From: Eubacterium sp.
Lineage (GTDB): Bacteria > Bacillota > Clostridia > Lachnospirales > Lachnospiraceae
NCBI GenBank assembly: GCA_024681515.1
Contig: JAILAR010000161.1
Coordinates: forward strand, 1 to 38,213
DNA length: 38,213 nt
Direction of reading: 5' to 3'
The notes beneath the pieces are model-generated. The model did no database searches, had not been told where the DNA came from, and saw nothing but the letters and a program-made list of their open reading frames with translations. The position numbers and the translations under genes were made by a program. Shown here in pieces: positions 1 through 38,213 of this stretch; the stretch's first letter is position 1, and the number at the start of each line of letters is the position of its first letter.

Positions 1-42
1 ATATAAACAGCGATCAGCATTTTTGCTTATTCGGTAATATAC

Positions 43-612
43 TCACTCTTGACCTTCTTTTTCAATCTTTTCTAAGGTGTCTTCAAGAATCACCTTTCTA
101 AGGTCTGTTAACCATTCTGAAAAGGCTACTGTATCAAATGCATAGGTCTTATTGAGTTCATACTCATTTTCGGACCATGTATCAAGTGGAGACTCGTTGT
201 GTTGAATCAAAGCCTCAAGCTTATCTAATGACTTATATAACTTAGCCTCCTTAGTTTCTTGGGCATCCATCTCTTTATAAAGAGCAGCCATCTCTCCAGA
301 TAGTTCCGCAGGAAGAGATTTAACCCACTGACTCAAAAGAGAATCCTCAACTTCTCTATCTGAATCCGTCTTTATAAATGTCGGAATATCGCCGGTAAAA
401 CACTCCCCAAGATCATGAATGAGGCACATCTCTACAACCTTATTGATATCTAAATCTTCAAACTCATGCTTAAGAAGAAATGCCATTAGTGAAATTCTCC
501 AGCTGTGCTCTGCAACACTCTCCGTTCTTCTTTTCGTTGTAGTACAATGACGGGGCGTATCTTTTAGCCTTTCAGCAACATGTAAAATCTCTAAATACTC
601 TCTTGGGTTCAT
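43..612 (-). CDS. HD-domain hydrolase (YfbR-like)
   Basis: A 189-residue protein of the HD metal-dependent phosphohydrolase superfamily. The first metal-binding His lies in the segment TESVAEHSWRISLMAF (about residues 30-45), the HD pair in MCLIHDLGECF (about 62-72), and a later Asp in KSLDKLEALIQH (about 127-138). This order matches the YfbR/YGK1 group, whose known members are nucleoside 5'-monophosphate phosphatases, so a nucleotidase role is an inference from family. The start ATG follows a GGAG-type site (gaggagcaggg on the coding strand). The gene is AT-richer than the housekeeping genes after 2000 and lies in the accessory edge of the window beside gene remnants. The substrate cannot be told from sequence. 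Confidence 0.85.
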   Translation of the reverse strand: MNPREYLEILHVAERLKDTPRHCTTTKRRTESVAEHSWRISLMAFLLKHEFEDLDINKVVEMCLIHDLGECFTGDIPTFIKTDSDREVEDSLLSQWVKSLPAELSGEMAALYKEMDAQETKEAKLYKSLDKLEALIQHNESPLDTWSENEYELNKTYAFDTVAFSEWLTDLRKVILEDTLEKIEKEGQE

Positions 613-652
613 CCCTGCTCCTCTTCTGTTCCTTAGTCAATTTATACTGTAT

Positions 653-943
653 TTAAACTGTAATCTCTATCTGATTACCCTCTATGCCGACAATACAGCT
701 TTCATAGTACCCGTCACCTGTTGTTCGTGGCCCACTAACGACTTCATATCCATCTTCTCGGAATGTTCTTGTCAGTCGGTCAACCTCTTCAGGACTCCCC
801 GCAGAAAAAGCTATATGGATGTATCCAGTACGATTAAGTGTCTTAGCGGAATCTTCCATAGAAGGTTTATTCATAATTTCAAGTCTTGCTCCATTATCAA
901 AACTTATAAAGTATGATCTAAATCCTGTTGATTCGTTATGATA
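653..943 (-). pseudogene. VOC (glyoxalase/bleomycin-resistance) family protein, N-terminus missing
   Basis: Only the C-terminal half of a VOC-superfamily protein remains. Reading upstream of the internal Met at 874 in the same frame gives [18 protein letters not shown] followed by ARLEIMNKP, the typical middle of a VOC fold, then [18 protein letters not shown] and the terminal metal-ligand segment GNQIEITV. Intact members are about 125 residues; about 97 codons can be read here. The upstream part is replaced by the esterase fragment, which runs into this gene out of frame. Translation from the internal ATG at 874 would give 73 residues, too short for the fold. I treat it as a remnant. Confidence 0.75.
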
Positions 944-1455
944 CGGATGGAATCTCCCACCGTTGCCATGACAGGATTCTTCGTCTTCTCTTCTTTATTG
1001 CCCAGACTGAGATATACTTTCTTCGTCAGAATCCGTTCCCGTTCTGCCTTATCCACGAAGCCGGGGAACCATACCGACGGAGACGCCGCGGCTACCACAT
1101 CAAAACTATCCTCTCTGTATGCCGCCCAGAGAGCAAATAAACCTGCCAACGAGTATCCGCCGATGAATTTCCTGTCTGCCTGTCCATATCGGCTTAAAAC
1201 GCTCTCTTTGAGATCCTGAAGCGTTTTCTCAGCCTTGCCACCAAATCCTTCCTTACCGAACACAGGAGGTACCTCCCAGGGTGACAGATCCCGGTTCCAG
1301 TCATCCACCTGACACGCCACCAACCGGAAATCATCCCTACCGGACAATTTCCGAATTATTTCTGCCTCTGACTCAATCATCTGGATACTATGGCTGTCCA
1401 CCATTTGAATCAGAATCAGACAGGACCTATCATTGCCAAACTCGAATACCTTCAT
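904..1455 (-). pseudogene. Alpha/beta-hydrolase (esterase) fragment, C-terminus lost by fusion to VOC remnant
   Basis: An alpha/beta-hydrolase of the putative-esterase type. The nucleophile elbow GGYSLAGLFALWAAY and the strand AAASPSVWFPGF are clear, followed by [25 protein letters not shown]. Family members continue for about 50 more residues carrying the catalytic His; here the frame instead reads [12 protein letters not shown] and stops at 904 inside the VOC remnant. The chosen start is ATG at 1455, 7 nt after an AGGAGG-like site, not the upstream Met at 1500. Loss of the catalytic His region argues that the product is inactive. The junction is a direct sign of a deletion that joined two genes. 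Confidence 0.75.
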
Positions 1456-1611
1456 CTGCAATTCCTCCTGGATGCTATTATATCTGATTTTAAGGAACAA
1501 AAAAAGAGGGCTTGATTACCAGAGTATAATCCGGAATACTGCCCTGCATAACCCACTTATCCAAAGTTTTTACAGCATTACGTATTTTATGTTAACTAAT
1601 TCCGCCAAATG

Positions 1612-1829
1612 TGCCCCAAGCATACCGCCTCTATCCCTCGTGAGTCCTTATTTTATTTGGAATTACTGTGCCCCAATCTGTGCCCCATACCCCCTCATTT
1701 TACCCCTTTTCAGGCAGTATACGGCAGTTCGTTACAGTGCATTTCAGTGAACGTTGACGGTTCACAAACCCTTATAGAATAAGGCTTTTCACAAAAAAAA
1801 TGCACTGAAACAGTTCGTTTCAGTGCATT
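1612..1829. other. Att-like region: TGTGCCCC direct repeats, inverted repeats and a duplicated 19-bp motif
   Basis: No coding sequence is credible here. Three copies of tgtgcccca start near 1612, 1669 and 1679. An inverted repeat gtgaac-N7-gttcac lies at 1747-1765 and a small hairpin (ccttat-aga-ataagg) at 1770-1784. The string cagttcgttacagtgcatt at 1725-1743 recurs with one change at 1811-1829, where it forms part of the tRNA-Leu terminator. Short arm-like direct repeats plus a duplicated core beside a tRNA 3' end is the usual look of a tyrosine-recombinase attachment site. No integrase gene is in the window, so it is read as a scar or one end of an element. Confidence 0.45.
1793..1827 (-). 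terminator. Rho-independent terminator of tRNA-Leu
   Basis: An 11-bp perfect stem (tgcactgaaac / gtttcagtgca, loop agttc) lies at 1801-1827. On the minus strand it is followed by eight T residues (1793-1800). It is 14 nt past the tRNA 3' end. Confidence 0.85.
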
Positions 1830-1841
1830 ACGGTTTCTTGC

Positions 1842-1925
1842 TGCGGGAGATGGGACTTGAACCCACACGACGTTTCCACCACTAGATCCTTAGTCTAGCC
1901 TGTCTGCCAATTCCAGCACTCCCGC
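1842..1925 (-). tRNA. tRNA-Leu(AAG)
   Basis: A class II tRNA of 84 nt. The acceptor stem is GCGGGAG/CTCCCGC with discriminator A. The anticodon stem CTAGA/TCTAG encloses the loop CTAAGGA, so the anticodon is AAG. The long variable arm and the T-loop sequence GGTTCAAGTCC are present. CCA is not encoded (the flanking bases read GCA). Anticodon AAG reads CUU/CUC leucine codons and needs A34 to be deaminated to inosine by TadA. The promoter lies at 1947-1975 and the terminator directly downstream. Confidence 0.93.
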
Positions 1926-1946
1926 TTTTGCTTTGACGCAAGTGAT

Positions 1947-1975
1947 ATCCTACCACAAAGCACCACTTATGTCAA
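1947..1975 (-). promoter_or_regulatory. Promoter of tRNA-Leu
   Basis: On the minus strand TTGACA (1970-1975) and TAGGAT (1947-1952) are separated by 17 nt. The -10 box lies about 21 nt before the tRNA 5' end. Confidence 0.8.
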
Positions 1976-1978
1976 ATA

Positions 1979-2018
1979 TTTTTTGAACTCCCCGCTTTCG
2001 CAGGGAGTTCATTTTTTA
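1979..2018 (+). terminator. Hairpin between rplT and tRNA-Leu
   Basis: A stem gaactccc-(mismatch)-gc / gc-gggagttc with loop TTTC spans about 1985-2009. The following T-run (atttttt) lies on the plus strand, so as an intrinsic terminator it points against the leftward rplT operon. It may still end the rplT transcript as a hairpin, or block antisense transcription into the operon. Confidence 0.5.
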
Positions 2019-2065
2019 CTATTTACCGATTATTTACCGGTTACGCACCGCATCCGAAGCTCTCA

Positions 2066-2422
2066 TTATGCAAGAGCGTTCTTTGCTGCCTCTGCAAGCT
2101 TTGCGAAGCCCTCAGCATCGCTGACAGCAAGCTCTGCAAGCATCTTGCGGTTCATGTCGATACCTGCGGTCTTCAGGCCATGCATCAGCTGGCTGTAAGA
2201 GATATCATTCTGACGAGCTGCTGCATTGATACGTGCGATCCACAGCTTGCGGAAATCTCTCTTCTTCTCGCGACGTCCTGCGAATGCAGTTGCCTCAGCA
2301 CGCATTACGGACTGCTTAGCTACACGATACTGCTTGGAACGAGCTCCTACGTATCCCTTTGCAGCCTTTAAGGTTCTGTTATGTCTCTTCTTGGCGTTAG
2401 CGCCACCTTTGATTCTTGCCAT
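2066..2422 (-). CDS. rplT: 50S ribosomal protein L20
   Basis: The 118-residue product is full length for L20. It starts [16 protein letters not shown], with the basic N-terminal helix ([19 protein letters not shown]) that threads into 23S rRNA, then [17 protein letters not shown] and [19 protein letters not shown] of the globular domain. The protein is an early assembly factor of the large subunit and, in Bacillus and E. coli, a translational or leader-mediated repressor of its own operon. An AGGAGG site precedes the ATG by 8 nt. It is the last gene of infC-rpmI-rplT, 32 nt after rpmI. Confidence 0.98.
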
Positions 2423-2454
2423 GTTCTTATCCTCCTAACAAATATCAGCCGACT

Positions 2455-2652
2455 TTACAGGTACGGCAGGATCTTCTTCATTACCTTGCTGTTGGTCTTG
2501 TCCATCATTGTTGCCTTACGCAGGTTTCTCTTACGCTTGGTGCTCTTCTTTGTAAGGATATGGCTCTTGTAAGCTTTATTTCTCTTCAGCTTTCCTGTAC
2601 CTGTCTTGGTGAAGCGCTTTGCTGCTGCCCTCTTGGTTTTTAACTTCGGCAT
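2455..2652 (-). CDS. rpmI: 50S ribosomal protein L35
   Basis: The 65-residue product [18 protein letters not shown]... is full length and highly basic, as in all L35 proteins, with the terminal segment [12 protein letters not shown]. It is the middle gene of the operon, 43 nt after the infC stop, with a GGAGG-type ribosome-binding site just before the ATG. It is expected to be co-transcribed with infC and rplT from the promoter at 3581-3609. Confidence 0.98.
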
Positions 2653-2695
2653 TTCTTTTTCCTCCTTAAACTCAGTTGCTTAATTCTATAAAAAA

Positions 2696-3250
2696 TTATT
2701 TTTTATCCTGCTTCTTTTCATTCAGGAACATGAACATGCTCCTTCCTTCAAACTTTGCTGCCTTTTCAACCACGGAAACATCCGACAGCTTCTCAGCAAA
2801 ATCATCCAGGATCCGCTTGCTCTGATTCACATACGCAAGCTCACGTCCACGGAAACGCAACGTAACCTTGACACGGTTTCCTTTCTCCAGGAATTTCCGT
2901 GCCTGCCCCACTTTCGTGTTCAGGTCGTTTTCGTCAATATTGGGTGACAGACGAACTTCCTTCACTTCAATGGAGCGCTGCTTCTTCTTCGCATCCTTTT
3001 CCTTCCGCGTAAGCTCATAACGGAACTTACCATAATCGATGATCTTGCACACCGGCGGATTTGCATTCGGAGAAACACGCACCAGATCCAGTCCTGCTTC
3101 TTCCGCAAGCTGAAGAGCCTCGCGAGTGCTCATGACACCCAGCTGCCCGCCTTCGGCACCGATCACACGAACTTCTCTGTCGCGGATCTGTTCGTTGATC
3201 GCATACTTATCCGTATTGTCTCTTCTGTTATCGTTACCCTGACGTTCGAT
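2696..3250 (-). CDS. infC: Translation initiation factor IF-3 (AUC start)
   Basis: IF-3 binds the 30S subunit, checks the start codon and fidelity of initiator tRNA, and keeps subunits apart. The N-domain core INEQIRDREVRVIGAEGG starts upstream of the first ATG in frame (3166), so starting there would cut off conserved residues. Reading back gives an AGGAGGG site, then 7-8 nt, then an in-frame ATC at 3250; no ATG, GTG or TTG lies at a suitable distance. This gives 184 residues, near the family length. Interdomain linker and C-domain follow (YGKFRYELTRKEKDAKKKQ, KVTLRFRGRELAYVNQ). Rare start codons (AUU in E. coli) are a known autoregulatory device for infC, so AUC here fits. Confidence 0.93.
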   Translation of the reverse strand: MERQGNDNRRDNTDKYAINEQIRDREVRVIGAEGGQLGVMSTREALQLAEEAGLDLVRVSPNANPPVCKIIDYGKFRYELTRKEKDAKKKQRSIEVKEVRLSPNIDENDLNTKVGQARKFLEKGNRVKVTLRFRGRELAYVNQSKRILDDFAEKLSDVSVVEKAAKFEGRSMFMFLNEKKQDKK

Positions 3251-3267
3251 TGTCGTACCCTCCTATC

Positions 3268-3297
3268 CCATACTTCGCGCCTAAGGCGCTCCGTAAG
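3268..3297. repeat. Dispersed palindromic repeat, copy A
   Basis: The string ccatacttcgcgcctaaggc plus gctccgtaag holds the palindrome gcgcc-taa-ggcgc. Related copies lie at 5319-5349, 31278-31311 and 35510-35540, all in non-coding gaps just upstream or downstream of genes. This copy is inside the infC leader, about 20 nt before the start codon. Confidence 0.6.
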
Positions 3298-3381
3298 ATT
3301 ATCATTTCGCACGTATTTATTCGTTTACTCGCCTTTATCTGTCGGTTCGCGTCCGTGCTCTATGATAATCCAAAACACATG

Positions 3382-3412
3382 AAAAAAAGTGGATCGTCGA
3401 GAATCCACTTTT
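3382..3412 (-). terminator. Attenuator-like terminator in the infC leader
   Basis: On the minus strand AAAGTGGAT and ATCCACTTT pair around an 8-nt loop, followed by a T-run (TTTTTTT, 3382-3388 side). It lies about 130 nt before infC and about 165 nt after the start of transcription, so it would end transcription before the genes. Confidence 0.75.
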
Positions 3413-3580
3413 GATCTAACGCTCCGGTCAGACGCCAAAAACAAATGCTTAATGCAAATGTCTGCAGCATACGACACGCACGACTCATACAAAAATAAAG
3501 TCATGTCTGCGATATCAAACCCGGCCGCAGTCCGCAGCTCAAGGTGAGAGTGGATACTCTTCTTTTTTTACGCAATGTGT

Positions 3581-3609
3581 AGATTACCATACACATCTTT
3601 GAATGTCAA
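3581..3609 (-). promoter_or_regulatory. Promoter of infC-rpmI-rplT
   Basis: A consensus TTGACA (3604-3609) and TAATCT (3581-3586) are separated by exactly 17 nt on the minus strand. The site begins right after the stop codon of the upstream folate/phenylalanine gene at 3617. Confidence 0.85.
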
Positions 3610-3616
3610 GCATTAT

Positions 3617-5305
3617 TTATGAGGAAAATGTTCCCAGCACGGTCAGATCCTCTGCCTCGTAGCCGATCTCTCCCAGCAGCTTCTGCACATTCCGGTCAGA
3701 AAGCTTACCTTCAAAACTGACATAGAAGCTATATTCCCACTTCTTTTTCAGAGACGGACGGGATTCGATCCGGGTCATGTTGATGGAATTCCGATTGATG
3801 ATCCCCATGATCTGATAAAGAGCACCCACACGGTGCGGTGCGATAAAGCAGATCAGGACATTATCCGAACCTGTCAGGACTCTTTTCTCCTTCGTGATGA
3901 TCACAAACCGGGTTGCATTATCCCTCGTGAAATTAATACGGCGGGCCAGCACTTTCAGGTTATACAGCTCCGCTGCACGCTCACTGGCGATTGCCGCCCG
4001 GGTCACATCCTTTGATTCCATGACACGTTTTGCGGCAAGTGCCGTATTGCTTACCGTCTCCGTCCCAAACTGGTGGGATTCGATATATTCCTTACACTGC
4101 ATGATCCCCTGCGGATGGGAATACACTTTCTTAATATCCGACAGCATGGCATTCGGAAGTCCCAGCAATGCATGCTCGATATCAAGAACCACTTCATCTA
4201 CGATGGTCACGCCCGAATTCCGGATGATATCATAATTTCCGCTGACAAATCCGGCCGAACTGTTCTCCACCGGGAGCACGCCATAGTCCGCCTTCCCCGA
4301 TGCCACCGCTTCCGCTACTTCATCAAAGGTCTTCACATTCATCAGATCCGCGCCGTCCCCGAAGAACTTCAGAGCCGCTGCTTCTGCATAAGCACCCGGA
4401 ACACCGGCGTAGCAGACACGCATGACCTCCCGCTCCAGATCTTCCGTAAAATGATAGTCCGAGACATCATAGGGCTTTGCATTCGGTTCCTTAAGCCGAA
4501 GCTCCTCCAGCAGCTGAATGATGGTTTTCCGACTGATCGGATGCACTGCATGCGGTGCGATCTGCGCCAGCGGTTCCAGAACAAATGCGCGGCGCTCCAT
4601 TTCCACATGAGGGATCAGAAGTCCTTCCTCGCGGATCACTGCGTCATCATACAACAGGATATCCAAGTCCAATGTCCGGGGGCCCCAATGTACGATCCTT
4701 TTCCTTCCGGCTTCCTGCTCGATATCATGGAGCACGGAAAGCAGTTCCCGGGGAGAATACAGTGTTTCCAGTTCCACGGCTCCGTTCAGAAAATCCGGCT
4801 GTTCTACGGGACCGAAGGGTTCCGTCTCTATATAATCCGCAGAGCGGATCACACGGATATAAGGGTCCTTTCCCAGCTGCTCGATTGCCTGGTCCAGATA
4901 CTGCCTACGGTCTCCAAGATTGGATCCGATACCGATATATACCGTATGCCTTCCGCGTTCTATCGTAACGGAAACCGTATCAAAGGGAAGTCCGATGGGC
5001 GCCTCGGGCTTATCCACACGTACCTGCACGCTGCGGATCTTCGTGTATTTCAGCAGGATCTCCGAAGCAACGGACTCCGCCACCGCCTCGATCAGATTCC
5101 ATTTTTCACCGGTAACGACCTGCTCGATCGTATGCGCCACCTCGTCGTAACTGACCGTCTCCAGAAGGTCATCCGACATGGACGACGGGCGAAGATCCAG
5201 ATACAGCCGTGCAGAAACCAGAAACGACTGGCCCGTCTCCTTCTCCTCATCAAATACGCCGTGGTAGGCGTAGATCTTTAAATTCCTGATCTCAATAACA
5301 TCCAT
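3617..5305 (-). CDS. Trifunctional fusion: dihydroneopterin aldolase - HPPK - prephenate dehydratase
   Basis: One uninterrupted frame of 562 residues encodes three enzymes (positions counted from the ATG at 5305). Residues 1-118 are FolB: IYAYHGVFDEEKETGQ with the catalytic Glu, SYDEV, and the catalytic Lys in VRVDKPEAPIG. Residues 122-275 are FolK (HPPK): YIGIGSNLGDRRQYLDQAI, EQPDFLNGAVELET, and the metal/ATP motif GPRTLDLDILLYDD. Residues 296-470 are prephenate dehydratase: YAGVPGAYAEAAALKFFG, GVLPVENSSAG, NFTRDNATRFVII. Residues 480-555 are its ACT regulatory domain, with HRVGALYQIMG and TRIESRPSLKKKWEY, the Phe-binding GAL and ESRP motifs. No chorismate mutase domain is present. FolB-FolK fusions are known; I know of no PheA fused to them. 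ATG 5305 follows GGAG by 6 nt and is preferred to the ATG at 5317. It lies downstream of folC-HD. Confidence 0.93.
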   Translation of the reverse strand: MDVIEIRNLKIYAYHGVFDEEKETGQSFLVSARLYLDLRPSSMSDDLLETVSYDEVAHTIEQVVTGEKWNLIEAVAESVASEILLKYTKIRSVQVRVDKPEAPIGLPFDTVSVTIERGRHTVYIGIGSNLGDRRQYLDQAIEQLGKDPYIRVIRSADYIETEPFGPVEQPDFLNGAVELETLYSPRELLSVLHDIEQEAGRKRIVHWGPRTLDLDILLYDDAVIREEGLLIPHVEMERRAFVLEPLAQIAPHAVHPISRKTIIQLLEELRLKEPNAKPYDVSDYHFTEDLEREVMRVCYAGVPGAYAEAAALKFFGDGADLMNVKTFDEVAEAVASGKADYGVLPVENSSAGFVSGNYDIIRNSGVTIVDEVVLDIEHALLGLPNAMLSDIKKVYSHPQGIMQCKEYIESHQFGTETVSNTALAAKRVMESKDVTRAAIASERAAELYNLKVLARRINFTRDNATRFVIITKEKRVLTGSDNVLICFIAPHRVGALYQIMGIINRNSINMTRIESRPSLKKKWEYSFYVSFEGKLSDRNVQKLLGEIGYEAEDLTVLGTFSS

Positions 5306-5318
5306 AAAAAACTCCATT

Positions 5319-5349
5319 CCATACTTCGCACTAAGGCGTGCTCCGTAAT
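5319..5349. repeat. Dispersed palindromic repeat, copy B
   Basis: The sequence atacttcgcactaaggcgtg followed by ctccgtaat matches copy A with an altered stem (cgcactaaggcgtg). It lies in the 102-nt gap between the FolC-HD gene and the FolB-FolK-PheA gene, just before the latter's ribosome-binding site. Confidence 0.55.
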
Positions 5350-5407
5350 ATGTGCGCTCACACTACCGGTCATATACCTTACTTTTCGTCTATCAGTTTC
5401 GCACACC

Positions 5408-7216
5408 TTAGCATAGGATTGACCGGTTTTTACGCTCTTCCGGCCAGTAACAGCTTTCCCTTGCGTCGCACAGAAAACAATTCCGAGACAGTTTGTCCGC
5501 CCGATACAGGATCCCGGCCAGAAGCGCACTGTCTTCCTGTGGGTTCTTATGTGCACGGATTGCCTCGCAAATGACTTTGCGCTCCGCTTCCGTATATCCG
5601 GCACGGATCAGAACATCCTCCGCAACTCCGGCTCCTGCCGCATGGTGTCCCAGTTCCTTCTCCTCCGGCGTATACCTTCCGATATCATGCAAAAGCGATG
5701 CTGCATAAACCACATCTTTCCGCACCGTACATCGGTTTTCCAAAGCCAGGATGTACGCGATCCGGGCAACGGAGATCGCATGTCCGAACCCATGTCTGCA
5801 ATATTCGCGGTCATACTCCGACTCATATATTTTCTTAATCTGTTTTTTGTAAAATGCATCATTGAGAATCCGAGTTACGCGATCCATTTCCAACGCTCCC
5901 CGCGCTTTTATGAGACCTCCCAGGAAGGTAAGGGAACCGCAGGCCACGATCACATCCTCTTCGGAAGACTCCTGAAGCGCCTTCCCTGCCGCTGAAAGTG
6001 CGCTTTCCTCACAGCTTACAGGATCCGTCTCCTGCATGATCGGTTGCTCCGTCTCCGCGCAATATGCAAGGATCCGGCTTTTCAGTTTTTCTCCAGCCAG
6101 TGCCCGAGGACTCTCCGGTGTAAATACATGGATCCGCTTTGCCAGCGGCACCAGGGCATCGATCATCGTATCCACTTCTTTATCCGCCAGCACTCCCAGA
6201 ACAAATGTGATCTTTCTGTCCCTGAAAAACCGACGAATCGTCTCCGCCAGCCGCAGCCATGCATCCCTGTTATGAGCGCCGTCCACGATCATCATGGGAT
6301 GTGTATCAAACACCGTAAACCGTCCCTGCCAATCCGCTGCTGCCAGTCCCTCACGGATCTGCTCCTGCGTCAGCTGCGGAAGTCCGAACTGCCCTGCCCG
6401 CTTGTTATAAACCTCCAAAGCCATAAGTGCGGTGATCGCATTCTCCAATGCCACATCTCCCGGCATCCGGATATGATACGTTTCGTTACGAAATGTGAAA
6501 TCCGTGCCGAGAATATCCTCCCGCTGAACGCTGAGTTCTTCCATGGGCGTAAATACGATTCCTTCTTCCCCCATGTCCGGGAACGGATATGTGCGGACCA
6601 CGTTCCTCAGTTCCTCATCCATCGGTGCAGTTACAAGTACATCTCCCGGCTTAACGATCCCCAGCTTTTCATTCAGGATCTTCTCTCTGGTATCTCCGAG
6701 AAACTGCATGTGATCCATACTGACAGAAGCCAGAATGTCCAAAACCTTCTGAGGGATCACATTCGTCGCATCCAGGCGCCCTCCCATGCCACACTCCACC
6801 AGCATGACATCGCAGTTTTTTCTGCGAAACAAAAGGAAGGCCAGTGCCGTCTCGATCTCAAACGACGTGGGACTCTGCGGCATCGTCTCGGCCACTGCGC
6901 GGATCTCCTCCATGCAGGACACAATATCCTCTTCCGAGACCATTTCCCCGTTAATATGCCATTTTTCCCGGTAGTCCAGAACGGCAGGAGACAGATATCT
7001 TCCGACCCGCATCCCTGCCTGCAGCATGGCGTGCTCCACATAGGACATGATGGTCCCTTTTCCGTTGGTTCCTGCGATATGCAGCGCCGGAACCGCTCCT
7101 TCCGGATGTCCGAGCCCCGAGAGAAGCTCTAAAATCACGTCCAGCCCCGGCATAATGCCGAGGCTGTTTTTACTTTCGATATAGGACAATGCATCTCTGT
7201 AGTCCATTTCCCTCAC
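5408..7216 (-). CDS. Fusion of folylpolyglutamate synthase (FolC) with a C-terminal HD-domain hydrolase
   Basis: The 602-residue frame has two parts. Residues 1-440 are FolC/Mur-ligase-like, adding glutamate to folates: P-loop IAGTNGKGT (47-55), ECGMGGRLDATNV (141-153), the LNEKLGIVKPGD segment and the C-terminal-domain motif VDGAHNRDAW (311-320). Residues 450-602 are an HD phosphohydrolase: H475/H479 in CRHGFGHAISVAR, ASLLHDIGRY (H510, D511), LGHHAAGAG, AIRAHKNP and D574 in YRADKLS, ending with a Cys cluster (C580, C583, C589; NCFLCDARESCYW). Stand-alone HD proteins with this Cys tail occur in clostridial folate operons as I recall, so the fusion points to a folate role for the HD part; its substrate is unknown. 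The start overlaps the deacetylase stop by 4 nt (ATGA), showing translational coupling. Confidence 0.92.
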   Translation of the reverse strand: MREMDYRDALSYIESKNSLGIMPGLDVILELLSGLGHPEGAVPALHIAGTNGKGTIMSYVEHAMLQAGMRVGRYLSPAVLDYREKWHINGEMVSEEDIVSCMEEIRAVAETMPQSPTSFEIETALAFLLFRRKNCDVMLVECGMGGRLDATNVIPQKVLDILASVSMDHMQFLGDTREKILNEKLGIVKPGDVLVTAPMDEELRNVVRTYPFPDMGEEGIVFTPMEELSVQREDILGTDFTFRNETYHIRMPGDVALENAITALMALEVYNKRAGQFGLPQLTQEQIREGLAAADWQGRFTVFDTHPMMIVDGAHNRDAWLRLAETIRRFFRDRKITFVLGVLADKEVDTMIDALVPLAKRIHVFTPESPRALAGEKLKSRILAYCAETEQPIMQETDPVSCEESALSAAGKALQESSEEDVIVACGSLTFLGGLIKARGALEMDRVTRILNDAFYKKQIKKIYESEYDREYCRHGFGHAISVARIAYILALENRCTVRKDVVYAASLLHDIGRYTPEEKELGHHAAGAGVAEDVLIRAGYTEAERKVICEAIRAHKNPQEDSALLAGILYRADKLSRNCFLCDARESCYWPEERKNRSILC

Positions 7217-8610
7217 CTGTCATCATCACTGTTCTCATTTTGCCGGGACGCAGCCTCCATAGCCTCACGTCTGGCTTTATCAGCCTCCAGTGCCGCCTGC
7301 TCCGCCTTCTGCTCTTCCTCCAGCTCCTTTGCCGTTTTCCTGTGATGGACCGGAGTGGTATTCTCATCGATCGGAAGCAGTACATACCCCTCTTCCCGAA
7401 GGGTATCGATCAAATGCGGAAGCGACTCTGCGGTTGCCGGGCAATCCTTGAAATCATGCATCAGCACCACGGTAGCGCCGGAATTATTATGTACATACCG
7501 AAGCACATTATCCTCCAACTGCTCGGCCGTATAGCCGGAACCGGACGAATCTCCGTTAGAGGCATTCCAGTCAAAATAGGTATACCCTTCTTCTTCCAGC
7601 CAGGCGATGCAGTCATCCACCGGAACATCGGAAACCCGGTTGCTGCTGCCGCCCGGGAACCGGTACAGTTTCACATCCTGCCCCGTCATATCCTTCAGCA
7701 GGTCATGCACAGTCTGCACGTCATTCTGAAAGCTTTCCAGATCCGCGTAGATATCGCTGTATACATGACTGACGGAATGAATTCCAAGAGTATGCCCTTC
7801 CGCCGCCATCCTGCGGATCACAGCCTGTCTGCTCTTATCATCGATCACCATGAAAAATGTAGCTTTGACATTTTTCTCCTTCAGCACATCCAGAATGGCT
7901 GCCGCATCATCCGACGGGCCGTCATCAAATGTGAGATAAACCCTTTTTTCCTCAGGAACCGTAGCCGGATCAATATCAGTCGCTTCCGTATCTGCCTCCG
8001 GATCTTCCGTAAGCTCTTCCGAAACACCCTCAGAGGTCTCCGTTCCGTCTGCCTCTGTTCCTGCCTTGCCGGCCTTATGCAGAACTGTTCCCTTGTCTTC
8101 CCGGTCACGTTCCAGAGTGGCTTTTACATCCACCTCCGTAGTCTCATCCTCAGTAGACTGCTCCGCCAGCATCCGTTCCTGACGTTTGCTGTTTAAATCT
8201 TCCCGGAGCTGCTCGATCTCGTCCTTCATACCGTGCATCTTCGTAAGCAGGATCAGACACAGGATCGTCGGGATCAGGAACATCAGGACCAATGCAACCA
8301 GGATCGCTTTTTTCAGGCGATTCACACTTGCCCGGTTATACTCTTCCTCCTCGGCCTCTTCATCCTCGTCCCAGTCGGAATCCTCGGATGCACGCGGTGC
8401 ATAGAAGGAATGCTCCCGAAGGACTTCGCGGATCGGGTTCTCAGCCTCTGCATACGATGCCTCTGCCACAGATTCCTCTGCATACGATGCCTCAGCCACG
8501 GATTCCTCTGCCACAGATTCAGCAGCCTGTTCCTGCACAGGTACTTCCATAGTATTCGTTATCACAGGATTCACTGATGTATGTGATTTTCCTCTTTTTT
8601 TCTTACTCAA
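7213..8610 (-). CDS. Membrane-anchored polysaccharide deacetylase (NodB domain)
   Basis: The protein has a cytoplasmic N-terminal tail with a short repeat (ESVAEASYAEESVAEASYAE), an acidic stretch, one transmembrane helix (AILVALVLMFLIPTILCLI), a short coiled coil (MKDEIEQLREDLNSK), a Ser/Thr/Glu-rich stalk, and an extracellular NodB domain. The domain shows motif 1 VYLTFDDGPSDDAA, motif 2 HTLGIHSVSHVYSD, motif 3 YRFPGGSSNRV and later motifs FDWNASNGDSS and VVLMHDF. Such enzymes remove N-acetyl groups from peptidoglycan or other cell-wall glycans. The C-terminus is a charged coiled tail (EEQKAEQAALEADKARREA). TTG at 8610, 9 nt after GGAGAG, is the most likely start; an in-frame GTG at 8631 is the alternative (472 residues). 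It is the first gene of the folate operon. Confidence 0.9.
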   Translation of the reverse strand: MSKKKRGKSHTSVNPVITNTMEVPVQEQAAESVAEESVAEASYAEESVAEASYAEAENPIREVLREHSFYAPRASEDSDWDEDEEAEEEEYNRASVNRLKKAILVALVLMFLIPTILCLILLTKMHGMKDEIEQLREDLNSKRQERMLAEQSTEDETTEVDVKATLERDREDKGTVLHKAGKAGTEADGTETSEGVSEELTEDPEADTEATDIDPATVPEEKRVYLTFDDGPSDDAAAILDVLKEKNVKATFFMVIDDKSRQAVIRRMAAEGHTLGIHSVSHVYSDIYADLESFQNDVQTVHDLLKDMTGQDVKLYRFPGGSSNRVSDVPVDDCIAWLEEEGYTYFDWNASNGDSSGSGYTAEQLEDNVLRYVHNNSGATVVLMHDFKDCPATAESLPHLIDTLREEGYVLLPIDENTTPVHHRKTAKELEEEQKAEQAALEADKARREAMEAASRQNENSDDDR

Positions 8611-8723
8611 TTCAAAGATCTCTCCAAACACACCAATATTTTGCGTTTTCCTTTATTCCGACCACTATGGGTCGTAAAATCAGAAAATGCGCCCGTAACC
8701 CCGGACGCAATTTCAAAATACGC

Positions 8724-8732
8724 ATTATAACA
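8724..8732 (-). promoter_or_regulatory. Extended -10 promoter of the deacetylase-folC operon
   Basis: On the minus strand the sequence TGTTATAAT gives a TGn extension and a consensus -10 (TATAAT, 8724-8729). No good -35 lies at 17 nt, which is usual for extended -10 promoters. The predicted transcript start is near 8717, about 107 nt before the TTG start. Confidence 0.6.
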
Positions 8733-8795
8733 CGTTTTATGAATATTTGTTTTTCAACCCCATTTCCTACATTATGCGGGAAAACCCCTGCTCTG

Positions 8796-9155
8796 TCAAC
8801 CCTTCTTCATGGAGAAATAGGGGTGCATTTTCCCTACCATTTCGTCATATTGCTGATACATCCGCTGGACACTGTTTTCAAGGAGATAATAGTGCATGCA
8901 GTAGGGGATCAGGAGAACAAATAGCATTACGATCAGCGGCAGGAGCATGAGGATCTCGCTGATCACATAGGCCAGAATACACATCACGGTACATAACGCC
9001 ACCAGAATAAAGACCAGCAGATGCACCAGCCGTTCATGCGCAAAGAACTTGATCTGATTCAAATGCAGCGCGGTTTCCCGTTCCCAGTCCCGCTCTTCAT
9101 CACTTGCCAGAAGCCCGTCAATATATTCCAGATATGCAAGGATCCGCTTCTTCAT
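8796..9155 (-). CDS. Small two-helix membrane protein of unknown function
   Basis: The product is 119 residues. An amphipathic N-terminus (MKKRILAYLEYIDGLLASDEERDWERE) is followed by two adjacent hydrophobic helices (LLVFILVALCTVMCILAYVI and ILMLLPLIVMLFVLLIPYCM), then a cytoplasmic tail with NSVQRMYQQYDEMVGKMHPYF. I do not recognise a named family. An AGGAG site lies 6 nt before the ATG. It stands 60 nt downstream of the glycerophosphodiesterase gene in the same direction and is probably transcribed with it. Confidence 0.75.
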   Translation of the reverse strand: MKKRILAYLEYIDGLLASDEERDWERETALHLNQIKFFAHERLVHLLVFILVALCTVMCILAYVISEILMLLPLIVMLFVLLIPYCMHYYLLENSVQRMYQQYDEMVGKMHPYFSMKKG

Positions 9156-9215
9156 CCCATTCTCCTCTCTGCCTTACTTTATCATTCAAGTGCGCGCTCC
9201 GTTCTGATTGCACTC

Positions 9216-9962
9216 TTACCGTTCTCCGTACAACTCACTTCGCGCAGAAAGCCCGATGTCCGGGCGATCCGTGATCACACCATCCACGCCACGTCGGATC
9301 AGTTTCTGTATCAGTCCCGTAGTATTCACCGTCCAGACATAAACCGGATATCCTTTCCGATGCATCCTCCATACAAACCCACGACTGGTAAACACCCAGA
9401 ACGGTGCCACAAAATCACACTCCGCCTGCCGCAGTCTGCGGGCAGGATAAACCTCCTTGATCCTGCCGATCAGTCCCGGATGATCCTTTCCAAGCAGGAG
9501 TCCTGTTGTGATCTCCGGATCCAGCTTCTTCACCCTGTATACCACGGGATCAAAGAAGGACTTTACGGAATACTGATCGTGGCTGCAGTATTTTTGCAGA
9601 ATGTGTACCAGTTCTTTTTCATATCCACCCGACTTTACTTCAATATCCATGAAGATCCGTCCCGCGCAAAGCTTTACAACCTCCTCGAAGGTCGGAATGC
9701 GATAACCATCCTCCTGTGCCTTGCGGTTCATATCTGCGTAAGTTTGATACGAGACGGGGGTCTCGTTAAACGTACTGTCATGGATCACAACCAGTTTACG
9801 ATCGCTGGTGCAGCGGACATCAAACTCCACCATGTCCGATCCGATCTCGATTGCCAGCTGAAATGCCTCCATGGTATTCTCATGCGGAGCCAGCGCCGAT
9901 GCACCGCGATGCGCGATGATCTTTGTAAACTCCGCCTTCTTTAATTTCTGTCGTTTAGTCAT
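9216..9962 (-). CDS. Glycerophosphodiester phosphodiesterase (GDPD)
   Basis: The 248-residue protein hydrolyses glycerophosphodiesters to glycerol-3-phosphate and an alcohol. The TIM-barrel catalytic residues are visible: IIAHRGASALAPHENT (His of HRG, Glu-Asn), MVEFDVRCTSD (metal-binding Glu/Asp) and VVIHDSTF (second His), with the closing YVWTVNTTGLIQKLIRRGVDGVITDRPD. No signal peptide is seen, so it should act in the cytoplasm. The start at 9962 follows GGGAGG by 5 nt; frames extending upstream to 10031 would run through the promoter and are not used. Confidence 0.93.
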   Translation of the reverse strand: MTKRQKLKKAEFTKIIAHRGASALAPHENTMEAFQLAIEIGSDMVEFDVRCTSDRKLVVIHDSTFNETPVSYQTYADMNRKAQEDGYRIPTFEEVVKLCAGRIFMDIEVKSGGYEKELVHILQKYCSHDQYSVKSFFDPVVYRVKKLDPEITTGLLLGKDHPGLIGRIKEVYPARRLRQAECDFVAPFWVFTSRGFVWRMHRKGYPVYVWTVNTTGLIQKLIRRGVDGVITDRPDIGLSARSELYGER

Positions 9963-9986
9963 ATTATCCTCCCTACACCGCCGCAC

Positions 9987-10015
9987 ATTGTAACACATTC
10001 TTTTCGGAGTTGCAA
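9987..10015 (-). promoter_or_regulatory. Promoter of the GDPD gene
   Basis: TTGCAA (10010-10015) and TACAAT (9987-9992) are spaced by 17 nt on the minus strand, with a TG extension before the -10. It is back to back with the clpX promoter. Confidence 0.8.
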
Positions 10016-10036
10016 TTATATTAACCTGCATTGTTT

Positions 10037-10065
10037 TTGCATTTCGTACGCAGCTCTGTTATAAT
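10037..10065 (+). promoter_or_regulatory. Promoter of clpX
   Basis: TTGCAT (10037-10042) and TATAAT (10060-10065) are spaced by 17 nt, with a TG extension. The transcript would start near 10072, leaving a 40-nt leader. No CtsR- or HrcA-like operator is evident. Confidence 0.8.
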
Positions 10066-10112
10066 CAAAAAGTGCAGCGAAAGCCACAAAGCGTGAAGGA
10101 GGAGCACTGAAA

Positions 10113-11519
10113 ATGTCTGATCCGAAAGATCCAAACAACAATAATAACGATAATAATAACGATGAATATGAGAAATACTGCTACATGTGCCGCCGTCCGG
10201 AAAGTGAGACCGGAAAACTGGTCAGCTTCATAAACGGTGTGTATGTCTGCCCGGACTGTCTGAACAAGGCATTTGAATCCATCTCCCACAGTCCGATCCG
10301 ATTCTTTGATATGTCAAATATGCCGGGATTCGATAACCTGAATCAGTTCATGCCGAACGATGACATTCCCGATTCGCAGAAGGTGAAGAAAAGGAAGCCC
10401 ACAGCAGAAGCAAAGAAAGCAGGCGCGAAGGAAGAGGAAGAACCAAAGGTTCTTACCCTCAGAGACATTCCCGCTCCGCATGAGATCAAAGCAAAGCTGG
10501 ACAAGCATGTCGTCGGCCAGGAGCATGCAAAGAAACTGATCTCCGTCGCTGTCTACAATCACTATAAACGTATCCTCTCCGATCCCGAAGAGGACGGCGT
10601 TGAGATCGAGAAATCCAACATTCTGATGATCGGCCCCACCGGTTCCGGTAAGACCTACACCGTAAAGACCATTGCAAAAATGCTGGACGTTCCTCTCGCC
10701 ATTACGGATGCGACTTCCCTTACGGAAGCCGGTTATATCGGTGATGATGTGGAAAGTGTTTTGTCCAAGCTTCTCACCGCAGCAGGTAATGATGTGGAAC
10801 GCGCAGAGCGAGGTATCGTCTTTATCGATGAGATCGACAAAATCGCCAAGAAGCAGGAAACCCGTTCCCGCGACGTCAGCGGTGAAGCAGTGCAGCAGGG
10901 ACTTCTGAAACTGCTGGAAGGTTCTGTGGTTGAAGTTCCGGTCGGCTCCGGAAGTAAGAATGCCATGACTCCGGTCGCACGCATGGACACGACCAACATC
11001 CTGTTCATCTGCGGCGGTGCATTTCCCGATCTGGAAAAGATCGTAACCGCAAGACTGACAGCGCAGTCCTCCATCGGTTTCGGCGCAGAGCTTCGTGACA
11101 CATTCACCAATGATCCGAAACTGCTCACTCATGTCACCATGGAAGATCTTCGCGAGTTTGGAATGATCCCGGAGTTTCTCGGACGTCTTCCCGTTCTCTG
11201 TGCATTAGATCAGCTGAATAAGGAAATGTACGTGAAGATCCTTCAGGAACCCGAGAATGCGATCATAAAGCAGTATCAGAAACTTCTGCGTATGGATGAA
11301 GTAGATCTTCAGTTTGATGATTCCGCTTTCGAAGCGATCGCAGAAGAAGCTGCCAAAAGAAAGACCGGTGCCCGTGCACTCCGGTCCATCATCGAAGAAT
11401 TCATGCTGGATATCATGTATCAGATTCCGAAGGACAAGTCCATCGGACGCGTTACGATCACCGGTGATTATGTCCGTAAAAAAGGATCCCCGAAGATCGA
11501 GCTTCGCGGAGTTGAATAA
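10113..11519 (+). CDS. clpX: ATP-dependent Clp protease ATPase subunit ClpX
   Basis: The 468-residue AAA+ unfoldase feeds substrates to ClpP. An unusual Asn/Asp-rich tail (residues 8-18) precedes the zinc-binding domain, C23-x2-C26-x19-C46-x2-C49. The AAA+ core has Walker A GPTGSGKT (174-181), pore loop GYIG (207-210, usually GYVG), Walker B GIVFIDE (234-240), RDVSGEAVQQGLLKLLEG, and the ClpP-docking loop IGFG (321-324). The C-domain carries KTGARALRSIIEEFMLDIMY with the sensor-2 Arg. A Lys-rich linker (90-112) makes it longer than the usual 410-430 residues. A GGAGGAG site precedes the ATG. It stands alone, without clpP or tig, so a second clpX elsewhere is possible. Confidence 0.95.
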   Translation: MSDPKDPNNNNNDNNNDEYEKYCYMCRRPESETGKLVSFINGVYVCPDCLNKAFESISHSPIRFFDMSNMPGFDNLNQFMPNDDIPDSQKVKKRKPTAEAKKAGAKEEEEPKVLTLRDIPAPHEIKAKLDKHVVGQEHAKKLISVAVYNHYKRILSDPEEDGVEIEKSNILMIGPTGSGKTYTVKTIAKMLDVPLAITDATSLTEAGYIGDDVESVLSKLLTAAGNDVERAERGIVFIDEIDKIAKKQETRSRDVSGEAVQQGLLKLLEGSVVEVPVGSGSKNAMTPVARMDTTNILFICGGAFPDLEKIVTARLTAQSSIGFGAELRDTFTNDPKLLTHVTMEDLREFGMIPEFLGRLPVLCALDQLNKEMYVKILQEPENAIIKQYQKLLRMDEVDLQFDDSAFEAIAEEAAKRKTGARALRSIIEEFMLDIMYQIPKDKSIGRVTITGDYVRKKGSPKIELRGVE

Positions 11520-11534
11520 ATATCGCACGCATAA

Positions 11535-11565
11535 AAAGAACCCCGCAATGTCGCGGGGTTCTTTC
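11535..11565 (+). terminator. Terminator of clpX
   Basis: The stem gaaccccgc / gcggggttc with loop aatgtc is followed by a short T-run (ctttc) and preceded by an A-run, 16 nt after the clpX stop. The A-run makes it usable in both directions, for the convergent Lys/Ala-rich gene as well. Confidence 0.85.
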
Positions 11566-11598
11566 ACATTTATTTAAAGCACTTTACAGCTTGCCTTA

Positions 11599-12138
11599 CT
11601 ATGCAACCGGGAAGCTTCCTTCTGCGCCGTCAGCTGTGTAGTAAACGATGTTGTTTTCCGGCTGATAGTAGATGTTCAGTTCCTTGATGCTCTTCTTTCC
11701 GGCAACTTCCTTTGCCTTTGCAACAAGTGCATCAACATCCTGGCTTCCGCCCTGATATTCAACAACCAGCTTTACCTTCGGCTCAGCTGCCTTCTTAGCC
11801 GGAGCCTTCTTAGCTTCTGCCTTTGCCGGAGCTGCCTTCTTAGCCTCCGCCTTTGCCGGAGCTGCTTTCTTAGCTTCTGCCTTTGCCGGAGCTGCCTTCG
11901 GAGCCTCTGCCTTTGCCGGAGCTGCCTTCGGAGCCTCTGCCTTCTTAGCTTCTGCCTTTGCCGGAGCTGCCTTCGGAGCCTCTGCCTTCTTTACTTCTGC
12001 CTTCTTAGCCTGTGCTGCCTTCGGAGCTTCTTCCTTCTTTGCAACTTCAGCAACTGCTACTGCTTCAGCCTTCTTTGCTCTCTCGACAGCTGCCTTCAGA
12101 TCCTTAACGCCTGCTTTCTTCTTTCCTGCTAATGCCAT
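11599..12138 (-). CDS. Lys/Ala-repeat protein with small C-terminal domain (DUF6465-like)
   Basis: The 179-residue protein has a basic N-terminus (MALAGKKKAGVKDLKAAVER), then about 85 residues of imperfect KAEAKKAAPAKAEAPKAAPA-type repeats, like histone H1 tails, and a folded C-terminal domain of about 60 residues (KVKLVVEYQGGSQDVDALV, ELNIYYQPENNIVYYTADG). The C-terminal part resembles DUF6465, which I associate with Lachnospiraceae; its function is unknown. The tail suggests nucleic-acid or cell-surface polyanion binding. ATG 12138 follows GGAGGGG by 7 nt; the frame open to 12309 upstream is non-coding because it contains the promoter. Confidence 0.85.
   Translation of the reverse strand: MALAGKKKAGVKDLKAAVERAKKAEAVAVAEVAKKEEAPKAAQAKKAEVKKAEAPKAAPAKAEAKKAEAPKAAPAKAEAPKAAPAKAEAKKAAPAKAEAKKAAPAKAEAKKAPAKKAAEPKVKLVVEYQGGSQDVDALVAKAKEVAGKKSIKELNIYYQPENNIVYYTADGAEGSFPVA
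11795..12020. repeat. Coding tandem repeats in the Lys/Ala-rich protein
   Basis: Imperfect 30- to 45-bp units built from gccttcttagcttctgcc and tttgccggagct (plus strand) recur through this stretch. They encode the AEAKKAAPAK modules. Their near identity at the DNA level, not only the protein level, suggests recent expansion and likely length variation between strains. Confidence 0.8.
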
Positions 12139-12225
12139 TTTTTTCCCCTCCATGAGAAACGTAATGAATAAAATGTAATACCAACTAGTATAAACATCCT
12201 GTCTGTTCTTTGTTTTACGTATCCG

Positions 12226-12254
12226 ATTGTAAAACGAAAGTATTGAATTTGCAA
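12226..12254 (-). promoter_or_regulatory. Promoter of the Lys/Ala-repeat gene
   Basis: TTGCAA (12249-12254) and TACAAT (12226-12231) are spaced by 17 nt on the minus strand, about 90 nt before the ATG. Confidence 0.75.
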
Positions 12255-12350
12255 CGTTTTCTTGTTTTTTCTCTTTTTTTACTATGTAATGAAAAAAAAC
12301 AAACATCAATCAAAACAATTTGCACAATATATTCTGCAGTTCAGAATAAA

Positions 12351-12410
12351 TGAAAACGATTACAACGCCGGCGCCCGCAAAAATGCAGGTCGACATTGTA
12401 ATCGTTTTCA
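12351..12410 (-). terminator. Long inverted repeat downstream of the beta-helix gene
   Basis: Fifteen bases (tgaaaacgattacaa) at 12351-12365 are repeated inverted and without mismatch at 12396-12410. The 30-nt interior holds a second small hairpin (CCTGCA-TTTT-TGCGGG on the minus strand). It lies 18 nt after the stop of the leftward gene at 12429; the T-rich tail is weak, so it may serve as terminator or as an mRNA end stabiliser. Confidence 0.6.
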
Positions 12411-12428
12411 GTCATTGTTTTATCTGTT

Positions 12429-13118
12429 TTATTCCTGACAGTTTTTTGTTACGATCACATTCCCGGTCTTCACAATACTCGACTCCGGAATGTATCCGCG
12501 GATCGGAGAAAGCGGATAAATATTCGTGTAACGACCGATCACACTTCCCGGATTCAGGACACTGTTGCAGCCCACTTCCACATGATCTCCGAGCATCGCG
12601 CCGAATTTCTTAAGACCTGTTTCAATCTCAATATCTCCGTATTCTCCGCTGCCCTTCACAACCACCAGCGTCTTGTCGGATTTTACATTCGAGGTGATGG
12701 AACCCGCACCCATGTGTGAATAGTATCCCAAAACGGAATCGCCCACATAGTTATAATGCGGAACCTGTACATGATCAAAGAGGATCACATTCTTCAGCTC
12801 TGTTGAATTACCCACGACACAGTCCGCACCAACAAGAGCGTTTCCGCGGATAAATGCACACTGACGCACTTCCGTGTTTGGGCCGATGATCGCAGGTCCA
12901 TGAATATAGGCGGAATCAAATACCACAGCCGATTCGTGGATCCACACATCCTCCCCACGCTTCTTATAATCCGGTCCAAGCTGTGCTCCGAGTTCGCGGA
13001 TAAAATCACCGATCTTCGGCAGAGCCTCCCAGGGATATTTCACCGATTCCAGAAGCGGTGCAGCAAGGGTGTGCTCCAGGTCATACATATTTTTTACTTC
13101 GAGTAAACTCTCATTCAT
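12429..13118 (-). CDS. Left-handed beta-helix (hexapeptide repeat) protein, GlmU C-terminal-like
   Basis: The 229-residue product has no nucleotidyltransferase domain but shows hexapeptide repeats of a left-handed beta-helix: VWIHESAVVFDSAYIHGPAI, IGPNTEVRQCAFIRGNALVG, CVVGNSTELKNVILFDHVQV, then SVLGYYSHMGAGSITSNVKS and VEVGCNSVLNPGSVIGRYTN. Databases commonly label such proteins UDP-N-acetylglucosamine pyrophosphorylase-like, but only acetyltransferase-type sugar-binding folds are supported here. The ATG at 13118, after AGGAG, overlaps the end of the topoisomerase gene by 8 nt, so the two are translationally coupled. Confidence 0.85.
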   Translation of the reverse strand: MNESLLEVKNMYDLEHTLAAPLLESVKYPWEALPKIGDFIRELGAQLGPDYKKRGEDVWIHESAVVFDSAYIHGPAIIGPNTEVRQCAFIRGNALVGADCVVGNSTELKNVILFDHVQVPHYNYVGDSVLGYYSHMGAGSITSNVKSDKTLVVVKGSGEYGDIEIETGLKKFGAMLGDHVEVGCNSVLNPGSVIGRYTNIYPLSPIRGYIPESSIVKTGNVIVTKNCQE

Positions 13119-15300
13119 CTTGTTTGTTCTCCTTTTTTTCGATCGTCTGTTTTGCCGTTTTTTTCGTTGTTTGTTTTGCGGTCTGCTTTGCGGTCTGTTT
13201 TGTTTCATAATAGGGTTTTGTGCGATCAAACACACGCGTGATCTGATTCTGATTGGTAAGCCCCTTCACCAGATTTGTACACCGCGTCACATAATCATTC
13301 ATCTTTCCCATGTATTCCTGCGAAGTGATACTTCCTGCCGCCACACCGGTAAGACCTTTCTCCCAGCTGGCCGTCAGATCCGCACGAAGCAATCCGTTGA
13401 TCGAATAATAGACCACATCATAAATGATCTCACCGAGCTGCGTCGGTGTAATGATCTGCGTTTTCTGATTCAGTGCGATATACGTATTGGTCACAAGCTT
13501 ACTGATGATAGAATCCCGCGTTGCAGAGGTTCCGATCCCCGAGCCCTTGATCTGCTCCCGGAGTTCCTCATCCTCGATCAACTGTCCCGCATTTTCCATG
13601 GCCAGGATCAGCGTACCGGAAGTGTAACGTTTCGGAGGCGATGTCTCGCCCTCTTTCACCGAAAACCCGTTACAGGAAAGAAGACTTCCCTTTCTCAATC
13701 CGGAAATGTACTGCGCCGCAGCCTCGGCATCATAACGCGTTGTTTCATCGCCGTCCCTGGATTCTCCGCTGCCGTTTTCCTGTGTATTTTCATCAGCCTG
13801 GGAATCCGCTCCCGCCTCTTTACCATCCGTCTCTGTGCTGTTTCCCGGCTTTCCCTTCTTTCCGAAGTTTCGGTCTGCGATCACCAGATATCCCGGCTTC
13901 GTCAGGCTTTTGAAATTCGCATAAAACATCTCTCCGTTTCGGGAGAGTTCCACGGAAGTTTTCTGATACTCCGCGGCCGGATAAAAGATAGATAAAAATC
14001 TTCGCACGATCAGGTCATACACACCGGCTTTCACCTTCGGAAGAGAAACCGCCTGACCCACCGCCTGACCGGTAGGAATGATTGCATAGTGATCCGTGAT
14101 CTGTTTGTCATTCACGTATCTGGACTTTGCCAGTCCCTTATAGCCGCCTAAATTCACTACATTTTGGGCATAGGCTCCAAGGGCCGGATATGACGATAAT
14201 CCACGGAGATTCTTGTCGATCTCCTTGGAAACTGCTGTTGACAGCACACGCGCATCCGTTCTCGGATAAGTGACCATTTTCTTCTCATAGAGTTCCTGAA
14301 CGATCTCCAGTGTCTGGGAAGGATTGATCTTAAAGATCCGGGAACAGTCGTTCTGAAGCTCCGCCAGGTTATATAGCAGCGGAGGATTTTTCTTTTCCGT
14401 TTTCTTCGTGATCTTCTCCACCCGGAGTGTCACCGGAAGAGGATCCTCCAGCATGTGGATCAACTCTTCGGCCGTCTCCCGTTTCTTGAAACCGTTTTCC
14501 TTATACAAAAGCGGACTGTTTTCATATTTGCTTCCGGGCACGGCCTTCCACTCCGCCTCGAACAACATGGAATTGTCCGCCTCCTCCGGTTTCTTGCCTA
14601 CATTGGCAAGCACACGGTAGAAGGGGGTCGGTGCGAAATCCCGGATCTCCCGTTCCCGCTGTACGATCATGCCCAGGACACAGGTCATGACACGGCCCAC
14701 GGCGATGACGCATTTATCCAGTCCGAGATAATCCTTCACCTTCCATGCATATTTCAGGGAAAGCGCCCGGGAAAAATTGATCCCCATCAGATAATCTTCT
14801 TTTGCGCGAAGATACGCCGCCTCCGAAAGCGCATTATATTCCGCAAGCGGCTTTGCCTCCCGAATCCCGCGGTTGATCTCTTCATCCGTCTGGGAATCGA
14901 TCCAGACACGATACTTTTTCTTTGTATCCGGCACTTTGGCCATCTGATCCACCAGACGGTAGATATACTCACCCTCCCGCCCCGAGTCGGTGCAGACATA
15001 GATCGTATCAACATCCGCACGGTTCAGAAGCTGCGATACGATCTTGAACTGATTCGCCGCAGACGGAATGATCTCATACCGGTACAGCTCCGGGATGAAA
15101 GGGATCGTCTCCATGCTCCATTTCTTCAATGCCGGATCATACGCGTCCGGATAGCTCATGGTGACTAAATGGCCCACGCACCAGGTGATGATCGTATCAT
15201 TTTCTTCGATATATCCATTCTTTCTGGCACTACGAATTCCCAGTGCCGTCGCAAACTGCTGCGCGACACTGGGTTTTTCAGCGATAAACAATCGTTTCAA
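13111..15300 (-). CDS. topB: DNA topoisomerase III
   Basis: The 729-residue type IA topoisomerase has the Toprim domain at the N-terminus (RLFIAEKPSVAQQFATALG, YVCTDSGREGEYIYRLVDQ with the DxxxEG-type metal site) and the active-site Tyr at about residue 345 in MVTYPRTDARVLS. GSGIGTSATRDSIISKLV and YIALNQKTQIITPTQLGE follow. It relaxes and decatenates DNA and resolves recombination intermediates. An acidic/Gly insert (about 505-545) interrupts the fold, and the C-terminus is a KQTAKQTAKQTTKKTAKQT repeat in place of zinc fingers. The start codon is TTG at 15300, with GGAG 9 nt upstream. It is followed by the beta-helix gene with overlap. Confidence 0.95.
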   Translation of the reverse strand: MKRLFIAEKPSVAQQFATALGIRSARKNGYIEENDTIITWCVGHLVTMSYPDAYDPALKKWSMETIPFIPELYRYEIIPSAANQFKIVSQLLNRADVDTIYVCTDSGREGEYIYRLVDQMAKVPDTKKKYRVWIDSQTDEEINRGIREAKPLAEYNALSEAAYLRAKEDYLMGINFSRALSLKYAWKVKDYLGLDKCVIAVGRVMTCVLGMIVQREREIRDFAPTPFYRVLANVGKKPEEADNSMLFEAEWKAVPGSKYENSPLLYKENGFKKRETAEELIHMLEDPLPVTLRVEKITKKTEKKNPPLLYNLAELQNDCSRIFKINPSQTLEIVQELYEKKMVTYPRTDARVLSTAVSKEIDKNLRGLSSYPALGAYAQNVVNLGGYKGLAKSRYVNDKQITDHYAIIPTGQAVGQAVSLPKVKAGVYDLIVRRFLSIFYPAAEYQKTSVELSRNGEMFYANFKSLTKPGYLVIADRNFGKKGKPGNSTETDGKEAGADSQADENTQENGSGESRDGDETTRYDAEAAAQYISGLRKGSLLSCNGFSVKEGETSPPKRYTSGTLILAMENAGQLIEDEELREQIKGSGIGTSATRDSIISKLVTNTYIALNQKTQIITPTQLGEIIYDVVYYSINGLLRADLTASWEKGLTGVAAGSITSQEYMGKMNDYVTRCTNLVKGLTNQNQITRVFDRTKPYYETKQTAKQTAKQTTKKTAKQTIEKKENKQDE

Positions 15301-15357
15301 ATAAACAGGCTCCTCTCTGCCTTACACTTCTCGATCCGCCTGATGGCAGATCGGAAG

Positions 15358-15903
15358 CTAGTCCACGTACGTCAGCAGATCCGCAACTTCCTTTCTCGGA
15401 ACCGGATCCGGTGTAAACTTCGGATATCCGATTGCCATCAGACAGGACACGCTCTGTCCCTCCGGAAGGCTTATGATCTCTGCAATCTTCTTCTCATCGA
15501 AGATACCCATCATAACACTTCCCACGCCCAGAGAATGCGCTGCCAAAGAGAAGGTCTGACTTGCGATCCCCGCATCAAACATTTCCCAGCGATCCTCCTT
15601 TGAGGTCGTAAAGGATCCGTCTCTCTCATATCCGCAGCGTTTGTTTACGGTTGCGATAACCACCAGCTGCTTTGCCTTGGCCAGGGTTTTCTGGTTGCCC
15701 TCAAACCCGAGAACGCCTTCCTCGCAGATCTTTGCGATCTTTTCCGCATCCTCCACCACATAATACCGTGTGGTCTGCGTGTTCTTCCAGGACGGTGCAA
15801 ACCGCGCCAGATCAATGATCTTCTCGATGGTTGCGTGATCTACAGGCTCCTCCGTATACCTGCGTACACTGCGTCTCTCCCTGATACAGGTATCAAGTTC
15901 CAT
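15358..15903 (-). CDS. Nitroreductase-family FMN oxidoreductase
   Basis: The 181-residue protein starts with the FMN phosphate-binding motif CIRERRSVRRYTEEPVD, followed by FAPSWKNTQTTRYYVV, DAGIASQTFSLAAHSLGVGS and the terminal IGYPKFTPDPVPRKEVADLL. Family members are homodimeric flavoproteins that reduce nitro compounds or quinones with NAD(P)H; the natural substrate is unknown. It starts 7-8 nt after a TTAGGAGG site. It is divergent from rnpB, sharing the 83-nt gap, and lies 57 nt upstream of topB in the same direction. Confidence 0.92.
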   Translation of the reverse strand: MELDTCIRERRSVRRYTEEPVDHATIEKIIDLARFAPSWKNTQTTRYYVVEDAEKIAKICEEGVLGFEGNQKTLAKAKQLVVIATVNKRCGYERDGSFTTSKEDRWEMFDAGIASQTFSLAAHSLGVGSVMMGIFDEKKIAEIISLPEGQSVSCLMAIGYPKFTPDPVPRKEVADLLTYVD

Positions 15904-15949
15904 AAGTAATACCTCCTAATCATGTGCTTTGTATTATTGTTCATGCATC

Positions 15950-15979
15950 TTGAAAATAAAGCTGCATATGTGGTACACT
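15950..15979 (+). promoter_or_regulatory. Promoter of rnpB
   Basis: TTGAAA (15950-15955) and TACACT (15974-15979) are 18 nt apart, with a TG extension. The predicted start is 7-8 nt downstream, at the base of helix P1 of the RNA. Confidence 0.75.
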
Positions 15980-15986
15980 ATCCTCC

Positions 15987-16324
15987 GTCGAGCAGGACAG
16001 GTGATCGCGGCTGGCTAAAACCAGGTGAGGAAAGTCCGGGCTTCACAGGGCAGGATGCCGGATAACGTCCGGCGGAGGCGACTCCCGGGAAAGTGCAACA
16101 GAAATATACCGCCGGCCTCGGCCGGTAAGGGTGAAATGGCGAGGCAAGAGCTCACCGCTGCCCTGGTAACAGGACAGGCTCTGTAAACCCCATCCGAAGC
16201 AAGACCAAATTTGAGCCACAGGGCGGCCCGCTCTGCTCATGGTAGGTTGCTTGAGCCGTATGGCAACATACGGTCTAGATAGATGATCACCCACGACATA
16301 ACCCGGCTTATCGTTCTGCTCGAC
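15987..16324 (+). ncRNA. rnpB: RNase P RNA, type A
   Basis: The catalytic RNA of RNase P, which removes tRNA 5' leaders. Conserved blocks are gaggaaagtccgggc (about 16026-16040), acagaaatataccg, gggtgaaatggcgaggcaag, taaaccccatccgaagcaag and the 3' tagatagatgatcac. The ends pair as helix P1: gtcgagcagga at 15987 with tctgctcgac ending at 16324. A T-run follows directly (16325-16329) and serves as terminator. Length is about 338 nt, smaller than E. coli. The open frames across this stretch are shadows. Confidence 0.95.
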
Positions 16325-16371
16325 TTTTTATATCATTCCGCAATTCTCGCATACACAATTCCTAATGATCT

Positions 16372-16461
16372 TTATAATTCGAAACACTATATTTCGAAGC
16401 TTTATATCTCAAAACTATATATCTCAAAACTTTATATTTCAAAACTTTATATCTCAAAGCA
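16372..16461 (-). repeat. Six 15-bp tandem units that copy the gene's last five codons and stop
   Basis: Read on the minus strand in the frame of the nucleoside kinase gene, six consecutive 15-bp units encode CFEI-stop, SFEI-stop, SFEIY, SFEI-stop, SFEI-stop and CFEL-stop. The first unit (16447-16461) is the real end of the gene. The copies differ at a few positions (ttgagatataaag versus tcgaaatatag). The array fills most of the gap to rnpB. Confidence 0.92.
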
Positions 16462-18117
16462 TCCGCCGCCGATAAATTCCCGAAGCAGGGAATTCGTCGG
16501 AACCGTGCTCGAATCGATCCCCAGAAAATAACCCAGAAACTTCAGAAGCCGCTTGGCCTCATAGTATTCTTCCGAGTCCGGTGATACCGTAAACAGGAGC
16601 GGTTCCGCAAAGATCTTGATCGCAGGAAGCTCGTAGATCAGGGCGGAATTAAAGAGTGCATCCGCTTCACCCTGATACGGGAATATATTTTTTTCCTCAC
16701 CGCTGCGAACGGATTCCCACATCCGGATTGTCTGTTCCGCATTATTTCCGCGCGTACGGTTATCCCGCACGATTCGCCGGAGCAGACGGGTATCCGAGGT
16801 GGAGATCCGGTTATGCTCATCCAGGTTCAGCTGTGTCAGCGCGCTGATATAGATCTTATAGCTGGAATCCGCCGGAAGCGCATAGGTAGAAGCGGGATTC
16901 AGCGCGTGGATCCCCTCAACCACCAGAACATCCTCCGGAGTAAGTTTCAGCGTTCGCCCGTCGAACTTTTTCTCCCCCAGCGTAAAATCAAATCTCGGCA
17001 TCGGCACTTCTTCGCCTTCCAGCAACCGTTCCATCGTTGTGTTAAACAGCTTAAGATCCATCGCCTCGATGCACTCAAAGTCATATTTGCCGTTCTCATC
17101 CTTCGGAGTATCTACACGCTCCTTAAAGAAATTATCCATGGCGATCGGATGCGGCGTCAGACCATGTGCTCTGAGCTGGATCGCCAGGCGATTGGAAAAT
17201 GTAGTTTTACCGGACGAAGACGGCCCCGCGATCAGAACAAGTTTTTTCTTCTGCGCATGGATCTCCTCGGCAATATCTGCGATCTGCTTCTCCATGATCG
17301 CTTCCTGGATCAGTATCAGATCGTTCAGATGTCCGTTGCAGATCTCCGTATTCAGCTGTCCGACACCGGACAGACCCAGTTGATCTCCCCAATCCTCTGC
17401 CTCACGAAGCGCCGTATACAGTGACTCGGGAGCGCGGTGATCCCGTCCCATTTCCAGGCTGTTACGTCTGGGAACCACAAGAATAAAACCGTCATCAAAG
17501 GGGATCAGATTAAACCTGGAAAGCCCCGTTGTCTCCGGCAGCATATACCCGTAAAAATAATCTTCATATCCGTCCAGCATGTACAGATTCACTCTGGACG
17601 CTCTCCGGTAGCGGAACAGATCCGCTTTCTGATCCATTCCCCGTTCCCGGAACAGTCGGACCGCATCCCCGGTCCTTACCACCTTCTTCTCGATCGGCTG
17701 CTTCTCATCCACCAGCCGCTGCATAACCTTTTTCACGGCCGCCAGTTCCGTCCACTCGGGTTCGATAATATTCCCCTCTGTATCGTGCACGGTACAGAAA
17801 AAGCCCTGCCCCAGAGAATACAGTACCCGGATCCTTTTCTCCGGAAATGCTTCATGATATGCCCGAACCATCAGAAGGATCAGGCTTCTTTTATACATAT
17901 CATAGCCGATCGGATTTGCCGTAGTGACAAACTCCACCTCCGCCGGTTTGAAAATGCGGTGTCCCAGTTCCACCAGACGGCCATCTACCTTCGCGGCCAC
18001 TATCATCTGGCCAAAAGACGGATCCTGATTCACCAGCCGCAGGAGAGGCGTTCCGCTCTCCAAGGTCAGTTCTCTTCGTTCATCTCCTTCACGGATCGTA
18101 ACTATAATTTCCTTCAT
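16447..18117 (-). CDS. Nucleoside (uridine) kinase with N-terminal TGS and ThrRS-like domains
   Basis: The 556-residue protein begins with a TGS-like domain (about 1-65, with QMIVAAKVDGRLVELGHRI), then a region like the second N-terminal domain of threonyl-tRNA synthetase (about 80-200). The C-terminal half is a uridine-kinase-like P-loop domain: LVLIAGPSSSGKTTFSNRLA (Walker A near residue 300), PIAMDNFFKERVDTP, and VLVVEGIHALNP (Walker B). This architecture recurs in Firmicutes and Bacteroidetes; it is called a nucleoside kinase by the kinase domain, while the role of the TGS part is not known. ATG 18117 follows AAGGGTG by 6 nt; the frame continues open to 18282 only as overlap with trmK. 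It is 17 nt after trmK. Confidence 0.9.
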   Translation of the reverse strand: MKEIIVTIREGDERRELTLESGTPLLRLVNQDPSFGQMIVAAKVDGRLVELGHRIFKPAEVEFVTTANPIGYDMYKRSLILLMVRAYHEAFPEKRIRVLYSLGQGFFCTVHDTEGNIIEPEWTELAAVKKVMQRLVDEKQPIEKKVVRTGDAVRLFRERGMDQKADLFRYRRASRVNLYMLDGYEDYFYGYMLPETTGLSRFNLIPFDDGFILVVPRRNSLEMGRDHRAPESLYTALREAEDWGDQLGLSGVGQLNTEICNGHLNDLILIQEAIMEKQIADIAEEIHAQKKKLVLIAGPSSSGKTTFSNRLAIQLRAHGLTPHPIAMDNFFKERVDTPKDENGKYDFECIEAMDLKLFNTTMERLLEGEEVPMPRFDFTLGEKKFDGRTLKLTPEDVLVVEGIHALNPASTYALPADSSYKIYISALTQLNLDEHNRISTSDTRLLRRIVRDNRTRGNNAEQTIRMWESVRSGEEKNIFPYQGEADALFNSALIYELPAIKIFAEPLLFTVSPDSEEYYEAKRLLKFLGYFLGIDSSTVPTNSLLREFIGGGCFEI

Positions 18118-18134
18118 CTTTTCACCCTTGATTT

Positions 18135-18860
18135 CTATTCGAGTCCGTGCTCTTTCAAGCGCTCCCGGATCTGCCTGCTTTCTTCCAGCTGCTTCACAAG
18201 ACTCCCTTTTCTTGCACGCGCTGCCGGCGTCTTCTGCTTTTCCAGCGAACGGATCAGATCCTCCAGCCCCTTTGCTTCCCACTCCAGATATTCCAGAAAT
18301 TCCGATGTCGGATGCGTCGGAAGCCAGGTTCCATACATCATGTCCGCCTTTGCGTCCTCATCCGGAACCTCCCCGGGAAGGCTGAGGCCCACCGTACAGT
18401 TCAGGACAAAATACCATTTCCCTGCATCCGAAAGACAGGTTTCCTGCTCGATGAAAATATTCTGCTTTCGAAGGGAATACCGTACCAGCCTGAGATCCGA
18501 ATGAGGAGAAAGCACAAGCTGCATCCCGGGACGGAGTTTTGCAGCTCCGTCCCGCAGGATATCCACGATCAGATGTCCTCCCATTCCTGCGATCACAACG
18601 GTGTCCACTTCCCCGCTTTGTAATTCTTTGAGCCCATCGGAAAGCCGGGTCTCGATCTTCTTGTCCAGCTTCTGCCCGTAAATATTCTCTTTAGCAATGG
18701 AAAGCGGTCCTTCATTGATATCCATCGCGATCACAGTGCAATTCTTTTTCTCTGCCAGCTCCATGCTGACATAGGCATGATCACAGCCTACATCAGCCAC
18801 GCGCTGGTCCGGTTTTACATAGTCTACAATTGTCTGTAACCTTTTTCCCAATTCTCTCAT
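18135..18860 (-). CDS. trmK: tRNA (adenine(22)-N1)-methyltransferase
   Basis: A Rossmann-fold SAM methyltransferase of the TrmK family, which methylates A22 in the D-loop of tRNA. Seen are motif I VADVGCDHAYVSMELAE, VIAMDINEGPLSIAKENI, DGLKELQSGEVDTVVIAGMGG (with the family's GMGG motif) and LVLSPHSDLRLVRYSLR. A basic coiled-coil C-terminus (about 185-241) is typical. Start ATG 18860, 8 nt from GGGGTGG, is preferred; an in-frame GTG at 18872 would add four residues. It follows rpoD by 69 nt, the usual Firmicutes order. Confidence 0.93.
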   Translation of the reverse strand: MRELGKRLQTIVDYVKPDQRVADVGCDHAYVSMELAEKKNCTVIAMDINEGPLSIAKENIYGQKLDKKIETRLSDGLKELQSGEVDTVVIAGMGGHLIVDILRDGAAKLRPGMQLVLSPHSDLRLVRYSLRKQNIFIEQETCLSDAGKWYFVLNCTVGLSLPGEVPDEDAKADMMYGTWLPTHPTSEFLEYLEWEAKGLEDLIRSLEKQKTPAARARKGSLVKQLEESRQIRERLKEHGLE

Positions 18861-18929
18861 TGCCACATCCACCCCATGTCCGTTTTAAATGTCACTTATA
18901 ATGTATCCGAGTATTCCGACTGTTCCGGA

Positions 18930-20633
18930 TCACTCAAGGAAGTCTCTCAGTTTCTTGCTTCTGGTGGGATGACGAAGCTTCCGGATCGCTTTTGCTTCGA
19001 TCTGGCGGATACGCTCACGGGTTACATTGAACACCTTGCCTACCTCTTCCAGCGTACGCGGCTGTCCGTCATCAAGGCCGAAACGAAGCCGAAGGACCTT
19101 CTGCTCTCGCGTTGTCAGCGATTTCAGCACATCAGCCAGTTCCTCTTTCAACATGGCATAGGATGCAGCATCCGCCGGAACAGGGACATTATCATCCTGG
19201 ATAAAATCGCCCAGATGACTGTCTTCCTCTTCTCCGATCGGCGTTTCCAGAGATACCGGTTCCTGAGAGATCTTCAGGATCTCACGAACACGTTCTACGG
19301 AAATACCCATCTCATCAGCGATCTCCTCCGGGGAAGGCTCTCTTCCCAGTTCCTGCAATAACTGACGGGAAACACGGATCAGTTTGTTAATGGTTTCAAC
19401 CATATGAACCGGGATACGTATGGTTCTCGCCTGATCGGCAATGGCACGCGTGATCGCCTGACGGATCCACCAGGTTGCATACGTTGAAAACTTGTAGCCC
19501 TTTCGATAGTCAAACTTTTCAACTGCTTTGATCAGACCCAGATTGCCTTCCTGGATCAGATCCAGGAACAGCATTCCACGTCCCACATAACGTTTCGCAA
19601 TGCTGACCACCAGACGAAGATTCGCTTCGGCAAGTTTCTTCTTTGCCTCTTCGTCACCTTCTTCAATTCTCTGCGCCAGCTCACTTTCCTGCTCCGCAGT
19701 CAGAAGGTCCACTTTTCCGATCTCCTTCAGATACATACGAACGGGATCTTCAATGCTTACGCCTTCCGGAACCGAAAGATCTTCCTTCGAGAAATCAATT
19801 TCTTCGCCTTCCGATGCAGCCTTTTCCGCTTCTTCTTCGTCCGTCATTTCCACATCATGTCCGCCGGAAAAAGCATCGCTTTCCGACTCATCAATGTAAG
19901 TGACCGTAATGCCCCGCATCTCGAAAAAGCGAAGAATACTCAGGAGATTGTCATCACTTAAAAACTCCTCGGCTTTTTTCCCACCATACTTCTGGAAGCC
20001 GGCAACGACCTCACTTACATCCATTTCGCCCTTTTGTTTTCGCGCCTTTGCCAGAAGCTGCTCCACCGCCTTCTTGAAGCCCGGATCCTTCATGAATTCA
20101 TCCAGTTTCACCATATTTTTCCGGATCGTTTCTTCATCGTCAAAGTCGTCCAGAGCCATCATCTCATCTTTTGTGGTCTCATCCAGATCATCGAACTCGA
20201 TCTGCATTGCCTCATCATCAAGACGACCCGCTTCTGCTTCCAGCTCCTCCATCGTCGGCTCCTCTGCCTCCTCCGGTATCATCTCTTTCTGAGCGCTCTG
20301 CTCATCAAATTCCGTATCATCTGTCGTTTTTTCGATTTCCGGCGTTTTCTTCGCAGATGTCTTTTTCTCTGCCACCTTTTTATCGGATTCTTTTTTTACG
20401 GATCTTTTTTTTGCAGGCTCCGCTTTCTCATCCTCGCTCTTTGCAGATGCCTTTTTTGCAGTCTCAGCCTTTGCTGATGCTTTTTTTGCGGACTCCGCCT
20501 TCGCAGGTGTCTTTTTTGCAGATTCCGTCTTCTTTCCGGTTTCAGCTTTCGCACTGGTCTTCTTGCTTTCTTTCTCGGAAACTTTCTCGGAAACCGCTGC
20601 CTGCTCTTCTACACTTTTCTTTTTTGTTGCCAT
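18930..20633 (-). CDS. rpoD: Primary sigma factor RpoD with a long Lys/Ala-rich N-terminal extension
   Basis: The housekeeping sigma-70, 567 residues, against about 370 in most Firmicutes. Residues 1-98 are a basic, low-complexity tail ([20 protein letters not shown]), residues 100-168 are acidic, and a region 1.1-like fold follows (about 172-250). The conserved core begins at [11 protein letters not shown] (296-306, region 1.2). Region 2 is intact: [20 protein letters not shown] and [19 protein letters not shown], holding the -10-recognition residues. Region 3 runs about 405-470. Region 4 ends with [18 protein letters not shown], the -35-binding helix. It lies 60 nt after dnaG in the classical dgt-dnaG-rpoD order. 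Start ATG 20633 follows GGAAGAA; the tail is in frame and uninterrupted. Confidence 0.97.
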
Positions 20634-20693
20634 TTCTTCCTCTTTCCCAGTTTTCTCAACTGTTTTATGTTTCTGTTTTATGTGTTTTAATCT

Positions 20694-22748
20694 TTATCTG
20701 CGCAAATGAACCCGGATCTTTTGAATCTCTCGTTTTCTGGCAGCCAGTTGAAACGGATTTGCACCTTCTTTTTGAAACTCCCGATCGATCGCACGAAGCT
20801 TCAGCTTCCGTACCATTTCCGTAAGTGCTTTTTCCGCCGCATCAGGCTCCGTTTCAAACGGAAACTCTCCGGACAAGATCCCGGCGATCACCTTTTGATC
20901 ATCCGGTTCTTCATATCGGCTCAGGATCTGTGCCGGCTGCACCTTGCCGGTTTCACGATATTGCCGATAAAGATGATCCGCAACCTCCCGAACCCGGCCG
21001 GTAAAATCCTCCTCGGAAATGTATTCCTTCAGCCGGTCAAAAAGTTCAGGACGGTTCACCATCCATGTAAGGAGATGCCTCTCAGTTGCATCGATCTCTG
21101 TATCCGTTCTGCCCGAACCGGCCGGTCCGGCAGGTACTGCATCATCCCACGGATCCGCGCCCCCGTATCCGGGATCCGAAGAATAGGTCGGGGCGCTTTC
21201 CCGAAAAGCCCGCTCATATTCTTCGCTGCTGATAAACGCATCCTCCGACTCACCGCCGTAATATCCGGTAACCTCCGGGTCATCGTATTGGGATCTGCTT
21301 TCAACATTGCTGCCTGTGCCAACCGCCCCTCCACCGGATGATCCGTTTCCCCAATGCTGGGTTTGACGTTTTCCGGATTGCCTCAGCTTTTGAATATCTC
21401 CCGAAGACCTGCTCATCGGACGGTCATACCCGATGCTGTCATCTTCGCGGATCCCGGCGAGCCCGAAACGTGTCACCTCCTGGCGAAGTAATGTGACATC
21501 CAGATTGTATTTCTCCGCAACCGTTTCCACGTAACTGGAACGTTCCGTCACATCTTCAATTCCGGCCAATACCCGCGCCGTATCCCGTATAAAGGAAGTC
21601 TTTTCCTCCGGGTCGTCCATTCGATACTGCTTCTGAAGTTCCTGAATCTCGAAAAGCCGCCCGGGAATCGCGTCTCTGATCCGCTCCTCATATGCATCCG
21701 GACCCTCCGCTGACAGAAATTCATCCGGATCCTTGTATGGCGTGAGATCGATCACGCGCTGCGACAGTCCGTTGGCACGCAGGATCTGAATCGCCTTCTT
21801 TGCGGCATTCCGCCCGGCATTATCACTGTCATACGCCAGATATACCTCTTTGGAATACCGTTTAATCATGGAAGCATGTCCCGGTGTAAATGCGGTTCCC
21901 AGCGAAGCGACGGCATTGTCGAATCCATACTGGTGCTGGGTGATCACATCCATGTATCCTTCGCAGAGGATGATCCCCCGCCTGCGGCTTCGTCTGGCCT
22001 GATACATTGCAAACAGCGTATGGCTCTTGTCAAAAAGCTCCGTTTCCCGAGTATTCAGATATTTGGGTTTTGCATCCCCAAGGACACGCCCGCCAAATGC
22101 AATACATTTCGAATTGATATCCAGAATGGGAACCATGACCCGATTCCAGAACTTGTCATGGGCGCCATGTCGTTCGTCAAAGTCTGCCAGCCCTGCGTCC
22201 CGGATCAGTTCATCCGGAAATCCTCTCCGTTTCAGGTACTGATACAGATCGTCAGCATGGATATCCGCATATCCCAGGGCAAATTTGGCGATCGTCTCAT
22301 CGGTGAAATGACGCTTTTCCTTGAAATACTCATACCCCGGCTTTCCTTGGGGCGTCTTGGTCAGAAGATAATGAAAATACCCCGCCGCGACTCGATTCAC
22401 CTCTAACAACCGTGCCTTTCGCCCGGCCTTCCTTTTTTCCTCCTCCGAGGGTTCCACCTCCGGGAGAGAATATCCGACCCGGTCAGCCAGCATTTTCAAC
22501 GCCTCCGGAAATGTGTAATTTTCGTACTTCATGACAAAACTGATCACATTTCCGCCTTCATGACAACCAAAACAGTAAAACATCTGCTTTTGCCGGCTGA
22601 CAGAGAAGGACGGTGTCTTTTCAGAATGAAACGGGCAGCAACACATAAAATTGCTTCCCGAGCGTTTCAACCCTACATACGAAGAGATCACGTCCACGAT
22701 ATCATTTCTTGAACGAACCTCTTCGACTACCTCTTCAGGGTAATACAT
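20694..22748 (-). CDS. dnaG: DNA primase
   Basis: The 684-residue primase lays RNA primers at replication forks. The N-terminal CHC2 zinc site is C38, H41, C59, C62 (CPFHSEKTPSF and FYCFGCHEGG). The RNA-polymerase core follows with the Toprim domain: GIILCEGYMDVITQHQYG, ASLGTAFTPGHA and VYLAYDSDNAGRNAA. A Gly/Ser/Tyr-rich, low-complexity linker (about 430-555) separates it from a C-terminal helicase-binding-like domain (ERHLLTWMVNRPELFDRLKE). The linker is longer than in B. subtilis. ATG 22748 follows TTTGGAGG. The upstream dgt is separated by a terminator-like hairpin, so dnaG may have its own promoter. Confidence 0.96.
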   Translation of the reverse strand: MYYPEEVVEEVRSRNDIVDVISSYVGLKRSGSNFMCCCPFHSEKTPSFSVSRQKQMFYCFGCHEGGNVISFVMKYENYTFPEALKMLADRVGYSLPEVEPSEEEKRKAGRKARLLEVNRVAAGYFHYLLTKTPQGKPGYEYFKEKRHFTDETIAKFALGYADIHADDLYQYLKRRGFPDELIRDAGLADFDERHGAHDKFWNRVMVPILDINSKCIAFGGRVLGDAKPKYLNTRETELFDKSHTLFAMYQARRSRRRGIILCEGYMDVITQHQYGFDNAVASLGTAFTPGHASMIKRYSKEVYLAYDSDNAGRNAAKKAIQILRANGLSQRVIDLTPYKDPDEFLSAEGPDAYEERIRDAIPGRLFEIQELQKQYRMDDPEEKTSFIRDTARVLAGIEDVTERSSYVETVAEKYNLDVTLLRQEVTRFGLAGIREDDSIGYDRPMSRSSGDIQKLRQSGKRQTQHWGNGSSGGGAVGTGSNVESRSQYDDPEVTGYYGGESEDAFISSEEYERAFRESAPTYSSDPGYGGADPWDDAVPAGPAGSGRTDTEIDATERHLLTWMVNRPELFDRLKEYISEEDFTGRVREVADHLYRQYRETGKVQPAQILSRYEEPDDQKVIAGILSGEFPFETEPDAAEKALTEMVRKLKLRAIDREFQKEGANPFQLAARKREIQKIRVHLRR

Positions 22749-22811
22749 ATATTTCCTCCAAATCTATATGAGTGAAGTTTGATTATTATTTTTTTTGGGT
22801 GGGTTCGGGGC

Positions 22812-22853
22812 AAAAAGCCACAAACGAATTACCTTTCCGTTTATGGCTTTTGA
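22812..22853 (-). terminator. Terminator between dgt and dnaG
   Basis: On the minus strand AAAAGCCA-AAACG and CGTTT-TGGCTTTTT pair around an 11-nt loop, with one mismatch. It lies about 44 nt after the dgt stop and about 65 nt before dnaG. Confidence 0.7.
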
Positions 22854-22896
22854 CTCGATAATACTTTTGAATTCATTTTAATTAAGTGAGTAATGA

Positions 22897-23907
22897 TCAG
22901 ATTCTCTGCCAGGAATGAGGGATAAAAATCTCCTGGAACTTCAGAACCGCATAGTTGTCCGTCATTCCGGCAATGTAATCACAAACCACCGTCTCCTGCG
23001 GATCTCCTTCATCGATCATATGTGTATACTCCAAGGGCAGCTGCTCCGGATGCTCCAGATAGTGGCGATAAAGCATGGCGACAATCTCCTCTGCTTTTCC
23101 CTCTTCTCCTTTTGCCACCGGATTCAGATACAGTTCTTCAAACATGAACTGTCGGAGCGCAAGAAGTGCTTTTTCAACCGGTTCCGACATGGCCACTCTC
23201 GGCTGATCCTGTGTATTCGCCACCGTATCCAGAATAATGGTGTTGATCCTGTCCCGGGTCGTATGCCCCAGAACCTCAGTACACTCTGCAGGCAGGCTGT
23301 CTTCCGTCAGGAGTCCGGCGCGAATGCCGTCATCAATATCGTGATTAATATAAGCTATTTTGTCCGAAACACGGACAATATCACCTTCCAGCGTGGCCGG
23401 CTTTGCACTGGTCCGGTGGTTCCGAAATCCGTCCCTTACTTCCCAGGTCAGATTCAGTCCCCGGCCGTTCTTCTCAAGCCGCTCCACCACCCGGGCGCTC
23501 TGCTCGCTATGAAGGAACGGACGGCCGCTGGCTTTGGACAGGGCGCGTTCCCCGGCATGTCCGAAAGGGGTATGTCCCAGATCATGACCGAGAGCGATTG
23601 CCTCCGTAAGATCCTCGTTTGCACGAACCGCTCTGGCGATACTTCGCGCGATCTGCGACACTTCCAGTGTATGCGTAAGTCGCGTCCGGTAATGATCTCC
23701 GTAAGGGGACAGGAAAACCTGCGTCTTATGCTTCAGGCGTCGAAAAGACTTACAGTGGATGATCCGATCCCGGTCTCTCTGATATACCGTCCGCATATCA
23801 CTCTCTTCTTCCGGGCGATCACGTCCTTTGGACTGATCGCTGAAAGAAGCATACTGCGAAAGCCGTTCATGTTCTTCCTGTTCAAAACGCTCACGGATCG
23901 TCATCAT
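22897..23907 (-). CDS. dgt: Deoxyguanosinetriphosphate triphosphohydrolase-like protein (dGTPase)
   Basis: The 336-residue HD-superfamily enzyme cleaves dNTPs to nucleoside and triphosphate. Seen are YQRDRDRIIHCKSFRRLKHK, the first His in RTRLTHTLEVSQIARSIARA, the HD motif in ALGHDLGHTPFGHAGE, and Asp in KIAYINHDIDDGI. Members of this shorter Firmicutes class lie next to dnaG, as here. ATG 23907 is chosen because AGGAGG is 8 nt upstream; the in-frame GTG at 23913 is only 2 nt from that site. Confidence 0.94.
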   Translation of the reverse strand: MMTIRERFEQEEHERLSQYASFSDQSKGRDRPEEESDMRTVYQRDRDRIIHCKSFRRLKHKTQVFLSPYGDHYRTRLTHTLEVSQIARSIARAVRANEDLTEAIALGHDLGHTPFGHAGERALSKASGRPFLHSEQSARVVERLEKNGRGLNLTWEVRDGFRNHRTSAKPATLEGDIVRVSDKIAYINHDIDDGIRAGLLTEDSLPAECTEVLGHTTRDRINTIILDTVANTQDQPRVAMSEPVEKALLALRQFMFEELYLNPVAKGEEGKAEEIVAMLYRHYLEHPEQLPLEYTHMIDEGDPQETVVCDYIAGMTDNYAVLKFQEIFIPHSWQRI

Positions 23908-24069
23908 TGGCACTGCCTCCTGTGCGGGCCAAGGTCATTCGTCCCGCCAATTCCTGTGATCAAAATGCCCTTATATTAATGTTATACGCCGCCCGATCCC
24001 CATTTGCTTTTTTATTAATATATTTTTTTATTTTTTTATCAGACAAACCGTATGACGTTTTGTCGGGAA

Positions 24070-24765
24070 TTATTCATCCTCAAGAAACTCTCTCAGCAAA
24101 CGTGATCGCGTAGAACGGTCGATGTGTTTCCTCTTTTGCATTTTGGTCCGAATCGCCAGAACCTCCTCTCTCCTCAGATCAAACCGTTCCCCGGTCTCCA
24201 AAGCAGAATGAGGACACTCGCCGAGCAATCCATAATAATAACACATCACCTTTTGTTCAGATTCCGGAAGTCTTGGTAAACACATTATCAGGTGCACATA
24301 TCTTTCAAATTCCCGCTCATCCTGTCGTTCTGCGAGTTTATCGGCCGTCGTTGCCCAGATTTTTTCTTCCGTAAAAACATAGAACTGTCCACCCTTACAT
24401 TGGCTGACAATTTCAACGATCCTCAGCAGTTCCTGAATGCCGATCTCAACAATGTCCCAAAATGACCCTCCATATCCATGGCCGACAAACTCTTTGACAT
24501 TTTCGCTCACAATATATAGTTTTGCGTCAATCAAAGCACGTTTCGCGTCCGGATCACCGTTTTGCATCTTTGTTACCAGTTCATTTTCTTTCTCGGCAGA
24601 AAGCTTTTGAATCCCCTTCGTTCCAAATGCATATAAACGGACGATTTCCTCGACCTGGTAGAGTTCCAGAGAAGTTATATCAGCTATAAACTCCGCCTCC
24701 GAACCGTACCTTTTCGAACCCACCTTTTCCTCCATAACAGTTTCATTTCCCTCATCATTATTCAT
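24070..24765 (-). CDS. Degenerate sigma-70-family protein, RpoD-like
   Basis: The 231-residue protein aligns by eye with RpoD over two blocks. Residues 54-146 match region 1.2 to 2: LSAEKENELVTKMQNGDPDAKR against Rpo[23 protein letters not shown], and LYIVSENVKEFVGHGYG against [17 protein letters not shown]. Residues 160-231 match region 4: PRLPESEQKVMCYYYGLLGE and LRREEVLAIRTKMQKRKHID, ending RSRLLREFLEDE against [10 protein letters not shown]. Region 3 is missing, and the DNA-melting and -10-reading motif ([13 protein letters not shown] in RpoD) is replaced by VFTEEKIWATTADKLA. ATG 24765 follows GGAGGG by 6 nt. It may be a divergent sigma factor, a decoy or an RNA-polymerase-binding regulator; function is unknown. 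Confidence 0.8.
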   Translation of the reverse strand: MNNDEGNETVMEEKVGSKRYGSEAEFIADITSLELYQVEEIVRLYAFGTKGIQKLSAEKENELVTKMQNGDPDAKRALIDAKLYIVSENVKEFVGHGYGGSFWDIVEIGIQELLRIVEIVSQCKGGQFYVFTEEKIWATTADKLAERQDEREFERYVHLIMCLPRLPESEQKVMCYYYGLLGECPHSALETGERFDLRREEVLAIRTKMQKRKHIDRSTRSRLLREFLEDE

Positions 24766-24957
24766 ATTCAACCCTCCTCCCGGTTTATATCCACATCCCA
24801 AATACCTATGAACAGATCCCATGAAAAGTCCTGTATAGTATTATATATGACAGCCGATACACAAAACTCTTTTGCAAAAACAAAAAAATTCATTTAAAAT
24901 CAAAAATAACACTCCAAAACAAATCTCTTATACAGATCTCCTATACAAATCTACAAA

Positions 24958-25017
24958 AAGAAAAAGCAGGAGAAATCTCCTGCCTGCGCCGGGCTGCTGA
25001 AAGTCTCTAAGCAGCCC
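24958..25017 (-). terminator. Terminator (double hairpin) after the YesL-type gene
   Basis: The first hairpin, 12 nt past the stop at 25031, pairs GGGCTGCT with AGCAGCCC (24991-25017). The second pairs GCAGGAGA with TCTCCTGC around TT (24966-24983) and is followed on the minus strand by TTTTTCTTTTTG. Confidence 0.85.
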
Positions 25018-25030
25018 ATTATCTTCTTTT

Positions 25031-26158
25031 TTACTTATTTTTCCCGGTCTTTTTTGCCGCCGGATAGTATCGGTTCTGTAATTTCTTTTTCCGATCATTC
25101 TGAGCGTTCTTATTTTGAGTGTTCTTGTTTTGCCCGTTTTTGTTTTGCCCGTTTTTATTCTGACTGCTCTTATTAGGATTATTCTTATTGGGGTTGTTCC
25201 GATTCTGACTATTCCGATTCTGACCGTTTTTGCCGGATACGGTATGGTTAGCTGAATTACCTCCGTCTGATTTCTTTTCAGGCGCCCCCTCTGACGTGGA
25301 TGCAACGGATTCATGCTCCTTCTCGGTCTTTCTTCCTCCCGAAGATCCGTCATCAGATCCGCCGGAATTTGAGTCATCTGAATCAGAGTCATCTGCAGCC
25401 TTTTCAATGGATCTGCGGCCTTCCGCCTCAGCTATGATCTGCTTTCCGCCTTCCTTTTGTCTCTTCTCCTGTTCCTTCTTTTTTGCAGCTTCTGCCGCCT
25501 CTTCCTCACTTTGCAAGAGTGCTTCCGCGTTCTGGTTAAAAACAAAGCGGATGGAATGGGACGTTCCCCAAATGATCATTCCGAAAATAAGGAGCAGCCA
25601 CAGGTACCAGGTATACAGGAAGATGATCGGATAAATGATGGAGAACGCCACAGGCGCCACCCAGGCCACCGTGATCTTCAGCCAGCTCCAGAAATATCCC
25701 ACAGAAAGCAGGATGGAATTCTTCACCGCCTGTTTCAGCGTCGTATGATACCTGGCGATCATGGGAAAGAAAAATGCAAGGATCAGCGACAGGAACAAAA
25801 GTCCCAGATAAAATACCACCGTATAGAAAAGGGAGATGGCACCGGTCTGGGTGTTAACCACGAGCCATTCCGCAAGAAGTACCGCCACTGCAACCAACAA
25901 CGCCAGAAAGCCTAATGTCGCCTGTTTAAAATTGCGTTTGAACTCACGGATGTAGCAGCTGAGAATCGTCTCCTCTTCATTCTCCTGCAGGCGGATAGCC
26001 GTGGCATAAGTTGCCGCCAGCGATGCACCGATGGTGATAACCGGTATACAGCCCAGAATAAAACAGAGGTTTAATCCGAACATATTTCCAAACGCGTCCA
26101 ACCCCTTTTTCAGTTTCCATTCTCTCTGCCGGCCGGAACCGCGATCATTGTCTGCCAT
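25031..26158 (-). CDS. YesL-type (DUF624) membrane protein with Asn/Gln/Lys-repeat tail
   Basis: The protein is 375 residues. Residues 1-200 are a YesL/DUF624 membrane domain with about five helices (LNLCFILGCIPVITIGASLA, FLALLVAVAVLLAEWLVV, FYLGLLFLSLILAFFFPM, YLWLLLIFGMIIWG). YesL proteins are commonly encoded beside CUT1 sugar ABC transporters, as here, and their role is not established. The last 165 residues are a cytoplasmic low-complexity tail: an EEAAEAAKKKEQEKRQKEGG helix, a Ser/Asp stretch, and repeats of NPNKNNPNKSSQNKNGQNKN type. A nearly identical QNKN repeat starts the protein at 30272. It follows the permease genes after a terminator hairpin. Confidence 0.88.
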   Translation of the reverse strand: MADNDRGSGRQREWKLKKGLDAFGNMFGLNLCFILGCIPVITIGASLAATYATAIRLQENEEETILSCYIREFKRNFKQATLGFLALLVAVAVLLAEWLVVNTQTGAISLFYTVVFYLGLLFLSLILAFFFPMIARYHTTLKQAVKNSILLSVGYFWSWLKITVAWVAPVAFSIIYPIIFLYTWYLWLLLIFGMIIWGTSHSIRFVFNQNAEALLQSEEEAAEAAKKKEQEKRQKEGGKQIIAEAEGRRSIEKAADDSDSDDSNSGGSDDGSSGGRKTEKEHESVASTSEGAPEKKSDGGNSANHTVSGKNGQNRNSQNRNNPNKNNPNKSSQNKNGQNKNGQNKNTQNKNAQNDRKKKLQNRYYPAAKKTGKNK

Positions 26159-26189
26159 AATAAAGAATAACCTCTCTATTTCACATTTT

Positions 26190-26220
26190 TAAAAGAGCAG
26201 AGACCGGAGGTCTCTGCTCT
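26190..26220 (-). terminator. Terminator after the second permease gene
   Basis: A perfect 12-bp stem (agagcagagacc / ggtctctgctct, loop of 3) lies at 26194-26220. On the minus strand TTTT follows. It separates the YesL-type gene from the permease genes. As the hairpin is upstream of 26293, transcripts reaching it come from the YesL side reading leftward only if YesL is not the last gene; in the given orientation it lies between the YesL start (26158) and the permease stop (26293), so it ends the transporter transcript or lowers readthrough into the YesL gene. Confidence 0.85.
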
Positions 26221-26292
26221 GATTCGCTTCATTATATCAAAATCCGCATTGCAACGCAAGTACAGGATTTTTGAATCTGCTTCTTGTGGATC

Positions 26293-27153
26293 TTACTCCT
26301 TAACACCACCAAGTGCAACACCTGCGATGATGTACTTTGATAAGAAGAAGTACATAACCAGAAGCGGGATAACTGTGGTAAGAAGTCCACAGTAGATCAG
26401 ACCCCAGTCACGATCCTTATCATTTGCCTTCAAAGAGGATACGTACATCGGCATGGTCTGCTTCTGACGCTCTGTTGCAAGGATAATAGACGGTGTGTAC
26501 AGGTTGTTCCATGTTCCTACGAAACCGAAGATCGCCTGTGTAGCCATAGCCGGCTTCAGAAGCGGAAGAACGATTCTGTTAAACGTAGCGAACTCGGAAG
26601 ATCCATCGATACGCGCTGCTTCTACGATTTCTACGGAAAGACCGGTCTCCATATACTGCTTCATGAAGTATACGGTAGTCGGACCTGCGATCGCAGGCAG
26701 GATGAGCGGCCAGAATGTGCCATACAGTCCTGTCAGCTGGCAAACCTTTACGAAACCAACGACTGATACCTGTGTCGGGATCATCATGATCGCGTAGATA
26801 AATGCCCAGATGAACTTCTTTCCCTTGAAATTATATACAGTTACCGCATATGCTGTCAGAGATCCAAAATATACCTGCAGGATCGTAGCCGGTACGGTTA
26901 CGATCAGCGAGTTCAGCATAGCCTGAAGCACGTTTACACCACTGGTCTTCGCTCCGGACTCCAGGAGGTTCTTGAAGTTCGTGAAGAACTCGCCACCCGG
27001 CAGAACCTTCAATCCACTGGTAATATCAGCAGATTTCAGAGTAGAGTTTACGATCAGAATATAAAACGGAAAGATCGAAATGAAGCAGAGAAGGATGCAG
27101 ACGATATAACGTCCTACCTTCCTTGTCTTTAAGCCTTTAACTTCCTGATCCAT
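26293..27153 (-). CDS. Carbohydrate ABC transporter permease (CUT1, MalG/LacG type)
   Basis: The 286-residue inner-membrane subunit has six predicted helices, starting with VGRYIVCILLCFISIFPFYI. The cytoplasmic EAA loop is EAARIDGSSEFATFNRIVLP, with the conserved G at 9 residues from the Glu, which binds the ATPase. The C-terminus (LSKYIIAGVALGGVKE) is typical of MalG-like proteins. It is 8 nt after the MalF-like gene, so they are co-transcribed. No ATPase gene is in the window; CUT1 systems in Firmicutes often share one MsmK-type ATPase encoded elsewhere. Confidence 0.93.
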   Translation of the reverse strand: MDQEVKGLKTRKVGRYIVCILLCFISIFPFYILIVNSTLKSADITSGLKVLPGGEFFTNFKNLLESGAKTSGVNVLQAMLNSLIVTVPATILQVYFGSLTAYAVTVYNFKGKKFIWAFIYAIMMIPTQVSVVGFVKVCQLTGLYGTFWPLILPAIAGPTTVYFMKQYMETGLSVEIVEAARIDGSSEFATFNRIVLPLLKPAMATQAIFGFVGTWNNLYTPSIILATERQKQTMPMYVSSLKANDKDRDWGLIYCGLLTTVIPLLVMYFFLSKYIIAGVALGGVKE

Positions 27154-27161
27154 ATCGTCAC

Positions 27162-28106
27162 CTACCTTCCGTCCTTAGATTTTTCCTGCGTAGCCTTATA
27201 GAAGATAAGGCTGACTGCCATAGTTACAAAGAACAGCACGATAGAGTAAGCTGCTGCACGACCCATGTTCTGAGAAGGACCTGCGGTCGTATAGTTCTTG
27301 ATCAGCATCATGACCGTTGTAGTGGAATTAACCGTAGTTCCGGTTCCAAGGTTAACGATCGGGCCACCGTTGTTAAACAGCGACGGGATATCGAACATCT
27401 GAAGACCACCGATTGCAGAAGTTACAAGTGTATACTGCAGGATCGGCTTCAGAAGCGGCAGAGTGATCTTGAAGAACTGCTGCTTCGAGTTCGCGCCATC
27501 CACCATGGCCGCCTCGTACAGAGACGGGTTGATACCGAGGATACCTGCGGTAAGGATGATCATGGTGTTGCCGTACCACATCCAGAACTGGATGAAGGCA
27601 ATAATGATCAGAGAAGCCCAGCCGGAACGAAGAATTCCGACATCCGTCGCCATGCCCCATTTTCGTAGCAACGAAGTCAGAGGTCCATTTACCTCAAACA
27701 GACTGTAGAAAAGGACAGCGATGGTAGCTGCGGTAATGATATTCGGCATGTACATGATAACCTTGTAGATACCGGTTCCCTTCAGATGGAAACGTACATC
27801 TGTGAACCATGCTGCAAGAACAAGTGCAAGCAGGATCTGGGGAATAAAGTTCAGGATCCAGAGGACAGCGGTGATTGCCAGCGCCTTCCAGATCTCAGCA
27901 TCTCCGGCCTTGCCGAATACATAGTTTGTGAAGTTACCGAAGCCGGTAGTCTCAACGATATTACGACCATTCTTTGCAGAGTAAATCAGGGAATTATAGA
28001 AGGTGTAAAGCAGCGGATACAATTGAAATACGAAGAATACGAGGAAAAACGGAATAATGAAAATAACCCCATACTTTCCATGTTCTACAGTTTTTTGCTT
28101 TTTCAA
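27162..28106 (-). CDS. Carbohydrate ABC transporter permease (CUT1, MalF/LacF type)
   Basis: The 314-residue permease has an N-terminal helix (YGVIFIIPFFLVFFVFQLYP) and the EAA loop YEAAMVDGANSKQQFFKITL followed by PLLKPILQYTLV. It forms the translocation pore with the MalG-like subunit. The start codon is TTG at 28106, 6 nt after GGAGGAGG, a strong ribosome-binding site. It is separated from the lipoprotein gene by 183 nt containing a hairpin and polypurine repeats. Confidence 0.93.
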   Translation of the reverse strand: MKKQKTVEHGKYGVIFIIPFFLVFFVFQLYPLLYTFYNSLIYSAKNGRNIVETTGFGNFTNYVFGKAGDAEIWKALAITAVLWILNFIPQILLALVLAAWFTDVRFHLKGTGIYKVIMYMPNIITAATIAVLFYSLFEVNGPLTSLLRKWGMATDVGILRSGWASLIIIAFIQFWMWYGNTMIILTAGILGINPSLYEAAMVDGANSKQQFFKITLPLLKPILQYTLVTSAIGGLQMFDIPSLFNNGGPIVNLGTGTTVNSTTTVMMLIKNYTTAGPSQNMGRAAAYSIVLFFVTMAVSLIFYKATQEKSKDGR

Positions 28107-28134
28107 TTGGTAACCTCCTCCCTTGTTTTTTTCT

Positions 28135-28195
28135 CTATTTTATTAAAATAATTTCTCTTTTTTATTTCTCTCTTTTTTTATTTCTCTCTTCATAA
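28135..28195 (-). repeat. Polypurine tandem repeat in the permease leader
   Basis: On the minus strand, units close to AGAGAGAAATAAAAAA are repeated three times between the intercistronic hairpin and the permease ribosome-binding site. The leader is almost free of pyrimidines over 55 nt and should be unstructured, which favours ribosome loading. Confidence 0.65.
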
Positions 28196-28197
28196 GA

Positions 28198-28229
28198 CAC
28201 GCACCAGCACATCTGTGCTGATGCGTGCA
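28198..28229 (-). promoter_or_regulatory. Intercistronic hairpin after the binding-protein gene
   Basis: A 13-bp stem (GCACGCATCAGCAC with GTGCTGGTGCGTG, one G-U) without a following T-run lies 61 nt after the lipoprotein stop. Such hairpins usually protect the 3' end of the abundant binding-protein mRNA, or partly stop transcription before the permeases. Confidence 0.7.
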
Positions 28230-28289
28230 ATTTGTCTATCACTTATTCAGAGATAAACGCGGTATTTACCTAAGTAGAACTTACTGAGA

Positions 28290-29759
28290 TTACTCAGCTG
28301 CCGGGATACCAAGCTGTGTATTGGACTGATCCTTTACATACTGCAGGCACTCGTCAACGCTCTTGTATGTACCAGCGATGTAACCGTTAGCTGCATCAGA
28401 GATGAAGGCTTCATAGTTCTTATCCTGGTATGTTACAGCGCCCTGCTGAATATTCTTAGCTGCGTCTGCCCATGTACCATAGGGGTTCTGTCCGCCAAGG
28501 AATGCAACACCGTTGTTATCAGCTGCGATCTCGCCGCCGTTAACCAGTCTGTCGTTAGCTGCTGCAGAAGAAACTGCATCACCGGTCTTGTTTGTGATCT
28601 GAACCATAACGTCAGCATCGCAAGCCAGCTCGTACAGAAGGAATGCGCAAAGCTCCGGATTCGGAGTATCCTTACCTACAGATACATAGGTACCGCCCCA
28701 GTAGTAAGCCTGAGGACCAACGCAAGCGCCCCAAGAACCATTGGTAGCACCATTGCCCTGGAATACGCCGATCATCCACGGGCAAGCGAAGTAGCAGAAT
28801 ACATCTCCGCCATCAGCCATGGAACCAGCCCATCCGCCGTCCCACATCTCAGTCATGTTGGTGTAACCACCGTCAGCCAGCTTCTTAGCTGTCTCGATGT
28901 ACTGAGAAATGGTTGCATCCGGCTTGAATGTCTCAGAACCGTCTGCTGCAACATTTACCCACTTATCTGTGTGAGCATTGATGATTGCATAGTAAACATC
29001 CTTCGGACCGGAAACGATCTTGTAACCCTTTGCCTTCAGCTCATCAGCTGCAGCGAAGAAGGAATCCCAATCCTTGATCTTGTTCTGGATCTCAGCCGGA
29101 TCATCTGTTCCCCAAACGTCCTTAGCAATAGCACGATTGTAGAATACAGAACCAGCTGTGGACTGCCATGTAACGGCCTTCAGCTCGCCGTTGAAGTTAG
29201 CATAGTCCTTTGCATACTGATATGAATCAGCAAGCATGTCATCAGAAATACCGATTGTGTGCAGGTCCAGAGTCTTTGTGTCATCCTCTGTCCAGTACTT
29301 TGCAGATCCGATATCAGCCGGGATCAGAGACGGATACTTGTCAGATGTGAAAGCAGCGTCAATTGCCTCAAGAGACTGCTCGGAAGCGATACCAAGGTTG
29401 ATGTACTCATAGTACTCCTTCAGCTCCGGATGGTTTTCAAGAACTACATCCATCTTCTTGCCGAAGTCATCATCCCAAGAATATGCATAGATCTTCTTGG
29501 ATGCATCCCAGCCATCCATGGACAGCTGTGTCTTGCCATCAACAGACTTGATTACGTTGCCTGCAGGAGCTTCCGTCTCCGGAGTCTCTGTCTTGTCAGC
29601 CTCTGTCTTGTCAGCCTCTGTCTTGGGAGCTTCTGTTGTAGCTGCCGGTGCTGCGGTGTCTGCTGTTGTGGTGCTTGTGCTGTCGCTACCACACGCTACC
29701 ATGGAAAGACCCATAGCAAGTGTCATAGAGAGAGCAAGTGCCTTTTTGAACTTCTTCAC
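28290..29759 (-). CDS. Sugar ABC transporter substrate-binding lipoprotein (CUT1 family)
   Basis: The 489-residue exported lipoprotein starts with a signal peptide (MKKFKKALALSMTLAMGLSM) and a lipobox ending at C23. A Thr/Glu/Ala-rich linker with a repeat (TEADKTEADKTETPETEAP) spaces the binding domain from the membrane. The folded part is an extracellular solute-binding protein family 1 type, with YEYINLGIASEQSLEAIDAA, KAVTWQSTAGSVFYNRAIAKDVWG and WDGGWAGSMADGGDVFCYFA. The Trp- and Tyr-rich composition fits oligosaccharide ligands, but the sugar cannot be read from sequence. The start codon is GTG at 29759, 8 nt after AAAGGAGG. It is the first gene of the transporter operon, with a 225-nt leader. 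Confidence 0.94.
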   Translation of the reverse strand: MKKFKKALALSMTLAMGLSMVACGSDSTSTTTADTAAPAATTEAPKTEADKTEADKTETPETEAPAGNVIKSVDGKTQLSMDGWDASKKIYAYSWDDDFGKKMDVVLENHPELKEYYEYINLGIASEQSLEAIDAAFTSDKYPSLIPADIGSAKYWTEDDTKTLDLHTIGISDDMLADSYQYAKDYANFNGELKAVTWQSTAGSVFYNRAIAKDVWGTDDPAEIQNKIKDWDSFFAAADELKAKGYKIVSGPKDVYYAIINAHTDKWVNVAADGSETFKPDATISQYIETAKKLADGGYTNMTEMWDGGWAGSMADGGDVFCYFACPWMIGVFQGNGATNGSWGACVGPQAYYWGGTYVSVGKDTPNPELCAFLLYELACDADVMVQITNKTGDAVSSAAANDRLVNGGEIAADNNGVAFLGGQNPYGTWADAAKNIQQGAVTYQDKNYEAFISDAANGYIAGTYKSVDECLQYVKDQSNTQLGIPAAE

Positions 29760-29985
29760 AAAAAAACCCTCCTTTAATTGTGGTTTTGGCTTCCTTCACT
29801 TCCGTCTTCTGAAACCAGCCGCACTCTTTCCGTCCATCATCAAGTACCCGAGATACTTAACTCCGTCCTTCAAAAATGAAGCCGGATCCATCCGACATCC
29901 GCTCCGGATGCCACCCCGTGTTGCCCGAAATCCTTTAAACGGGCACACGAACAAAAAAGTATTTATCGCAGTCTTCCTGCGACAT
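29760..29985 (-). promoter_or_regulatory. 225-nt leader of the sugar transporter operon
   Basis: From the predicted start near 29985 the leader has a 6- to 8-bp hairpin (TCGCAG/CTGCGA, about 29967-29984) followed after 5 nt by a T-run, a very short frame starting at its first ATG (MSQEDCDKYFF..., 16 codons), and further small stems such as GCATCCG-N3-CGGATG(T) and GTATC-TCGG-GTAC. It matches no riboswitch I recognise. A catabolite-response element cannot be confirmed. Confidence 0.4.
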
Positions 29986-29991
29986 ATCTGC

Positions 29992-30020
29992 ATTATAGGA
30001 CATAATAAACAATAATGCAA
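29992..30020 (-). promoter_or_regulatory. Promoter of the sugar transporter operon
   Basis: TTGCAT (30015-30020) and a consensus TATAAT (29992-29997) are separated by 17 nt on the minus strand. The -10 and -35 match the consensus well, in line with a highly expressed binding protein. Confidence 0.85.
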
Positions 30021-30162
30021 CTCTTTTTTTGAATTTTACGGGTTTTTATGTACATATTTGACAAAACTGTTACAAAATAAACTCGGAATTGTTGCATTTA
30101 ACGGTTTTTTCGGATTTTCGGCCCTTTTTCCTGTAATTTTTTTGTGCATGATTTCATTTTCT

Positions 30163-30172
30163 GTGATAGAAT
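30163..30172 (+). promoter_or_regulatory. Likely promoter of the gene at 30272
   Basis: An extended -10 (TGATAGAAT, -10 hexamer TAGAAT at 30167-30172) is found, with a weak TTGTGC 19 nt upstream. The predicted start is about 90 nt before the ATG. Confidence 0.5.
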
Positions 30173-30271
30173 GGGTTTCGTGCCTGAAAACGCGGACGAT
30201 TTTTACCGTGAAAATTCAATATACGGCCATGTAAGAAGCAAAAACGAGCAAAATTCAGGAGCAAATATCAC

Positions 30272-31270
30272 ATGTCTTCAAAAAATACCAATCCGAAAAA
30301 AACAGATCCCAAGAAATCGGATCAAAACAAAAATAATCAAAACAAAAACAGTCAAAACAAAAACAGCCAAAGCAAAAACGCACATAAAGGACCCGTCAAT
30401 AACGCACCGAAAACGCCGGACACACCGGACGCTTCGGACAGCAAGGTGATCCCGACCACAGTGAAGACCATCGCCGGACAGATCGTGGAGGTTGCCCCGA
30501 AGGAACCCAGCCGTGAGGAAGGTGAGTATCGGGAAGATAATCTGGAAATGCGCCAACTGCCTCTCCGTAAGCGCATGGCCATACGAAAGCAGCGCCGTCA
30601 GAAAGAGATGGAGGGCATGGTCCGGATGCAGAAGGTGGAATACCTGCTCTCCTATTTCAAGTGGCCCATCATCTTCATCACCGGCGGCATACTGATCCTC
30701 CTGCTGTTCTGGATTGCGATCAAAAACTCGACAAAGCCGGTGGCACTGTCCGTCGCCTTTATCAACCTTCCCGACAGCACCGCCGTCACCGAAGAGGTCT
30801 TTAACGATTACAATTCATATACCTCCCCTGACGGGATCAAAACAGAGAACATCGGAGGCTTCAAGCTGGACACTGCCGTGCATTTTGATCTGGAAACCTA
30901 TGCGCAGCAGTATTACGACGACACCAGCGACTACTCTCTCACCCAGTTTCCGATCCTCTGCACATCCGACTTCTATGACATTCTGATCACGGACCGGAAG
31001 GGTCTGGAGTTCTGCAGTGCCAGCAACATGATCCTGGATCCGGAGCTCGTCATCTCCGGATACACAGCCGAAGCTCTGCGTGCATATCAGGCAAATGCAA
31101 AGGATTCCGAGGGTGTGGAATATTTCTGGGCGTACGACATCACAAACACCGACTTTGCAAAACAGCTGGGCTACACGGAGAAGGTATATCTGGCATTCCC
31201 CGGACAGAGCGACAGCAATAAGGAGAACGCCGAGCGTTTTCTGATCTACCTGTTCAAACTTGCCGAATAG
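30272..31270 (+). CDS. Single-pass membrane protein with QNKN-repeat cytoplasmic tail
   Basis: The 332-residue protein starts with a Lys/Asn/Gln tail (DQNKNNQNKNSQNKNSQSKN, residues 17-36), then a Pro/charged stretch, a basic helix (LPLRKRMAIRKQRRQKEMEG, 96-115) and one transmembrane helix (WPIIFITGGILILLLFWIAI, 131-150). About 180 residues lie outside, from VALSVAFINLPDSTAVTEEV, with FYDILITDRKGLEFCSASNM and YTEKVYLAFPGQSDSNKENA. The exterior part could be a shortened solute-binding-like domain, but that is a guess from segments only. The gene is divergent from the transporter operon, and its tail repeats match those of the YesL-type protein at the other end of that operon. The ATG lies after AGGAGCAAATATCAC. 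Confidence 0.85.
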   Translation: MSSKNTNPKKTDPKKSDQNKNNQNKNSQNKNSQSKNAHKGPVNNAPKTPDTPDASDSKVIPTTVKTIAGQIVEVAPKEPSREEGEYREDNLEMRQLPLRKRMAIRKQRRQKEMEGMVRMQKVEYLLSYFKWPIIFITGGILILLLFWIAIKNSTKPVALSVAFINLPDSTAVTEEVFNDYNSYTSPDGIKTENIGGFKLDTAVHFDLETYAQQYYDDTSDYSLTQFPILCTSDFYDILITDRKGLEFCSASNMILDPELVISGYTAEALRAYQANAKDSEGVEYFWAYDITNTDFAKQLGYTEKVYLAFPGQSDSNKENAERFLIYLFKLAE

Positions 31271-31277
31271 TCGATAT

Positions 31278-31311
31278 TCACACGCTTCGCATCTTCCTGC
31301 GCTCCGTAAGA
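31278..31311. repeat. Dispersed palindromic repeat, copy D (degenerate)
   Basis: ttcacacgcttcgcatcttc followed by ctgcgctccgtaag keeps the outer parts of copies A-C (cgcttcgc ... gcgctccgtaag) but not the central palindrome. It lies 8 nt after the stop of the membrane-protein gene. Confidence 0.4.
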
Positions 31312-31356
31312 ACATTCCGGGAGCAGCCGGCCGATACCATAAACCATATATATAAT

Positions 31357-31392
31357 GATGCTGGGGTCAAAAGGTATTTTGCCCCCAGCTGA
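31357..31392. repeat. 36-bp repeat, copy 1
   Basis: gatgctggggtcaaaaggta followed by ttttgcccccagctga. It can fold (gctgggg / ccccagc with caaaa / ttttg inside). Copy 2 at 34127-34162 matches in 34 of 36 positions. A further hairpin (gcagcac-gcacac / gtgtgc-gtgctgc) follows at 31399-31430. Confidence 0.75.
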
Positions 31393-31439
31393 TGATTCGC
31401 AGCACGCACACTATGTGTGCAATGTGCTGCTAAAACACT

Positions 31440-31487
31440 CACGGGCCACGATAAGTGTTTGCACACCTGTCGCAGCCCGTGTTTTTT
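31440..31487 (+). terminator. Terminator downstream of the membrane-protein gene
   Basis: The outer stem cacgggc / gcccgtg encloses an inner stem cgataagtgt / acacctgtcg with one mismatch and loop ttgc; six T residues follow on the plus strand. It fits the end of the transcript from 30272. Confidence 0.75.
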
Positions 31488-31563
31488 ACGATAGAAAGTC
31501 CGTATCAATCCGTCACGAACGGCATGGTTATTTCACTGAAAAACGACAAGCGCCGTGCGTGTT

Positions 31564-33192
31564 TCAGTCATCCGTCCGGTCCATATTCATGATCATACGC
31601 TTTCTTGCAAGCTCATCACTGGCCAGATACTCATCGTAGGTGGTCTGCTTGTCGATCATGCCGGCGGTTGTAAGCTCGATGATCCGGTTTGCCGTAGTCT
31701 GAATGAACTGATGGTCCTGGCACGCAAAGAGCACCACGCCGGGGAACTTGATCAGCGCATTGTTCAGGGACGTGATGGACTCCATGTCCAGATGGTTCGT
31801 GGGCTCATCCAGGATCAGACAGTTGGTCCCCATGATCATCAGTTTGGAGAAGAGGCAGCGCACCTTCTCACCTCCGGACAGAACCCGGAGTTTCTTCACG
31901 CCGTCATCACCGGCGAAAAGCATACGGCCAAGGAAGCCGCGGACATAGGTAGCATCCTTCTCCTCGGAGAACTGGGTCAGCCAGTCCACGATGATCAGGT
32001 CGTTGTCAAATTCCTTCGTATTATCCTTCGGGAAGTAGCCCTGGGATGTGGTAACGCCCCACTTGTAGGTTCCCTCATCCGGCTCCTCTTCTCCCGCCAG
32101 GATCTTGAACAGCATGGTGGTGGCCAGTACGTTCGGTCCTACAAATGCGATCTTATCTTCCCTTCCCACGGTGAAGCTGATGTTATCCAGCAGCTTTACG
32201 CCGTCCACGGTCTTGGAGATGTTGTGCACCTCCAGCACTTCATTTCCGATATCCCGCTTCGGCCGGAAATCGATGTAGGGGTACTTACGGCTGGAGGGGC
32301 GGATCTCCTCCAACTGGATCTTCTCCAGAGCTTTCTTACGGGAGGTTGCCTGCTTGGACTTGGAAGCATTTGCAGAGAACCGGGCGATGAATTCCTTCAG
32401 CTCCTTGATCTGCTCTTCCTTCTTCTTGTTGGCTTCCTTCATCTGACGGATCATCAGCTGGCTGGACTCGTACCAGAAATCGTAGTTGCCGGCATAGATC
32501 TGGATCTTGCCGTAGTCCAGATCCGCAATATGGGTGCAGACACGGTTCAGGAAATATCGGTCATGGCTGACAACGATGACCGTGTTCTCAAAATCAATAA
32601 GGAAATCCTCCAGCCAGGCAATAGCGTCCAGATCCAGGTGGTTGGTAGGCTCGTCCAGCAGCAGATTGTCCGGGTTGCCGAACAGCGCCTGTGCCAGCAG
32701 CACCTTCACCTTCAGATTGTCGTCCAGTCCGGCCATGGGAGCATAATGAAACTCCGTATCCACGCCCAGACCGTTCAGCAGGTTGGCCGCATCACTCTCG
32801 GCATTCCAGCCGTCCATTTCCGCGAATTCACCTTCCAGCTCGGAGGCACGGATCCCGTCTTCCTCAGAGAAATCTTCCTTCATGTAGATGGCATCCTTCT
32901 CTTTCATGACCTCATAGAGACGCTTGTTCCCCATGATCACGGTATCCATGACATTATAATCATCATATTTGAAATGGTCCTGTTCCAGAATAGACAGCCG
33001 CTCACCCGGATCCATGGTGATATCACCGGTGGTGGTCTCCAGCTGTCCGGACAGGATCTTAAGGAACGTGGACTTTCCGGCTCCGTTGGCACCGATCAGA
33101 CCGTAGCAGTTCCCTGGCGAAAATGTGATGTTGACCTCCTCAAACAGGGCTTTCTTTCCGAATCGGAGGGAGACATTGTTTGCACTGATCAT
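31564..33192 (-). CDS. ABC-F ATPase with degenerate second ATP site
   Basis: The 542-residue cytoplasmic protein has two ABC domains and no membrane part, as in ABC-F translation factors (YbiT/EttA-like), which bind the ribosomal E site. NBD1 has Walker A GANGAGKST (34-42), Walker B NLLLDEPTNHLD and H-switch VVSHDRYF. A Lys-rich arm (about 245-300) links to NBD2, which keeps LSGGEKVR (438-445) and CLILDEPTNHLD. Its Walker A reads GPNVLATTM (352-360), lacking the Gly and Lys of GxGKT, and the H-switch reads ACQDHQF where SHDHQF is expected. The codons are clear (gta, acc; cag). NBD1 also has no LSGG-type signature (APMAGLDDNLKVKVLLAQAL), so the ATP site that joins these parts looks inactive. 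It follows the DUF1836 gene by 62 nt. Confidence 0.93.
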   Translation of the reverse strand: MISANNVSLRFGKKALFEEVNITFSPGNCYGLIGANGAGKSTFLKILSGQLETTTGDITMDPGERLSILEQDHFKYDDYNVMDTVIMGNKRLYEVMKEKDAIYMKEDFSEEDGIRASELEGEFAEMDGWNAESDAANLLNGLGVDTEFHYAPMAGLDDNLKVKVLLAQALFGNPDNLLLDEPTNHLDLDAIAWLEDFLIDFENTVIVVSHDRYFLNRVCTHIADLDYGKIQIYAGNYDFWYESSQLMIRQMKEANKKKEEQIKELKEFIARFSANASKSKQATSRKKALEKIQLEEIRPSSRKYPYIDFRPKRDIGNEVLEVHNISKTVDGVKLLDNISFTVGREDKIAFVGPNVLATTMLFKILAGEEEPDEGTYKWGVTTSQGYFPKDNTKEFDNDLIIVDWLTQFSEEKDATYVRGFLGRMLFAGDDGVKKLRVLSGGEKVRCLFSKLMIMGTNCLILDEPTNHLDMESITSLNNALIKFPGVVLFACQDHQFIQTTANRIIELTTAGMIDKQTTYDEYLASDELARKRMIMNMDRTDD

Positions 33193-33254
33193 TGTTTAAT
33201 ATCCTCTTACTCTTTCTGTATATTTCGTATTCCCCAATACCCGTTACAGAAATG

Positions 33255-34100
33255 CTACTCTGCGGAATTTTTTCCGACTGTCTTATTTGTGACTGCCTTA
33301 TTTCCGACCGCCTTTTTTTCAACCGGTTTCCTTGTTACGGTTTTCTTTGCAGCCGTCGGTTTTACGGTTGCTTTCTTTACAGCTGTTTTTCTGATCCCCG
33401 ATTTCTGTCCGGCCGTTACTTTGCCCTTCTGCGCTGCAGCCTTCTTTAAGCCCGTACGCCCTCTGACCGCCTTTTTCCCAACGCGTCCTGCTTTTTTCTC
33501 TGCCTTTGCCTCTGCCTGAGCGGCTTTCGGATCCTCATCCGGGAGCTCATCGATCAGTTTTTCGATCAGCCGTTTCTTGCTGAACATATCATATCCCAGC
33601 AGATAGATGAACGCCATCTTGTTCAGATACGCATCCTCATTCTGCGGAAACCTTTTCTCCACCAGCGCCGCCGCTTTTGCGGTGCTCGCTTCGATATTGA
33701 AATACTGCGATTTCTCCAGCTCATAGATATCGTTATAGATCTCCGCCATCTTTTCGGCATTACCGAAATGCAGCGTCATAGGCGTCAGGATCTTCTGGAT
33801 ATCGCCGATGGGCAGGACATTTTTCAGATAATAAATATAGATCAGAAGAATGATATGCTCCTTGGAGTATCTTTTATTCTTCGGCGGCGGGAGCAGACGG
33901 TTCTTGGTGTAATTGTTGATCATGGTCTTGGTAAGGATCTTGTCTTCCTGCGTCCGCTTGTTATGCTCCAGCTGCTGATCCATAAACCGCGTCACCTGAT
34001 CCATATACAGCTCGATCTCCGGGATATCCTCCGGAATGATAAAGTCCAGGCGGATCATGTCCCGGATCTCCCGTTTCAGTTGAAGGAGTTGTTCATCCAT
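33255..34100 (-). CDS. DUF1836-family protein with H1-like basic tail
   Basis: The protein is 281 residues. Residues 1-180 are DUF1836, whose N-terminal part looks like a MerR-type winged helix: TKTMINNYTKNRLLPPPKNK and RYSKEHIILLIYIYYLKNVL. This suggests a DNA-binding regulator, but no target is known. Residues 190-281 are a Lys/Ala/Thr/Val-rich tail (KKATVKPTAAKKTVTRKPVE), like a histone H1 tail. Start ATG 34100 lies after GAGGAAGAATC; the upstream frame to 34118 has no better site. It lies upstream of the ABC-F gene, with the 36-bp repeat on its 5' side. Confidence 0.85.
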   Translation of the reverse strand: MDEQLLQLKREIRDMIRLDFIIPEDIPEIELYMDQVTRFMDQQLEHNKRTQEDKILTKTMINNYTKNRLLPPPKNKRYSKEHIILLIYIYYLKNVLPIGDIQKILTPMTLHFGNAEKMAEIYNDIYELEKSQYFNIEASTAKAAALVEKRFPQNEDAYLNKMAFIYLLGYDMFSKKRLIEKLIDELPDEDPKAAQAEAKAEKKAGRVGKKAVRGRTGLKKAAAQKGKVTAGQKSGIRKTAVKKATVKPTAAKKTVTRKPVEKKAVGNKAVTNKTVGKNSAE

Positions 34101-34126
34101 GATTCTTCCTCTTCTCAAATATAGTT

Positions 34127-34162
34127 GATGCCGGGGTCAAAAGATATTTTGCCCCCAGCTGA
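34127..34162. repeat. 36-bp repeat, copy 2
   Basis: gatgccggggtcaaaagata followed by ttttgcccccagctga, in direct orientation with copy 1 at 31357-31392. It lies between the CNNM/CorC gene and the DUF1836 gene. Confidence 0.75.
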
Positions 34163-34189
34163 CGTCCCGTGCCCGGAAAAGCAGGAGGG

Positions 34190-35488
34190 TCAGTCCGTCT
34201 CCCCTTCCGCATCCTCTTCCGGTGGTGTCTTCACCGTTACCGTCACACGCTCCACACGGTTTCGGCAAGCGGCAGTCACCTTCATGTGAACCTTTTCATT
34301 TTCTACTGCATCTCCCACATCCGGCAGCCGGTCCAGAAGCTCGATCACCAGACCGCCTACGGAGTCATAATGCTCACTGCCCAGTTCAATCCCAAGCACA
34401 TCGGAAAGATCATCCAGCTTCACGGATGCATCCACATCGTAAACACCGTCCGAAACCTTCTTGATCCATTCCGCCTCGCCCTCATCGTACTCATCCCGGA
34501 TATCTCCGACGATTTCCTCGATCAGGTCCTCCATGGTGATCAGGCCTGCCGTAACGCCATACTCATCCAGCACGATACACATGGTCGTGGATGAGGCCTT
34601 CATGTCCTTGAAGATCTGCGCCGTCCGCTGATATTCATACACAAATACCGGCTTTCGCATGATCTTCTCGACCTTTACCGCATTTCGTCCGTATTTTTCT
34701 GCAAAAAGGATCAGATCCTTTACATGCAGGATCCCTTCGATATGATCTCTGCTTTCCCGGTATACCGGAAGCCTCGAGAAGGTTTCTTCCTCCAGGAGTT
34801 TCAGCAGATCATTATAATCCGCATCGATTTCCGCACAGATCATGTCCGTTCTGGGGATCATAACGTCCTTTGCCACCGCATCACCGAAGTCCACCACATT
34901 GGTGATCATCTTCTGCTCTTCCTTCTCGATAACGCCCTCTTCATGACTGACATCCACGATGGCCCGAAGCTCCGATTCCGTCATCTGATCCTTCTTATCC
35001 GGATCGATCCGGAGAAGAAAGAAGATCCCTCTGGAAATGGCATTCAGGATCCAGATCACCGGCGTAAGGATGATCGACAATCCCCGGATCGGAACCGCAT
35101 AGAACAGACTAAGCTGAAGATTATACAGTGTAGCCAGATTCTTCGGCACGATCTCACCGAAAAGCAGGACCAGAAAAGTCAGGATCCCCGTAGCCACACC
35201 GATCACATTGTTGCCGAACACGCGCGTCACAAAGATCGTCGTAAGTGCGGAAGCCGACAGATTCACAATATTATTCCCGATCAGGACCGTTGTAAGAAGC
35301 CGCGTGGGATCCTCACGGAGCCGCAGGACGCGCGCCGCCTTCTTTGCCTTCCGTCCGCCCTCATCCACCAGCGCCCGGAGTTTATTCAGATTGACCGTTG
35401 TGAGCGCCGTTTCCGCCGACGAGAAAATGCCGGACAGGATCAGCAGCACGATAAGGATACAGAGTTGTATCCACGACCCGGAGTCCAT
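34190..35488 (-). CDS. CNNM/CorC-family membrane protein (hemolysin-type, DUF21-CBS-CorC)
   Basis: The 432-residue protein has an N-terminal DUF21 membrane domain (QLCILIVLLILSGIFSSAET with the conserved SAETAL segment, and LTFLVLLFGEIVPKNLATLY), two CBS domains (about 195-320, with DVMIPRTDMICAEIDADYND and VLDEYGVTAGLITMEDLIEE), and a C-terminal CorC_HlyC domain (YDVDASVKLDDLSDVLGIEL, YDSVGGLVIELLDRLPDVGD). Family members are Mg2+ exporters or transport regulators, controlled by ATP binding at the CBS pair. It lies 54 nt downstream of the YerC-type gene. Confidence 0.94.
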   Translation of the reverse strand: MDSGSWIQLCILIVLLILSGIFSSAETALTTVNLNKLRALVDEGGRKAKKAARVLRLREDPTRLLTTVLIGNNIVNLSASALTTIFVTRVFGNNVIGVATGILTFLVLLFGEIVPKNLATLYNLQLSLFYAVPIRGLSIILTPVIWILNAISRGIFFLLRIDPDKKDQMTESELRAIVDVSHEEGVIEKEEQKMITNVVDFGDAVAKDVMIPRTDMICAEIDADYNDLLKLLEEETFSRLPVYRESRDHIEGILHVKDLILFAEKYGRNAVKVEKIMRKPVFVYEYQRTAQIFKDMKASSTTMCIVLDEYGVTAGLITMEDLIEEIVGDIRDEYDEGEAEWIKKVSDGVYDVDASVKLDDLSDVLGIELGSEHYDSVGGLVIELLDRLPDVGDAVENEKVHMKVTAACRNRVERVTVTVKTPPEEDAEGETD

Positions 35489-35509
35489 CTGACTTTACCA
35501 CCTCTTATT

Positions 35510-35540
35510 CCACACTTTGCGCCTAAGGCGCTCCGTACAT
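35510..35540. repeat. Dispersed palindromic repeat, copy C
   Basis: ccacactttgcgcctaaggc followed by gctccgtacat, with the same gcgcc-taa-ggcgc core as copy A. It fills most of the gap between the YerC-type and CNNM/CorC genes. Confidence 0.6.
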
Positions 35541-35542
35541 CA

Positions 35543-35845
35543 TCACTTTCCGGGCTTTGTGATCCCCAGCCGTTCAAAGATCCGCTCATAGCTTCCGTTT
35601 CCCTGGATCATGGAGCGGTTCACCCGGCTGATGGTCGCTGTTGACGCACCGGTTTCCTTTGCGATTTCGATATACGTCTTCTCCTCGTACAGCATTTTTG
35701 CCACGGCAAAACGCTGGGCGATGGACACTACCTCATTTGTAGTGCAGACATCGTCAAAAAACTGATACAGTTCTTCTTTCCCCTCAAGGCAGAGGATCGC
35801 ATCGAAAAATGCGTCCACCGTATTGGTTCGTATGGTCTTCTCCAT
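35543..35845 (-). CDS. YerC/YecD family TrpR-like transcriptional regulator
   Basis: The 100-residue protein has the TrpR-like helix-turn-helix: EVVSIAQRFAVAKMLYEEKT and YIEIAKETGASTATISRVNR, the latter being the recognition helix. The family is related to the Trp repressor but its regulated genes and effector are mostly unknown. It sits between alpha-amylase and the CNNM/CorC gene in the same direction, but no operator was found that would tie it to either. The ATG lies right after a GGGGGAGAGGA site. Confidence 0.93.
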   Translation of the reverse strand: MEKTIRTNTVDAFFDAILCLEGKEELYQFFDDVCTTNEVVSIAQRFAVAKMLYEEKTYIEIAKETGASTATISRVNRSMIQGNGSYERIFERLGITKPGK

Positions 35846-35914
35846 TCCTCTCCCCCAAATAACATTTCATCACTTCGTTCTTCGATATGACCGTATACCG
35901 CTTTATTTCTTACC

Positions 35915-37372
35915 TTATTTCTTACTCTCTTTGCGGATCCAGACTGCCGCTGCCGCGCGGTTTACATAAAACTCGCCAAAACCTTCACTGTCGATCTTGA
36001 TATTGTATTTTGCATTTCCTGTCACATCCGAGAAATGCGCGCCGGCAAACTGTTTTCCGATGTACATCCGCTTGGTACCGCCGCGACCGTCGGAAAGCAC
36101 CACCGCCAGACCGGAATCCGGATGCTCCTCATCGCCCTCTCTGGTCCAGCCGATGCAGTCCGGATCATCGAAATAATCATGCTGCGGACCATACGCTCTG
36201 GTCTTCCGAACCTTCAGCAGCTTGTCCAGAAGTGTCTTGCACCCTTTGGACTTGTCATGCGGAATACCGAAATAATCCCCGTAGAATACACATGGATATC
36301 CGTCCCTGCGAAGCAGGATCAGGGTATATGCCAGCGGCTTGAACCAGTCTGCCACCCAGGATTCCAGGGACTGACCCGGCTGCGTATCATGGTTGTCAAC
36401 AAATGTCACCGCATGCATGGGATCACACTGGGTCAGCGTTCCGTCAAATATCCTGCGGAGATCATATGCCCCCTCCGCCTTTGCACAGTAGTAAAAATTA
36501 TTATGCAGCGGAACATCAAAGAGAGACGCCTCTTTGTTGATCTTTGCAAGATACTCCATGAGAGTATTCACATTTTCATTCCAGTACTCTCCGACGGAGA
36601 AGAGTTCCTTACCTGTCTGCTCGCGAACCTTTGTAAGGAATTCACGGTAGAAGGAGGAGGGAATGTGCTTGCAGGCATCCAGGCGGAAGCCGTCCACACC
36701 TGTCTCCTTCACATACCAGACAGCCCAGCGAACTGCCTCCTCAAACACCTCCGGATTGGAGAAATCGATATCGGCTCCCATCAGATAATCGTAGTTGCCG
36801 AACTCCTTGTCCACACCCTCATCCCACTCTTTGCCGGAAAACTTGAAGATAGAACGCTTTGCCCGGTTCTGGTCCCAATCGATCCCGTCGAAATGCGTCC
36901 AGTTCCAGGTAAAATCAGAGTACTTTCCTTTTCTTCCGGGGAACGTGAATTTTGTCCATGCGCCGATCACACGGCTGTCCCCGATCATCTGGTAACGGCT
37001 GTGTTCATTGAACTCCTGCGCAGAAACGGACTCCACTTCATCCGCCCCCATTTTATGATCCAGGACCACGTCCGCATAAACATTGATCCCTTTTCCCTGT
37101 AATGCGGCTATGGCAGCCAGATAATCCTTCTTCGTTCCGTATTTCGTACGGACACTTCCCTTCTGGCGGAACTCACCCAGATCATAAAGATCATACGCGC
37201 TGTAACCGATATCTTCCGAACCTGCTGCTCCTTTATATGCCGGCGGAAACCACACGCTCGTGATCCCTGCCGTTTTCAGCTTTGCAGCATCCTCCGATGC
37301 TTTTTTCCAGAGTTTTCCGTCAGACGGAAGATTCGCTTCAAAGTACTGCATCAAAGTTCCGTTCTCTACCAT
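35915..37372 (-). CDS. Cytoplasmic alpha-amylase (GH13)
   Basis: The 485-residue glycoside hydrolase family 13 protein has no signal peptide. It shows conserved region I VYADVVLDHKMG, region II GVDGFRLDACKHI (nucleophile Asp), region III ELFSVGEYWNEN (acid/base Glu) and region IV AVTFVDNHDTQPG. The layout resembles cytoplasmic liquefying-type alpha-amylases (GH13_5, such as E. coli AmyA), which cut internal alpha-1,4 bonds of maltodextrins or glycogen. It would degrade imported or stored glucans and fits with the sugar transporter in this window. ATG 37372, 11 nt after AGGAGG, is the most likely start; the frame opens at 37402. Confidence 0.94.
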   Translation of the reverse strand: MVENGTLMQYFEANLPSDGKLWKKASEDAAKLKTAGITSVWFPPAYKGAAGSEDIGYSAYDLYDLGEFRQKGSVRTKYGTKKDYLAAIAALQGKGINVYADVVLDHKMGADEVESVSAQEFNEHSRYQMIGDSRVIGAWTKFTFPGRKGKYSDFTWNWTHFDGIDWDQNRAKRSIFKFSGKEWDEGVDKEFGNYDYLMGADIDFSNPEVFEEAVRWAVWYVKETGVDGFRLDACKHIPSSFYREFLTKVREQTGKELFSVGEYWNENVNTLMEYLAKINKEASLFDVPLHNNFYYCAKAEGAYDLRRIFDGTLTQCDPMHAVTFVDNHDTQPGQSLESWVADWFKPLAYTLILLRRDGYPCVFYGDYFGIPHDKSKGCKTLLDKLLKVRKTRAYGPQHDYFDDPDCIGWTREGDEEHPDSGLAVVLSDGRGGTKRMYIGKQFAGAHFSDVTGNAKYNIKIDSEGFGEFYVNRAAAAVWIRKESKK

Positions 37373-37448
37373 AATCCACTCTGCCTCCTGTATCAAAAAC
37401 ATTTTACTCTATTATTCGAGTCCGTGCTTCGCAGACATATTCTTTGGT

Positions 37449-37477
37449 ATTATAGCAAACTTTAACGCTTTATTCAA
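37449..37477 (-). promoter_or_regulatory. Promoter of the alpha-amylase gene
   Basis: TTGAAT (37472-37477) and TATAAT (37449-37454) are spaced by 17 nt on the minus strand, leaving a leader of about 70 nt before the ATG at 37372. Confidence 0.85.
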
Positions 37478-37490
37478 CTAAAACGCATAC

Positions 37491-37519
37491 TTCACAACCC
37501 GGCCCAAGTCTGTTATAAT
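37491..37519 (+). promoter_or_regulatory. Promoter of the HD-domain gene at 37564
   Basis: TTCACA (37491-37496) and TATAAT (37514-37519) are spaced by 17 nt, with a TG extension before the -10. Confidence 0.8.
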
Positions 37520-37563
37520 ACCCCGTGTATTTTCAACGAAAATGATACGGAGGGAAATCCCGA

Positions 37564-38124
37564 ATGAAGATCGGAGAAGACAGGCGGATCAAGGCTGTGA
37601 TCCGGAAACTGGGGAGGGACATCCTGGTGACGGAATCCTTTCAGTCCGAGGAAAACTACATACAGCACGGCGAGATCACCTGCTATGAGCATTCCCTTGC
37701 GGTCACCTATATGAGCGTCTGGCTGGCCTGTAAACTGCGGCTTCGGATGGATCTGAAAAGCGTGGTCCGGGGCGCACTGCTCCATGACTACTTCCTGTAT
37801 GACTGGCATGATGACGAAGCCTGGCACCGTTTGCACGGATACCACCATGCACGCACGTCTCTCATCACGGCCTGCAGGGATTTTCCCCTGAACCGGACGG
37901 AAAAGCAGATCATCTACAGGCACATGTTCCCGCTGAACATCAGCCGGTTTCCGAACAGTAAAGAGGTGGCACTGGTCTGTATCGCGGATAAGATCTGCGC
38001 TACCATCGAAACGATCCGAAGATCAAAATATGATCCAGTCATTTACAAAGGGCTGCGGCTGCCAATCGAAGTACCGATGAAACCGCGCGCGAACCGCGCC
38101 GCCGTCCTGAAAGTGTACGAATAA
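37564..38124 (+). CDS. HD-domain phosphohydrolase
   Basis: The 186-residue protein carries an HD domain: ITCYEHSLAVTYMSVWLACK with the first His, VVRGALLHDYFLYDWHDDEA with the HD pair, GYHHARTSLITA, and VCIADKICATIETIR with the last Asp. The family acts on phosphorylated nucleotides or similar compounds; no substrate can be assigned. An acggaggg site precedes the ATG. It is divergent from the alpha-amylase gene and has its own promoter. Confidence 0.88.
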   Translation: MKIGEDRRIKAVIRKLGRDILVTESFQSEENYIQHGEITCYEHSLAVTYMSVWLACKLRLRMDLKSVVRGALLHDYFLYDWHDDEAWHRLHGYHHARTSLITACRDFPLNRTEKQIIYRHMFPLNISRFPNSKEVALVCIADKICATIETIRRSKYDPVIYKGLRLPIEVPMKPRANRAAVLKVYE

Positions 38125-38197
38125 AACAGGTGCGACATCGAAGCATCCATCGATGGAGGCATGGCTCTTATGAACAATTAACAGGAGGAAAAAAAGC

Positions 38198-38213
38198 ATG
38201 TCATATGCAAGCG
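38198..38213 (+). CDS. 5' end of an unidentified gene, cut by the window edge
   Basis: An AGGAGG site (38182-38187) is followed after 10 nt by an ATG and the codons MSYAS, then the window ends. The product is unknown. A 12-bp palindrome (tccatcgatgga) lies upstream at about 38146. Confidence 0.55.

Follow-up and report, generated by a model that had tools for sequence, protein, structure and literature searches.

A folB-folK-pheA Gene Fusion Common to Most Sampled Species of One Gut and Rumen Genus

The Fusion Gene and Its Neighbourhood

The stretch of DNA analysed here, referred to below as the window, is 38,213 nucleotides long and comes from Eubacterium sp. (Lachnospiraceae; contig JAILAR010000161.1). 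On its minus strand, at 3617..5305, lies a folB-folK-pheA(PDT-ACT) fusion gene that consists of one open frame of about 562 aa. The first ATG of the frame, at 5317, would give a slightly longer ORF (3617-5317, 566 aa); the ATG at 5305, which was also the choice of the initial annotation, is the likelier start because GGAG is present just upstream (by eye). The chain reads FolB (dihydroneopterin aldolase, DHNA; 4958..5296, PF02152, residues 8-120), FolK (HPPK; 4553..4939, PF01288, residues 127-255), a 23-residue linker that is the probable fusion joint (4424..4492), the catalytic domain of prephenate dehydratase (PDT; 3884..4417, PF00800, residues 301-478), and an ACT domain with GAL and ESRP motifs (3620..3844; Pfam residues 492-548), all encoded on the minus strand.

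In Pfam scans of the window's protein, FolB scores 128 bits (cut-off 31.8), FolK 136.7 (cut-off 25.7), and PDT 198.9 (cut-off 25.2), while ACT scores 22.2 and is under its cut-off of 27. The NCBIfam equivalogs give 114.8 for FolB (TIGR00525, cut-off 72.15), 145.5 for FolK (TIGR01498, cut-off 54.1), and 219.2 for PDT (NF008865, cut-off 219, a narrow pass). FolB followed by FolK on one chain is the arrangement of a bifunctional DHNA-HPPK; Pfam found no CM_2 (chorismate mutase, CM) match in the protein, which so lacks the N-terminal AroQ of a P-protein. An AlphaFold2 monomer model built with 20 sequences has a mean pLDDT of 82, with 73-87 in the linker blocks, and a pTM of 0.52, which leaves the relative placement of the two halves unfixed.

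Directly upstream of the fusion gene and co-oriented with it in what appears as a folate operon is a gene for FolC fused to an HD domain (minus strand, 5408..7216). G031, G008, G025, G053, and G058 carry the same FolC-HD fusion, as does the window's clade. One published suggestion is that HDIG proteins in folate clusters (FolQ2) could be the missing DHNTP pyrophosphatase (PMC1971073), and the FolC-HD fusion adds to the case for it. Just upstream of folC-HD is what looks by eye to be a polysaccharide deacetylase gene (minus strand, 7213-8631), which may head the same transcript as folC-HD. A promoter-like site at 8771-8799 has 11 of 12 consensus bases, and such sites are no more numerous across the scan than in shuffled sequences. 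On the 3' side of the fusion gene are a terminator-like hairpin (minus strand, 3385..3412; the scan gave six such sites against an average of 5.5 in shuffles) and, further downstream, an infC-like gene named by eye (minus strand, 2696..3166). The window also contains a class A RNase P RNA (plus strand, 15989-16326). No Rfam riboswitch or T-box was found at gathering score in 10 sources, the window included. Folate genes are not missing from this organism, since folP- and folE-type genes, not seen beside the fusion gene, are present elsewhere in the genome.

Distribution of the Fusion

FolB, FolK, and PDT share one stop-free frame in 50 of the 61 genomes of the genus, and in 49 of these the frame extends to ACT, the exception being G033, where it ends at the contig end. 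Two of the fused genomes, G004 and G006, are each a single contig. Because FolB to ACT sits in a stop-free frame, the match-internal stops recorded in some genus genomes must be at match ends, as the coordinates show for G031 and G058. The initial annotation had described the frame as unbroken while worrying about a stop or frameshift masked near residues 275-298; the homologues that share the open frame answer the worry.

Eleven genus genomes are without the full fusion frame. FolBK stands alone in five (G003, G013, G017, G021, and G035); in G037, pieces of FolB and FolK occur along with a CM-PDT; in G041, the match is divided between two contigs, whose pieces cover 4-214 and 202-565; G039 and G049 have fragments only; and G036 and G042 have no match to the fusion protein. 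All 19 of the named loci found are fused, including those of Lachnospiraceae AC2029 (on a 3.86 Mb contig), NE2001, and LC2019, which carry no MAG label; the others include metagenome assemblies, four of them titled rumen or omasum.

In a family sample of 298 genomes from 280 genera, where the figures rest on the best matches listed, a FolB-to-ACT match is found in at least five genomes of at least four genera (G000 and G015 of the window's own genus, G116, G286, and G282). In a class sample of 393 genomes, only the window's own genome has such a match among the matches listed, where, as in the family, genomes were sampled and a very divergent fusion might escape the best matches. The single frame is found in 53 genomes overall. 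The fusion is common to most sampled species of one gut and rumen genus and is not a sequencing error. Frames of 664-696 aa in five relatives (G309, G194, G255, G197, and G065) were considered as possible in-frame read-through and rejected, since ordinary stops separate folBK from CM-PDT in the DNA.

Conserved Residues and Copy Number

The fused proteins were aligned residue by residue (the window's and 52 others). Invariant in all 53 are FolB H19, E25, Y57, and K103, of which the last three are presumably the catalytic Glu, Tyr, and Lys; FolK HWGPRT, D217, and D219, which together form what we take to be the functional motif of HPPK (HWGPRT..D.D); and PDT E351, N352, S400, H401, Q403, N424, T425, T469, and F471, Thr469 presumably being the functional Thr of the TRF motif. 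Around these residues there is some play: the TRF motif is TKF in 34 proteins and has R in 19 with Thr469 constant, the second position of DLDIL is I, L, or M, and GAL is GSL in 11, whereas ESRP is found in all 52 proteins whose sequence reaches ACT. The claim that FolB, FolK, and PDT occur on one chain with their key residues intact is thus upheld by the Pfam matches and by the constancy of FolB E25 and K103 and of the PDT Thr. As for the ACT domain with GAL and ESRP that had also been proposed, the motifs are there, but GAL is variable and the Pfam score falls short. On this conservation, the fused protein is probably trifunctional, with DHNA, HPPK, and PDT all active. Its PDT-ACT part aligns to structures titled Phe-bound or Phe-inhibited, and the PDT part is probably inhibited by Phe through ACT, by analogy with family members.

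The window's genome has a single match to the whole fusion protein at E ≤ 1e-3, and its only PF00800 match is in the fusion gene. By PF00800, the fused PDT is the sole full-length PDT in 47 of the 50 fused genus genomes, three of which (G001, G002, and G032) also have a partial PDT; in the other three (G015, G016, and G047), a divergent PDT is present besides the fused one. Divergent PDT paralogues with frames of 320-373 aa were seen at L136, L137, L138, L139, and G037:C27 (genomes G013, G015, G016, G037, and G047), and the two of them scanned at L136 and L138 have no Pfam ACT match.

The Whereabouts of Chorismate Mutase

The absence of CM from the fusion had led the initial annotation to place this step elsewhere in the genome, and it is indeed there: the single CM_2 match is a stand-alone frame of 96 aa on another contig (G000:C30). 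CM_2 is found in 57 of the 61 genus genomes, including all 31 with a completeness of 90% or more and a contamination of 5% or less. A CM separate from the fusion is present in 46 of the 50 fused genus genomes, the exceptions (G018, G022, G025, and G052) being 58-73% complete, and CM is also present in G116, G286, and G282.

Besides the stand-alone form, CM occurs in proteins of about 190 aa that end in an ACT-like part (below the Pfam cut-off in G061) and in proteins of about 290 aa in which CM and ACT flank a shortened, PDT-like middle, recognised by Pfam in G001, G002, and G032 and by eye in others. The CM-ACT forms of these three genomes can be matched to G003's intact CM-PDT on either side of a gap (37-46% before it and 60-69% after), which suggests that, where a fused PDT exists, a second pheA has lost its dehydratase. 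Frames of 285-315 aa with this layout, the shortened middle being PDT-like by eye, were observed at L155, L157, L161-L163, L177, L178, L186-L191, and L196. Such CM-ACT proteins are candidates for chorismate mutases under Phe regulation and may descend from the P-protein by loss of the dehydratase.

A survey of PDT frames in 23 family genomes, which went by frame length, gave at least 370 aa in 11, 324-359 in five, 282-307 in three, a fusion in three, and none in one. All 11 genomes with a frame of at least 370 aa also have a separate CM-type match, so a spare CM permits fusion but does not compel it. A strict rule whereby a separate CM-ACT exists only where PDT lacks CM is unsupported by this survey.

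Adjacency and the Fusion Joint

Among 32 unfused family loci, which were chosen by FolBK score only, a CM-PDT pheA directly follows folBK in seven and lies within 4 kb of it in six more (one on the opposite strand); in the remaining 19, no PDT was found within some 5 kb of folBK, so that the adjacency is not universal. Further folBK/CM-PDT neighbours were found in loci selected for that co-occurrence. The initial annotation had stressed that fusion puts the folate and phenylalanine steps under the same expression; shared expression need not stem from the fusion, because folBK and pheA already adjoin in those seven loci. An intermediate-like state is seen in G061, where folBK overlaps a CM-less PDT gene (282-aa frame) in another reading frame.

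The fused linkers have 22-25 residues in 53 of 53 proteins, and the CM-PDT linkers 17-19 in 23 of 23, after three of 26 CM-PDTs (G003, G013, and G017) in which CM abuts PDT had been dropped from the count. A pattern chosen after viewing the linkers (an aromatic residue, then five of any kind, an aliphatic one, and another 4-5 residues before PDT) is present in 48 of the 53 fused and 22 of the 23 CM-PDT linkers, the shuffled means being 1.7 and 0.8. The fused linker thus resembles the inter-domain linker of CM-PDT and is the probable joint. Its near-constant length might point to some geometric constraint that the reading favoured below would not account for.

Repeated Origin, Loss, and Exchange

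In a quick PDT tree of 85 rows, a single clade (SH-aLRT 99, starred) unites 51 fused PDTs, and those of G286 and G282 are among the CM-PDTs. A careful PDT tree of 47 rows, with 19 of the 53 fused proteins, gives the main fused clade a bootstrap of 56% and an SH-aLRT of 100%. Forcing all the fused rows together in the latter tree costs 56.5 log-likelihood units, and a single origin of all the fusions is rejected by the AU test (p=0.0029), which was applied with the quick tree already known. The fusion therefore probably arose at least three times from adjoining genes, as far as these phylogenies and gene orders indicate.

A careful FolBK tree (34 of 99 rows) places unfused lineages among fused ones: G021 pairs with fused G033 (98/94) within a fused group (100/100), G013 is nested among fused lineages (100/99), and the closest partner of G003/G017 is fused G059 (99/97). 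G035 has no settled position by FolBK. A clade of fused FolBKs only is rejected (AU p=8e-55), as is leaving out G021 alone from an otherwise mixed clade (p=1e-6). The PDT half of G059 groups with G004 and G020 (100/98), far from the place of its FolBK half, and G030 and G051 are also placed differently by the two trees, which suggests that halves were exchanged or recombined between species. The loci with discordant halves are L094 (G059, the clearest), L080 (G030), and L076 (G051).

A later loss of the fusion is well supported by these trees in at least G021 and G013. For G003/G017, loss of PDT is likely at first sight, but the discordance of G059 means that they may never have been fused. 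Tblastn at E 10 near folBK in G021, G003, G017, G013, and G035 detected no PDT remnants, giving only matches to the ACT query at E ≥ 1.4. In G021 and G017, where no PDT part stands, the genes after folBK are infC-like and rplT-like (named by eye), as is the case downstream of the window's fusion. The PDTs of G021, G003, G017, and G013 constitute a separate starred clade, so that in these genomes another PDT would serve.

Interpretation

The reading that we favour, at a probability of roughly 0.8, is of a trifunctional enzyme with three independent sites and no channelling, which would have arisen by deletion within a folBK-pheA operon and been maintained as the sole copy of its parts. The folate operon would have ended in folBK-pheA, and, in the simplest scheme, one deletion would have removed both the stop codon of folBK and the CM domain of pheA, with the CM-PDT linker left behind as the joint. 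Such a deletion could be tolerated because CM is also encoded elsewhere (stand-alone, with an ACT-like part, or as CM-ACT around a shortened PDT), and the fusion could be retained because the cell usually has no other copy of its parts; it is most likely a by-product of operon adjacency. The DHNA, HPPK, and PDT reactions share no substrate, so channelling is not expected, and we infer that there is no cross-talk between the FolBK and PDT parts. PDT-ACT enzymes work as dimers or tetramers. FolB is a ring, a tetramer or octamer, with active sites between subunits (PMC9937910). Combining the two, the fusion should build a larger particle.

A different explanation, akin to the allosteric influence that the initial annotation had thought possible, is that Phe at ACT also tunes FolB or FolK and so matches folate, a consumer of chorismate via PABA, to the supply of Phe. 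In its fullest form, an ACT dimer would relay Phe to the FolB/FolK oligomer and thereby set the share of chorismate between Phe and folate, an arrangement evolved at least three times by FolBK replacing CM. The support for at least three origins, the seven of 32 unfused loci in which folBK and pheA adjoin, the linker of 22-25 residues in 53 of 53 proteins, and the pLDDT of 73-87 in its blocks could all be taken this way. However, the parts are without a shared substrate, the pTM of 0.52 leaves domain placement unfixed, and FolBK stands alone in G021 and G013, nested in fused groups, with a PDT from a different lineage; that near relatives of fused genomes could lose the PDT half argues against a tight folate-Phe dependence. 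Regulatory coupling is therefore improbable, in the simple and in the full form alike. Were Phe shown to act on FolB or FolK, the syntheses of aromatic amino acids and of folate would be linked directly in a rumen-associated group.

Still less probable is that one gene makes two proteins, with PDT freed by internal initiation or proteolysis. At the PDT boundary, the window reads GGGAGGTCATG (by eye) and has a Met codon (ATG), but a Met within four residues of that boundary is found in just three of the 53 fused proteins (GTG/TTG not counted), which makes a conserved internal ATG start unlikely, and the linker is predicted with fair confidence. Finally, the fusion of two genes by an assembly or base-calling error, conceivable for a 197-contig assembly, is ruled out for practical purposes by homologues sharing the open frame, which recurs in 50 genomes of the genus, including two single-contig ones, and also in genomes from three other genera.

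The fusion joins enzymes of two pathways without a common substrate, and it would mislead any annotation of function based on fusion partners. Living relatives preserve examples of adjacency, intermediate-like states, repeated fusion, and subsequent loss, and the sole-copy catalytic domains show where the function went.

Comparison with Known Systems

The initial annotation knew of no FolB-FolK-PDT combination, and no description of this architecture was found in the open-licence papers searched, mostly by title and the start of the abstract. The word prephenate does not occur in the text of a comparative genomics study of folate (PMC1971073), nor do FolK and dihydroneopterin in that of a fusion survey (PMC4921024). 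The architecture is therefore common within one genus yet without a published description in the literature searched; the component enzymes are ordinary, and it is their combination that appears new in these sources.

The N-terminal half is close to the bifunctional DHNA-HPPK of Streptococcus pneumoniae (2cg8), to residues 1-268 of whose 270 residues 5-273 of the fusion align (E 7.7e-59) and whose fold matches the model (TMt 0.92); 2cg8 is without the PDT-ACT part. The C-terminal half (residues 301-564) matches the PDT-ACT of Chlorobium tepidum (2qmx, L-Phe inhibited according to its title; E 2.5e-49, TMt 0.88), with TRF and ESRP common to both; 2qmx is monofunctional, whereas the fusion adds FolB-FolK N-terminally. 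With the P-protein (AroQ-PheA, CM-PDT), the fusion protein has in common PDT, ACT, and a like inter-domain linker, but has FolB-FolK in place of CM; by tree and gene order, the P-protein is the probable ancestor. Yeast Fol1 (2bmb), matched by residues 125-277, also has folate enzymes on one chain, in a layout that we take to be FolB-FolK-FolP, so that its third enzyme, FolP, would be the next folate step and not PDT. A CM-PDT-prephenate dehydrogenase fusion has been described in Archaeoglobus and Ca. Huberarchaea (PMC11237513, PMC1173090). There too PDT is part of a multi-enzyme chain, but its partners all belong to the aromatic pathway, whereas here two of them are folate enzymes.
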